Positions 1 to 50,034 of a DNA stretch of 50,034 nucleotides are shown here, in pieces. Source of the stretch: Candidatus Eisenbacteria bacterium (lineage in GTDB: Bacteria > Orphanbacterota > Orphanbacteria > Orphanbacterales > Orphanbacteraceae); assembly GCA_016867715.1 (NCBI GenBank), contig VGIW01000017.1, forward strand, positions 1-50,034. Direction: 5' to 3'. A program made the translations under genes and the position numbers. The notes beneath the pieces are model-generated. The model worked only from the letters and a program-made list of their open reading frames with translations, searched no databases and had not been told where the DNA came from. Each line of letters opens with the position of its first letter. Position 1 is the first letter of the stretch.

Positions 1-2925
1 GAGGAGGCCGCAACGCTCCAGCAGGACTTCGTCCGCTCCATCCGTCAGAGCGGTGAGGATCGCAGTTCCTTCGGGTCGCGTCACGAGCTGCGCGCCCTGG
101 TGCTTCGCGATGGGTTCCGGCTGCCGGAGACGCCCGAGGTTCCGGTGCCTCGCCTCAGCGATCGGAGGGCCGAGCGGCGATACCGCGAGCGCGTCATCGC
201 CGAACACGCCGCGATCAGCATCCTGGGGCGCAGCAAGCCGCTCGACCTCGAGAGCATCTATATCGCGCTCCGGGTCGGCAAGTACGTACCTCCGGAGTTG
301 TTGCCCGACCCCTCCTCGCCGCGCCCAAGCGGGGGTTCACCAGAGGCCTCAGGGGTCATCGACGCCGTCGAGGCCGTCCGTCGAAAACCCCATCGCCTCG
401 TCGTCCTAGGCGATCCGGGCAGCGGCAAGACGACCCTCCTCAAGTACCTGGCCCTGCGCATCGCCCGGCGCGCAACGGCGTTCGGTGACTGGGCACGCGA
501 GATCATCAACTCCGGCCCTGCCCTGGCCGCAGACGCGATGCAGCGCCGGATGGTCCGGCTGGGCGAGCAGTCACAACTCATCGGGTTCCTCGTTGGCGTG
601 CTGGCTCTGCTCCTCTGGATCGCCGGCGGGCTTCTGTCTTCGCCCAAGTGGACCGTATCGTGGACTCTGGGACTCTTTGGGTCCTGGGTGGTGTTGGGCA
701 TTGCGCTGCTGCTAATCCTTGTCCGCTATTCGGGCGCGGTGAGGGGGTCGGCGATCGTAGGCATCGCCGTGCTGGCGGTCTCGGCCCACTTCGCCCTCGT
801 GCCGTGGTACGCCGGCGCTCCAATGGGGATCGCGTTCCTGGTATTGCTCTACCCCTATTGGATCGTGCCGCCGGTGTCCTGGCTGAGACATCTGCGGGAT
901 CGGCTGACGCGCTTTCCACTGCCCTTGTACCTCACGCTGAACGATGTTGGCCGAAGCGGCGAGCCGCTGGAGGTTCATCTCGCCCGGACGCTGAGCGAGG
1001 CCGGGTTCGCGGACGCGGAAGGGTTCCTTCAGCGGAAGTTGTACGAGGGGCGCTGCCTGGTGTTGCTCGACGCCCTCGATGAGGTGATGGAGGAATCCGC
1101 CTACGATCATGTGGAGAAGGAGATCAGCGCCTTTGCCCGCCGTTACGAGCATGTGCCCGTGGTGGTGACCTGCCGCAGCGCCGGCTTTCGCGATCCCCGC
1201 GACTCGCTCCCCGGGTTTCTGAGGGTCGAGGTGCAGGAGTTCGCCGAGAAGGAGGTGGAGCGGTTCATCCGTAGCTGGTTCGACGAGCCGTCGAGCGCGC
1301 CCGCCGATCGTGTCGAGGGGTTGCGGCAAAGCCTGGGCCGCAACGCGCGGATGCGCCAACTAGCCACGAACCCGCTCCTCCTCTCGCTCATGTGCTTGAA
1401 CTACGAGCTCGATCTGCGCCTCCCCGACAGACGAGTGGAGCTCTATCAGCGCTGTGCGGAGGAGCTGCTCGGGAAGCTCGCTAGGGAGGCGGAGTTCCCG
1501 CCGCGCGAGAAGCGGCGGGCGCTGCAGGCGATTGCCCGGACGTTCCACGCCAAAGGGGTTCGGGTGTTCGACGAAGAGCCCCTTCTCGACGTCATCGGGC
1601 AAGCGCTGAAGGACCTTGGGCGCCAGGACGACTGCCGTAATCGGTTTCTCCAAGAGCTGATGGCGCGGAGCGGGCTGATCCGCCGGCAGTCGCGCTCTTC
1701 GTACGGCCTGGCGCATTTGACGTGGCAGGAGTTCTTCACCGCCGAGGATTACCACGAGCGCCGGCAGACCGCGGACCTCTTCGCCCACGTCGGAGACCCG
1801 TGGTGGCGCGAGGTCGTTCTTCTGGCCGCCGGGTTGCAGCGCGATGCAACCGAGGTCGTGCGGCGTTTGCTTCAACACGATCTCCTGCTCGGCGCTGCGG
1901 CCCTCGCGGATGTCAACGATCCGGGCACACCGGCGTTCCACGCGCTCAGAGACGAGATTCTCGCCGGGCTGAAGACGCTTGTGGAGAACGAGAGTGATCG
2001 GCGCCAGGACGCGGCCGACGCGATGGCCGCTCTCGGACGATGGGGCGGGACCGAGTACCTTGTCGAGCGGGCACAGACCGAGGGGCACCCGGAGGCGTCG
2101 CTGGCGGCGGTGCTCGCCCTAAACCAAGCGGGAGACCGCGGCGCGCTCGCGCGCCTGTGCGAGCCGCTGGGACCCGTGCTGAAGCTTCTCACCGGGTTTC
2201 TCGGAAAGGTGAATGGGTCTGTGGACGCGCGCATCCTTTCCCTGCTCGACCGTCTCGGCTTCCCCCTGGTCCACGTCCCAAAGGGTGAGTTCGAGATGGG
2301 GGATGATGCCGGCGCGGGTGACGAGCGTCCGCAGCATCGGCTGGCGCTCGAGGCGTTCTGGATTGGCAAGTACCCGGTGACCCAAGCGCTCTATCGGCGA
2401 TTCCGCGAGGAGACCGGATCGCCGGCGGCGGGGAGCTTGAAGACCGGTAGGGACGATCATCCCGTGGTTAATGTGAGCTGGCAGGATGCGGTGGCGCTCT
2501 GCCAATGGGCGGGGGTGCAGTTGCCGAGCGAGGCGGAGTGGGAAAAGGCGGCACGGGGAACCGACGGCCGCCGGTATCCCTGGGGCAACCAATGGGAATC
2601 GGGACGGTGCAACGTGGGGACCGCGGGAACCAGCCCGGTGGGGAACTACCCAGGCGATAAGAGCCCCTATGGCTGCTTCGACATGGCCGGCAATGTGAGC
2701 GAATGGACGAGGAGCCTGTATCGATCGTACCCCTATGTCGCGGCCGACGGCCGCGAGTCAGTGCGGGAAACGGCCCTCCGGGTGGTTCGCGGCGCCGCGT
2801 TCAACGACTACGAGAGGCTCGCGCGTTGTGCTTCCCGCTTCAGGGACAACCCCGTCTCCCGCATCGACGGCTTCGGTTTTCGGGTGGTGGTGTCCCCATC
2901 TTCTTCTCCGAACTCTGGTCTCTGA
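1..2925 (+). CDS. NACHT (STAND) NTPase with internal membrane segments and C-terminal FGE-sulfatase/lectin-fold domain; likely DGR target (5' end outside window)
   Basis: The frame is open from base 1, so the N-terminus lies upstream; a GTG at 100 is only an internal candidate start. A P-loop (GDPGSGKTT) sits at nt 409-435. About four hydrophobic segments follow at nt 568-885. A Walker B-like CLVLLDALDEV is near nt 1056-1088, and the winged-helix part includes NPLLLSLMCLNYE near nt 1369-1410. A linker resembling helical repeats leads to an FGE-sulfatase (formylglycine-generating-enzyme-like, C-type lectin fold) domain from about nt 2260 to 2895, with EMGDD, LPSEAEWEKAARG, YPWGN, DMAGNVSEWT and GFGFRVVV. 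STAND NTPases are signal sensors that oligomerise on ligand binding; here the lectin-like end would be the sensor. A DGR-class reverse transcriptase follows immediately, and the FGE C-terminus is the usual place for a DGR variable region. The ligand and the effector are not visible. NACHT and FGE assignments are firm; the conflict/defence role is inference. Confidence 0.88.
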   Translation, partial: EEAATLQQDFVRSIRQSGEDRSSFGSRHELRALVLRDGFRLPETPEVPVPRLSDRRAERRYRERVIAEHAAISILGRSKPLDLESIYIALRVGKYVPPELLPDPSSPRPSGGSPEASGVIDAVEAVRRKPHRLVVLGDPGSGKTTLLKYLALRIARRATAFGDWAREIINSGPALAADAMQRRMVRLGEQSQLIGFLVGVLALLLWIAGGLLSSPKWTVSWTLGLFGSWVVLGIALLLILVRYSGAVRGSAIVGIAVLAVSAHFALVPWYAGAPMGIAFLVLLYPYWIVPPVSWLRHLRDRLTRFPLPLYLTLNDVGRSGEPLEVHLARTLSEAGFADAEGFLQRKLYEGRCLVLLDALDEVMEESAYDHVEKEISAFARRYEHVPVVVTCRSAGFRDPRDSLPGFLRVEVQEFAEKEVERFIRSWFDEPSSAPADRVEGLRQSLGRNARMRQLATNPLLLSLMCLNYELDLRLPDRRVELYQRCAEELLGKLAREAEFPPREKRRALQAIARTFHAKGVRVFDEEPLLDVIGQALKDLGRQDDCRNRFLQELMARSGLIRRQSRSSYGLAHLTWQEFFTAEDYHERRQTADLFAHVGDPWWREVVLLAAGLQRDATEVVRRLLQHDLLLGAAALADVNDPGTPAFHALRDEILAGLKTLVENESDRRQDAADAMAALGRWGGTEYLVERAQTEGHPEASLAAVLALNQAGDRGALARLCEPLGPVLKLLTGFLGKVNGSVDARILSLLDRLGFPLVHVPKGEFEMGDDAGAGDERPQHRLALEAFWIGKYPVTQALYRRFREETGSPAAGSLKTGRDDHPVVNVSWQDAVALCQWAGVQLPSEAEWEKAARGTDGRRYPWGNQWESGRCNVGTAGTSPVGNYPGDKSPYGCFDMAGNVSEWTRSLYRSYPYVAADGRESVRETALRVVRGAAFNDYERLARCASRFRDNPVSRIDGFGFRVVVSPSSSPNSGL

Positions 2926-3994
2926 TCTCTCTGGACTCTGGTATCCTCATCTCCGATCTTTCGATCACGTTTTTACGAAAGGGAGGTGCGGGGCCCATGC
3001 CTCAAGCGGAAATGCCGATCTTCACGCGCACGTTCGACTTCATCACCTCCTGTCCGAAACGTACCGGCCCGGGCCTTACACCCATTTCTGGATTCACGAG
3101 CCGAAGCGGCGCTTGATTTCCGCTGCGCCGTTCCGCGATCGCGTCGTGCACCATGCGTTGTGCAACGTCATCGAGCCGATCTTCGAGCGCACGTTCGTGT
3201 CCGACTCCTTCGCGAACCAGGTCGGAAAGGGAACCCACCGGGCGCTGACACGCGCGCAGCGCCTGGCTCGCCGTCACCGGTTCGTTCTGCAGTGCGACAT
3301 CCGGCAGTTCTTCCCCAGCGTCGACCACGTCATCCTGCAGGCGCGACTCGCCGAGATGATCAGCGATCGCCGCGTCCTCCGTTTGACGGAAGTCATCCTC
3401 GCGAGCGGTTGCGGCGTCCTCGACGAGAGGTACGACATGGTGTACTTCCCTGGCGACGACCTGTTCGCCGTCCTGCGGCCGCGGGGGCTCCCGATCGGCA
3501 ACCTGACGAGTCAGTTCTGGGCGAACGTGTATTTGAGTCCCTTCGATCATTTCGTGAAGCGGGAGCTGCGGTGCCGGGGATACGTGCGATACGTCGACGA
3601 CATTCTGCTGTTCGGTGACGACAAGACAACACTGTCGACGTGGCACCAGACGGTTGTGCGACGGCTCGAACGGTTGCGGCTCAGCATCCATCCGGGAGCC
3701 CACCCGCGGCCGGTAACCGAGGGCATCCCGTTCCTCGGGTTCACGGTGTTCCCGGAGCGCCGCCGGCTCAAGCGCCGCAAGGGCGTGTCGTTCCAGCGGA
3801 AACTGAAGCGAATGGTCGAGGCATGCCGCGCCGGCAGACTCCCGATCGCCGCCGTCAGCGCCTCAGTCGGCGGGTGGGTGAACCACGCTCGCTTCGGAAA
3901 CACGGTGGGCCTCCGCAGGGCGGTCCTACGGCGGGCGGCAATCGCAGGCTGCCGAGACCCATTGAACTCGATCACCCGGGCGAGGGTGGGGTAA
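2735..3994 (+). CDS. Reverse transcriptase of the diversity-generating-retroelement class, N-terminus abnormal
   Basis: RT motifs are clear and ordered: YRPGPY and EPKRRLISAAPFRDRVVHHALCN near nt 3060-3170, CDIRQFFPSVDH with the catalytic Asp at 3296-3298, IGNLTSQ at 3494-3514, and the YVDD catalytic box at 3590-3601. A thumb-like end with GGWVNHARFGNT follows. The [IVL]GxxxSQ motif, in place of the QGxxxSP seen in retroviral and group II intron enzymes, is the known hallmark of DGR RTs. Such enzymes copy a template RNA with adenine-specific errors and pass the cDNA into the variable region of a target gene. The conserved RT sequence begins only around nt 2930-3045, yet the only ATG/GTG/TTG in frame upstream is at 2735, inside the target's VR region in another frame. 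The usual N-terminal helix (about 50-60 residues) looks shortened. The gene may be decayed, frameshifted, or expressed from the target by frameshifting. RT class is firm; activity is doubtful. Confidence 0.82.
   Translation: MSRPTAASQCGKRPSGWFAAPRSTTTRGSRVVLPASGTTPSPASTASVFGWWCPHLLLRTLVSDLSGLWYPHLRSFDHVFTKGRCGAHASSGNADLHAHVRLHHLLSETYRPGPYTHFWIHEPKRRLISAAPFRDRVVHHALCNVIEPIFERTFVSDSFANQVGKGTHRALTRAQRLARRHRFVLQCDIRQFFPSVDHVILQARLAEMISDRRVLRLTEVILASGCGVLDERYDMVYFPGDDLFAVLRPRGLPIGNLTSQFWANVYLSPFDHFVKRELRCRGYVRYVDDILLFGDDKTTLSTWHQTVVRRLERLRLSIHPGAHPRPVTEGIPFLGFTVFPERRRLKRRKGVSFQRKLKRMVEACRAGRLPIAAVSASVGGWVNHARFGNTVGLRRAVLRRAAIAGCRDPLNSITRARVG
2785..2895 (+). other. Candidate DGR variable region (VR) at the end of the FGE-sulfatase domain
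   Basis: In the target frame, 14 codons in this stretch end in C and sit where family members usually carry a variable residue: starts 2803, 2806, 2809, 2818, 2833, 2839, 2845, 2848, 2854, 2857, 2863, 2866, 2869 and 2872, encoding N, D, Y, L, S, F, D, N, V, S, I, D, G, F. All can be derived from AAC (or ATC) by changing only adenines, while the intervening codons (E R, A R C A, R, R, P, R, G F R V V V) are conserved framework. This is the mark of adenine-directed mutagenic homing. No second, AAC-rich copy (template repeat) was found in the window, so VR status is inferred from codon pattern, position and the adjacent RT. Confidence 0.6.
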
Positions 3995-4089
3995 GCCCTT
4001 CCAGAGGACGGCGCGATTCCCGGGGGCTTCCCTTCGACCGCGGATGTGCTAGACTTGTACGGTGTCTTCCCTTTGAGGAGGCGCGGACC

Positions 4090-4740
4090 GTGAAAAGTCC
4101 CTCTCTCGCGTGGGTTGCGCTCGCCGCGCTGCTCGCCGCCGGCTGTTCCGAGCGCGCCCCCGATGAGCCGAACGGAAATGGGAATGGGGGCGGAACGCGC
4201 GACGCCGCGTTCTGGACCGCCGAGGGGTGGAAGCGTTACGGGGATCGGAACTTCTCGGGCGCCGCCGCCGCCTTCTACAACGCGCTCACCAAGGACTCGG
4301 TCTACGTCCCCGCGATCGCGGGAAGGGCTTGGTCGAACCTCGAGCTCGGCTACATCGGTCTCTCCCTCTCGGAGTTCGAGAGCGCGCTCGCCCTCGACAG
4401 CTCTGCGGTCGACTGCTACTACGGCGCCGCGTACATGGCGCACGCGCAGGGTCTTCTCTTTCCGAATCAAGCGCGCACGCGGTTCGAGCAGGCGATCGGC
4501 TTCGCGCAGAAGGGTTTCCAGAGGGGAGGCGGTTCCTTCGTGTTCGCGCGGAACTCCTCCGTCAATTCGGTCAGCCTCCGCGTGCTCCTCGCGCGTTGCT
4601 ACTACGGGATCGGCCAGTACCAGGAGGCGAGGGACATCGTGGATCTTCTCGATCCGAACAACGGTCTCTCCTCGTCGAGCCCGACGTATCTCCGGGATCT
4701 CCTTCTCGCGATCGAGGGGCTGGGGGATCTGGTCTCATGA
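4090..4740 (+). CDS. Exported lipoprotein with TPR-like helical repeats
   Basis: The 216-residue product starts at GTG 4090 behind a GAGGAG ribosome site at about 4075-4080. The N-terminus is a lipoprotein signal: KSP, a hydrophobic run, then a lipobox LAAGC, so the mature protein should start at Cys and be lipid-anchored. After a Gly/Asn-rich linker (NGNGNGGG) come alternating helices with TPR-type spacing, such as WKRYGDRNFSGAAAAFYNAL, ARAWSNLELGY-like segments and ARCYYGIGQYQEA. TPR modules bind proteins, so this may be a scaffold in the periplasm or under the outer membrane. The next gene starts inside this stop codon (ATGA), so the two are co-transcribed and probably translationally coupled. 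The specific function is unknown. Longer upstream frame extensions were not used because they lack a signal peptide. Confidence 0.8.
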   Translation: MKSPSLAWVALAALLAAGCSERAPDEPNGNGNGGGTRDAAFWTAEGWKRYGDRNFSGAAAAFYNALTKDSVYVPAIAGRAWSNLELGYIGLSLSEFESALALDSSAVDCYYGAAYMAHAQGLLFPNQARTRFEQAIGFAQKGFQRGGGSFVFARNSSVNSVSLRVLLARCYYGIGQYQEARDIVDLLDPNNGLSSSSPTYLRDLLLAIEGLGDLVS

Positions 4741-7700
4741 GGCGGCGCGTCCTTTTCGCTTGGGGAGCAGTGCTCGCCGCGGCGCTCGCGGCGGCCGGGC
4801 CGGCGTTCGCCCGTTCGGCCGCGCCGGTCGGCGCGGATCTCTTCTCGAACCCGTACGAGATCGCGGAAAAGGAGGATGTCGCGTACGTTCTCTACCCTTC
4901 GGGCCTCGCGGTCCTCGACATCCGTTCGGCCCTGCGGCCGAGCCTCATCTCAAGCGTGTTTCTTCCCGGGGAGGCGGGCGGCCTTCTTTTACGCGAGAAC
5001 TATCTCTACGTAAGCCGCGGAACGGGCGGGCTCTTCACGATGAGCCTCGACGACCCGTTCCGCCCGGCGGTCGTGGACACGCTTCCGGCCCCCTCGAGCT
5101 TCGGGCGGCTGGATCACGGGTGGAATCGGCTTCAGGTCGCGGACCGGGACAGCGGGCTCATCGTCATCGACATCCAGAACCCGGGGGCCCCGCAGCGTCT
5201 CTACAAGTATCCGATCGGCGAGCCGATCCAGGATATCCGGGTCCGCCGCGCGGTCGCCTCTCTCGCGTTGGAGCGGGGGGGTCTCCGCACGTTCGACATC
5301 TCCCACTACATTCCGGTTCCGCTCGCCCATCGGCCGGAGCTCGCGGGCGCGGCGCATCTCGACTTCTCGTTCGCGACCCTCTATGTCTCCCGCGGCGGCG
5401 ACGGCATCTCCGCGGTCGATGTCTCCGACTCAACGAACCCGGTGATCCTCCCCGACGCCTATCGTCCGTCCGGCGCGACCGGCGACGTGGCGGCGGTCGA
5501 CTCATTCCTCGTGGCGGTTCACGACGCGCGGGAGCTTCATCTCCTTCGGCGCGGGGGGCTCTCCGCGGGGGCGCTGGCCGTGAGCGCGGTGGACACGACG
5601 CTCGGGCGTGTTCTGGCGAAGGAAGGGCGGGTCTATTCGACCGGGCTCGACCGGGGGCTCCGTCTCGTGGAGCTCGTCATCCCCCAGAACGCGACCTATG
5701 TCGCCGGCTTCGCCGTCCCCGGCGCGGTCGTCTCCGACGTCGCCGTGGAGGGGGACACCGCCTTTCTCGCCGCCGGCGCGAAGGGCGTGGGCCTCGTCTC
5801 GCTCACGGACGAGCTGAACCCCGCCCTTCTGGGTTTTCTCCCCACGGTGGGGAGCGTCAATGCTTTGGAAGTGAATGATCGATACATCTATGCTGCGGAG
5901 ACCGGCCAGGGTCTCCGCGTGTACGACGCCGCCTCGGGGGCCGCGGTCGGGTTCGCTTCGACCCCGGGGACGCAGGGGCTTCTGGTCGACGAGTCCCTCG
6001 CCTACATGTGCGGGGGATCGGCCGGGCTCTCCATCCTCGACGTCTCCAACCCGGCGGGGCCCGTCCCCGTCGGCTCGATCGGGACGGGAGGGGCGGCCGG
6101 ACGCTCGACGCGTGCGGTCGCGGTCTTCGGAAACCTCGTCGCGCTCGCCGAGGGGGACGCCGGCATCCGTCTCGCGGACGCCGCGAACCCCGCGGCCCCC
6201 GCGGTTCTCGGTGCGTACGATCCGGCCGACTACGTGATCGACGTCGCCTTTTCGGAGACCGGGGTGCTCTACGCGCTTCTCCGATCGACCGGGCTTCTTG
6301 TTCTCGACGTCGCCGATCCCGCCCGCCCCGACTCGGTCGGTCTCGTGACGATCTCCGGTTCCCTTCTTCGAAACGTGAAGAAACTGGGGAGCGTTCTCTA
6401 CGTGACCGAATCGCTCGGGGTTATCGATCCCGGCTTCGTCCACGTGATCTCGGTCGCCGACCCGCGCGTTCCAAGGGTTCTCCTCCGGATTCAATCGCAG
6501 GGGTTCCCGGGGAACCTCGCGACCGGAAGGGAGCGCGCGTACGTCGCCGCCGGGTCGGGCGGGTTCGAGATCTTCGGCACGTTCGAGGACTACGGGTTCC
6601 TCCCGATCGGTTCGTACGATCCCCACGCGCCGATCGACATCGCCTCCGCGTCCGAGACGCGTGTCCTCGCGACCGATCGCGAGGGGAAGATCTGGCCGTT
6701 CTACTTGCAGGAAGGGGAGGCGCTGAGCCGCGGCGAGCCGTACGACCTCGGCCGGGCCGCGGCGGACGTCGTGTTGCACGGCACGCGGGCGTTCGCCTCG
6801 ATCGCCGGCGAAAGCCTTCTCGTGGAGCTGACCCTCCCGACGCCGGACATCGCCCTGCTCGCGCGGACCATCGAGCTTCCGGGAGAGGCATCGGGGCTCG
6901 CGATCCGGGATACGCTCCTCTGCGTCGCGATGAAGAACCACGGTTTCGGCGTCTACAGCATCGCGCGCCCGGAGGCGGTGGTCCCGCTCGGCTTCTTCCG
7001 GAGCGGCGGGACGGAGAACTCGGATCTCGCGGGGGCGGGGGCGGAGCGGATCGCCCTGGGGGGGAACCTCGCGTTCGTCGGGACGGCGGACAGGAGCCGC
7101 GGGCTCTTCATCCTCGATCTCGTGGACCCGTCTGCTCCCGTATTTCGGAGCATGTTTCCGACGACCCACCGCGTGCTCGACGTCGCCGCCTACGCGGGGC
7201 ACGTCTATCTCGGGCAGCGCCAGATCGGGACGACCATCGTCAACGCCGAGAATCCGGACAACCCGACGCAATCCATCCTCCGGCCGGACCTCTCCTTCGT
7301 CCGGCGTATGCGCGTCGTGAACGACCATCTCTTCTGCGCGAGACGGACCGAGGGGATCGACGTCTACGATCTCGCGAACCCGGCGAACCCGGTGCGCGTC
7401 TGGCGGGGGAGAACACCGGAGACGGCGTTCGACCTCGCGGTGTTCGGCACGTATCTCGCCGAGGCGGACGGGAGCGCCTTCCGCATGTACCGCCAGGATT
7501 TCGTGAACGCGGATCAGACCGCGCCGAGCTACACGATCGGGATCCTCTCGAACCCCTTCGCGAACGCGTTTCTCGATTTCGTGATCGTCTCCTCCGAGGC
7601 CCTGATCGAAAAGCCGGAGGTCCGCTTCACGATGGGCGAGGTCGATACATCGCTCGCGGTCTTCCGCATCGACGTCGCCCGGAACGTCTACCGGGCCGTG

Positions 7701-8471
7701 TACCGGCTCGCCGAGACCGGCATCGGAACCGTGAGCGTCTCGGGCGAGGATCTCGCCGGAAACAAGTCGGACACGAGCAAGGAGTTCTCGGTCTCCTACG
7801 TCCGCGGATCAAAGGGGGGATCGATCTACTCCCCGTCCGGCAAGGTCGAAGTTCGGATTCCTCCGCGCGAGTCGGCGGGGGATTCCTACGTTCTCCTCAC
7901 GAAGGTTGAGCGATCGGAGATTGAAAGCGAAACATCCTGCCCGCTTCCCGCTCCGGCCCTCGGTCCGTTCCGGCTCTCGCTCGGTGAGGCGGACGGGCCG
8001 GTCGCGGTGTTCGTCCGGGATGTCCCTCTCGATCCGGAGGGAAACGCGCCTTCCCTCTTCCGGATGGAGGGGGACGCGTGGATCCTCTCGGCGTCCGAGC
8101 ACGACGCGGCGCGCGGCAGCCTGAGAGGCGCGCTCCCCGGCTCGTCGGTCTTTCTTCTCTCGCACGAGGCGTCCGCGCCGGCTCCGGCACTTCCCGCGCT
8201 TCGCCTCGAGCCGAACCGCCCGAACCCGTTCAACCCGAACACAACCCTCGTGTTCTTCCTCTCGAAAGAGGTCCGCGCGCGCCTCTCCATCTACGATCTC
8301 TCGGGGCGACTCGTGAGACACCTCGCGGACGGCGTCTTCCCGGCGGGGAGTCACGCGGTCGCGTGGAACGGCACCGACTCGTCCGGGCGCCGCGCGGCGA
8401 GCGGCGTCTACTTCGCGCGCGTCGAGGCGGCCGGCCTCTCCGAGACCCGCAAGATCGTGCTCTTGAAATAG
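4737..8471 (+). CDS. Giant secreted LVIVD-repeat beta-propeller protein with FlgD/type IX-like C-terminal domain
   Basis: ATG 4737 overlaps the lipoprotein stop and opens a 1244-residue protein. The first 25 residues (RRRVLFAWG, hydrophobic run, PAFA) form a signal peptide. The body is a long series of about 40-45-residue repeats with cores such as LAVLDIRS, LIVIDIQNPG, ISAVDVSDSTNP, LSILDVSNPAGP, LLVLDVADP, LFILDLVDPS and IDVYDLANPANP. This is the LVIVD repeat, which forms beta-propellers on extracellular proteins. The last 85 residues contain PNRPNPFNPNTT, IYDLSGRLVRHL, WNGTDSSGRRAASGVYFAR and end in RKIVLLK, matching the FlgD-Ig/type IX sorting-like domain. It is likely displayed on the cell surface or secreted. 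The coupled lipoprotein suggests a two-part surface assembly, which is inference. No enzymatic motif was seen. Confidence 0.88.
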   Translation: MRRRVLFAWGAVLAAALAAAGPAFARSAAPVGADLFSNPYEIAEKEDVAYVLYPSGLAVLDIRSALRPSLISSVFLPGEAGGLLLRENYLYVSRGTGGLFTMSLDDPFRPAVVDTLPAPSSFGRLDHGWNRLQVADRDSGLIVIDIQNPGAPQRLYKYPIGEPIQDIRVRRAVASLALERGGLRTFDISHYIPVPLAHRPELAGAAHLDFSFATLYVSRGGDGISAVDVSDSTNPVILPDAYRPSGATGDVAAVDSFLVAVHDARELHLLRRGGLSAGALAVSAVDTTLGRVLAKEGRVYSTGLDRGLRLVELVIPQNATYVAGFAVPGAVVSDVAVEGDTAFLAAGAKGVGLVSLTDELNPALLGFLPTVGSVNALEVNDRYIYAAETGQGLRVYDAASGAAVGFASTPGTQGLLVDESLAYMCGGSAGLSILDVSNPAGPVPVGSIGTGGAAGRSTRAVAVFGNLVALAEGDAGIRLADAANPAAPAVLGAYDPADYVIDVAFSETGVLYALLRSTGLLVLDVADPARPDSVGLVTISGSLLRNVKKLGSVLYVTESLGVIDPGFVHVISVADPRVPRVLLRIQSQGFPGNLATGRERAYVAAGSGGFEIFGTFEDYGFLPIGSYDPHAPIDIASASETRVLATDREGKIWPFYLQEGEALSRGEPYDLGRAAADVVLHGTRAFASIAGESLLVELTLPTPDIALLARTIELPGEASGLAIRDTLLCVAMKNHGFGVYSIARPEAVVPLGFFRSGGTENSDLAGAGAERIALGGNLAFVGTADRSRGLFILDLVDPSAPVFRSMFPTTHRVLDVAAYAGHVYLGQRQIGTTIVNAENPDNPTQSILRPDLSFVRRMRVVNDHLFCARRTEGIDVYDLANPANPVRVWRGRTPETAFDLAVFGTYLAEADGSAFRMYRQDFVNADQTAPSYTIGILSNPFANAFLDFVIVSSEALIEKPEVRFTMGEVDTSLAVFRIDVARNVYRAVYRLAETGIGTVSVSGEDLAGNKSDTSKEFSVSYVRGSKGGSIYSPSGKVEVRIPPRESAGDSYVLLTKVERSEIESETSCPLPAPALGPFRLSLGEADGPVAVFVRDVPLDPEGNAPSLFRMEGDAWILSASEHDAARGSLRGALPGSSVFLLSHEASAPAPALPALRLEPNRPNPFNPNTTLVFFLSKEVRARLSIYDLSGRLVRHLADGVFPAGSHAVAWNGTDSSGRRAASGVYFARVEAAGLSETRKIVLLK

Positions 8472-8564
8472 AGTCCGCCGCCCTCCGAGCGGATGTGCGG
8501 GATGGAAGAGGAATGGATGGGGAGCGTTCCGACCCCCTCCATCCGTTCCGAAGGAAGATCTTCG

Positions 8565-9551
8565 ATGGCGGTTCGCATGATCGTTCATGTTGCGATCTTC
8601 GCTGTGTCGGCTTCCTTCCTTCCGTTGCCGGTTCGCGCGAACATCTCCCTTGTCGCGAACCGAGACTCCAACGTGACCAACGCCCCGGACACCCTGCCGA
8701 TCGGTTCGACGGATACGGTCGTCACCGGCGGGGAATATGAGAGTGCGCCGCCCAGCGGACCCACGAGCTTCTCGCGCGCGCTCGTGGTTCCCGACGAGGA
8801 CGTTCTGTTCATTCATGGGGAGCGGAAAACAGGGGAGCTGGAGTGCACGTGGTCCATCGGGGGCCCCCTCGTCATCGATGGGCATCAGATACTCCCGGGC
8901 GAACCGGTGATCCTACCTGGATTCGAGGACTCCACTCTCGCACAGGAGTATGGGGGGGTCCCCTTCATCCGGGTCGAAAGGCAAGAGGGTGCGACCTGGC
9001 GCGAAGCCATCCTCGGCTGGATTCTCCGTACGGACCCTATTGTTGGACGGGTTGCGGAGGCCTACAGAATGACCTGGCACACCACCCGGTCGGAGAGTCT
9101 GTCGATGCGGGCGGCTCAGGACACGCTGGACGCGCTGAACGATACACTGATGGTGGAACCGGCCGGAAGGCTGGTATGGAGGAACGGGGACCTCTATTTT
9201 CCCTGGCGCGGACATCCGCCGGAGAGTGAAGGCCCCTTCGCCGAGTGGAGCCTGAAAGAGCCCCCGAAGGGTTTCCGTCCTGCCGAGTACAACCCGCCAC
9301 CGTCGTACTCTCGCGCGGTCGGATATGTACGCACGCTCGCTGAGATCCTGGATCGATTCGGGCCCTCCCTCGTGATCGTGCCGCGCAACGCGGACCTCCA
9401 GGCCTTTGTGAGGCCCGGGATGACTGTGGAGGAATTCCGGGCGGCCTGCCTACAACAAATTCTCGACTCACGACCGGGCGATCTCCGAGAAGGTCGTATT
9501 CACGAGATTCCGCTCGCGGAAATCGTGGAGAAAGGAGGCATGGATCAATGA
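8565..9551 (+). CDS. Secreted protein of unknown function
   Basis: I do not recognise this 328-residue product. I placed the start at ATG 8565, behind AAGGAAG at 8551-8557, because it opens a signal peptide (MAVRMIVHVAIFAV, then SFLPLPVRA). In-frame ATG/GTG codons from 8493 would put charged residues ahead of the signal. The mature protein begins with a beta-rich segment (ISLVANRDSN) and holds alternating hydrophobic strands, WSIGGPLVIDG, and a C-terminal helical part with QQILDSRPGDLREGRIHEIPL. There is no Cys-rich or catalytic motif that I can name. It follows the propeller gene by about 90 bases on the same strand. Codon use is less strict than in the neighbouring housekeeping genes, by eye, which would fit an accessory gene. 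Confidence 0.7.
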   Translation: MAVRMIVHVAIFAVSASFLPLPVRANISLVANRDSNVTNAPDTLPIGSTDTVVTGGEYESAPPSGPTSFSRALVVPDEDVLFIHGERKTGELECTWSIGGPLVIDGHQILPGEPVILPGFEDSTLAQEYGGVPFIRVERQEGATWREAILGWILRTDPIVGRVAEAYRMTWHTTRSESLSMRAAQDTLDALNDTLMVEPAGRLVWRNGDLYFPWRGHPPESEGPFAEWSLKEPPKGFRPAEYNPPPSYSRAVGYVRTLAEILDRFGPSLVIVPRNADLQAFVRPGMTVEEFRAACLQQILDSRPGDLREGRIHEIPLAEIVEKGGMDQ

Positions 9552-9865
9552 CGACCGGCATGTTCCCCCTCCTTGTGGCCGCCATCCCGTGAGAAGCGGT
9601 GGCAAGCGCTCTCGGCCGCATCAACTCGCGGGTGAAGAGAGGAGACCCGCCGCGCGTGCCGGATCTCCACGAGACGGCTCTCCGCCCGAAAGACCTTGAC
9701 GGAGAAGAGGTGGGCGCCTAAAATAAGCCTGCAGCTTGCCGCGCTCCGGGATCTCGACGGCGAACGATTCAACGCGCGTACGACAAGCGGCGGCGGGAAT
9801 CGCGATCGCGTCCGCGGGCCTGCCTCGGTCTCCTTCATGGGTCCGCTCGCGCGGGAGGGATCGAT
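9552..9865 (+). other. Gene-poor spacer (about 310 bases)
   Basis: The only coding possibility is a 14-codon reading frame starting at ATG 9548 and overlapping the preceding stop as ATGA, ending near 9592. It is too short to support. The rest is mixed GC-rich sequence with frames that stop often or look like shadows. No clear hairpin terminator or promoter hexamer pair was seen. GGGAGGGA at 9852-9859 is the ribosome site of the following gene. Confidence 0.5.
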
Positions 9866-10417
9866 ATGTGGCTGGCGAAATGGATCGGCGTCTTGGCGAT
9901 CGGGTCCTGGCTCTTCGTTCCGTGCGTCCACGGTGAGACCTATGTGGAGCTGGACGTGGACGGGATTCTCGGAAACGGACCGGATACGGTGGCCGCCGGC
10001 GTGGGCGACACGGTGCGGGTCGAGGTCTATGTGCATCACAACGTGCCGCAGGGTCGTCTCTGCCACGTGTGGGTGCCGCTGTGTGCAGAACAGGTCGTCC
10101 CGGATTCCATCGAGTTCTGGACGGAGCCGTGGGTGAACTACACAGCTCCCGCGGACACATGCCTGGGCTTGTACGGAAGCGATGTACCCAACTTCTGTGA
10201 CAACCAGATCGATTCGCCCGTGCACCTTGCTTCCGCATGGTACGTGGTGGGGGGATGTCCGGGTACGGTACGGGTCGACGATCTCGATTCGTATTGGATC
10301 GATTCCGATTTCAACGCGGGGGCGTTCTCCGGTTCGATCCCCGTCTGGCTGTGCGCGGGGACTCCGACCGGGACTTCCGAGAGCTCCTGGGGGAGCATCA
10401 AAGTTCTCTTTCGGTAG
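9866..10417 (+). CDS. Small secreted protein with C-terminal WGxIKxLFR tail
   Basis: A 183-residue exported protein with a good ribosome site (GGGAGGGA, six bases before ATG 9866) and a signal peptide (MWLAKWIGVLAIGSWLF, cut likely after VHG). The mature part starts as a beta-strand (YVELDVDGILGNG) with VAAGVGDTVRVEVYVHHN. This resembles the Ig-like fold of cohesin or choice-of-anchor domains that bind or present surface complexes. Several Cys residues (LCHVWVPLC, DTCLG, NFCDN, GGCPG, LCAG) suggest disulfides in the periplasm or outside. The last residues, SSWGSIKVLFR, match the end of the unrelated beta-helix protein encoded at 35821-37266 (TTWGGIKSLFR). A shared end on different proteins suggests a sorting or anchoring tag. 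Function is unknown. Confidence 0.72.
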   Translation: MWLAKWIGVLAIGSWLFVPCVHGETYVELDVDGILGNGPDTVAAGVGDTVRVEVYVHHNVPQGRLCHVWVPLCAEQVVPDSIEFWTEPWVNYTAPADTCLGLYGSDVPNFCDNQIDSPVHLASAWYVVGGCPGTVRVDDLDSYWIDSDFNAGAFSGSIPVWLCAGTPTGTSESSWGSIKVLFR

Positions 10418-10439
10418 ACACTCGGTCTCGAACGCGAGT

Positions 10440-10740
10440 GCGTGGCAATCGGTGCCAGGCTCCGCAGTTCCGGCAGAATCGAGGAGATCCGTTGCACTGG
10501 ATCGGTGCCATGGATCGGTGCCAGGCTACGCGAGTGGATCGGTGCCAGGCTACGGAACCCGAGTGAGATCCGTAGCCTGGCACCGAACCCGAGTGAGATC
10601 CGTAGCCTGGCACCGAAACCCAGGAGATCCGTAGCCTGGCACCGAAACCCTCTAAACCCTTGGCACCGAAACCCTGAGTGAGATCCGTAGCCTGGCACCG
10701 AAACCCTCCTGGCACCGAACCCCTCCTCACCGAAACCCTC
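10440..10740. repeat. Cluster of direct and inverted 'CGTAGCCTGGCACC' repeats
   Basis: This gene-free stretch is built from one motif. In its left part the motif reads GGTGCCAGGCTACG or a variant (about 10451-10464, 10516-10530, 10541-10554). In the right part it reads CGTAGCCTGGCACC, in units spaced about 29-30 bases (10571-10584, 10601-10614, about 10630-10643, about 10686-10699), followed by degraded GGCACCGAAACCC copies to 10740. At the switch point an 18-base perfect inverted repeat (10539-10556 with 10569-10586) can fold around a 12-base loop. Six-frame readings here only repeat short peptides and are not genes. The origin could be a decaying mobile element, a REP-like family or slippage; spacers are too short and uneven for CRISPR. 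Confidence 0.85.
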
Positions 10741-10744
10741 CCGC

Positions 10745-10774
10745 TTGTCCTCTCCCGTGAGCCTCTGGTATGTT
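10745..10774 (+). promoter_or_regulatory. Possible sigma70-type promoter for the oligoendopeptidase gene
   Basis: TTGTCC at 10745-10750 and TATGTT at 10769-10774 are separated by 18 bases and lie about 85 bases ahead of the start codon at 10859, just after the repeat cluster. The hexamers are imperfect, so this is only a candidate. Confidence 0.35.
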
Positions 10775-10858
10775 GATCCGGTCCGGCCGGCCGAGGTGCG
10801 GCCTGTTCCTTCCATCCATTCGGCGAGGGTTCCCGGCCCGACGCCGGTCGAGGGGGTC

Positions 10859-12799
10859 ATGAATCGTCTTCGTTCGATCGTCCGAGTCGCTCCGCTCGTT
10901 CTTCTTGCGCTCGTGGCTCTTCTCGACGGTCCCTCCGGTCACGCGGCGGGAACGCTTCCGTCCTACGCTCCCGACGCGAACACGGAGAGGAGCGCGATCC
11001 CGGAAGCGTATCAATGGGATCTCCGCCTGCTTCTTCCGAGCGACGGAGCGTTCGACGCCGCGCTCGAGGAGGTGAACGCCGAGAGGGAGAAGCTCGGGCG
11101 CTTTCGCGGCCGGCTCGCCGATCCGCCCGCTCTTCGCGAGTGCCTCGACCTCTACTTCCGCGTGCGTCTCGCGACGAACAAGCTGACCCTCTACGCGAAC
11201 CTCCGCTTCAACACGAGCCGCGGCTCGACCGAGGTTCAGGCGATGAACGACCGCGCGCTCCGAGCGATGAACGACCTGATGGCCGAGGCCTCGTTCATCC
11301 GGGGCGAGGTTCTCGCGCTGGACGACGGCGCGATCGCGCGCGCCTACACGAGGGAGCCGGGTCTCGGCGCGTACCGGACCTATCTCGAGGAGATCCGGAG
11401 GCGCCGCGCGCGCGTCCTCGGGCCGGAGGGGGAGCGCCTCCTCGCGCTCGCCGGCGACAACCTATGGGCGGAAATCGACCTGAACGAGCTTCCGTCGGAT
11501 CACGAGAAGGCGTTCGACGCGATGCTCACCGACCTCCGGCTCCCCGCGATCCTCGACGAATCGGGGAAGGAGGTCCCGCTCACCTTCTCCAACTACCCGC
11601 TCTACCGGCGCTCGCCCGACCGCCGCGTGCGCCGCGACGCGGTCGAGGGGGTTTTCGGCGCCCTTCGTTCGTACGAGCACGTGCTCGCCGCCCTCCTCGC
11701 GGGGCAGGCGAACACCACGGTCTTCTTCGCCCGCGCCAGGGGCTACGAGCGCGCGCTCGACGCGTATCTTGACATGGAAAACATCGATCCCGCGGTCTAC
11801 CACAACCTGATCGCGGCGGTTCGCGCGAACATCGGCCCGCTCCGCCGCTACGTCGAGCTCCGCAAGAAGGTGCTCGGCCTGGACGAGCTCCGCATCTACG
11901 ATCTCTACACGCCGCTCGTCCCGGGGAAGGAGAGGGAGGTCCCCTACGAGGAGGCGATGCGCGTTCTTCCCGAGGCGCTCGCTCCTCTCGGCGAGGAGTA
12001 CGGGAAGATCCTCGCCGCCGGCCTCGACCCCGCGAACGGTTGGCTCGATCTCTACCCGCACAAGGGGAAGGAGAGCGGCGCCTTCTCCGCGAGCGTCTAC
12101 GGCGTGCACCCGTACGTGAAGATGAACTACCTGAACGGCTCGGACGATCTTTCCACGCTCGCGCACGAGTACGGCCACGCGCTTCACACGCATCTCTCGA
12201 TGACGCACCAGCCCTATCCGACCGCGGACTACGCGAACTTCATCGCAGAGATCGCCTCGACGTGCAACGAGAAGCTCCTCTCCGACTACCTGCTCCGGAA
12301 CACAACCGATAAAGAGGTAAAGCTCTCGATCCTGAACGATCTTCTCGAGAGCATTCGCACGACGATCTACCGGCAGACCCTCTTCGCGGAGTTCGAGCTC
12401 GCGGTGCACACGGCCGCCGAGAGCGGGATCCCGGTGACCGCGAGCCTGCTCGACGAGACCTACGCGCGGCTCGTCCGGGACTACTACGGGGAGGGCTTCA
12501 CGCTCGGCGAGAACGACGGATTGGAGTGGGCCTACATCGGGCACTTCTACTATAAGTTTTATGTGTATACCTACGCGACCGGTCTCTCCTCCGGGATCGC
12601 GCTCGCCGAGAAGGTCCAGTCCGGCGATCCCGCGGCCCGCGAGGCCTACCTCGGCATGCTGAAGGCGGGGTCCTCGAAGCCCCCGCTCATGCTGCTGAAG
12701 GAGGCGGGCGTCGATCTCACGAAGCCGGAGGCGATCGAGGCGGCGGCCCGCCTGATGGACCGCACGATCACCGAGATGGAGAAGCTCCTCGGCCTCTGA
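10859..12799 (+). CDS. pepF: Exported M3-family oligoendopeptidase F
   Basis: The 646-residue product is a zinc metallopeptidase of family M3 (oligoendopeptidase F type), which cuts short peptides. The zinc site HEYGH is near residue 436 (LSTLAHEYGHALH), with the third ligand Glu about 26 residues later in NFIAEIASTCNE. The family's N-terminal part (AYQWDLRLLLPS, LDLYFRVRLATNKL) and the C-terminal GLEWAYIGHFYYKFYVYTYATG are intact, and length is normal. ATG 10859 is preferred over a TTG at 10745 because it opens a signal-like sequence (NRLRSIVRVAPLVLLALVALL, then GHAAG). That sequence makes an exported, periplasmic form likely; most relatives are cytosolic. It stands alone, about 70 bases before recD2 on the same strand. 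Confidence 0.92.
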   Translation: MNRLRSIVRVAPLVLLALVALLDGPSGHAAGTLPSYAPDANTERSAIPEAYQWDLRLLLPSDGAFDAALEEVNAEREKLGRFRGRLADPPALRECLDLYFRVRLATNKLTLYANLRFNTSRGSTEVQAMNDRALRAMNDLMAEASFIRGEVLALDDGAIARAYTREPGLGAYRTYLEEIRRRRARVLGPEGERLLALAGDNLWAEIDLNELPSDHEKAFDAMLTDLRLPAILDESGKEVPLTFSNYPLYRRSPDRRVRRDAVEGVFGALRSYEHVLAALLAGQANTTVFFARARGYERALDAYLDMENIDPAVYHNLIAAVRANIGPLRRYVELRKKVLGLDELRIYDLYTPLVPGKEREVPYEEAMRVLPEALAPLGEEYGKILAAGLDPANGWLDLYPHKGKESGAFSASVYGVHPYVKMNYLNGSDDLSTLAHEYGHALHTHLSMTHQPYPTADYANFIAEIASTCNEKLLSDYLLRNTTDKEVKLSILNDLLESIRTTIYRQTLFAEFELAVHTAAESGIPVTASLLDETYARLVRDYYGEGFTLGENDGLEWAYIGHFYYKFYVYTYATGLSSGIALAEKVQSGDPAAREAYLGMLKAGSSKPPLMLLKEAGVDLTKPEAIEAAARLMDRTITEMEKLLGL

Positions 12800-12871
12800 C
12801 GCGGCTCCGCTTCGCGAGGGGGGCGGCGCGGGGAGAACGCCTGGAACGTCCGGCGGAACGGCGGGATCCAC

Positions 12872-15043
12872 ATGGGAAAGCCGACGGAGATCGAGGGGAC
12901 CCTCGAGCGGATCGTCTTCCAGAACCCCGAGAACGCGTGGACCGTGGGCCGGGTGCAGGACGAGGCGGACGGCCGCCTCGTCAGCGTCGTCGGGCGGCTC
13001 CCCGGCGTCTCGGTCGGCGAGTCGCTTCGACTCAAGGGGAAGTGGGTCTTCAACCCGCGGTTCGGCGAACAATTTGAGATTGAAACCTTCGAGGTTCGTC
13101 CGCCTGCGACGGCGGGAGGGATCGAGCGCTATCTCTCCTCGGGCCTCGTCAAGGGGATCGGCCCTGAGATGGCGAAGCGGATCGTCGAGCGCTTCGGGGC
13201 GGAGGCGCTCGGCGTCATCGACGAGGAACCGGAGCGCCTTCTCGAGGTGGATGGGATCGGTTCGAAGCGCCTCGCGATGATCCGCGAGGGGTGGGGAGAG
13301 CAGAAGAGCGTCCGCGAGGCGCTCGTCTTTCTCCATCAGCTTCCGATCGGCCCCGCGCTCGCCGCCCGCATCTACGAAACCTACCGGGAGCACACGGTGC
13401 GCCGCGTACGAAGCGATCCCTACGCGCTCGCGGACGAGGTGTGGGGCGTCGGCTTCCAGACGGCGGATCGGATCGCCGAGGCGCTCGGCATCGACAAGAA
13501 CTCCCCGCGACGGGCGGAGGCCGGCGTTCTCTACACGCTCGGACAGCTCTCGCAGGCTGGGCACGTCTGCTATCCGAGGGAGGAGCTCGCGCGCGCCGCG
13601 GCCGGCTTTCTCGGTCAGGAGGAGGAGGTCGCCGAGGCGGCGATCCAGAGGCTTCTCGAGGCCGGCTCGGTCGTCTCCGAGGAGATCGACGACGGGCCCT
13701 CTCTCGTCTACCGAACGGAGATGCTCGACGCCGAGGAGGGGGTCGCGGCGGCGATCCGCGCGCTTCTCTCGGTTCCGGCCGTCCGGCGGATCGACTCGCG
13801 CGCGGCGCTCGCTTGGCTCGAGAAGGCGTTCGATTTTCCTCTCGGCGAGGAGCAGAAGGTCGCGGTCGAGGCGGGGGTCGAGGAACGGGTCGTCGTCGTC
13901 ACCGGAGGACCCGGCACCGGAAAGACGACGCTCGTCCGTTCGCTTCTCTCGATCCTCGAGCGGGCGGGGGAGGAGGTCTCCCTCGCGGCGCCGACAGGAC
14001 GCGCCGCGAAGAAGCTCGAGGAGGCGACCGCGCGCCCCGCCCGCACGATCCACCGTTTGCTCGAGTTCGATCCGCGCACCGGCCTCTTCGGGCGGAACGA
14101 GGAGAACTCCCTCACCTCGTCAACTGCGATCATCGATGAGGTCTCAATGGTCGATATCCTTCTCATGCGGCATCTCCTCGCGGCGCTCGCCCCCGGCTCG
14201 CGTCTCGTTCTCGTCGGCGACGTCGACCAGCTCCCCTCGGTCGGCCCGGGGAACGTCCTCCGCGATCTGATCGACTCGGGGCGCGTGCGCACCGTCCGCC
14301 TCACCGAGATCTACCGCCAAGCGCGCGAGAGCCGGATCGTCGTGAACGCCCACCGCGTGAACGAGGGGCGGATGCCCCTCTTCGAGGAGGACGCGTCCGA
14401 TTTCCGCCTCGTCGAGATCGAGAGCGGCAAGGATGCGCTCGCGTGGATCAAGCGGTTCCTCGCCGAGGAGATCCGGGAGCGGCACGGCCTCGATCCGGTT
14501 CGCGACGTGCAGGTGATCGCCCCGATGCACAAGGGGATCGCCGGCGTGACGAACCTGAACCGCGAGCTTCAGGCGCTCCTGAACCCGCGGGGGGAGGAGA
14601 TCCGGCGGGACGAGAGAATCCTCCGGATGGGGGACAAGGTGATTCAGCTTCGAAACAACTACGAGCTCGACGTGTTCAACGGAGACGTCGGGCGGATCAC
14701 GGCGATCGATTCGGAGGAGGAGGAGCTCGAGGTCTTCTTCGGCAACCGGCGCGTTCGTTATCCGTTCAACCATCTCGACGAGCTGACGCTCGCCTACGCG
14801 GTCTCGGTTCACAAGTCGCAAGGGAGCGAGTACCGGGCGGTCGTGGCCCCCCTTCTCGGCGAACACTTCCCGATGCTCCAGAGGAACCTCCTCTACACGG
14901 CGATCACGCGTGGGCGGGAACTCGTCGTGCTCCTCGGATCGCAGCGGACGATCGGCGCGGCGGTCCGGAACAACCGGATCCGCCACCGCTACTCGTTCCT
15001 CGCGCATCGCCTCCGCGGCGCCGCGGGCCGGGGGGAGACGTGA
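12872..15043 (+). CDS. recD2: RecD2-type 5'-3' DNA helicase
   Basis: At 723 residues this matches RecD2 (RecD/TraA family), a superfamily 1B helicase acting outside RecBCD in repair and replication-fork processing. The order of parts is typical: N-terminal OB-like region (GTLERIVFQNPENAWTVG), helix-hairpin-helix block (SSGLVKGIGPEMAKRIVERFG and VDGIGSKRLAMI), Walker A GGPGTGKTT near residue 345, AAPTGRAAKKLEEAT, Walker B-like AIIDEVSMVD, LVGDVDQLPSVGPGNVLRD, and the C-terminal UvrD-like VHKSQGSEYRAVV and LLYTAITRGRELV. The family is usually 700-800 residues, so it looks complete. The following glycosyltransferase starts at a GTG inside this stop codon, so the pair shares a transcript although the functions seem unrelated. 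Confidence 0.95.
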   Translation: MGKPTEIEGTLERIVFQNPENAWTVGRVQDEADGRLVSVVGRLPGVSVGESLRLKGKWVFNPRFGEQFEIETFEVRPPATAGGIERYLSSGLVKGIGPEMAKRIVERFGAEALGVIDEEPERLLEVDGIGSKRLAMIREGWGEQKSVREALVFLHQLPIGPALAARIYETYREHTVRRVRSDPYALADEVWGVGFQTADRIAEALGIDKNSPRRAEAGVLYTLGQLSQAGHVCYPREELARAAAGFLGQEEEVAEAAIQRLLEAGSVVSEEIDDGPSLVYRTEMLDAEEGVAAAIRALLSVPAVRRIDSRAALAWLEKAFDFPLGEEQKVAVEAGVEERVVVVTGGPGTGKTTLVRSLLSILERAGEEVSLAAPTGRAAKKLEEATARPARTIHRLLEFDPRTGLFGRNEENSLTSSTAIIDEVSMVDILLMRHLLAALAPGSRLVLVGDVDQLPSVGPGNVLRDLIDSGRVRTVRLTEIYRQARESRIVVNAHRVNEGRMPLFEEDASDFRLVEIESGKDALAWIKRFLAEEIRERHGLDPVRDVQVIAPMHKGIAGVTNLNRELQALLNPRGEEIRRDERILRMGDKVIQLRNNYELDVFNGDVGRITAIDSEEEELEVFFGNRRVRYPFNHLDELTLAYAVSVHKSQGSEYRAVVAPLLGEHFPMLQRNLLYTAITRGRELVVLLGSQRTIGAAVRNNRIRHRYSFLAHRLRGAAGRGET

Positions 15044-16686
15044 GAGAAGCGGCGGGGAATGAGCGGGCGCGGCTTCGCGGTGGGGGGGACCGCGCGCTTC
15101 TCCTCCTCGTCTCGTGTTTCCTCCTTCTTCGCCTCGCGACGCTCGGCGTTCTCCCTCTCTTCGACGCGACCGAGAGCCGCTACGCGGAGATCGGGAGGGA
15201 GATGGCGGTCTCGGGGAACTGGGTCACGCCGACCCTTCACGGAGGCGAGCCGTTCTGGGCGAAGCCCCCGCTCCACTTCTGGATGACCGCGCTCGCGATG
15301 CGGATCTTCGGCGCGACCGAATGGGCGGCCCGCCTCCCGAGCTTCCTCGCGGCGCTCGGGACGCTACTTCTCACGGCTGCCCTCGGCCGCTCGCTCTTCG
15401 GCCGGAGCGCGTCGCTCCGTGCAGCCGTCCTTCTCGGATCGAGCGGCCTCTTCTTCCTTCTCGCCGGGACGGTCCTCCTGGACGTCACCTTCGCCTTCGC
15501 GACCACGGGAGCGCTCGGTGCGTACCTTTTGCACGTGAAGGAACCGGGCCGGAGGCGCTTCGGGCTTCTCGTCTTCTTCTTCCTCGCCCTCGGGCTTCTC
15601 GCGAAGGGACCGGTCGCGGCGGCGCTCGTTCTTCTCGCGATCGGAGCGGACGCGGCCTTCCGGCGGAGCGCACGCGCTCTCCGCGCGCTCCCTTGGCTCC
15701 CCGGGATCGGGATCCTGCTTCTCGTCGCCGGGCCGTGGTATCTTCTCGCCGAACGGGCGACCCCCGGCTTCTTGCGCTATTTCTTCATCCATGAACATTG
15801 GCTTCGTTATCTCCACAAGGAGTACGGGGATCTCTACGGCCACGGGCATGTCTCCCCTTACGGTCTCGTGTGGGGCCTCGCTTTTCTCGCGTTCCTGCCT
15901 TGGACGCCTGCGCTCTTCGGCGCGGCGCGCGGGGCGCTCCGCCGCCGGGGGAGCGGCGCGGGCGATCCTGCGGGCACGTGCCTTTGGATCGCGGCGCTCG
16001 CGCCTCTCGTCTTCTTCACCTTCTCGCGCTCCCTCTCGCTTCCGTACGTTCTCCCCTCGCTCCCCTTCCTCGCGCTCCTTCTCGCGAGGGAGGAGGCGGA
16101 GGGGAGGGGAGCGGTCCCGAGGAGGTCGCTCCTTCTCGCGCCCGTTCTCTTCCTCGGCGGGGTGATCTTCACGTTTCAAGAGTTTGGTGTCTCCGCGGGC
16201 GCGGGAGCGGCGCTCGTCGCGGCGGCGGCGGGGGTCTTTCTCCTCGCGCTCGGGGCCACGCGCTCGAAGAGGCCGATGGCGCGGCTCGCGGCCGGCGTCT
16301 CTCTCGTTCCGCTCTTTCTTCTCGCGGCCTCTCTCGGGCTTCCTGGGTCGATCGCGGAGACGAAGTCGACGCGGCACCTCGCGGAAACGATCGCGGGTCT
16401 CGGCGCGGACACGGGGGAAACGGTTCTCTTCCACGGGGGGATCCCGCTCTCGGCGGAGTTCTATCTTCGCGGAAGGGTCGCGCGGTTCGATCCGAGCGCG
16501 GACGGGACGGGAGGGGATGTCGGCCCGGCCCGCGACCGGATCCTCGTTCTCCGAGAGGGGAGGGAGAGAGACTTGCCTCTCGAGCTTCTCGAGAGGCTCC
16601 GGCCGGCCGGCGCGAGCGGCCGCCACCGGGTCTATCGGCTTCCCGCGCGATCCGCGCCGGAAGGCGGGGGGGAGGAGGCGCCGTGA
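15040..16686 (+). CDS. GT39/ArnT-like polytopic glycosyltransferase
   Basis: A 548-residue membrane protein of the GT-C fold that moves a sugar from a polyprenyl-phosphate donor to lipid or protein in the outer leaflet. The hallmark first loop is present: FDATESRYAEIGREMAVSGN, then GEPFWAKPPLHFW, close to the D-E-[ST]-R-Y motif of ArnT/PMT-like enzymes. About ten to twelve hydrophobic segments follow, with EHWLRYLHKEYGDLYGHG in a periplasmic loop. The C-terminal soluble part (ETVLFHGGIPLSAEFYLRGR) is also typical. GTG 15040 overlaps the recD2 stop (GTGA) with GGGGGAG just upstream, hence this start; a frame extension back to 14443 only shadows recD2. The next gene, a PAP2-type phosphatase, overlaps in the same way, so both may serve envelope lipid glycosylation. 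Confidence 0.88.
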   Translation: MREAAGNERARLRGGGDRALLLLVSCFLLLRLATLGVLPLFDATESRYAEIGREMAVSGNWVTPTLHGGEPFWAKPPLHFWMTALAMRIFGATEWAARLPSFLAALGTLLLTAALGRSLFGRSASLRAAVLLGSSGLFFLLAGTVLLDVTFAFATTGALGAYLLHVKEPGRRRFGLLVFFFLALGLLAKGPVAAALVLLAIGADAAFRRSARALRALPWLPGIGILLLVAGPWYLLAERATPGFLRYFFIHEHWLRYLHKEYGDLYGHGHVSPYGLVWGLAFLAFLPWTPALFGAARGALRRRGSGAGDPAGTCLWIAALAPLVFFTFSRSLSLPYVLPSLPFLALLLAREEAEGRGAVPRRSLLLAPVLFLGGVIFTFQEFGVSAGAGAALVAAAAGVFLLALGATRSKRPMARLAAGVSLVPLFLLAASLGLPGSIAETKSTRHLAETIAGLGADTGETVLFHGGIPLSAEFYLRGRVARFDPSADGTGGDVGPARDRILVLREGRERDLPLELLERLRPAGASGRHRVYRLPARSAPEGGGEEAP

Positions 16687-17681
16687 GCACGATGAGCCGA
16701 GAGCGCGCGAGGGGAACCGCCCGAGCGCGCGGGTTTCTCGAACGACAGGCGAAGAGACTTCGTCTTGAGGAGGCGCTCTTCCTCTTTCTCTTCGTTCCCT
16801 CGACGATCGTGACCGTCTGGGCGAACGTCTCGCTCGCCCGCTCCGGGATGTCGTCGAGGCGCGTAGAAGGGGGGCTTCTTCGCCTCGCGATCGTGATCGC
16901 GGTAGGGTTCGCGCTCCTTCTTCTCGAGAAGGCGCGGCGGTCCGACGCGCGGCCCCGCTTCCTCGTCGGGATCGCCTCGTTCCTTCGCACGATGCTCCCC
17001 TTCGCTCTCTGCTCGGCGGTCTACACGAACCTCCACGACACGGTCCGCTTCATCAACCCGAACGACATTCATGACGTTCTCGTCGCGATCGAAGAGCGGA
17101 TCTTCGGTCTTCAGCCGGTCGTGTGGGCGGAGCAGTTCATCACGCCGCTCCGGACCGAGTTCTTCAGCGCGTTCTACACGAACTTCTTTCTCGTCGCACC
17201 GTCGGTCGCGATCGTCCTCTGGTTCTCCCGGAAGAGGAGGGAGGCGCGCGAGTCGCTTCTCGGGGTCACGCTCTGCTTCTACACCGGCTATGTCCTCTAC
17301 GTGATCTTCCCCGCGGCGCCGCCGAGGCTCTACCTCGAGTCGCTCGGCGCGTTCACGGTGACGCTCGAGGGGGGCGCGATCACCGACTTTCAGCGAGCGC
17401 TTCTCGACATGCTCCCGAACCACGCCTCGCGCGCGGCGTTTCCGAGCCTCCACACGGCGGTGAGCCTCGTGAGTCTCTATTACGCGTGGCGCCACGCGCG
17501 GCGGTTCTTCCCGATCCTCCTCTTCTTCGTCATCAGGCTTTTCGCCTCGACCGTCTATCTCCGGCACCACTACGTGGTCGATCTGATCGCGGGGGCGTTC
17601 CTTCTTCCGTGGACCGCGTGGGCGACGCCGCGGCTCGACCGGTGGTGGTCCCGCTGGACGGGGAGAGTTCCGGAGTTGTAG
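16683..17681 (+). CDS. PAP2-superfamily membrane phosphatase (inositolphosphorylceramide-synthase-like)
   Basis: The 332-residue product has about six membrane segments and the two catalytic blocks of the PAP2 phosphatase/phosphotransferase superfamily: RAAFPSLHTAVSL (the SxxH block) and YLRHHYVVDLIAG (the SRxxxxxHxxxD block, with the first part altered). The pattern PxHTA with HHYxVDxIAG is closest to the PAP2_3/IPC-synthase-like branch, which acts on lipid phosphates such as undecaprenyl or phosphatidyl species. The start is GTG 16683 in the upstream stop (GTGA); ATG 16692 three codons later is equally possible. Residues 1-40 are Arg-rich and cytoplasmic. Coupling to the GT39 gene suggests recycling of the polyprenyl carrier, which is inference. 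Confidence 0.85.
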   Translation: MSTMSRERARGTARARGFLERQAKRLRLEEALFLFLFVPSTIVTVWANVSLARSGMSSRRVEGGLLRLAIVIAVGFALLLLEKARRSDARPRFLVGIASFLRTMLPFALCSAVYTNLHDTVRFINPNDIHDVLVAIEERIFGLQPVVWAEQFITPLRTEFFSAFYTNFFLVAPSVAIVLWFSRKRREARESLLGVTLCFYTGYVLYVIFPAAPPRLYLESLGAFTVTLEGGAITDFQRALLDMLPNHASRAAFPSLHTAVSLVSLYYAWRHARRFFPILLFFVIRLFASTVYLRHHYVVDLIAGAFLLPWTAWATPRLDRWWSRWTGRVPEL

Positions 17682-17686
17682 GAGCG

Positions 17687-17715
17687 TTGACATCGCGCGC
17701 CGGGCATTCTAGATT
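17687..17715 (+). promoter_or_regulatory. Sigma70-type promoter for trxA
   Basis: TTGACA at 17687-17692 and TAGATT at 17710-17715 are separated by 17 bases. This is a near-consensus promoter directly after the PAP2 gene and about 70 bases ahead of the thioredoxin start at 17786. Confidence 0.75.
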
Positions 17716-17785
17716 CATGGAGACGAGATCGCATCCTACCGGACGGATCCTCGGATCGCGAAACCAACGAAAGGAGACCGAGCGG

Positions 17786-18118
17786 ATGGCTTCGGAGCAC
17801 GTGATGGAGGTATCGGACAGCGAGTTCCAGGAGAAGGTCGTTTCTTCTGCGACGCCGGTGATCGTCGACTTCTGGGCGCCCTGGTGCGGGCCGTGCAAGA
17901 AGGTCGGTCCGGTCCTCGACGAGGTCGCCTCCGACTATCAGGGGAAGGTGAAGATCGCGAAGGTGAACGTGGACATGAACCCGAAGGTCGCGGGGAGCTT
18001 CGGCATTCGGAGCATCCCGACGATCCTCTTCTTCAAGGACGGCGAGGTCGTCGACCAGCTGATCGGCGCGTACCCGAAGAAGGACATCGTCGCGCGCGTC
18101 GACCGGATCCTCGGGTAG
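17786..18118 (+). CDS. trxA: Thioredoxin
   Basis: A 110-residue cytosolic thioredoxin with the redox site WCGPC (Cys34, Cys37), the buried Asp28 in VIVDFWAPW and the cis-Pro loop IRSIPTILFF. It keeps protein disulfides reduced, with electrons from thioredoxin reductase. The start ATG 17786 has AAGGAG at 17771-17776; there is no signal peptide. It has its own promoter upstream and a strong terminator downstream, so it is monocistronic. Length and motifs are standard for TrxA. ORF extensions further upstream run through the PAP2 gene in another frame and are not real. Confidence 0.96.
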   Translation: MASEHVMEVSDSEFQEKVVSSATPVIVDFWAPWCGPCKKVGPVLDEVASDYQGKVKIAKVNVDMNPKVAGSFGIRSIPTILFFKDGEVVDQLIGAYPKKDIVARVDRILG

Positions 18119-18169
18119 GACGGGTCTCGAAGGCTCGGCTTCCTTCGCGCCGCTTCGCGATCTCCGCGG

Positions 18170-18201
18170 GCTCGGCCGCTTCCGCCGGCCGGGCTTTTTT
18201 T
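18170..18201 (+). terminator. Rho-independent terminator after trxA
   Basis: A 9-base-pair stem (18170-18178 with 18186-18194, one G-U pair) with a 7-base loop is followed directly by seven T residues (18195-18201). It lies 50 bases after the trxA stop. Confidence 0.85.
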
Positions 18202-18272
18202 GTCTGGACTTCGCCCGCCGGCCGTTCCTATCCTGGCGCGGAAGCCGCTTCGATCGGGAGGGAGGTTCGCTC

Positions 18273-18863
18273 GTGCGCACGCTCGCGGAGCTCGAACGGA
18301 TCGCGTCCGCGTGCGTTCTCTGCCCTCTCGCGGAGACGCGGTCGCATGTCGTCTTCGGAACGGGGAACCCCGAGGCGGATCTGATGCTCATCGGGGAGGC
18401 GCCCGGGCAGAAGGAGGACGCGACCGGAATCCCCTTCGTCGGGCAGGCGGGGATGCTCCTCGACAAGACGCTCGAGAAGGTCGGGCTCCGGCGCGAGGAG
18501 ATCTACATCGCGAACGTCCTCAAATGTCGCCCGCCGGAGAACCGCGACCCTCTCAAGGAGGAGATCGACCTCTGCCGGCCGTATCTCGACGAGCAGATCG
18601 CGATCCTCGCTCCCCGCGTGCTCGCCCCGATGGGGAACCACGCGGCGAATCTCTTCTCCTCGAAACGGCTCTCGATCACGAAGGCGCACGGCAAGATGTT
18701 TGCGTATAAAGGAATCGCGGTGATCCCGATCTACCATCCGGCGGCGATCCTCTACAACCGGACGCTGGAACCGGCTCTCGTCGAGGACTTCCAAGAGATC
18801 GTCCGGTTCCTCCGGAGCGGCGCGCGGGCCGCCCGGGAAGCGGACCAGCTCTCCCTCTTCTGA
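18273..18863 (+). CDS. Family 4 uracil-DNA glycosylase (Fe-S type)
   Basis: The 196-residue product has the four Cys ligands of the [4Fe-4S] cluster of family 4 UDG: Cys14 and Cys17 (CVLC), Cys85 and Cys101. Motif A reads GEAPGQKEDATGIPFVGQAG, and the leucine-loop motif is HPAAIL near the C-terminus. Such enzymes remove uracil from DNA arising by cytosine deamination, an obvious burden in a GC-rich genome. The start is GTG 18273 with GGGAGGGAGG about 10 bases ahead. It stands between the trxA terminator and the prepilin peptidase gene, which starts two bases after this stop; the two are probably one transcript. Length fits the family. Confidence 0.94.
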   Translation: MRTLAELERIASACVLCPLAETRSHVVFGTGNPEADLMLIGEAPGQKEDATGIPFVGQAGMLLDKTLEKVGLRREEIYIANVLKCRPPENRDPLKEEIDLCRPYLDEQIAILAPRVLAPMGNHAANLFSSKRLSITKAHGKMFAYKGIAVIPIYHPAAILYNRTLEPALVEDFQEIVRFLRSGARAAREADQLSLF

Positions 18864-18864
18864 G

Positions 18865-19632
18865 ATGGAAGGCCTTCCCGCACTCTTCGTCTTCTCCGCG
18901 GGGCTGATCGTCGGGAGCTTCCTCAACGTCTGTATCTCTCGGCTTCCAAGAAACCGCTCGATCATCCGTCCGCCCTCCGCGTGCCCCGCCTGCGGGGCGA
19001 GGATCCGGGCGCGCGACAACATCCCCGTCCTCGGGTGGCTCCTTCTCCGCGGGCGCTGCCGCGACTGCGGCGCTCGGATCTCGCCGCGCTATCCGATCGT
19101 CGAGCTCGGGACCGGGCTTCTCTTCCTCGTCGTGTGGAACCGCTTCCCGCACGACGCGACGATCGTCTTCCCGCTCTTCTACGCGTGCGCGCTCCTCGTG
19201 ATCCTCTTCACCGATCTCGATCTCCAGATCATCCCGGATTCGATCTCGCTTCCGGGAATCCCGCTCGGCCTCCTCTACCGCGGTTGGATCGGGGGAGCGT
19301 GGCTCGACTCGCTGATCGGGCTCGCCGTCGGCGGAGGGAGCCTCTGGCTTCTCGGCGAGGGGTACTATCGGCTTCGAAAGCGCGAGGGGATGGGCGGGGG
19401 GGACGTCAAGCTCGCCGCGATGATGGGCGCGTTCCTCGGATGGAAGCTCGTCCTCGCGGTTCTCTTCCTCTCGTCGCTCGTCGGCGGCCTCTTCGGGATC
19501 GCTCTCATCGTTCTCCGCAAAGGGAAGGGGACGACGCCGATCCCCTTCGGCGTCTTCCTCGCTCCAGTCGGTTTCCTCGCGCTCCTCTGGGGCGAGGCTT
19601 GGATCGCTTGGTATCTCGGGCTGGGCTCCTGA
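18865..19632 (+). CDS. pilD: Prepilin peptidase / N-methyltransferase
   Basis: A 255-residue inner-membrane aspartic protease that cuts the leader of type IV prepilins or type II pseudopilins and methylates the new N-terminus. The N-terminal GSFLNVCISRLPR is the methyltransferase-region signature, followed by the zinc-binding CPAC (Cys40, Cys43) and CRDC (Cys65, Cys68) pairs. The two catalytic Asp are in TDLDLQIIPD (Asp117/119 region) and GGGDVKL (Asp180). There are about seven membrane segments. No pilin or secretion genes lie next to it in this window, so its substrates are encoded elsewhere. It faces the minus-strand rlmE gene convergently. Confidence 0.95.
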   Translation: MEGLPALFVFSAGLIVGSFLNVCISRLPRNRSIIRPPSACPACGARIRARDNIPVLGWLLLRGRCRDCGARISPRYPIVELGTGLLFLVVWNRFPHDATIVFPLFYACALLVILFTDLDLQIIPDSISLPGIPLGLLYRGWIGGAWLDSLIGLAVGGGSLWLLGEGYYRLRKREGMGGGDVKLAAMMGAFLGWKLVLAVLFLSSLVGGLFGIALIVLRKGKGTTPIPFGVFLAPVGFLALLWGEAWIAWYLGLGS

Positions 19633-19719
19633 CCATCCACCCGTAGCGTCCTTCTTGCGCGCGCCCCGTCCGAGAAGACATAGGCGGGTCTCCGTCCGAT
19701 GGAAACGAACCGTCGGCCC

Positions 19720-20309
19720 CTACGCGCGGAGCCCGATCCCGACGAAGAAGATCTCGACGCTTCTCTCGCGCGAGCTCTTCGGCTTCGACTCGACGAGGCG
19801 GTCGAACGAAGGGCGGGCTTCCGCGCGAAACGACTCGATCTCCTCCCCCTGGAAGACCTTGCAGACCCAGGAGCCGCTGGGCCGGACGGTCGCAAGAGCG
19901 AGCGCAAGCGACCGCCGGGCGAGCGCGACCGAGCGGGCGTGGTCGGCGAAGGGGACGCCGGTCGTCTTGGGCGCCGCGTCGGAAAGAAGAACATCGAACG
20001 AGGGAGCGATCGCGAGAAGCTCCTCGGGCCGGAGGGAGAGGATGTCCGCGCGGAGGACGCGCACGTGATCGGGGAGCGCGACCCGCACCTCGTCCCGATC
20101 GACGCCGACGACGAGCCCCCCCGGGCCGACCCGCTCCGCCGCGTACTGAAGCCAGGATCCCGGCGCGCATCCAAGATCGATGACGCGGAAGCCCGGACGG
20201 ATCAGACGGTGCTTCCGGTCGATCTCCTCGAGCTTATAGAGGGAACGGGCGGCGTAACCTTCCCGCTTCGCGCGACGAAAAAAAAATCCTTTGGTTCGAA
20301 ACGGTTCAC
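19720..20309 (-). CDS. rlmE: RlmE/FtsJ-type 23S rRNA ribose 2'-O-methyltransferase, interrupted by a -1 frameshift at a T9 run
   Basis: Reading the minus strand, GTG 20309 opens NRFEPKDFFF; the frame must then shift by -1 to continue RRAKREGYAARSLYKLEEIDRK, DLGCAPGSWLQYAAERV (SAM site), DVLLSDAAPKTTG (catalytic Asp region) and VCKVFQGEEIESF. That is the full RlmE/FtsJ layout (K-D-K-E methyltransferase acting on U2552 of 23S rRNA), about 196 residues after the shift. The shift falls at nine T (A9 on the plus strand, 20278-20286). In the starting frame the sequence is U-UUU-UUC, a classical -1 slippery heptamer. GTG 20309 overlaps the stop of the upstream PTS gene as GTGA, supporting this start. 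In the downstream frame no start exists before 20088, where a GTG would drop the SAM motif. It could be true recoding, polymerase slippage, a pseudogene or an assembly error of one base. Confidence 0.85.
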
Positions 20310-20761
20310 ACCTTAACCTCCGCGAGCGCCTTCGCCGCCTCCTCGGGCGTTTTCGCGCGGAGGAGGGCCGCCTGGACCTCGGGCTGTTTCAGGATGCGGA
20401 CCATCGTCGCAAGCGCCTGGACATGAGCGGTCGTGGCGTTCTTCGGGGAGACCAACAGGAACACGAAACGGCTCGGGCGGCCGTCGAGCGCTCCGAAATC
20501 AATCCCGTCCTGCGCGAGGGCAAAGGCGGCGGCCGGCTTCTCGGTCCCCTCGCTCCGGCAATGGGGAACGGCCACTCCCTGCTCGAGCCCGGTCCCCTTC
20601 TCCTTCTCGCGGTCGATCACGTCGGCAAGGACCTTTTTCGGCGAGCGGAGGAGGTCCCTATCGGACAAGAGGGAGACCATCTCCCGGATCAGGTCGAACT
20701 TCTTCTTCGCCTTCGGGTTCAATAGGATCGTATGGGAATCGAGCAGCTCGTTGATCTTCAA
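20306..20761 (-). CDS. ptsN: PTS EIIA domain protein of the fructose/nitrogen (PtsN-like) type
   Basis: The 151-residue cytosolic protein is a single EIIA domain of the fructose/mannitol/Ntr family. The phosphorylated His67 lies in GVAVPHCRSEG and the conserved LLVSPKNATTAHVQALA segment follows. With no EIIB or EIIC partner beside it, it is more likely a regulatory EIIA (PtsN-like) than a sugar transporter part; HPr and EI must be elsewhere. Its stop overlaps the rlmE start, so the two form a minus-strand operon. The N-terminal residues MKINELLDSHTILLNPKAKKKFDLI are family-typical. The symbol ptsN is by type; the exact regulatory role is inference. Confidence 0.85.
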   Translation of the reverse strand: MKINELLDSHTILLNPKAKKKFDLIREMVSLLSDRDLLRSPKKVLADVIDREKEKGTGLEQGVAVPHCRSEGTEKPAAAFALAQDGIDFGALDGRPSRFVFLLVSPKNATTAHVQALATMVRILKQPEVQAALLRAKTPEEAAKALAEVKV

Positions 20762-20888
20762 TCGGTTATTCTCGGGTTCCAGCGGTTGAGCGCGGGCCGA
20801 CCGCCTGATACACTCCCCTGTCGGACACTCGGGTGATGGTAAGCGTCTCTTGCCCGGATGGCAAGGCGGATCTCTGAAGAGGAGCGCG

Positions 20889-23800
20889 GTGGGAAGGCGA
20901 ACGGCAAGCGTTCTCTCGGCGGTTCTCTCCCCGCTTTCCCCGTTTCTCGCCGGAGCCGGCTGGGCGCTTCTTCTCCTCGCGGCGGTCCGGCTGAACCGCC
21001 CTCTCTACGGACCGTCGCTCTCCACCGCTCTCCTTCCGGCGGGGCTCTTCGCGGCCGGCGTTCTCGCCGGGCTTCTCCTCGGGCGCGGGAGCCTGCGAGG
21101 GGCCGGGCTCCGCCTCGCCCCCGCGGCGCTCGCCCTCCTTCTCGCGCTCTTCCCGTTCGTTTCCGGGCTCGCGGAGCCGTCCGGGCTCGCGGCGCGCGTT
21201 CTCTTCGCCGTTCTCGTCCTCGCTGCGGGGTTCTTCATCGGCCGGGAAGCCGCCCCTGGGGCGCCTCGAGCCGTCTCGATCGCGCTCTTCGGCGGCTCCA
21301 TCGGCGTGTTCGCCGGGAGCGCGGCTCTCGTCCCCAGGTTCGGAGAGGGCGCCGCCGCGGTCGGGGCTCTTCTTGCGTTCGCCTTCGCGCGGGCTTGCGG
21401 GGAAGGATCCTCGCTCATCCGGTCGGCTTCGGAAGACGAGGAAGACGCGGAGCGTCCCGGCCTCACCGGCCTGGCGGTCGCGTGTCTCGTCGGCCTCTCG
21501 CTCCCCCTCGTCTTCGTCGGGTGGGGACGAACGCTCGATCTCCTGATCGGACCGACCTTCCGCGCGACCGGGTTGCTCGCGGCGGTCGCGCTCCTCGGGA
21601 TCTCGCTCGGGAGCCTCGCCGCGCGCGCGCGCGCTGGCGGGGGCATCCCGCGCTCCCCGGCAGCCTTCGCGGCGGGGCTCGTCGCCCTTCTTCTCCTTCT
21701 TTTCACGGCGATCTCGGCGCGCCTTCCGTATCTCTTTCTTCGGGTCATCGAGGGGGACCCGGGGGACCCGGGGCGGATCCTCCTCGGGCGTCTTCTTCTC
21801 GTGGGGATCGCGGTCTTCCCTTGCGCCGCGGCGGTGGGGTGGCTCGGAGGGCTCCTGTTGAAGCCGTGGGGGGAGGGGGCGTCCGAGCGGGAGGCTCTCC
21901 GCCGGCTTCTGATCGCGGGCGCGGCGGGCGCGGCGGCGTCCTTGCTTCTTTCCCCGTCGCTTCTCCCGGCCGTCGGGATCCGAGGGCTTCTCCTCGCGGG
22001 CGCGGCGTTCCAGACGACGGCCGGCCTCGCCCTCCTCGCCGGGAGCCGCTCCCGTCTTCGCGTGCGGATTCCGCTCGCCGCCGCGCTTCTTCTCCTCCTC
22101 GTCGTGGTCCTCGCGAACCCTCCCCGCTGGAGACCGAGCCTTCTCAACACCGCGGTTTTCCGCTACGCCCGTCTCTACGAGGAGATCGATGAGGAGGGGT
22201 TCCTGAGGACGTATTCGGTCCTCCCCTCGTTCTACAAGGAGGGGGCGCACGTGACCGTTCTGGTCACCGGCGCGCCCGGGAGCCGCTTTCTCGCCTCGAA
22301 CGGGGTCGTCGAGGTCTCCGACCGCGATCACCTGTCGGTTCCGCTCTTGTCCGGCCGGCTCCCGCTTCTCCTACGCCCGGCGACGCGGAGCGTCTTCCTT
22401 GCGGGCGCGGAGGCGGGGATCGCCGCGGGCGTCCTCCTCTCCGGAAGCGTGGAGGAGGTCCTCTCTCTGGACGCCGAACCGGCGCACCTCGAGGCGATGC
22501 GCTCTTTCACGCGGGCGAACCGGCAACCCTGGAACGATCCTCGCTTCCGCTTCCGGAAGGGGGATCCGCGGGCGGCGCTCGCGGGCGGCTCGGCGCGCTA
22601 CGACCTCATCGTATCCGAACCTTCCATCGTGTGGGACCGGAACGCGGCGCACCGAACCACCGAGGAGTTCTACCGGCTCGCGGCCGCGCGCCTCCGCCCG
22701 GGCGGAGTCTTCGCCGGATCGATCCCGCTCGTCGGTCTTCGCGAAGAGCACCTCCGCTCGCTCCTCGCGGCGTTCCGCTCCGCGTTCCCGCACGCGCTCG
22801 GGGTCGAGGCGCCGCGTCCCGGCGCGCTCATTCTTCTCGGGAGCAACGAGCCGCTCGTCTTCCGCGCGGCGGACCTACTCGCTTCCTGGGGAGAGATCGC
22901 GACGCGCACCGACCTCCTCGGGGCGAAGGTCCGATCGGTTCACGAGCTCGTCGCCGCTCTCCGGGTGGACGGGGAGGCGATCGATTCATACATCAACAAT
23001 GCCCGGCCCAATCGGGACGCCCGCGCCTACGTCGAGACGGACGCCGAGGACCTCGCCGCGGCCCTCGACGGAGGGCGCCTCGCGGCGAGCCTCCGGGCGC
23101 TTCACTTCGACGCGGAGCGCGTTCTCGACTACGACGGGCTTTCCCGGGAAGTGACGGGGTTCTTTCGGCTCGAGGTCGCGCGGGCGTTCCGGAGAAGCCG
23201 CCACGGAGCGGGAGGTCTCCTGTGGGCGAGGCGGGCGTACGAATCGGACCCGTCCGGCCCCGCGGCGGAGTCCTACGCGCATTTCCTCAAGGAGGAAGCG
23301 GGGGATCTCGACTCGGCGATCGCGGTTCTTCGGGCCGCTCGCGAGTCCCGCCCCGACGACCTCGTGGTGATCCGCGCGCTCGCGGACGATCTCTTCACCG
23401 CCCGGCGGTTCGAGGAGTGCGACCGCCTTCTCACGGAGGCGATCGACGAAGGGAAGGAAGACGCGTGGTTCTATGTCGTGCGAGGGAAAGCCAGGCTAGG
23501 TCTCAAGCAGCACGAGCGCGGGCTCCAAGATCTTCTCGCCGGCAAGGAGCTCGATCGTTTACAGGACAACAGTGGCGATATTAATTATTTTCTCGCGATG
23601 GCGCACAAGAACCTCGGGAATCTCGAGGAGGCGCAGAACCACCTCTCCCGCACGATCGCCAGGAACCCGAGGCATCTCTACGCGAAGCTGGAAATCGGGG
23701 AGAACAAGCTTCTCCTTGGAACGATCGACCGCGCGGCGTTCGAGTCGGAGTACCTGGTCCCCTTCAACCGCGCGCGCGCCGAGACCCTCGTCGCGGAGGC

Positions 23801-24071
23801 GGAGGAGCGGCTGTACGAGCCGCAACACGCCAAGACCGTTGAGAAGAACCTGAACGCGGTGGTGAACACGACGCCGCGCCACTACGGCGCCTACCTCCTG
23901 CTCGCCGAGTTCTACCACCGGACGGGGATGCCCGCGAAGGAGCGCGAGGCGCTCGAGCGGATGATCGCCGAGTTCGGCCCGAGGCCGGAGGTGGTCGGCC
24001 CGATCAAGGAGTATCTTCGCCGGACGGGGGGAGAAGGACGCGTGCGCGCCTACGGGAAGCTCCTACGGTAA
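20889..24071 (+). CDS. Polytopic membrane protein with spermidine-synthase-like methyltransferase-fold domain and TPR repeats
   Basis: At 1060 residues this joins three parts. The first 420 or so residues hold about ten to twelve hydrophobic segments. Next comes a Rossmann-type domain like the 'spermidine synthase-like' proteins: VFLAGAEAGIAAGVLLSG, EEVLSLDAEPAHLEAMRSF, DPRFRFRKGDPRAAL, YDLIVSEPS and LRPGGVFAG. The glycine-rich loop departs from the usual GGGxG, so SAM or polyamine binding is unsure. From about residue 780 TPR-like helices follow (ARRAYESDPSGPAAESYAHFL, GNLEEAQNHLSRTIARNP). The start GTG 20889 is chosen for its GAGGAG site; a TTG at 20850 is also open. Relatives are common in bacteria, but their substrate is unknown to me. 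It overlaps the convergent PIG-L gene by nine bases. Confidence 0.78.
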   Translation: MGRRTASVLSAVLSPLSPFLAGAGWALLLLAAVRLNRPLYGPSLSTALLPAGLFAAGVLAGLLLGRGSLRGAGLRLAPAALALLLALFPFVSGLAEPSGLAARVLFAVLVLAAGFFIGREAAPGAPRAVSIALFGGSIGVFAGSAALVPRFGEGAAAVGALLAFAFARACGEGSSLIRSASEDEEDAERPGLTGLAVACLVGLSLPLVFVGWGRTLDLLIGPTFRATGLLAAVALLGISLGSLAARARAGGGIPRSPAAFAAGLVALLLLLFTAISARLPYLFLRVIEGDPGDPGRILLGRLLLVGIAVFPCAAAVGWLGGLLLKPWGEGASEREALRRLLIAGAAGAAASLLLSPSLLPAVGIRGLLLAGAAFQTTAGLALLAGSRSRLRVRIPLAAALLLLLVVVLANPPRWRPSLLNTAVFRYARLYEEIDEEGFLRTYSVLPSFYKEGAHVTVLVTGAPGSRFLASNGVVEVSDRDHLSVPLLSGRLPLLLRPATRSVFLAGAEAGIAAGVLLSGSVEEVLSLDAEPAHLEAMRSFTRANRQPWNDPRFRFRKGDPRAALAGGSARYDLIVSEPSIVWDRNAAHRTTEEFYRLAAARLRPGGVFAGSIPLVGLREEHLRSLLAAFRSAFPHALGVEAPRPGALILLGSNEPLVFRAADLLASWGEIATRTDLLGAKVRSVHELVAALRVDGEAIDSYINNARPNRDARAYVETDAEDLAAALDGGRLAASLRALHFDAERVLDYDGLSREVTGFFRLEVARAFRRSRHGAGGLLWARRAYESDPSGPAAESYAHFLKEEAGDLDSAIAVLRAARESRPDDLVVIRALADDLFTARRFEECDRLLTEAIDEGKEDAWFYVVRGKARLGLKQHERGLQDLLAGKELDRLQDNSGDINYFLAMAHKNLGNLEEAQNHLSRTIARNPRHLYAKLEIGENKLLLGTIDRAAFESEYLVPFNRARAETLVAEAEERLYEPQHAKTVEKNLNAVVNTTPRHYGAYLLLAEFYHRTGMPAKEREALERMIAEFGPRPEVVGPIKEYLRRTGGEGRVRAYGKLLR

Positions 24072-24818
24072 TTCCGCGATCCCCGCGAAGAGATCGTTCT
24101 CCCTCTCCGCGGGACGCGGGAGGCGCGTGTCGGAAAGAACGAAGAACTCCTCCCGGGTGGCCTCGCGGAAGTCGCCGAAGATCCGGACAAGCTCTTCGTA
24201 GAACTCGATCTGCGTCTCGTGGCGCCGAATCGCCTCCAGCTTCCTCTCCATCGCCGCGGGCGGGATCGCGAGGACCGCTCCGATCTCCTCGTCCGCGACC
24301 GGGACGAGCCGTCGTCCTCGGTAGAGGGGAACCTTCGATCGCGGGATCGCCCACTCGTAGAGCTTGAGAGGCCCTTCCGCGCCTGCCCGGCGAAATGCTT
24401 CCTGCGTGAAGCAAGCGACCGCGACGTGGTCGGGATGACCCGAGACCCCGAGCCGGTGGAAGGTGAGAACGACCTGGGGGCGGTGGGCGCGGATCTCCTC
24501 GAGCACCGCCCGAACCCCCTCCTCCTCCGGAACCTCGGATAGGCGGCGGTCCGGAAGCCCGAGGATCCGGTGGCCGGCCGCTCCGAGCGCCTCGGAGGCG
24601 CGCGCCGCTTCGACGCGCCTCCGCCGGCAGAGCTCCTCCCGCGGAAGGTCCTTCGAGATCCCGATCGTCCCCGCTTCTCCGCACGTGAAGAAGAGAAGAC
24701 GGACCTCGGCTCCATCCAGCGCGGCGCTGGCGAGCGCGCCCCCCGGACCGTACGATTCGTCGTCCGGGTGCGCGAAGACCCCGAGAAGCACGCGCCGTGT
24801 TCGCCGTTCGCGGTTCAT
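24063..24818 (-). CDS. PIG-L / LmbE-family N-acetylglucosamine deacetylase
   Basis: The 251-residue product has the zinc motif AHPDDE at residues 16-21 and the second His motif GHPDH about 110 residues later. Together they mark the PIG-L family, zinc hydrolases that remove acetyl groups from GlcNAc-type substrates such as those in bacillithiol or mycothiol synthesis and in glycolipids. The N-terminus (RRVLLGVFAHPDDESYGPGGALA) and C-terminus (RHETQIEFYEELV) are family-typical, and there is no signal peptide. The actual substrate cannot be told from sequence; BshB-like bacillithiol synthesis is possible. It is transcribed away from the yhaM-like gene, sharing an upstream region of about 100 bases. 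Confidence 0.9.
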   Translation of the reverse strand: MNRERRTRRVLLGVFAHPDDESYGPGGALASAALDGAEVRLLFFTCGEAGTIGISKDLPREELCRRRRVEAARASEALGAAGHRILGLPDRRLSEVPEEEGVRAVLEEIRAHRPQVVLTFHRLGVSGHPDHVAVACFTQEAFRRAGAEGPLKLYEWAIPRSKVPLYRGRRLVPVADEEIGAVLAIPPAAMERKLEAIRRHETQIEFYEELVRIFGDFREATREEFFVLSDTRLPRPAERENDLFAGIAELP

Positions 24819-24869
24819 GACAGGCGGAGAGCGTAGGAGAGACGATCCCGAGCGTCAAGGCCGCGAGTC

Positions 24870-24898
24870 TTGACCGCGGCCGGCGTCCGGCTTATACT
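24870..24898 (+). promoter_or_regulatory. Sigma70-type promoter of the yhaM-addB-addA operon
   Basis: TTGACC at 24870-24875 and TATACT at 24893-24898 are separated by exactly 17 bases, the best promoter in the window. The start codon at 24917 lies about 18 bases after the -10 box with GAGGAGAG between, so the leader is very short. Confidence 0.8.
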
Positions 24899-24916
24899 CC
24901 GCATCCGAGGAGAGCG

Positions 24917-25948
24917 ATGGCGGAAGAAGCGATCCCGCACCGCGGCCAATTCATTGATACATTAAAAGAAGGGGACCGGGTCACGGAGCACTACCGCGTC
25001 CTCCGGAAGAGCGTGAAGATCTCGAGGACCGGGGAGCCGTATCTCGACATCGATCTCGGGGACCGGACCGGCAGCCTCACCGCACGCCTCTTCCAGCCGC
25101 GCCACTCGGCCGGGGACACCGTGCAGGCGTTCGCCGATCTCTTCCAGGTGGGCGACGTCATCCGCGTGTCCGGGCGCGTGGATCTCTTCCAAGGAAAGCC
25201 GCAGATGATCCTCGACAAGCTTCGCCTCTCGCGCGAGGACGAGGTCGCCCCCGCGCTCTTCGAACGGGCGAGCGAGCGGCCGCTCGACGAGATGGAGAAG
25301 GAGCTCCGCGCGGCGTTCGAGGCGATCGAGGATCCGATGCTCCGCGCGGTGGTCGTCCGCGTCTTCGAGGATCCCGCCTTCTACCGGCGCTTCCTCGACG
25401 CGCCCGCCGCGACTCGGCTCCACCACGCCTACCGGCACGGTCTTCTCGAGCACACGCTCTCGTTGCTCCGCGCGGCGGAGAGCCTCCGCGCATGTTACCC
25501 CGACCTCGACTGGGATCTCGTCCGCGCGGGGGTGCTCCTTCACGACATCGGAAAGACCGAAGAGCTCGGCGAGCGCGCGGGAGAGGAGTACACGATCGAC
25601 GGAACGCTCGAGGGGCACGTCTACCTCGGCGCGCGGCGCCTCGAGCGCGCGATCGATTCGATCGAGGGCTTCCCGGAGGAGACGAGGAGGCTCTTGCTCC
25701 ACCTCGTCCTCAGCCATCACGGGGAGAGGGAGTTCGGCGCGCCGATCGAGCCGGCGACGCGCGAGGCGGTCTTTCTTCACCAGCTCGACAACCTCGACGC
25801 CAAGCTCGCCAACGCCCGCGAGACCCTCGCCGCCGATCGAAACGGCGGCTCCGCGTTCACCGATCGCTGGGCCTCCGGCGCCGTCGGGCGCCGCTACTAC
25901 AAGGGAGCGCCCAAACCCGCCGCGGAGAAGGATGCGCCGGGAGAGTAG
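24917..25948 (+). CDS. yhaM: YhaM-like 3'-5' exoribonuclease (OB fold plus HD domain)
   Basis: A 343-residue cytosolic protein with an N-terminal OB-fold nucleic-acid-binding part (YLDIDLGDRTGSLTARLF, GDVIRVSGRVDLFQGKPQM) and an HD phosphohydrolase domain: HHAYRHGLLEHTLSLL, VLLHDIGKTEEL, SHHGEREFGAP and LHQLDNLDAKL. This is the layout of YhaM, which trims RNA and single-stranded DNA from 3' ends. The metal-binding His and HD residues are all present, so it should be active. It opens an operon behind a strong promoter, and addB starts 17 bases before its stop. Grouping an exonuclease with AddAB suggests a repair module. Codons near nt 24945-24970 are AT-rich compared with the rest. Confidence 0.88.
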   Translation: MAEEAIPHRGQFIDTLKEGDRVTEHYRVLRKSVKISRTGEPYLDIDLGDRTGSLTARLFQPRHSAGDTVQAFADLFQVGDVIRVSGRVDLFQGKPQMILDKLRLSREDEVAPALFERASERPLDEMEKELRAAFEAIEDPMLRAVVVRVFEDPAFYRRFLDAPAATRLHHAYRHGLLEHTLSLLRAAESLRACYPDLDWDLVRAGVLLHDIGKTEELGERAGEEYTIDGTLEGHVYLGARRLERAIDSIEGFPEETRRLLLHLVLSHHGEREFGAPIEPATREAVFLHQLDNLDAKLANARETLAADRNGGSAFTDRWASGAVGRRYYKGAPKPAAEKDAPGE

Positions 25949-28922
25949 CCGCGTCGTCCTCCTCACCGGGAGGACCGGCTCGGGGAAGACGCGCCGGATC
26001 GCGGATCTCTTTCGCTCGAGGGGAGGAGAGACTCCCGGGCGGGGCGCCCTCGTTCTTCTTCCGGACCGCGGGGCGGCGCGCGAGCTTCGCCTGCAATTAC
26101 TTCATCAATCAACTATCGACGGCTTCTTCGATTCGGGGATCACGACGTTCGAGGACTTCGCCGCGAGCCTTCTCGGCGTCGGCCGCGAGGAAACGGCCGC
26201 CCCCGAGGAGGAGTCGCTTCTTCTTCTCGCGCTCGCTCCGGAATGGCCGGGGCCCCTCGCCGCGCGCGCGTCGTCCCCCCGTTTCCGCGGGGCGTTCCTC
26301 CGCTGGGCCTCCGAGCTTCGCGCGCTCGGCCTGGGGGGGGAGGAGATCCGCGCGCTCGCGGGCGCCCTCCCCGGTCCGGAAGGACGCCTCGGTCTTCTCG
26401 CGGAGGCGGCCGATCGGCTCCGCCGCGCGGAGGAAGAGAGAGGGCTCCTCTTTCGAGAGGACCTTCCGCGCCGAGCGGCGCGGGCGATCGAGAACGGCTC
26501 TCTCCGCTTTTCCCCGCCCGATGTCTTGCTCGTCGACGGGTTCCACCATCTCACCCCGGTTCGTCTCGATCTCCTCGCGGCGATCGCGCGGCGAACGCCC
26601 GAGGTCTTCCTCACGCTTCCGGCGGCGGATCCGCGGGATCCGTGGGCGGGGAGGATGATCGAGAGAACGCACTCGGCCCTGATGGAAACCCTCGCGCCGA
26701 TCGAGGAGGAGATCCCCGGCGGCGACGATCCGCCTCCGCCCGTCTTTCTCGGAGGGGCCGACCGGCGCGAGGAGATCGAGCGGATCGCGCGGGAGATCCT
26801 CCGTCTCGCACGGGAGGAGGAGAAGAAGCCTGGCGACGCGCTTCTCCTCTTCCGGGACGTCGCGCCGTACCGGAGCGTCGTCGAGGATGTCTTCGATCAC
26901 TATCGGATCCCGTTTCGAGGGCGCTTCCAAACGGGAGCCGCCTCCACCCCGCCGGGGAGATCCCTTCTCGATTGCGTCCGACTTGCGCGGGAAGGGGCGA
27001 CGCGGGCATCGGTCGATTCATGGCTCAAGAATCGGATGTTCGATGTCGATCCGGACCTCGCCGATCGCGCGGTCGCCGGTTGGCGCGCGACCCCCGAGCC
27101 CCGGGACGAGGAGGCGCTTCTTGTCGAGGTCGCCGCGTTCGATCGGGGGTTCGCGACCGAGCGGGTGGAGCCGCTCGTCCGCTTCGCGCGCGAGATGCGG
27201 GAGGCGCGGGGGGGCGAGGCGATCCGCGCGCTTCGCGAAGCGTGGCTCGAGTGGATCGACCCCTCGCTCCGGGAGTCCGCCTTCCCCGTGAGGGACCGTC
27301 CGCTCGTCGGGGCGTCGGTCGTCCGCCTCGTCGATCTTCTCGACCGGCTCGAACGCTCGTTCGGTCGGGAAGCGCGTTTTCGAGAAGCGCCGGCGGCCGA
27401 GATCCTCGAACGCGCGCGGGAGGAGATCGCGCGGGCGCGCGTTTCGTACGCCGCCGGGAACGGAGCGGGCGTTCGCGTGGACGATTTCCGGCACGGCCAG
27501 AACCTCCGCGCGCCGGTCGTGTTCGTCGCGGGGCTCGAGGCGTCCCTCTGCCCGCGCCCGTACGATCCCGGTGCGTTCTGGAACGAGGGGGATAGGGAGC
27601 GGCTGAACGCGAGCGGGCAGCACCGCGTTCCGGACCGCGCGTTCCACGCCGACGAGGAGCGGTTTCTCTTCCGGCGCGCGTGCGAGCGGGGGACGGAGCT
27701 TCTCTATCTCACCGCTCCCGGATTTCAACCGGGAGGAAAGGCGTGCGCGGAGTCCCTCTTCCGTCAGGAGATGAGGAGCGAGTGGGCGGAGCGCGCCCGC
27801 GAGGATCTCGGCGGCACCGAGCGCTTCGCGTCGGAGCGCGCGATCGTCGCGGCGCGGGATCTCTTCCCATTCCTCGCCTCGCGCGCCGATCCGGCGGAAC
27901 GGGACCTCAAGGGGATCGCGCTCGCGGCGGCGCTCCTCGCCCGATCGGGAAACGAGCCGCCCGATCCTCCCCGTTCCTTTCTCGAACCGGTGTCGATGTC
28001 CGCCGTGCGCCCGTTCCGCGCGTGGCTTCGCCGGCGCGCCGAATGGTCGGTGACCGAGCTCGAGGACTTTCAGGCATGCCCCTTCCGCTATCTCGCGAAG
28101 CACGTCTTTCGTCTTCGCGAGACGGAGGAGAGCGCGGAGTACGCCCTTCCCGTCGTCTCCGAAGGGGAGGCGATCCACCGCGCCCTCGAGGCGGCCGTCC
28201 CGAACGATTGCGATGTCAAGGAAATCCTCCCGCGGTGCTTCGAGGAGGCGCGCGGCGCGTTCCCGGAGAGGATCGGGCATCGTCTCGCGGAGGAAGAACT
28301 TCGGGAGAACTTGATCGCGCTTCTCGATGAGGATGCCGCCTTTCGGCGGGAGCACGGTTGGATGCCGGACGCGTTCGAGTTCCGCTTCGGACGCGCGGAG
28401 AAGCGTCCGGTCGAGATCGCGGGAGGGCTTCGCATCCGGGGGAGGATCGACCGGCTCGATCGGTCGCTCGGCGGGCGTGTCCTCGTCGTCGACTACAAAA
28501 GGAGCGGGCGCGGGGGCCGCGCGGAGCTCGAGCGCGGGCTTCGCGAGGAGCGGAATCTCGCGCTCCCTCTCTACGTGCTCGCCGCGGCGGAGCGGACCGG
28601 CATGCGCCCGGCCGGAGCGTTTCTTCTCTCCGTGCGCGAGGGACGGCGCGTCGGCTTCTACGACCTCTCGCTCGCGGGCGAGGGGATCGTTCCCGATCCG
28701 AAGAAAGCGCGTGCCTCGGCGGCGCTCGAGGAAGAGGATTTCGCGGAGAGACTTCGCCGCGCGGCCGCCGTCGCGCGCGAGGCGGCGGAGAGCGTGCGGA
28801 AGGGGAGCTTCCCGGTCGAGCCGGCGGACGAGAAGGTGTGCGACTCGCTCGGGTGCCCGTATGGGGATCTCTGCCGCGTCGTGCTCGCCGCGCGCGAGGA
28901 GGAGGGAGGGGAAGAGGAATGA
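25932..28922 (+). CDS. addB: AddB-type helicase-exonuclease subunit
   Basis: The 996-residue product carries a Walker A near its N-terminus (GRTGSGKT, residues 13-20) and the degenerate UvrD-like body of AddB (VVFVAGLEASLCPRPYDPGAFW; FLFRRACERGTELLYLTAP). At the C-terminus lies a PD-(D/E)XK nuclease: RIDRLDRSLGGRVLVVDYKRSG. The AddB Fe-S cluster ligands are visible: one Cys in FQACPFRYLAKHVF and three in VCDSLGCPYGDLC. AddAB processes double-strand DNA ends for RecA and degrades foreign linear DNA. The gene overlaps yhaM by 17 bases and addA by four (ATGA), so the three are tightly coupled. AddB length is usually about 1000-1160 residues, so this is complete. Confidence 0.9.
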   Translation: MRRESSRVVLLTGRTGSGKTRRIADLFRSRGGETPGRGALVLLPDRGAARELRLQLLHQSTIDGFFDSGITTFEDFAASLLGVGREETAAPEEESLLLLALAPEWPGPLAARASSPRFRGAFLRWASELRALGLGGEEIRALAGALPGPEGRLGLLAEAADRLRRAEEERGLLFREDLPRRAARAIENGSLRFSPPDVLLVDGFHHLTPVRLDLLAAIARRTPEVFLTLPAADPRDPWAGRMIERTHSALMETLAPIEEEIPGGDDPPPPVFLGGADRREEIERIAREILRLAREEEKKPGDALLLFRDVAPYRSVVEDVFDHYRIPFRGRFQTGAASTPPGRSLLDCVRLAREGATRASVDSWLKNRMFDVDPDLADRAVAGWRATPEPRDEEALLVEVAAFDRGFATERVEPLVRFAREMREARGGEAIRALREAWLEWIDPSLRESAFPVRDRPLVGASVVRLVDLLDRLERSFGREARFREAPAAEILERAREEIARARVSYAAGNGAGVRVDDFRHGQNLRAPVVFVAGLEASLCPRPYDPGAFWNEGDRERLNASGQHRVPDRAFHADEERFLFRRACERGTELLYLTAPGFQPGGKACAESLFRQEMRSEWAERAREDLGGTERFASERAIVAARDLFPFLASRADPAERDLKGIALAAALLARSGNEPPDPPRSFLEPVSMSAVRPFRAWLRRRAEWSVTELEDFQACPFRYLAKHVFRLRETEESAEYALPVVSEGEAIHRALEAAVPNDCDVKEILPRCFEEARGAFPERIGHRLAEEELRENLIALLDEDAAFRREHGWMPDAFEFRFGRAEKRPVEIAGGLRIRGRIDRLDRSLGGRVLVVDYKRSGRGGRAELERGLREERNLALPLYVLAAAERTGMRPAGAFLLSVREGRRVGFYDLSLAGEGIVPDPKKARASAALEEEDFAERLRRAAAVAREAAESVRKGSFPVEPADEKVCDSLGCPYGDLCRVVLAAREEEGGEEE

Positions 28923-31900
28923 CCGCGGGAGAGGACCGCCCCTGGCTCGACGGTCTCACCGATGCGCAGAAGGAAGCCGCCGGAGCGCCGGAGGTGAACC
29001 TCTGGGTGACGGCGGGAGCCGGCACGGGGAAGACGAAGGTCCTCGCCGCGCGCTACCTTCATCTGCACCTCTGCGAGAACGTCCCGATCGCGAAGCTCCT
29101 CGCGATCACGTTCACCGAGAAAGCGGCGGACGAGATGCGCGCGAGAATCGCCGAACGGCTCCGCGCCCACGGCCGGCTCGATTCCCTCCGCGAGATCTCG
29201 CACGCGCCGATCCACACGATCGATTCGCTCTGCTACCGGATCGTCCGCGAGCACGGCGAGGCGGCCGGTCTGGAACCGGCGGCCGAGGTTCTCGATCCGG
29301 TCGACGCGGAGGAGTGGCAGGAGAAAGTCTGGATCCGCGTTCTCGATTGCTGGTGGGAGTCGCGGCGCGAGGACGCGCTTCGTCTCTTCCGCGCGCTCCC
29401 GTGGAGGGTCGGCGCCGCGCACGCGGGGGGGATCGACCCGTGGCCTCTCTTCTCTCTCCTTCGCGCGATCCGGACGGCCGGGCGCCGGCTCGAGGAGGTT
29501 CCATTCGTTCCCGAACTCGAGCCGGAGCGCCGCGCGGTCGTCCGGTCGCTCGAGGAGCTCTTTCCGGAGATCGAGACGCTTCATGCATCCACCGTTCCGG
29601 TCGCGACGAAGGAGAAGCTGGCGGCCCTTCTCGCGCTCCGGGGCGTCCCCCCCGACCGGCGGAGCGCCGCGTTCGCGGAAGCGAGGGCCGCCGTGAGCCG
29701 CGTCGTGGCGAAGGCGGCGAAGGAGGCGGTCGGGGGCGCGATCGATCGTCTCGATCGCTGGGCGTCGATCGAGGAGGAGGCGCGCCTCGAGGGCCCGCGG
29801 CGCCTCCTCGGCGAGCTCGTCGCCGACTTCCATCGTTCCTTCGCCGAGGAGAAGAGGAAGGCGGGAGTGATGGACTTTCTCGACCTCGAGGAGGGGGCGC
29901 TTCGCATCCTCGAGAATGAAACCGCCGCGCGGGAGATCCGCTCGCGCTACGCGTACCTCCTTCTCGACGAGTGTCAGGACACGAACGAGCTCCAGCTCCG
30001 CATCGTGCGGCGTCTCCAAAACCAAAGGCGCCTCCTCGCCGTCGGCGACGCGAAGCAATCGATCTACGCCTTCCGCGACGCGGACGTCACCGCCTTTCTC
30101 GCGATGAACGAGGAGCTCGGCGATTCGGCCCGGCGGGTCGAGCTCGACTCGAACTTCCGAAGCCGCCCCGAGATTCTTCGATGGGTCAATCTTCTCTTTC
30201 CGAAGATCTGGGGCGCGAACGACGCGATGCGAGTTCCCTACCTGCCCCTCGAGCCGTCGGAGACCAAGACCTATCCTCCGAAAGAGCGCCCGTCGGTCGA
30301 GATCCTCTTTGTCGAGGGAACCGACATCCGGGAAGCGCGCGAGCGCGAGGCCGGGCTTCTCGCCGACCGCCTCCGGGAGATCCATCGCGAGCGGCTCGAC
30401 GACCTCGCCTACAAGGACATGGTGCTCCTCCTCCGGAGCACGTCCGATCTCCAGGTCTACGAGCGCGCGCTCCGCTCGCGCGGGATCCCGACGGCGGTGG
30501 CGGTCGGGCGCGGGTTCTTCCAGACGCGCGAGGTGACCGATCTCCTCGCCGGGCTCGCGCTCGTCGACGATCCGTCCGACGATCTCGCGCTCGCGGCCGC
30601 CCTTCGCTCCCCTCTCGCCGGCCTCGCGGACGAGGATCTCGGGCTTCTGCTCATCGGACGGAAGGAACACGGGCCTTCCCTGTGGGACGAGATCCGCGGA
30701 GGGGAGAGGCTCTCCTCGCTTTCGCCGCGCGGTCGGGAGAAGGCGGCTCGATTCGCGGAGCTCCTTCAGGATCTCCGATCGCTTCGAGGGCGGGTCCCGC
30801 CCTTTCGTCTTCTCGAGCGGCTCGTCGAGGAAACCCGGTACATCGACGCGCACCTTCTTCTCGCCGACGGGCTTCGCTTCCGCGCGAACGTGAGGAAACT
30901 CCTCGAGCTTGCGCGCGGCCTCGAGGAACGGGAGGAGCTTTCGCTCCCCGAAGCGATCCGCACGCTCGAGCGTTTTCGCTACACGAGATTGCGAGAGCCG
31001 GAGTCTGCGGTCGACGTCGAGCGGGACGCGGTCCGGCTCTTCACGATCCACGGGGCGAAAGGGATGGAGTTTCCGCTCGTCGCGGTCGTCGATCTCGGGC
31101 GGAAGCCGCGCGTTGACCGCCCCGCGTTTCTCTATCGGAAGGAGCTTGGGGTCGGCGTCCGCGAACGGCCGAAGAGAGGCGCGAAAGAAATCCGGCCGTT
31201 TCTTTATGCGGAAATCGATCGGCGCGCGAGGAGCTTCGCCGAGGCGGAGGAGATTCGTCTTCTCTATGTCGCTCTCACGAGGGCCGAGCGGCATCTCATC
31301 CTCTCCGGATGCCGGACTGAACGCGCGGAGGGATGGCTCGCGCGCGTGGAGGACGCGATCCCGGTCCCGAGGGAACCCGGAGTCCACGCGATCGAGGGGG
31401 TGCCGGTCGAGGTGCTCGGACGGGCGCCGGCCGGCGCGCGCGAAGGGCCTCCTCTTCTCCCCTCGGCGGTCGCCGCGGATCCCGGGCGTTACGGGAAGGG
31501 AGCGGATGCGGCGAGGGTCGAGCGCGCCGCGTCCAGGCTCGCGGCTCCGCCGCTCGAGGCGGGAGCGGACGAGGACGGGCGCACGGTGACCGCGGTTCAG
31601 GCGTTCGTCTCGTGCCCGCGGCGCCATCGGCTTTCGAGGCGGTTCCCCCTGCCGCGGCGCGCATCGGGCGGCGAGGAAGGGAGCGCGCGCGTCGGGACGG
31701 CGTTCCACCGGCTGATGGAAGCGCACTGGAACGGCCGCGCGGCGGAAGAGCCGGTAATCGAACCCGAGCTTCTCGCGTGGAAGGAGCGCTTTCTCTCGTT
31801 TCCCGAGATCGCGCGGCTCGACCGCGCATCGGGCCCGGAGGGGGAGGTCTCGTTCGCGGCGAAGGTCAGCGGGCGCCCGCTCCGCGGCGTTCTCGATTTC

Positions 31901-32227
31901 TTGGCGCGCACCGAGCGCGGCTTCTTCCTCGTCGATTACAAGACCGACCGCGCGTCTCCCGCGGAGATCCTCGTGCGGTATCGAGTATCTTTAGGTCTTT
32001 ATCGTTGGGCCGTGCGGGTTCTCGTGCGGGAGGCGAGTCCGGTCGAGGCGGCGATCTACGCCGCGAGGAGCGGCGTCCTCCTTCCGGTCGCGGACGGCGA
32101 GGCGGAAGCGGCCGAGGCTCTCGCCCGCTACGACCGCGCGGAAGCGGAAGGGGACTTCCCGGCGACCCGCAACGACGCCTGCCCCTTCTGTCCCCACCGC
32201 CGAGGCTGCCCCGCCTTCGACGCGTAG
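28919..32227 (+). CDS. addA: AddA-type helicase-nuclease subunit
   Basis: An 1102-residue UvrD-family helicase with nuclease. Seen in order: TAGAGTGKT Walker A (residues 31-39), FTEKAADEMRARI, the Walker B LLLDECQDTNELQ, VGDAKQSIYAFRDAD, SNFRSRPEIL, TIHGAKGMEFPLV, and LLYVALTRAERHL. The C-terminal PD-(D/E)XK nuclease has the RecB-type GVLDFLART and LVDYKTDRA with YRVSLGLYRWAV. Partner of AddB in double-strand break repair. ATG 28919 overlaps the addB stop (ATGA); the in-frame extension back to 28358 shadows addB. There is no clear terminator, and 180 bases of gene-free sequence follow. A short AT-rich run of codons (nt 31975-32005) sits in the nuclease domain. Confidence 0.95.
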   Translation: MTAGEDRPWLDGLTDAQKEAAGAPEVNLWVTAGAGTGKTKVLAARYLHLHLCENVPIAKLLAITFTEKAADEMRARIAERLRAHGRLDSLREISHAPIHTIDSLCYRIVREHGEAAGLEPAAEVLDPVDAEEWQEKVWIRVLDCWWESRREDALRLFRALPWRVGAAHAGGIDPWPLFSLLRAIRTAGRRLEEVPFVPELEPERRAVVRSLEELFPEIETLHASTVPVATKEKLAALLALRGVPPDRRSAAFAEARAAVSRVVAKAAKEAVGGAIDRLDRWASIEEEARLEGPRRLLGELVADFHRSFAEEKRKAGVMDFLDLEEGALRILENETAAREIRSRYAYLLLDECQDTNELQLRIVRRLQNQRRLLAVGDAKQSIYAFRDADVTAFLAMNEELGDSARRVELDSNFRSRPEILRWVNLLFPKIWGANDAMRVPYLPLEPSETKTYPPKERPSVEILFVEGTDIREAREREAGLLADRLREIHRERLDDLAYKDMVLLLRSTSDLQVYERALRSRGIPTAVAVGRGFFQTREVTDLLAGLALVDDPSDDLALAAALRSPLAGLADEDLGLLLIGRKEHGPSLWDEIRGGERLSSLSPRGREKAARFAELLQDLRSLRGRVPPFRLLERLVEETRYIDAHLLLADGLRFRANVRKLLELARGLEEREELSLPEAIRTLERFRYTRLREPESAVDVERDAVRLFTIHGAKGMEFPLVAVVDLGRKPRVDRPAFLYRKELGVGVRERPKRGAKEIRPFLYAEIDRRARSFAEAEEIRLLYVALTRAERHLILSGCRTERAEGWLARVEDAIPVPREPGVHAIEGVPVEVLGRAPAGAREGPPLLPSAVAADPGRYGKGADAARVERAASRLAAPPLEAGADEDGRTVTAVQAFVSCPRRHRLSRRFPLPRRASGGEEGSARVGTAFHRLMEAHWNGRAAEEPVIEPELLAWKERFLSFPEIARLDRASGPEGEVSFAAKVSGRPLRGVLDFLARTERGFFLVDYKTDRASPAEILVRYRVSLGLYRWAVRVLVREASPVEAAIYAARSGVLLPVADGEAEAAEALARYDRAEAEGDFPATRNDACPFCPHRRGCPAFDA

Positions 32228-32408
32228 CGCGCTTCTTTCGCGATCCGTTCGAAAACGGAAAAAACGTCGCGAGGAAGCCCCCGTCTTTCGAAAACAGCGT
32301 ATACTTAAAGGTGACGCGGGCGTTGCGCGCCGCGTCGCCCGCGGCGAGAACGAGTCCCGACGCGGCGGGCGAGCGAGAGGAGCGTCTCCCCAGGGGGAGG
32401 GAGTTCCG

Positions 32409-33026
32409 ATGTTGTCGGACGCGCTGAACCTCAAGACGGAGCAGATCCCGAAGAACCACCTCTGGCGGCATTCGATCACCGTCGACCCGACCGAGAAGCC
32501 GGAGGAGATCGCCGAGCTTCTCGAGGCCCTGATCGACGGGCTGACGGACGGCGAGGAGGGGTTTCTCCATCCGTACATGGTCGTCCCCGAACGGTCGGTC
32601 GACCGGCGTTTCTTCGAGGCGATTGAGAACGCCGAGTGCCCGCGCTTCCCTCTCGCGGGAACGTTCGGGATCTCGGAAGGAGCGCGTTGGGCGAACCGGC
32701 CCTTCGTCTTTCGGATCGCGGATCCGTCGTTGATCGGATCCTACGTCGCCCGCTTCTGGGGGAGGGGGATCTTCGCGATCTTCTTCTCGTCGCTAAAGCC
32801 GATCGAGTTCTTCTCGATGATCCGATCGTTCGGCATCGTCCGGCGCGAGGGGGGGAGCCTTCTCTGGGCGCCCTTCTGGAATCCGCGGAGCTTCGAGCGG
32901 TTCCTCACGGATTCGGACGCGAAGAGGACGGACACGGTCTTCCGCCGCATCGCCTACTACCTCGCCGAGGGGGAGGGGGGCGCGATCGTTCGCGTCTACT
33001 GCCGCGGCGAGGAAGGTCCCTGCTAG
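32409..33026 (+). CDS. Possible DUF4123-like protein (tentative)
   Basis: A 205-residue soluble protein with no signal peptide. Its middle and C-terminal parts (an FWGRGIFAIFFSSLKPIEFF helix, a short strand pair, then LLWAPFWNPRSFERFL) recall the DUF4123 fold, found mainly in type VI secretion adaptor-chaperones and some STAND or FHA-linked proteins. I see no secretion genes near it, so the T6SS link is weak and the family call tentative. Start ATG 32409 has GGGGGAGGGAG immediately upstream. TATACT at 32300-32305 could be a -10 box, but no matching -35 box was found. The downstream region is gene-free with inverted repeats. Confidence 0.5.
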   Translation: MLSDALNLKTEQIPKNHLWRHSITVDPTEKPEEIAELLEALIDGLTDGEEGFLHPYMVVPERSVDRRFFEAIENAECPRFPLAGTFGISEGARWANRPFVFRIADPSLIGSYVARFWGRGIFAIFFSSLKPIEFFSMIRSFGIVRREGGSLLWAPFWNPRSFERFLTDSDAKRTDTVFRRIAYYLAEGEGGAIVRVYCRGEEGPC

Positions 33027-33034
33027 CCTGGACT

Positions 33035-33259
33035 ATGCACGCGTTTTCTACTGCGGCCGCGGATCGCGGCCTCAAGAGGCCTCCCTTCCGTCGCCGCTTC
33101 CTCAACAGGGACCCGTGGCGCGCTTGGATCTTGTCGCGACGGTTACGAGCGACAAGTCCTAGCGCGCCGGGGGGGGCCGAGACTACGTTTCCGGGAGCGG
33201 CTCGTCCAGGTCGGCCTCTCGGCACGCGCTCCACGTCCTCGCGGCGAAAACGCGTGCAT
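33035..33259. repeat. MITE-like element with diverged terminal inverted repeats
   Basis: The first 14 bases (ATGCACGCGTTTTC, 33035-33048) are perfectly inverted at the far end (33246-33259). Reading inward from each end, AGAGGCC occurs at the same offset (bases 41-47: 33075-33081 and, inverted, 33213-33219), and GCCGCT at offset 59-64 on both sides. So the arms are old inverted duplicates of at least 65 bases around a core of about 95 bases, with no gene inside. Both arms would read MHAFS followed by an Arg-rich peptide, but neither is a plausible gene. Confidence 0.6.
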
Positions 33260-33539
33260 CACCCAGGGTTTGGCGGACACGGAATCGTGGATCAGGTCCC
33301 GAAGCCAACCACGAGGCAGGATCTCAAGTTCCCAAAATAAGAAGGGTGAGAGAGAGGAAGACGAATCGGCTCGCCTCGAGTCCTGCAGTTCCGGGCCGAA
33401 CCTACGCCGCGTAGCCCGAAAGAACTCTCGAAGTGCGTCGTCGCCTCCCAGGCGATCTCTCACCCATGAAGCGCTATCAGTATAGATGCGCCTTCGAGAG
33501 GGTGGCAAGACCTTTTCTCGGTTTTTTTTGTGAAATGCG

Positions 33540-33606
33540 GACGGCGTGCCTCGTACGGGGTCTTCGCACCTCCGTTCGGCGATTGGCCGCGAGTAGGCAC
33601 GCCGTC
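33540..33606. repeat. Perfect 12-base inverted repeat (hairpin)
   Basis: GACGGCGTGCCT (33540-33551) and its complement AGGCACGCCGTC (33595-33606) flank a 43-base loop. It lies just after a run of eight T. It could be a structured RNA, a protein-binding site or part of a decayed element; it is not a normal terminator because no T-run follows on either strand. Confidence 0.5.
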
Positions 33607-33765
33607 TCGAACGACCGATGTCTTCCGTGAGTCAGTATATCCGCGGTTTTCGCGACTGCCGAGCCCGCCGGCCCGCTTTTCCGTTCGGGAGGGACCGACT
33701 TGAAGCTTCTTGTCAAAGGGGCCTTGTAACGCGCTGATTTCTGGAAGGGTGGGGCGCGCGTCCGA

Positions 33766-35706
33766 TTAGGGGACCGAGTCCGTGAGGGCCAGCTCCTCGA
33801 GGAGGGCCCGCGCCTCCTGATAGTTCGGGTCGAGCTCGAGGGTCGTCCGGAGGGCTTCTTCCGCCCCGGCCCGCTCCCCGGCGGCGGCGAAGAGAAGGCC
33901 GACGTTGAAGTGGATCTTTGGGTCCTGGGGGGCGAGCCGGAGGGCGTTCCGGTAGAAGCGGAGCGCTTCCTCAAGGCGCCCTTGCCGCGCGAGGAGCGAT
34001 CCGAGGTTGAGGTGCGCGTCCTTTCGGGCGGGATTCCTCTCGAGGAGGGTGCGGTAGACGTGCTCCGCTTGCGAGGGGGCATTCAAGGCCTCGAACTCCA
34101 AGGCCAGGTTATATCGCGCGTCGTCGCGCGCCGGGTCGGCCTCCAGAATGACCTCGTACTGATGGACGGCCTCCTCGTGCCGGCCGAGCGCGGAGGCCAC
34201 GAGCGCGATCCCGAAGCGCGCCTCGAGCATCCTCGGGCGGAGGCGAAGCGCTTCACAGAAGGCCGCTTCGGCGTTCTCGAACTCGCTCAGCTTGTAGAGG
34301 GCGAGCCCGAGATCGGCGTGGACGTCCGGGACTGGAAGGTACGCGGCCCATCCGGGGTCGAGCGCGAGCGACGCGCGGATCAGATGCGCCGCCTCGCGGT
34401 AGGCCCCGCCGCGGTAGGCGTCCAGCCCGAGCCGGTAGGTCGCCTCGGGCGCGTACCGGTTCTTCGCGAGCGTGTCGGTGTAGAGCGTCGTGTCGTCTTT
34501 CCACGTCCGATTCCGAGCGACCGTGCCGAAGGCGAGGACGAGAACGAGCGCCGCGGTGACCGCCTCCCCCGGTTCGAGCCCCAGCTTCTTCCCGCGCCCC
34601 ACGATGCGGCCTCCCCAGCGATCGAGGAGCGCCGCCGCCGCGACGAGAAACCCCGCCGAGGGGAGATAAAGGAACCTCTCTGCGCGGAACTGAAGAATCG
34701 GCAGGACGTTAAGAAAAGGAAGTAAGGTGATTCCGAGCCAGAGGAGGCCGAAGGGGACCTCGATCCGCTGCCGCCCCAGCCGAAGGAACCCGACCACGAC
34801 CGCGGCGAGAAAGAGAAGGGAGAAAAAGACCCCCGGCTCGAGAGCCGAGACGGAAAGGCGAACCGCGTCGTTCGTGTGGAGCGGGTGGGGGAGGAAGAGG
34901 AGCCGGACGTACCCGGCGATCACACGGAGCATGGTCGGCGCGAGAACCGCGGTGCCCGCGTCCTGCGCCGCGCCGGTCCCGACCGTTCCGAGCGCCGACA
35001 AGCGGAGCGCGGCGTACGCGAGCGCGAGAAGGAAGAAGGATCCCTCGCGCCTCCACGAGAAAAACGGCTCGTCTTCTTTGCGGAGACGCGCGCGGACGAG
35101 AAGAACGAGAAGAGGGAGGACGATCGCGCACTCCTTCGAGCCGAGAGCGAGGGCGCCGGCCGCGAGGCTCCCGACGGCGTAGGCGCGGTGCTCCCCCCAT
35201 CGCGTGTAGAGAAGGAGCGCGGCGATCACGCCGAGCGCGGAGAGAAGCCCGCCTCGTCCCGAAATCCACGCGACCGCCTCGGTGTGGATCGGGTGGACGG
35301 CGAAGAGGAGCGCGGCGAGAAGGGGAACGCGGCTCCGCGCGAAGAGGCGGCGGAGAAGAAGAAAGAGGAGGAGCGAGGCTGCCGCGTGGAGAACGGCGTT
35401 CGTCGCGTGATATCCCGCGGGGCGCTTTCCGTAGAAAGCGTGGTCGATCGTGTACGAGATCGAAGAGACCGGGCGGAAGTAGCCCCCCTTCCCCGTGGAG
35501 GACGCTTCCCGGAATGTCCAGGCCGGCTTCGCGAACGCCCGCGCGAGCTCGGTTCCCGAGCGAAGGAGCGCCTTCCCCTCGACGATCGCCGCCCGATCGG
35601 TCCCGACGAACCCGTTCGAGAGAGTGTTCGCAAAGGCGAGGAGCGCGAGGAGCACGACGAGAACCGCCTGGACCAGGATCTCGCGGCGCTCGACGGATGG
35701 GAGCAC
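33766..35706 (-). CDS. TMTC-like membrane glycosyltransferase-fold protein with TPR repeats
   Basis: A 646-residue protein starting at GTG 35706, behind AAGGAGAG. The first 420 residues form about ten membrane helices with the GT-C-type signature of the TMTC family: FVGTDRAAI, GYFRPVSSISYTIDHAFYG, GYHATNAVLHAAASLLLFLLL, VHPIHTEAVAWISGRGGLLSA. The C-terminal 220 residues are about six TPR repeats (LGLALYKLSEFENAEAAFCEALRLRP, LNLGSLLARQGRLEEALRFYRNAL). Eukaryotic TMTC proteins O-mannosylate cadherins; bacterial relatives are common in Planctomycetes and FCB-type genomes and may glycosylate exported proteins. The substrate is not known. A candidate promoter lies 43-71 bases upstream. Confidence 0.82.
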   Translation of the reverse strand: MLPSVERREILVQAVLVVLLALLAFANTLSNGFVGTDRAAIVEGKALLRSGTELARAFAKPAWTFREASSTGKGGYFRPVSSISYTIDHAFYGKRPAGYHATNAVLHAAASLLLFLLLRRLFARSRVPLLAALLFAVHPIHTEAVAWISGRGGLLSALGVIAALLLYTRWGEHRAYAVGSLAAGALALGSKECAIVLPLLVLLVRARLRKEDEPFFSWRREGSFFLLALAYAALRLSALGTVGTGAAQDAGTAVLAPTMLRVIAGYVRLLFLPHPLHTNDAVRLSVSALEPGVFFSLLFLAAVVVGFLRLGRQRIEVPFGLLWLGITLLPFLNVLPILQFRAERFLYLPSAGFLVAAAALLDRWGGRIVGRGKKLGLEPGEAVTAALVLVLAFGTVARNRTWKDDTTLYTDTLAKNRYAPEATYRLGLDAYRGGAYREAAHLIRASLALDPGWAAYLPVPDVHADLGLALYKLSEFENAEAAFCEALRLRPRMLEARFGIALVASALGRHEEAVHQYEVILEADPARDDARYNLALEFEALNAPSQAEHVYRTLLERNPARKDAHLNLGSLLARQGRLEEALRFYRNALRLAPQDPKIHFNVGLLFAAAGERAGAEEALRTTLELDPNYQEARALLEELALTDSVP

Positions 35707-35748
35707 GGGGCGGCTCTCCTTCTCCCGCTAGGGGCGAGGGACGAGGAG

Positions 35749-35777
35749 AGTGTACGCTGAGGCGTGATCGTCTTCAA
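35749..35777 (-). promoter_or_regulatory. Sigma70-type promoter of the TMTC-like gene
   Basis: On the minus strand TTGAAG (35777-35772) and TACACT (35754-35749) are spaced by 17 bases, about 43 bases ahead of the GTG start at 35706. Confidence 0.6.
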
Positions 35778-35820
35778 GGAAGGGGATCGCGTGGTTCGGG
35801 AGAAGCTCGTGCGGGCCGCG

Positions 35821-37266
35821 CTACCGGAACAGGCTCTTGATCCCTCCCCACGTCGTGTGCTCGACGGAGATCTCGCCGCACGCGTCGCATCCGATCCCGA
35901 ACGCGCCGACGAGGCCGCATCCGGCGGCCGCCGCGCACGGAGAGTCCGCGCAGAGCGTGAAATCTCCATTCTCGGGATCGCAGAAGAGAGGATCGGCGGA
36001 GAAGTTCCCGTTCTGGCCGTGCTGATCCGCGATGCAGCCGACCCAATCGCCGCCGGCGTTGCCGTAGACGTTCGCGCACTGAAGCGTCGCGGTGGACTGA
36101 TTCACGCAGGAAACCGCCTCACCCTCCGCACTCAACGCGAGAATCGTGTTCTCGATCTGGGGGTCAGACCCCCGGTAGGAGTAAAGGCCTCCCCCCTCTA
36201 CTGTCCCTGCATTCCCATAGATCGTGCAGTTCCGAATCACGGGATCCGAAATCAGCTCCGCGACCACCCCCCCACCAACCGGCGCGCGGTTCCCGAAAAC
36301 GAGGCATCCTTCCATCTGCGTGTCGGCGTCCTCGTAGAAATGGATCCCCCCACCAATCTGCTGCGCCTCATTCCTCGATATCTCGCAGTTCTGCACCAAC
36401 GTCGTCGATCGGTCGACACGCACACCGCCGCTTTTCGCCGCTCGGTTCTCCGTCACGATACAGTCAATGAGACGGGACCGCGGGCCGTTGCATTGGAGGA
36501 AGAGAATCCCTCCCCCCTGACCTTGAGTCGAATTCCCCCGAAACGTACACTCGATGAAGCCGGTTGAGTTGTCGAACGCGCGAACGCCTCCGCCATTCCC
36601 CTGGGCGGAATTGTTCAGGAATACACACCGGCGGAAACTCCCAAAGCTATCCTCACCAGCGAGAGCACCGCCGCCCCAGTTGTCTGCCTGGTTCTCTTCG
36701 AAGACACAGTCCACGAACTGCGGCGATGAGTTGTAGATACCCGCCCCGGCACCCCGATAGGCTCTGTTGGAACGAAAGACACACGCCTCCACACGGGAGG
36801 ACGCAGACAAGTAGCAGACAATGCCTCCCCCCAACCAATCGGCTCGATTCTCCGTCAGGACGCAGTTCCGGATGAGAGGAGAGGAACCTTGGAGGAAGAC
36901 GCCGCCCCCATGATGGTCCGGATGGCTTCCCTCCGCGTGCCCCCCCGTGAGCGTCAATCCCTCGATCGTCGCTTGGTTGTCGACGACCTCGCCAATCAGC
37001 ACCCTGCCGACGCCCCGCGCGTCGATCGTCGCGCAGGTCGGGTCGCCGGTCGCGCTCCGCAGACAGACTCCCGACTTCATGTGGATGTTCCGCTCGACGT
37101 ACACCCCACAGGATAGCGAGACCGTATCCCCCGCCGCCGCCGAGTCGATCCCCGCTTGAATCGTCGGCGCGTCGCCGGAACCGTCGGGGAGGATGTGCCA
37201 GGTGCGGGCGAGAGGGGAATCGGCTGTGAGAAGGACGGCGGCGAAGAGGACGAGCGAGCGGCGCAT
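35821..37266 (-). CDS. Secreted parallel beta-helix protein with C-terminal WGxIKxLFR tail
   Basis: I start this at ATG 37266, six bases after AAGGAGG; longer extensions lack a signal peptide. The 481 residues begin with a signal peptide (RRSLVLFAAVLLTADSPLA) and the motif RTWHILPDGSGDAPTIQAGIDSAAAGDTV. About ten right-handed beta-helix rungs follow, rich in GGG and cysteine (GGGVFLQGSSPLIRNC, GGGIVCYLSAS, GGGALAGEDSF, GGGVRAFDNST, GGGIHFYED). Such folds are seen in polysaccharide-acting enzymes and adhesins. The end, TTWGGIKSLFR, matches the end of the protein at 9866-10417, unlike the FlgD-like end of its close paralogue next door. It lies 14 bases after that paralogue, so both share one transcript. 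Function is unknown. Confidence 0.8.
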   Translation of the reverse strand: MRRSLVLFAAVLLTADSPLARTWHILPDGSGDAPTIQAGIDSAAAGDTVSLSCGVYVERNIHMKSGVCLRSATGDPTCATIDARGVGRVLIGEVVDNQATIEGLTLTGGHAEGSHPDHHGGGVFLQGSSPLIRNCVLTENRADWLGGGIVCYLSASSRVEACVFRSNRAYRGAGAGIYNSSPQFVDCVFEENQADNWGGGALAGEDSFGSFRRCVFLNNSAQGNGGGVRAFDNSTGFIECTFRGNSTQGQGGGILFLQCNGPRSRLIDCIVTENRAAKSGGVRVDRSTTLVQNCEISRNEAQQIGGGIHFYEDADTQMEGCLVFGNRAPVGGGVVAELISDPVIRNCTIYGNAGTVEGGGLYSYRGSDPQIENTILALSAEGEAVSCVNQSTATLQCANVYGNAGGDWVGCIADQHGQNGNFSADPLFCDPENGDFTLCADSPCAAAAGCGLVGAFGIGCDACGEISVEHTTWGGIKSLFR

Positions 37267-37280
37267 GCCATGCCTCCTTC

Positions 37281-38930
37281 TCAGCGAACGAGGATCACGC
37301 GCTTCGTTTCGGCGGGATCGCGATCCGCCGCGCGGACGAAGTACACCCCCGCGGCAACGTCGCGCCCCGCTCCGTCCTTGCCGTCCCAGAGGATGCTTCC
37401 CTCCGCGCCCGGGGCGGCGAGCGCGCGCACGAGCCGGCCCGCGAGATCGAACACCTCGATCGTCGAGGAAGCGTTTCCGGGGAGCGAGTACCAAAGGACC
37501 GCGCGCCCATTCGCCGGGTTCGGCGACACGAACACGCCGAACGCGCGGCGCGGAAGCGGTCCGGACTCCGCCACCGCGGTCAGCACGCACCCCTCTCCGA
37601 ACGCACCGATCGGCCCGCAGCCGGGCGCGTTCAGGCAGGGGGAAGCGGCGTCGAGCGTGAAGTCGCCGTTCTCGGCGTCGCAGGAGAGCGGATCGGCGGA
37701 GAAGTTGCCGGCCACCCCGTGCTGGTTCGCGACCCACCCGATCCAATCTCCTCCTTCGTTGCCGAAGAGGTCGCAGCACTCCAGCACGGGCCCGAACGGA
37801 TCCGAGAAACTAGAGATCGCCTCTCCTCCGAGGCCGAACGCCAGAATGCTCGAGGTGATGGTCGGTGGATCGCAAGACCCATACTCCTCGCCGTACCCAT
37901 TGGCGTAGATGCAGCTCCCCTCGTCAGTCGAGGCGTTCCCGAAGAACGTGCATTCCTCCACCTGAAGCGGGTTGGGGAGACAAGGGAGGTCGTCGGCGAA
38001 GGAGTAGGTGAGATACAACCCGCCGCCTGTCCATGCGTCGTTCCCGACGAACACGCATCGTCTCGCCACGATCGGCTCTTCCGTAATCGCGTAGCAGGAG
38101 TAGACCCAATACACCCCACCCCCCATCCAGCTCGCGTGGTTCCCCTCGAAGAGGCAATCCTCGAACGTCGCATCGCCCCACTCGAAACACGCGGCGCCGC
38201 CGCCCGTTTGCGCCCGGTTGTTCCGGAAGACGCAATCCTGAATCACGCCTCTCGGCTGGCCGCAGAAGAGCCCTCCGCCGAAGCCCGTCGCGGTCCCCCC
38301 GTTCGAGTCGAAGAAGCAGCCGCGGAGGCCAAGCTCCGGCGCTTCGCTCCCCGCCTCGACGTACGCCCCCCCTCCATAGCCTCCCGATCGGGTCGTGTTC
38401 GAACGAAAGACGCAGTCGCGAATCTCGGGGCCGCTTCCATGCGAGTAAAGGCCGCCCCCGCGGGCCGCGTGGTTCCCCTCCAGAACGCAAGTCCGGATCG
38501 TCGGAGACGATGAGGACGCGCATCGGATCGCGCCGCCGTACCAACCGAGCGCTGCGTCCGCGTATCCCCCCGTGATCGTGATCCCCTCGAGAACCGAAGC
38601 GCGCCCTTCTCCGGAACCGAAGAAGAAGCCGCGGTGCTGATCTTCAGCCGACCCCTGGCAATCCAGCACGCAGAGAGAGGGATCTCCACTCGCCGAGCGG
38701 ACGACGATCGCTTTACCCATGAACTGGATGTCCCGGTTCCCGTCGCCTGAGTAGGTTCCGTTCCCGAGCGAGACCGTGTCCCCCGCCGCCGCCGAGTCGA
38801 TCCCCGCCTGAATCGTCGGGGCGTCGCCCGTGCCGTCGGGGAGAATGTGCCACGTTCGGGCGCATGCGGAAGGGGAAGAAAAGAGGAGAGTGAAGAGAGA
38901 GAGAAGCCCTGCGGAAAGGGAAGAGCGCAT
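37281..38930 (-). CDS. Secreted parallel beta-helix protein with FlgD/type IX-like C-terminal domain
   Basis: The 549-residue paralogue of the next gene: signal peptide (MRSSLSAGLLSLFTLLFSSPSACA), then RTWHILPDGTGDAPTIQAGIDSAAAGDTV, the same entry sequence, followed by beta-helix rungs with GGG turns and cysteines (GGGLYSHGSGPEIRDC, GGGAYVEAGSE, GGGLFCGQPRG, GGGVYWVYSCY). The end is different: SPNPANGRAVLWYSLPG, IEVFDLAGRLVRALA, LWDGKDGAGRDVAAGVYF and the final KRVILVR form a FlgD-Ig/type IX sorting-like domain. The start at ATG 38930 has GGAGG just upstream. Surface display or release is likely. The role may be carbohydrate or host-surface interaction, as inferred from fold only. Confidence 0.85.
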   Translation of the reverse strand: MRSSLSAGLLSLFTLLFSSPSACARTWHILPDGTGDAPTIQAGIDSAAAGDTVSLGNGTYSGDGNRDIQFMGKAIVVRSASGDPSLCVLDCQGSAEDQHRGFFFGSGEGRASVLEGITITGGYADAALGWYGGAIRCASSSSPTIRTCVLEGNHAARGGGLYSHGSGPEIRDCVFRSNTTRSGGYGGGAYVEAGSEAPELGLRGCFFDSNGGTATGFGGGLFCGQPRGVIQDCVFRNNRAQTGGGAACFEWGDATFEDCLFEGNHASWMGGGVYWVYSCYAITEEPIVARRCVFVGNDAWTGGGLYLTYSFADDLPCLPNPLQVEECTFFGNASTDEGSCIYANGYGEEYGSCDPPTITSSILAFGLGGEAISSFSDPFGPVLECCDLFGNEGGDWIGWVANQHGVAGNFSADPLSCDAENGDFTLDAASPCLNAPGCGPIGAFGEGCVLTAVAESGPLPRRAFGVFVSPNPANGRAVLWYSLPGNASSTIEVFDLAGRLVRALAAPGAEGSILWDGKDGAGRDVAAGVYFVRAADRDPAETKRVILVR

Positions 38931-39007
38931 CGCAAACCTCCGATCCTCCGCATGAGCGAAGAAGAACCCGAATCCACGTTTGCGCTGGAGATCTTAGACG
39001 CGAGATT

Positions 39008-39036
39008 ATTCTACCCTTTCGGGCGCTCCGAGCCAA
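39008..39036 (-). promoter_or_regulatory. Promoter of the beta-helix gene pair
   Basis: On the minus strand TTGGCT (39036-39031) and TAGAAT (39013-39008) are separated by 17 bases. The leader to ATG 38930 would be about 75 bases. No other promoter lies between the two beta-helix genes. Confidence 0.5.
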
Positions 39037-39056
39037 TCTTTTTTGGTTTCAAGCAG

Positions 39057-42000
39057 TTACCGGATGAGGACGAGGCGGCGGGTCTCCTCGAGGCGGTCGA
39101 ACCGAAGGCGATAGAGATAGACGCCGGAGGCGGCCCGGCGTCCGCCCGCGTCGGTCCCATCCCAGACCGCCTCGCCGGGACCTTCCGCCGCGTCGTCGTC
39201 GAGAAGGACGCGGACGAGCGCGCCGGAGAGATCGTGCACGGCGAGATGGGCGCGGCCCGCGCGCGGAAGGGAGAACGAGATCCGCGTCACGCCATTGAAT
39301 GGGTTCGGGGCGTTCCACCCGAGAAGGAAGCGCGGGGGAGGTCCCGCGTCCTCCGGGATCCCGGTCGATTCGGCGACCGCGGCGATCCGCACGAGGCGCG
39401 GACTCCCGCTTGTCCCCCCCTCGGCGGCGTAGAGGTTTCCGAAACCGTTGAACGCGAGACCGTCCGATCCTTCAAGGCTCGAAAATCCGCTCGCGAAGAG
39501 AGTCGCGGTTCCGTCCGGCCCGACCCGCACGATCTCCTGCCGGGCGGGGTTCGCGACGAAGAGGTCGCCGCCGAAGCCGCCCCGCTCGTCGAACGCGAGG
39601 GCGGTGGCGCCGGAGAGAAGGGCAGCGTTTTCGGCGAACACGCTCCCCGCCCCGGTCGAATCGATGCGGAAGATCTTGTGATCGCCTCCGGTCGCGTAGA
39701 GCGCACGCCCGAAGGAATCGCCGTTCGAGAAGGCGAGACCGCGGACTCCGGAGAAGGAACCGGCGAACGGGGTCTTCGTTCCGCTCGCGCCGACCGCCCA
39801 GATCGAGTCTCTCGACGAAGCGCCGGCGTACGCGAGCCCTCCGAACGCTCCGATCGTGTCGACGGCGAGCGCCCATCCGCTCGTCGCGCTCGGGAACGAC
39901 GCCACGAGCCGCACGAGCCCGGCTTCCTCTCCGTCCGCCGCGAGACGAAAGATTCTCGATCGGTCGGAGACGAGAAGGTCGCCCCCGAAGGCGCCGCCCG
40001 GGCGGTCCCACGCGAGCGCATCCGGCCTTCCGATGAGCGAGTCGGCGAGGATCGTCTCGACGAAGCCCCGGTCGTTCCACAGAAAGACTCGATCCCGCGT
40101 CCGGTCTCCCACGAGGATCCTTCCGTTCTTTCCTCGGTCGAGAGAGACCGGGCGATCGAGATTCCGGTTCGGAAGCGTCTCCGCGTAGAACCCGGGCGGA
40201 ACCGCGATCGGTCCCGTCCCCTCGTCGGTCCGGAAGAAGAACGAGAAGCGCGCGCCGAGCGAATCGCCGGAGAGATCGCGCGCGCTCGCCTCGATCGTCA
40301 CCGTGTACGTCGTGTGGTCGGCGAGATCGGAGGCGGGCGTGAGATGAAGCGTCCTCTCCGTCCAGGAGGTCGCGTAGGCCGCGGCGGGGGAGATGTCGAG
40401 CGCGGCCTCGACCGACGCGCGGTCCATCGGTTCGGTGAAGGTGATCGCGATCCGCGGGCGGAGCGTGGGGATCGCCTGGTCGTGCGCCGGCCAGGTCGCC
40501 TCGATCCACGGCGCGAGGTCCGGGGGGGACGCCGCGAGAAGGGCCGCCGAGAGGCCCCTGATCACGATCGGAACGACGCCGCTCGAGGGGATCGCGAAGC
40601 TCCTTTCGCTGAGGAGGTCGTAGACGGTCCCGCCCGGAAGGTCCGGGTCGACGAGGAGCGTGTCCGCATCTCCCTTCGTGTTGAGGAGGACGAGGACGGT
40701 TGCTTCACCCGGCAACTTTCGATAGTAAGAATAAATCCCGGCCCGGTTCGCGCTCTGGATCTCCGTCTGCCCGCCGCGGCGAAGGGCCGGGAACTGCCCG
40801 CGAAGGCCGTTCAGTTTGCGAATCCATCGGTAGAGGGGAGCCGTCTGGTCGAAGTTGTCCCCCTCCGAGGGGCCGAAGTCCCACGATCCATCCCACATGT
40901 CCTCGCGGTTCCACGGGTCGCCCCCGCCGTCGAACTCCTGCTCGGTCCCGTAGTAGAGGCACGGGATGCCGATCGAGGTGTAGAGCCACGCGAGGGCGAC
41001 GCGCGCCTTCGCCTCGTCCCGGGCGGCGGCGGAGCCGAAGCCCATGAACCGCGCGACATCGTGGTTGTCGAGGAAGAGGACGAGGCGGTTTCTCGCGCTC
41101 GGATCGTAGTGGACCGAGTCGGCGTACTGCCCGGAGAGCCACTCGGTCGCGCCGCCGTCGCGGAAGACGGCGTTCGTCGTGAAGTGCATCGGGAAACGGA
41201 GAACCGAGTCGAGCGCGAAGGGACCGCCCGCCTTCGTTCCGGTGTAGATTCCGTTCTTCGAGTTCGAGCCGTCGAAGACCTCGCCGAACTGGAAGAAGCG
41301 CTCCTTGCCGAGCGAATCGGCGGCGAAGGCGCGGACGGCGGGGGCGAACTCCTGCCAGAAGGAAAGCTCGACGTGCTTCACCGTGTCGATGCGGAAGCCG
41401 TCCGCGTCGGTTCTCTCGATGAGCCAACGGTGGGCGTCGATGAGCGCGCTCCGCACCGCCGGCTCTTCGGTGCGGAAGTCGTCCAAGCCGAAGAGCTCGC
41501 CGAGGATCTGCTCCGGATCGACCCAATTGGATATGTGTCCATTGTTGTGGTACCAAGAGAGATTGTCGAAGGGGGGCGCGGTCTTGTTCGACGCGTTCTT
41601 CCATCGAAGGACATAGGCGCCGGGATTGCGAAAACCCGGATAGTCCGGGTCGGCCGAGTCGATCAGGTCGCCGCCGTGGTTCGCGATCACATCGAGGATC
41701 ACGTTGAGGCCGCGCGCGTGCGCCTCGTCGATCAGTGAACGGAGCGCCGTCTCGCCGCCGAGGTGCGGAGCGAACTGGTAGAAGTCCTGGATGTGATAGC
41801 CGTGGTAGGCGGCGTACGCGTTCTTCTGCACCGGCGAGATCCAGATCGATGTCGCGCCGAGGCCGCGGATGTAGTCGAGCTTCTCTTCGATCCCCGCCCA
41901 GTCGCCGCCGTGGATGCGCGCGCCGTCGGATGGGTCATAGGATCCCTCGATCGTGTTGTTCGAAGGGTCGCCGTCGAAGAAGCGGTCGGTCAGGATCTGG

Positions 42001-42101
42001 TAGATCGATTGGTCGCGCCAGTCGTCCGGCGACGGCGTCCCCGCTCCGACAAAGGGCGCGGCGGCGAAGAGCCCCGCCAGGAGCATTCCCGAAGCGCGCA
42101 C
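39057..42101 (-). CDS. Secreted GH13 alpha-amylase-family enzyme with Big_5-like, propeller-like and type IX-like C-terminal parts
   Basis: A 1014-residue exported enzyme with GTG start 42101 (AAAGGAAA upstream) and a short signal peptide ending GAG. The GH13 domain has DVIANHGG, the nucleophile Asp in GFRIDTVKH (about residue 236), the acid Glu in FGEVFDG (about 272) and the third Asp in FLDNHDVARF (about 346), so it should cleave or transfer alpha-glucans. The C-terminal region of the fold (SYYRKLPGEATVLVLLNTKG) follows. Next is a Big_5-type Ig region (RPRIAITFTEPMDRASVEAAL), then an NHL/propeller-like section with repeats such as GGDLLVSDRSRIFRL and GGDLFVANPARQEIVRV. The end (NAPNPFNGVT, VHDLSGALVRVLL, WDGTDAGGRRAASGVYLYR, RRLVLIR) is a type IX/FlgD-like tail. 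The GH13 call is firm; the exact substrate is not. Confidence 0.92.
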   Translation of the reverse strand: MRASGMLLAGLFAAAPFVGAGTPSPDDWRDQSIYQILTDRFFDGDPSNNTIEGSYDPSDGARIHGGDWAGIEEKLDYIRGLGATSIWISPVQKNAYAAYHGYHIQDFYQFAPHLGGETALRSLIDEAHARGLNVILDVIANHGGDLIDSADPDYPGFRNPGAYVLRWKNASNKTAPPFDNLSWYHNNGHISNWVDPEQILGELFGLDDFRTEEPAVRSALIDAHRWLIERTDADGFRIDTVKHVELSFWQEFAPAVRAFAADSLGKERFFQFGEVFDGSNSKNGIYTGTKAGGPFALDSVLRFPMHFTTNAVFRDGGATEWLSGQYADSVHYDPSARNRLVLFLDNHDVARFMGFGSAAARDEAKARVALAWLYTSIGIPCLYYGTEQEFDGGGDPWNREDMWDGSWDFGPSEGDNFDQTAPLYRWIRKLNGLRGQFPALRRGGQTEIQSANRAGIYSYYRKLPGEATVLVLLNTKGDADTLLVDPDLPGGTVYDLLSERSFAIPSSGVVPIVIRGLSAALLAASPPDLAPWIEATWPAHDQAIPTLRPRIAITFTEPMDRASVEAALDISPAAAYATSWTERTLHLTPASDLADHTTYTVTIEASARDLSGDSLGARFSFFFRTDEGTGPIAVPPGFYAETLPNRNLDRPVSLDRGKNGRILVGDRTRDRVFLWNDRGFVETILADSLIGRPDALAWDRPGGAFGGDLLVSDRSRIFRLAADGEEAGLVRLVASFPSATSGWALAVDTIGAFGGLAYAGASSRDSIWAVGASGTKTPFAGSFSGVRGLAFSNGDSFGRALYATGGDHKIFRIDSTGAGSVFAENAALLSGATALAFDERGGFGGDLFVANPARQEIVRVGPDGTATLFASGFSSLEGSDGLAFNGFGNLYAAEGGTSGSPRLVRIAAVAESTGIPEDAGPPPRFLLGWNAPNPFNGVTRISFSLPRAGRAHLAVHDLSGALVRVLLDDDAAEGPGEAVWDGTDAGGRRAASGVYLYRLRFDRLEETRRLVLIR

Positions 42102-42145
42102 GTGTTTCCTTTCCGCGGGGAGCGGGCATGGATCGACTCCCTTGG

Positions 42146-42154
42146 ATTATAGCA
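42146..42154 (-). promoter_or_regulatory. Extended -10 promoter for the amylase gene
   Basis: On the minus strand TGCTATAAT (42154-42146) is a perfect extended -10 element. No good -35 hexamer lies at the usual distance. It is 45 bases ahead of the GTG start at 42101. The 298-base gap to the flippase gene shows no other signal except a GC-rich hairpin near 42275-42295. Confidence 0.55.
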
Positions 42155-42398
42155 GGCTCGCAGGGCCTCTGGACCGTTTCCGCCCCGGCGATCGCGTGAC
42201 GGACCGCGTGAACCGTATGACTTCGGGAACGGAGAGCTCCGGAGCCGGGGGGCAGGGCTCGCTTGCTCAAACATGCCGCGCGCGGCGCGCGGCAACTCGC
42301 CGCTCTGCCTCCCCCCCGTCTCCGGAGCAAGACAAACCTGGGCGCCTGAGACCCGCCGTCCGACGGCCTGTCGAGCGGGGAATGCGCGATTCGATATC

Positions 42399-43883
42399 CT
42401 ACGGTTCCTTGCGTCTCCTCAGAAGGTCCCAAGCGAGCGTGAAGACGCCGGTCTTTCGTTGGAGAAGGATCCAGAGAGGCACGGTGGCGGCGGCGAGGAT
42501 CCCTCCGCGAACGAGCCCCATCCCGATGTCGCCGGCGAGCGTCGCTTCGGTCGGCGGGAGGAGCCGGAAGAGAACCGCGACTATCATTGCGACATAAAGC
42601 GTCGGCGCGTAGGTCTGGAAGACCGCTCCCGCCGCGCTCCGCCCCCCCTCCGGCACGAGGCGGAGCGCGTAGCCGAGGAGGATCGTGCCGTAGAGGAATT
42701 GGCAAACCGCCGCCCCTGCCGCGACCCCCTCGATTCCGTACCGCTTCGCGAGGAGCGAGGTGAGGACCGCCTCGACACCGACGATCGCGAGCCCCCCGGC
42801 GAGAAGGACGCGCGTCCGGTTCACCGCGATCAGGAAGTAGCTCGAGAGGGACGCGAGCGAATAGAAAACCGTCCCGCAGAGGAGGATCCGCATCGGCGCG
42901 ATCCCCGGGAGGAACTTCGGGAGGAGATGCTCGATCGGGATGTGGATCCAGAGGTAGACGAGCCCGAGGAAGAACGGAATGAAGATCGAGAAGGCGAAGG
43001 TGGGCTCCTTCAGCGTGCGCGCGAGCGAGCCGATCTCCCCGGTCTTTCCGTACTCGGCGAGGAAACGCGGGAAGATCGTGAAGCTCGCCGCGGTCGTCAC
43101 GTACATCAGCATCTGCGCGACCGTAAACGCGATCCCGTAATACCCGAGCATTTCACGGCTCAAGAACGCGATGATGACGAGCTTGTCCACCTGGCGGAGA
43201 AGCACCTCGACGAAGAGATAGACGAGAATCGGCGCGCCGCGCCGGAGGAGCCGCCACTTCTCGCCGAGGTTCCAGCGAAATCCGAAGCGCCAGTCGGAAC
43301 GCGCGCGGAGCACGGCGAGCGTGACGAGATTGGACGCGATGAGCGCGACGAAGAGCCCGTACACGCGGAAGAGAAGCACGAACGGGATCGAGAGCGCGAG
43401 GTTGGAGATCCCTTGGACCGCCCAGCCCTCCGCGGGGGGGCCGATCCTCTGCTGCGCGCGAAAGAGATTGTAGTGAAGGAAAATCTGGTTCTCGATGAGA
43501 AGCGCGATCCCGGCCGCGGGGAGAGCGAAGCGCGTGAGGGGCGTGTAGCTCTTCCAGTTCAGGAGATCGACCGCGATAAGCGCAAGAAGAAAGAACGACG
43601 TGAAGCCGAGCACCGCCGTGAAGCCGCTGTCGCGATACCCCCATGCCTTCTCCCGCTCCCCTTTCCCGATATGAAACGGGATCTCGCGGTCCATCCCGTT
43701 CAGAATGCCGAAGTGGACGTACGCCCCGAGCTCGTAGATCAGGAGGAGCGCGATCCACTTCCCGTACTCGGTCGGCCCGAGGATGCGCGCGACGATGAAC
43801 CCGCGCACGAGCGTACAGAGCCTGGCGACGTACTGACTCCCGGCGTAGCGCGCCCAATCGAGGAGGACCTGCCTGCGGCTCAC
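42399..43883 (-). CDS. Polysaccharide flippase (Wzx/MATE-type, oligosaccharide-exporter-like)
   Basis: The 494-residue membrane protein has about fourteen hydrophobic segments and the N-terminal pattern of polysaccharide flippases (YAGSQYVARLCTLVRGFIVARILGPTEYGKW), as in Wzx/RfbX. It should flip a lipid-linked glycan across the inner membrane. GTG 43883 overlaps the ferredoxin stop as GTGA, so it ends the three-gene minus-strand operon. The reading frame extends back to 44054, but that part shadows the ferredoxin. Its neighbours (a ferredoxin and a geranylgeranyl reductase) suggest that the flipped lipid may carry a reduced polyprenyl chain; this is inference. Confidence 0.85.
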   Translation of the reverse strand: MSRRQVLLDWARYAGSQYVARLCTLVRGFIVARILGPTEYGKWIALLLIYELGAYVHFGILNGMDREIPFHIGKGEREKAWGYRDSGFTAVLGFTSFFLLALIAVDLLNWKSYTPLTRFALPAAGIALLIENQIFLHYNLFRAQQRIGPPAEGWAVQGISNLALSIPFVLLFRVYGLFVALIASNLVTLAVLRARSDWRFGFRWNLGEKWRLLRRGAPILVYLFVEVLLRQVDKLVIIAFLSREMLGYYGIAFTVAQMLMYVTTAASFTIFPRFLAEYGKTGEIGSLARTLKEPTFAFSIFIPFFLGLVYLWIHIPIEHLLPKFLPGIAPMRILLCGTVFYSLASLSSYFLIAVNRTRVLLAGGLAIVGVEAVLTSLLAKRYGIEGVAAGAAVCQFLYGTILLGYALRLVPEGGRSAAGAVFQTYAPTLYVAMIVAVLFRLLPPTEATLAGDIGMGLVRGGILAAATVPLWILLQRKTGVFTLAWDLLRRRKEP

Positions 43884-44104
43884 GCGACCTCCCGATAGAA
43901 GCGCCCGCTCTCGGGGAGGAGGGCCGCGGTCGGACAGACGCGGAAGCACTCCGCGCAGCCGGTGCACGTCTCCTCCGCGAAGACGAGATCGAGGCCGGCG
44001 AGGAGGAGCGCCTCGAGCGGGCAGACCGCCACGCACGCCGCGCAGGAGAGGCACTTCTCCCGGTCGATGCGTAGAAACGGCTGCGCGCCGATCCTTTGCG
44101 TCAA
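43880..44104 (-). CDS. Two-cluster [4Fe-4S] ferredoxin
   Basis: The 74-residue cytosolic protein carries two CxxCxxCxxxCP motifs: CLSCAACVAVCP and CTGCAECFRVCP. It likely holds two [4Fe-4S] clusters and feeds low-potential electrons to the adjacent flavoprotein reductase. The start is TTG 44104, inside the upstream stop (TTGA), with GGAGG eight bases ahead; no ATG or GTG lies in frame between that stop and the first Cys motif. That makes this a rare-codon start tied to translational coupling. The next gene starts at a GTG inside this stop. Confidence 0.85.
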   Translation of the reverse strand: MTQRIGAQPFLRIDREKCLSCAACVAVCPLEALLLAGLDLVFAEETCTGCAECFRVCPTAALLPESGRFYREVA

Positions 44105-45318
44105 AAGAAAATCCTCCGGTTCGAGAATCCGGCGAGGATGGGAAGCGCCGCCCGCACGAAGTCCCCCGGGAAGGAGAGGGCCGCGGCGAGAGAGGCGACC
44201 TTGCCGCCCCCGGCGCGGGCGCGGAAGAACTTCTCCATCCCCTCCCAAATCCTCTCGAGATCCTTGTCCCCGTATTTCCTGAAGAGCAGATCGGCGAGCG
44301 CGAGGAAGCGGTCGTTGCTCGTCCCGACCGTGCGCTTCCATTCGTCTTCGTAGCGGGAAAGGGCCTCGCGCGTGACCTCGCCGCGGGCGAGCGCCTCCGA
44401 CGCGGCGCGCCCCGCGAGATCCCCCGCCTCGAGCGCGTTCATGATGCCGCCCCCGGTGAGCGGGTTCCCCTGATGCGCCGCGTCCCCGGCGAGCGCGATC
44501 CCGTCGCCGACGATCCGCTCGAGCGAGCGCGAGCGGCACGCCGCCCCCGCGATCGTCTCCGCGATCTCCGCTTCCGGATCGAAGCGCGCGAGGAAGCGCT
44601 TCAAGAAAACCGACGCGGGGACACGCTCCGCTCGCGAGGGGTCGACGCCGAGCCCGACGTTCCATTCGTTTCCGCCGCGCGGGAACGCCCACGCGTACCC
44701 GCCCGGCGCGACCGACGACCCGAAATGGAACTCGAGCGTGCGGTCGCATGCGCGCTGCGAGCGAAGCCGAACCTCGATGCAGCTGAAAAGCTCGTCCGAT
44801 CGCCAGCCGGACTCGAGGCCGGCCCACCTTCCGACGAGCGACTCGATCCCGTCCGCGCCGATCACGACCCGCGCCTCCGCTTCCCAATCGTGTTCCTTCT
44901 CGCGGAAGCGGACGCCGCGCGCCGATCCGTTACGCTTCAAGAGGCCGATCGCTTGGCACGCGGTGCGCACCTCGGCCCCCGCGCGTTCCGCGCGGTCGGC
45001 GAGCCCTCGGTCGAAGCGCGCGCGGTCGAGCATGACGCCGATTCCGGGCGTCGCCTTTTCGAACACCGTTCCGCGCGGGCTCACGAAGCGCGCTCCCTCG
45101 ATCGAAAGCGCGATCCACGATTCGTCCACCGGAACGAAACGCGCGATCTCGTCGCGGGGGCCGGTCGCCTCCGCGCAGCGCACCGGATGCCCGATTCGCG
45201 GGCGCTTCTCCGCGAGAAGCACGCGATGCCGCGCCTCGGCGAGACGAAGAGCCGCGATCGACCCGGCCGGCCCGGCCCCGATCACGATCGCGTCGTAGAC
45301 ATGTTCGCCGTTCGCCAT
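44101..45318 (-). CDS. FAD-dependent geranylgeranyl-reductase-family oxidoreductase
   Basis: A 405-residue flavoprotein with the FAD-binding GAGPAG at residues 14-19, RCAEATGP (the typical RxxCGEG-like region after the first strand), VIGADGIESLVGRWAG, and GDAAHQGNPLTGGGIMNALEAG near the C-terminal FAD contacts. It belongs to the geranylgeranyl reductase (ChlP/GGR) family, which hydrogenates isoprenoid chains of quinones, chlorophylls, archaeal lipids or polyprenols. The ferredoxin coded next is the usual electron donor for such enzymes. Start ATG 45318 has GGGAGAA just upstream; extensions to 45480 cross a palindrome and -10 box and are not used. The substrate is probably a menaquinone tail or a polyprenyl carrier, but this is not shown. 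Confidence 0.9.
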   Translation of the reverse strand: MANGEHVYDAIVIGAGPAGSIAALRLAEARHRVLLAEKRPRIGHPVRCAEATGPRDEIARFVPVDESWIALSIEGARFVSPRGTVFEKATPGIGVMLDRARFDRGLADRAERAGAEVRTACQAIGLLKRNGSARGVRFREKEHDWEAEARVVIGADGIESLVGRWAGLESGWRSDELFSCIEVRLRSQRACDRTLEFHFGSSVAPGGYAWAFPRGGNEWNVGLGVDPSRAERVPASVFLKRFLARFDPEAEIAETIAGAACRSRSLERIVGDGIALAGDAAHQGNPLTGGGIMNALEAGDLAGRAASEALARGEVTREALSRYEDEWKRTVGTSNDRFLALADLLFRKYGDKDLERIWEGMEKFFRARAGGGKVASLAAALSFPGDFVRAALPILAGFSNRRIFF

Positions 45319-45343
45319 CCGGTTCTCCCTGTCGGTCGCCTGC

Positions 45344-45375
45344 ATTATAATAGAAGACCCTTCCCCGCAGGGGAA
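45344..45375 (-). promoter_or_regulatory. TATAAT box and TTCCCC-GCA-GGGGAA palindrome upstream of the reductase operon
   Basis: On the minus strand TATAAT is at 45349-45344, 26 bases ahead of ATG 45318. A 15-base palindrome (45361-45375, six-base perfect arms, three-base centre) lies where the -35 box should be. No clear -35 sequence is present, so the promoter may depend on an activator bound at the palindrome, or the palindrome may be an operator. Confidence 0.55.
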
Positions 45376-45459
45376 CCGCCGAGGCCGCTCCGGGGTACGA
45401 ACGGAGCGGAGGAGGGAAGCGTACCGGTTTCGGCGGGGGGAGAAGGGCCTCGCCCCGTC

Positions 45460-45520
45460 GAAACGGGCCCGTTTCCCCATTTCAAAAGGGGTTGACAGAA
45501 GCGGCCCGGTCGGCGAAACT
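45460..45520 (+). promoter_or_regulatory. Promoter of the ABC operon with an upstream 16-base palindrome
   Basis: A consensus -35 TTGACA at 45492-45497 is followed, 17 bases later, by GAAACT at 45515-45520, a weak -10 box. Just upstream (45460-45475) lies a perfect palindrome GAAACGGG-CCCGTTTC, 16 bases before the -35. This is a likely operator or activator site. The leader to GTG 45596 is about 70 bases. Confidence 0.55.
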
Positions 45521-45595
45521 TTCCGCCTACATGTTGTTCGTATTCAACGGCGGGGTCTCCGCCGGATCGAACCAAGAGAAGAGAAAGCCAAGGCC

Positions 45596-46540
45596 GTGAT
45601 CGAGGTCCGACATCTGTCCAAGAACTTCGGCTCCACCGTGGCGGTGAAGGACGTCTCGTTCGACGTCTCCCGCGGAGAGGTGCTCGGCTTTCTCGGGCCG
45701 AACGGCGCGGGCAAGAGCACGACGATGCGCATCCTCACCGGCTACATCCCGCCGACGGAGGGGACCGCGCGCGTCGCCGGCCACGACATCCTCGAGGATT
45801 CCCTCTCCGTGCGACGCCGCATCGGCTACCTCCCCGAGTGGGCCCCCCTCTACGGCGACATGGAGGTCATCGACTTTCTCCGCTTCATCGCGGACATCCG
45901 CGGCATCCCGCCGGGCGAGACCCGCGAACGGATCGCGCGCATGGTGAAGGTGTGCGGCCTCGAGAAGGTCGTAGGGCGCGTGATCCACCATCTCTCGCGC
46001 GGATACCGCCAGAGGGTCGGGCTCGCGCAGGCGATGATCCACGACCCGGACATCCTCATCCTCGACGAGCCGACGAGCGGGCTCGATCCGAACCAGATCA
46101 TCGAGATCCGCGAGCTGATCAAGGAGATCGGGCGCGACAAGACCGTGATCCTCTCCACGCACATTCTCCCCGAGGTCTCTCAGACGTGCGGGCGAGTCCT
46201 CATCATCAACGAGGGGAGCCTGATCGCATCGGGCGCCCCCGAGGAACTTGCCGGCCGGTTCGAGGGGAGAGGGGTCGTGCAGCTCGCGGTTCGCGGCGCC
46301 CCGCGCGAGACGATCGAGACGATGCTCGCCGCGGCGCCCTTCGTCGATAGGGTTCGCTCTCTCCACTCGACCGGAGACGGGCTTCATCATTTCACCATTC
46401 AAGGAAAAGAGGCGGGCGGCCTCGGGGAGAAGCTCTTCCGGCTCGCGGTGGAGAGCTCCTGGACGCTCGCCGAGCTTCACGTCGAGGCGGCCACGCTCGA
46501 GGACGTCTTCCGGCGCCTCACGCGGGGGGAGAACGGGTGA
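45596..46540 (+). CDS. gldA: ABC transporter ATP-binding protein (GldA-like)
   Basis: The 314-residue protein is an ABC ATPase: Walker A GPNGAGKST (residues 34-42), a Q-loop region with YLPEWAPLYGDM, the signature as LSRGYRQRVGLAQAM, Walker B ILILDEPTSGLDP and the H-loop VILSTHILPE. It drives the permease encoded next, which overlaps by four bases. The gene order ATPase, ABC-2 permease, GldG-like and DUF4340 matches the Gld-type gene cluster seen in FCB-group bacteria, where GldAFG supports gliding or surface protein export. Start GTG 45596. The substrate is unknown. A C-terminal regulatory domain of about 90 residues is present. Confidence 0.9.
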   Translation: MIEVRHLSKNFGSTVAVKDVSFDVSRGEVLGFLGPNGAGKSTTMRILTGYIPPTEGTARVAGHDILEDSLSVRRRIGYLPEWAPLYGDMEVIDFLRFIADIRGIPPGETRERIARMVKVCGLEKVVGRVIHHLSRGYRQRVGLAQAMIHDPDILILDEPTSGLDPNQIIEIRELIKEIGRDKTVILSTHILPEVSQTCGRVLIINEGSLIASGAPEELAGRFEGRGVVQLAVRGAPRETIETMLAAAPFVDRVRSLHSTGDGLHHFTIQGKEAGGLGEKLFRLAVESSWTLAELHVEAATLEDVFRRLTRGENG

Positions 46541-47253
46541 AGAACACCTGGACGATCACCAGGAAGGAGTTCCGGAGCTACTTCGACTCGCCGGTGGCGT
46601 ACATCTACATCACGTTCTTCCTCATGCTCTCCTCGTGGCTCTTTCTCCGCGGTTTCTTCCTCGTCGGCCAGGCGTCGATGCGCGGCTTCTTCGGCATCCT
46701 TCCCTGGCTCCTTCTCTTCTTCGTTCCCGCGGCGACGATGCGCCTCTGGGCGGAAGAGAAGAAGCTCGGGACGATCGAGCTCCTCATGACCCTCCCGGTC
46801 AAGGATCACGAGGTCGTTCTCGGTAAGTTCCTTGCGAGCTTCTTCTTCCTCACGGTGACGCTCGCCCTCACCTTCTCGCTTCCGATCCTGATCTCCGTCC
46901 TCGGGGATCCGGACGGAGGGGCGATCTGGGGGGGATACATCGGCGCGGTCCTTCTCGGCGCGTCCTTCCTCGCGATCGGGCTCTTCGTCTCGAGCCTCAC
47001 CGAGAACCAGATCGTCGCGTTCATCATCGGGATCACGCTCATCTTCGCCTTCTTCATCGTGAGCGAGGAGTTCGTCCTCTACAACGCGCCGCGCCCGCTC
47101 GTCCCGATCCTGAAGTTCCTCGGGCTCGGGGCGCACTACGATTCGATCGGGCGCGGGGTAATCGACTCGCGCGACGTGATCTACTATCTATCGGTCATCG
47201 GGTTCTTCCTGTTTCTCAACATCCGCTCCGTCGAGAGCCGGAAGTGGAAATAG
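46537..47253 (+). CDS. gldF: ABC-2 type permease (GldF-like)
   Basis: The 238-residue membrane protein has six hydrophobic segments and an N-terminal NTWTITRKEFRSYFDSPVAYIYI, the typical opening of GldF-type permeases. It also has the MRLWAEEKKLGTIELLMTLPV loop common to ABC-2 exporters. The start GTG 46537 overlaps the ATPase stop (GTGA). With the ATPase it should form a transporter; the following GldG-like protein is the usual accessory. There are no signs of degradation. Confidence 0.88.
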   Translation: MKNTWTITRKEFRSYFDSPVAYIYITFFLMLSSWLFLRGFFLVGQASMRGFFGILPWLLLFFVPAATMRLWAEEKKLGTIELLMTLPVKDHEVVLGKFLASFFFLTVTLALTFSLPILISVLGDPDGGAIWGGYIGAVLLGASFLAIGLFVSSLTENQIVAFIIGITLIFAFFIVSEEFVLYNAPRPLVPILKFLGLGAHYDSIGRGVIDSRDVIYYLSVIGFFLFLNIRSVESRKWK

Positions 47254-47256
47254 GCC

Positions 47257-48870
47257 ATGGCGGGTGATCGCACCAGGCTCGGAACGAGCTCGCTTCTTCT
47301 CGTCGGGATCGTTCTCGCGGTTCTCATCGTCGTCAACCTCCTCTCGGTGAACCGCTTCGCGCGGATCGATCTTACGGAGAACAAGGAGTACACGCTCTCG
47401 GAGTCGACGAAGCGGATGCTCCGCGGTCTCGACGATGTCGTGAGCATCAAGGTTTACTTCTCCAAGAACCTTCCCACCTATCTGGTCACGCTGAACCAGG
47501 CGGTACGGGATCTTCTGGACGAGTACCAGGCGTACGGGAAGGAGAACCTCCTTGTCGAGAGGGAGGATCCGGCGGACGATCCGGAACTCGAGCAGCGCTG
47601 CCGCGTCCTCGGCATTCCAGAGGTACAGCTTCAGATCTTCGAGAAGGACAAGGCCGAGGTGACGAACGCGTATCTCGGGATCGCGGTCCTTTACGAGGAT
47701 CGAAGCGAGGTGATCCCGGTCGTGCAGGGGATGGAGAACCTCGAGTACGATCTCACGGCGGCGATCCTGAAGGTCTTCCGGAAGGAAGAGAAGGTGGTCG
47801 GCTTCCTCGTCGGAAGCGAAGGACCGACCCTCGAGAAAGGCCTCGCGGGCGTGAAGGGGGCTCTCGAGCGCCAGTATCGCGTGGTCCCGATCGATCTCGC
47901 GCGCGGCGGGCCGATCTCGACGGATGTGCACACGCTCATCGTCGCGAGCCCGAAGAACCTCTCCGACGCGGCTCTCTACGCGATCGATCAGTTCGTCATG
48001 CGCGGCGGAAAGCTCCTCGCCTTCCTCGATCCGATCGAGATCCCGGAGGGGAGCATCCAGGCGCTCGCGAAACGCTCGGGGCTCGAGAATCTGCTCGAGC
48101 GCTACGGCATCGAGGTCGGCGCGAACCTCGCGCTCGACGCCCGCTCGAACGCGAACGCGTCGTTCAGCCAGGGATTTCTCATGTTCTCGATGCCGTATCC
48201 GTTCTGGGTGAGGGTGCTTCCCGAGAATGCGGATCCGAACCATCCGATGGTGAACAAGCTGAGCGGGATCGTGCTCCCGTGGACATCGACCGTGTGCGCC
48301 GCGGCGGATGCCCCCGAGACGGTCTTAATCGACACGCTCCTCATGACGAGCGAGTTCGCGTGGATGAAGACGGGCGGCTACGACCTGAACCCGCAGCAGC
48401 GCTTCCAGGACGCGCCGCGCGAGCCGCAGGAGAAGCTACCGCTCGCCCTCGCGGCGTCGGGCATCTTCCCGAGCTTCTTCGAGGGGAAGCCGATCCCGAC
48501 GATCGACGAGACGGACGGCGCGGCGGCCGGCGGCTCGGAGACGATTTCTCGGAGCGCGGAGACGCAGGTCGTCGCGGTCGGATCCGCGAACGGATTCCTC
48601 GACGACATGATCGGCCAGTTCCCGGCGAACCGTGTCTTCTTCCAGAACGCGGTCGACTGGCTCACGCTCGGCGACGATCTCATCGCGATCCGTTCGCGCG
48701 CCGCGGTCGACCGCCCACTCCGGGAGATCTCGGAGAAGGGGAAAGCGCTCGCGCGTTTCCTCGCCGTGTTCGGCGTTCCGATCCTCGTGGTCCTCTTCGG
48801 CCTCGTCCGCTTCCTGAGGCTCCGGAACCGGCGCGCCGCGGCGCTCGCCGCAGAAGAGAGGTCGGCATGA
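47257..48870 (+). CDS. gldG: GldG-like ABC-type accessory membrane protein
   Basis: A 537-residue protein with an N-terminal membrane helix (LLLVGIVLAVLIVVNLLSV) and a C-terminal one (FLAVFGVPILVVLFGLVRFL), around a large periplasmic part. The part starts FARIDLTENKEYTLSESTKRMLRGLDDVVSIKVYFSKNLP, the hallmark of GldG-type proteins with an IFT52-like fold. The gene begins three bases after the permease stop and overlaps the DUF4340 gene by four. In the Gld cluster this protein works with GldA and GldF, but its exact role is not known. The C-terminus is basic (RLRNRRAAALAAEERSA). Confidence 0.86.
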   Translation: MAGDRTRLGTSSLLLVGIVLAVLIVVNLLSVNRFARIDLTENKEYTLSESTKRMLRGLDDVVSIKVYFSKNLPTYLVTLNQAVRDLLDEYQAYGKENLLVEREDPADDPELEQRCRVLGIPEVQLQIFEKDKAEVTNAYLGIAVLYEDRSEVIPVVQGMENLEYDLTAAILKVFRKEEKVVGFLVGSEGPTLEKGLAGVKGALERQYRVVPIDLARGGPISTDVHTLIVASPKNLSDAALYAIDQFVMRGGKLLAFLDPIEIPEGSIQALAKRSGLENLLERYGIEVGANLALDARSNANASFSQGFLMFSMPYPFWVRVLPENADPNHPMVNKLSGIVLPWTSTVCAAADAPETVLIDTLLMTSEFAWMKTGGYDLNPQQRFQDAPREPQEKLPLALAASGIFPSFFEGKPIPTIDETDGAAAGGSETISRSAETQVVAVGSANGFLDDMIGQFPANRVFFQNAVDWLTLGDDLIAIRSRAAVDRPLREISEKGKALARFLAVFGVPILVVLFGLVRFLRLRNRRAAALAAEERSA

Positions 48871-49874
48871 GAAGAAACCCGCTTCTCCTCGGGGGAATTC
48901 TTCTCGTTCTCCTCGGCATCATCGTTCTTCTTGCCCGCGGCGAGCGCAGCGGAACCCGGGTGAAGGGAGAATCGGGCGCGGATTTTCTCTATCCCGATCT
49001 CGACACGAGCCGCGTCGACCGGGTCGAGATCCGCACCGCGCGCGCCGCGGTCGATCTCTACCGCGAGGGCGGTCTCTGGAAGGCCGCCTCCGAGGACAGC
49101 TTCCCCGCCGATCCGGAAGTGGTCGGGAAAGCGCTCGCGGCGGCGAAGGACCTCTCGGCGCGCGAGATCGTCTCGCGAAATCCGGACAAGCACGAGATCT
49201 TCGAGGTGGACAGCGCGAGCGCCGTGGAGGTGATTCTCTCGGCCGGCGGAGCGCCTGCGGCTCGCTTCTTCGTCGGGAAGACGGGAGAGGATTTTCGGAG
49301 CACGTACGTCCGCGACGCCTCGCGGCCGATCGTGTTCCGGCAGATGGACCCGCTCCGGAGCATCTTCGACCGCGGAACGCGCACCTGGAAAGACAAGGCG
49401 GTCTTCCGTCTCGAAGAGGAGAAGATGGTCTCGCTCGAAATCGAAAAGGGAGGCGAGACGATTCGCTTGGAGAACCGCGGGGAGAGCGATTGGGCGGCGA
49501 CGAAACCGGAAGGGCACCGTCCGATCGGAGCGCTTGGGGTGGCGCTCGCGCGCGGGCTCACGCGGCTCACTTGCATCGAAATCGTTCCCGCGTCCGATTT
49601 CCCGGAGACCGGCCTCGACGCGCCGGAGGCGATCGTGCGAATCGAGATGCAGGGCGAGCCCGACCGAACGCTCCTCATCGGGAGGGAGAAAGCGGAGGGC
49701 GGCGGGCGCTACGTGAAGCGCGCGGAGGACGATGTCCTCTTTCTCGTTCCCGAGGCGCGCGTCGCGAACTACTTGAGGCCGGCATCCGATCTCATTGAGC
49801 CGATTCCGCCCGACACGCTCGCCGCGCCCGAAGAGAAAGAGGAAGGGGCCGGCGAGGTTTCCGCGGATGAGTAA
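48867..49874 (+). CDS. DUF4340-domain protein
   Basis: A 335-residue membrane-anchored protein: one N-terminal helix (LLLGGILLVLLGIIVLLA), then repeated DUF4340-type blocks (VDRVEIRTARAAVDLYREGGLWKAAS, VSLEIEKGGETIRLENRGES, GLDAPEAIVRIEMQGEPDRTLLIG). The blocks resemble each other and probably fold as beta-rich repeats in the periplasm. DUF4340 genes regularly follow GldG-like genes in ABC operons, as here (ATGA overlap with the upstream stop). The last 25 residues are Glu-rich and low complexity. No catalytic motif is visible. Confidence 0.82.
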   Translation: MRRNPLLLGGILLVLLGIIVLLARGERSGTRVKGESGADFLYPDLDTSRVDRVEIRTARAAVDLYREGGLWKAASEDSFPADPEVVGKALAAAKDLSAREIVSRNPDKHEIFEVDSASAVEVILSAGGAPAARFFVGKTGEDFRSTYVRDASRPIVFRQMDPLRSIFDRGTRTWKDKAVFRLEEEKMVSLEIEKGGETIRLENRGESDWAATKPEGHRPIGALGVALARGLTRLTCIEIVPASDFPETGLDAPEAIVRIEMQGEPDRTLLIGREKAEGGGRYVKRAEDDVLFLVPEARVANYLRPASDLIEPIPPDTLAAPEEKEEGAGEVSADE

Positions 49875-50034
49875 GGCGCGCCGCCCGAAGTCCCCCTCCG
49901 CGAAGAGACGCAGGGAGAGCAGGCATTCCTCCACGCGCCCGAGCTTCCCCGAAATCTACATGAAGATGGCCTTCCTGCTCGCGCGCCGGAGCACCTGCAA
50001 GCGCCTTCAGGTCGGCACGGTGATCGCCTCGGCC
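49867..50034 (+). CDS. dCMP/cytidine deaminase family protein, 3' end cut by window
   Basis: ATG 49867 overlaps the DUF4340 gene by eight bases with GGCGAGG upstream. The visible 56 residues run from a basic leader (SKARRPKSPSAKRRRESR) into SFPEIYMKMAFLLARRSTCKRLQVGTVIASA, the start of the dCMP-deaminase/ComEB fold, in which ARRSTCxRxxVGAVI is conserved. The zinc-binding HAE and PCxxC motifs lie beyond the window, so activity cannot be judged. Family members convert dCMP to dUMP. Its link to the ABC operon is probably only transcriptional. Confidence 0.75.
   Translation, partial: MSKARRPKSPSAKRRRESRHSSTRPSFPEIYMKMAFLLARRSTCKRLQVGTVIASA

Follow-up and report, generated by a model that had tools for sequence, protein, structure and literature searches.

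A short C-terminal tail shared by unrelated exported proteins, a probable sorting tag in genomes that encode the T9SS translocon SprA

Why should two exported proteins with unrelated bodies, encoded on opposite strands of one 50,034-nucleotide stretch of DNA (the window, meaning the whole stretch analysed), end in almost the same residues? The first, here W-tail protein 1, terminates in ESSWGSIKVLFR immediately before its stop codon, and the second, W-tail protein 2, read from 37266 to 35821, terminates in TTWGGIKSLFR. The original prediction had taken this shared end on dissimilar bodies for a second class of sorting tail beside the FlgD/type IX-like tails of the same window. Both tails are present (Table 1), and their bodies are indeed unrelated, one being a cohesin-fold β-sandwich and the other a right-handed β-helix. 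The AlphaFold2 model of protein 1, together with a structure match (best PDB match, the cohesin 6kgc; E 5.5e-6), identifies its body as a stand-alone cohesin-fold domain; cohesins usually serve to hold dockerin-bearing enzymes. Such stand-alone proteins with W-tails form an expanded family (protein 1 and loci L002–L005, L010, L065, L066, L080, L085, L087 and L088), with tandem arrays in genomes G002 and G005. A six-frame scan for tails of this kind at stop codons found none in the window beyond these two. The type A tail on the LVIVD-repeat protein indicates that the other tail class is also in use in the window.

Table 1. Features of the window, in forward-strand positions
Feature	Position	Strand	Basis
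LVIVD-repeat protein with T9SS type A tail (domain 8220–8459), upstream of protein 1	4227–8471	+	TIGR04183 match
W-tail protein 1: signal peptide, cohesin-fold β-sandwich body and W-tail; 183 aa	9866–10417	+	ORF, AlphaFold2 model
Signal peptide of protein 1, MWLAKWIGVLAIGSWLFVPCVHG; inferred cleavage site	9866–9934	+	Hydropathy score; helix 4–16 in AlphaFold2 model
W-tail of protein 1, PTGTSESSWGSIKVLFR; W..R core 10388–10414, stop 10415–10417	10364–10414	+	Profile, DNA pattern, AlphaFold2
W-tail protein 2: signal peptide, right-handed β-helix (PF13229) and W-tail; 481 aa	35821–37266	-	ORF, Pfam
W-tail of protein 2, EISVEHTTWGGIKSLFR; stop 35821–35823	35824–35874	-	Profile, DNA pattern
Signal peptide of protein 2, MRRSLVLFAAVLLTADSPLA; inferred cleavage site	37207–37266	-	Hydropathy score
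Tandem paralogue of protein 2, with T9SS type A sorting domain in place of the W-tail	37281–38930	-	37% identity, E 4e-77
T9SS type A C-terminal domain of the paralogue	37290–37529	-	TIGR04183, E 1.4e-7
α-Amylase-like protein with T9SS type A tail (39069–39308), adjoining the β-helix pair	39057–42101	-	TIGR04183 match

The W-tail comprises 17 residues at the extreme C-terminus, with the consensus (P)-T-[AGS]-[TV]-E-x-[STA]-[ST]-W-G-x-[IV]-K-x-[LM]-[FY]-R. When the genome of the window was searched with protein 1, matches were limited to its last 17–20 residues and fell in unrelated ORFs. The original prediction had proposed a proteome search for further members; a 13-row tail profile returned 53 matches in this 3.5-Mb genome, 43 of them at E < 0.001, and many more were found elsewhere. 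At the DNA level, a degenerate pattern encoding W-G-x-[IV]-K-x-L-[FY]-R-stop hit 49 sites with up to two mismatches, against a single site for the reversed control. Tails read from 46 ORFs of the same genome give T-[AGS]-[TV]-E-x-[STA]-[ST]-W-G-x-[IV]-K-x-L-[FY]-R-COOH. Across 124 distinct tails from this and related genomes, Glu at position −4 is kept in 115, Gly in 110, [IV] in 118, [FY] in 121 and Arg in 113; Trp was demanded by the pattern, which allowed Lys or Arg at the Lys position, where only Lys occurred. The tail ends exactly at the Arg position in 113 of the 124. Three tandem paralogues (L037/L056, G000:C13:20674-22605) are an exception to this strict C-terminal position, their W-tails being extended by 3–4 residues (WGKVKGLFRKVL, WGGIKNLFRRVFR and WGQVKKLFRDLF). 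Conservation holds for the residues but not for third codon positions, which vary freely; it is frame-locked, which argues for selection at the protein level and rules out a DNA-level element at gene ends.

Export signals and diverse bodies accompany the tail. By a simple hydropathy and charge score, a Sec-type signal peptide is found on 104 of 112 complete carrier ORFs (93%), compared with 12 of 27 other window ORFs under the same score and the same free choice of start (Fisher p = 8e-8); the score is crude, not a trained predictor, and some of the 27 control ORFs encode secreted or membrane proteins. Neither outcome that the original prediction named as refuting it came about: further members are many, and none of the carriers was clearly cytosolic. 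One carrier locus without a signal peptide, L009 (G000:C106), holds a W-tail remnant at 1400–1600 directly behind what by eye is an IS3-type transposase ORF, and a carrier gene seems to have been disrupted there. Another, L013:1470-1569 (G000:C1:32398), is an orphan W-tail fragment that follows the stop of an apparent nuoN in another frame. The 124 carriers fall into 35 body clusters that are unrelated at E 1e-4, and their bodies include β-helices as well as CHRD, lamin-tail, NHL and PPC domains. A family of 26 proteins of ~240 aa (L038–L049 and relatives), all W-tailed and rich in conserved Cys and Trp, has about ten copies in the genome of the window; the scan assigned it to no obvious Pfam family. 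Neither NCBIfam nor Pfam offered a model covering the W-tail in the carrier scans, and TIGR04183/PF18962 matched none of the 51 W-tail proteins scanned. These signal peptides, the 35 clusters and the missing TIGR04183 matches, together with the tail exchange described below, support the proposed second class of sorting tail.

The relation of the W-tail to the type A domain is most directly displayed by protein 2 and its paralogue, which lies directly upstream on the same strand. Their 37% identity spans the whole β-helix, and the alignment stops at GLVGAFGIGC / GPIGAFGEGC; beyond this point protein 2 has 21 residues containing the W-tail and the paralogue a TIGR04183 type A domain. We extended the comparison to 46 β-helix paralogues from 9 genomes, 25 with W-tails and 21 with type A domains. 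On a maximum-likelihood tree of their bodies the tail label changes 13 times, against a mean of 15.4 for shuffled labels (75 of 500 shuffles as low), on a tree whose support is weak outside its strong branches and whose bootstrap had not settled; the strongly supported branches alone force at least 3 changes. In genome G213, a type A protein (L232) and a W-tail protein (L233) are sisters at 100/97 support. The tail label is thus clearly not simply inherited with the body, and the two tails interchange almost at random. Since W-tail and type A domain replace each other on the same bodies, both are best read as sorting labels; the exchange shows a sorting label, not one machine that reads both tails. 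Two β-helix paralogues (L205 and L206, G003) represent a third state: they carry neither tail and stop where the helix ends.

Modeling predicts a shape for the tail that is unlike a folded domain. AlphaFold2 models of protein 1 and of the 238-aa protein L038, whose bodies are unrelated, both consist of a folded body, then a linker of low confidence and finally an isolated helix, which covers residues 175–181 in protein 1 and 230–237 in L038, about from the W to the F of the tail. Tail pLDDT is about 46–61 in both models, a low value that is expected for a free peptide. Among 94 distinct tails the hydrophobic moment peaks at 110 degrees (0.67 versus 0.41 for shuffled columns; 9 of 200 shuffles as high); at strand angles it does not stand out. 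No transmembrane segment was found: the most hydrophobic 15 of the last 40 residues score a median of 0.78, with 4 of 124 tails above 1.6. The W-tail is predicted to be a flexible linker that leads into an amphipathic helix of 7–8 residues standing free of the body. Where a type A signal would be a β-sandwich, the two modeled bodies carry a linker and a short helix, at low confidence.

The W-tail occurs well beyond the genome of the window. It is present in 7/7 genomes of the window's phylum (one family), with 25–76 matches each, in 8/8 genomes of a second phylum (that of G277), with 11–37 matches each, and in 9 more genomes spread over 6 other family groups. Among 283 genomes from elsewhere it was detected in at least 11, in 8 family groups, the per-genome tail counts in this sample being lower bounds from a model trained on one phylum: many tails of G213 and G216 lack the upstream TATE part and keep only the core W-[GA]-x-[IV]-K-x-x-Y-R. 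The tail has dialects: LFR prevails in the window's own phylum (F in 72/79) and MYR or LYR in that of G277 (Y in 27/36).

The original prediction had suggested a dedicated processing enzyme as the partner of the tail. Our genome searches, aimed at T9SS parts, did not find one; what co-occurs with the tail is SprA, the outer-membrane translocon of T9SS. SprA scored over the cut-off in all 20 W-tail genomes tested, which also all encode PorV-family proteins (7–16 copies) and type A tails (TIGR04183; 40–102 matches each), with 100 type A matches at E 0.001 in the genome of the window. At E 1e-20, SprA was found in 83 of 290 sampled genomes, including all 18 W-tail genomes of the sample; outside the window's own family it was found in 11/11 tail genomes versus 76/283 (p = 3e-7, relatedness ignored). 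This co-occurrence may reflect shared ancestry of related phyla. The other 65 of the 83 SprA genomes are without the W-tail as the model detects it, so SprA is not sufficient for the tail. The copy number of PorV-family proteins did not single out a shuttle, being the same in tail-positive and tail-negative SprA genomes. Proximity of W-tail genes to type A genes (within 2 kb in 9/50; p = 0.08) was in weak, non-significant excess, and shared operons were rejected; so was the TATE linker as a common sortase site at the start of type A domains, as the type A linkers of the same genome are without TATE. In four genomes of different family groups no tail-specific gene was found beside sprA, where the neighbors look by eye like LptF/LptG-type permease and nusA-type genes. 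The placement of sprA between two LptF/LptG-like permease genes (by eye; L239:4336-13146, L241, L242 and L243) is itself a conserved neighborhood.

Taken together, the W-tail is very probably a sorting tag of some kind. We lean towards the narrower view that it is a minimal C-terminal tag, interchangeable with the type A domain and read by T9SS. The carrier would be exported by Sec and fold in the periplasm; an outer-membrane receptor would then bind the exposed helix through its aromatic/aliphatic face, the invariant Lys and the terminal Arg, and the bound protein would be passed on to the cell surface. The receptor would most likely be SprA together with one of the many PorV-family shuttles, with the W-tail standing in, in minimal form, for the folded type A domain. 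A T9SS route is the most economical one because the domain that the W-tail replaces is a T9SS signal, because type B domains are a case of different signals being served by different shuttles (PMC12618676), and because the sole sequence-conserved contact of type A C-terminal domains (CTDs) is a functionally important Lys near the C-terminus (PMC10994853). In solved complexes SprA and PorV contact a large folded CTD surface, which counts against a T9SS reading of so short a tail (PMC10994853). The more specific proposal, that in several uncultured phyla a type IX-like route uses a dedicated shuttle to accept a bare 17-residue helical tag, making the W-tail a third class of T9SS signal that has lineage dialects and can do without a folded domain, is evenly poised. 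T9SS signals known so far are folded β-domains. Their folded nature and their length, 43–55 residues in the shortest reported (PMC11969387), likewise weigh against T9SS as the reader.

A less probable, though serious, alternative is that in the periplasm or outer membrane the tag is read by another receptor, or by a protease, that merely occurs in the same phyla as SprA, in which case the exchange with type A domains would mark a change of destination instead of an equivalent route. The tail has no T9SS-like fold, its carriers lack TIGR04183 matches and 65 SprA genomes do without it, all of which suits a separate receptor; the dialects (LFR versus MYR) would fit a receptor co-evolving on its own equally well. 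The perfect nesting of the tail within SprA genomes (18/18) speaks against it, as does the failure of both the sprA neighborhoods and any library run on the carriers to indicate a candidate. It is improbable that the tail is a surface-binding peptide, a cationic-aromatic amphipathic helix held non-covalently in the outer leaflet or on surface polysaccharide after export by some other route. The helix predictions, the moment peak at 110 degrees and the pairing of Lys and Arg with Trp/Phe agree with such a peptide, but it would leave the crossing of the outer membrane unexplained, together with the near-invariant W, G, K, [FY] and R and the fixed C-terminal position; far more sequence change would be tolerated in a helix that binds lipid. 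A classical anchor signal of the PEP-CTERM/exosortase, GlyGly-CTERM/rhombosortase, MYXO-CTERM or LPXTG type is very unlikely: it would likewise place a short C-terminal tag on many carriers, and among the 51 carriers scanned there is one choice_anch_W match (NF041928) and one relative of the PEP-CTERM protein ScyF, but it needs a transmembrane segment before the basic end, which the hydropathy of the last 40 residues does not provide, and the library scan of the carriers returned no such anchor model. Coincidence, shared ancestry of the bodies or a DNA-level element can be dismissed, for although true paralogues do exist among the carriers (the 124 include clusters of 26, 18 and 18), the 35 unrelated clusters, the single control site, the free wobble positions and the prevalence of signal peptides already refute them.

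The W-tail offers a means of recognizing, in several uncultured phyla, exported proteins that current libraries miss: dozens in each genome, most of them without a known function. If the favored T9SS reading is true, its carriers are likely surface proteins; the folded CTD would then be dispensable and a minimal signal defined, and recognition by SprA/PorV would be directly testable with a 17-residue peptide.

Among known systems, PEP-CTERM/exosortase, GlyGly-CTERM/rhombosortase and MYXO-CTERM resemble the W-tail in having dozens of carriers per genome that share only a short C-terminal tag. In these signals, as in LPXTG signals, a transmembrane segment stands ahead of a basic end; the W-tail, by contrast, has no hydrophobic segment. 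The type B CTD (TIGR04131), with its PorP/SprF-like shuttles, sets a precedent for a second signal class with a shuttle of its own (PMC12618676). It differs from the W-tail in sequence and in its length of 150–235 residues (PMC12618676), and TIGR04131 gave no match in the NCBIfam scan of 51 carriers. The short type A CTDs of Prevotella intermedia (PMC11969387) are likewise shortened T9SS signals that keep only the CTD end, although at 43–55 residues they form a three-stranded sheet with motifs B, D and E, none of which the W-tail has. No description of the W-tail was found in the open-access papers searched, which is weak evidence of novelty. The type A domain (TIGR04183/Por_Secre_tail, PF18962) is a folded β-sandwich of ~70–100 residues, whereas the W-tail has ~17, is predicted to be helical and lacks both a TIGR04183 match and the GxY motif. 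Yet both are C-terminal, sit on signal-peptide proteins with diverse bodies in the same genomes, swap on β-helix bodies, and have a basic end with a conserved Lys close to the C-terminus. The W-tail is a new class within a known kind of C-terminal sorting tags.
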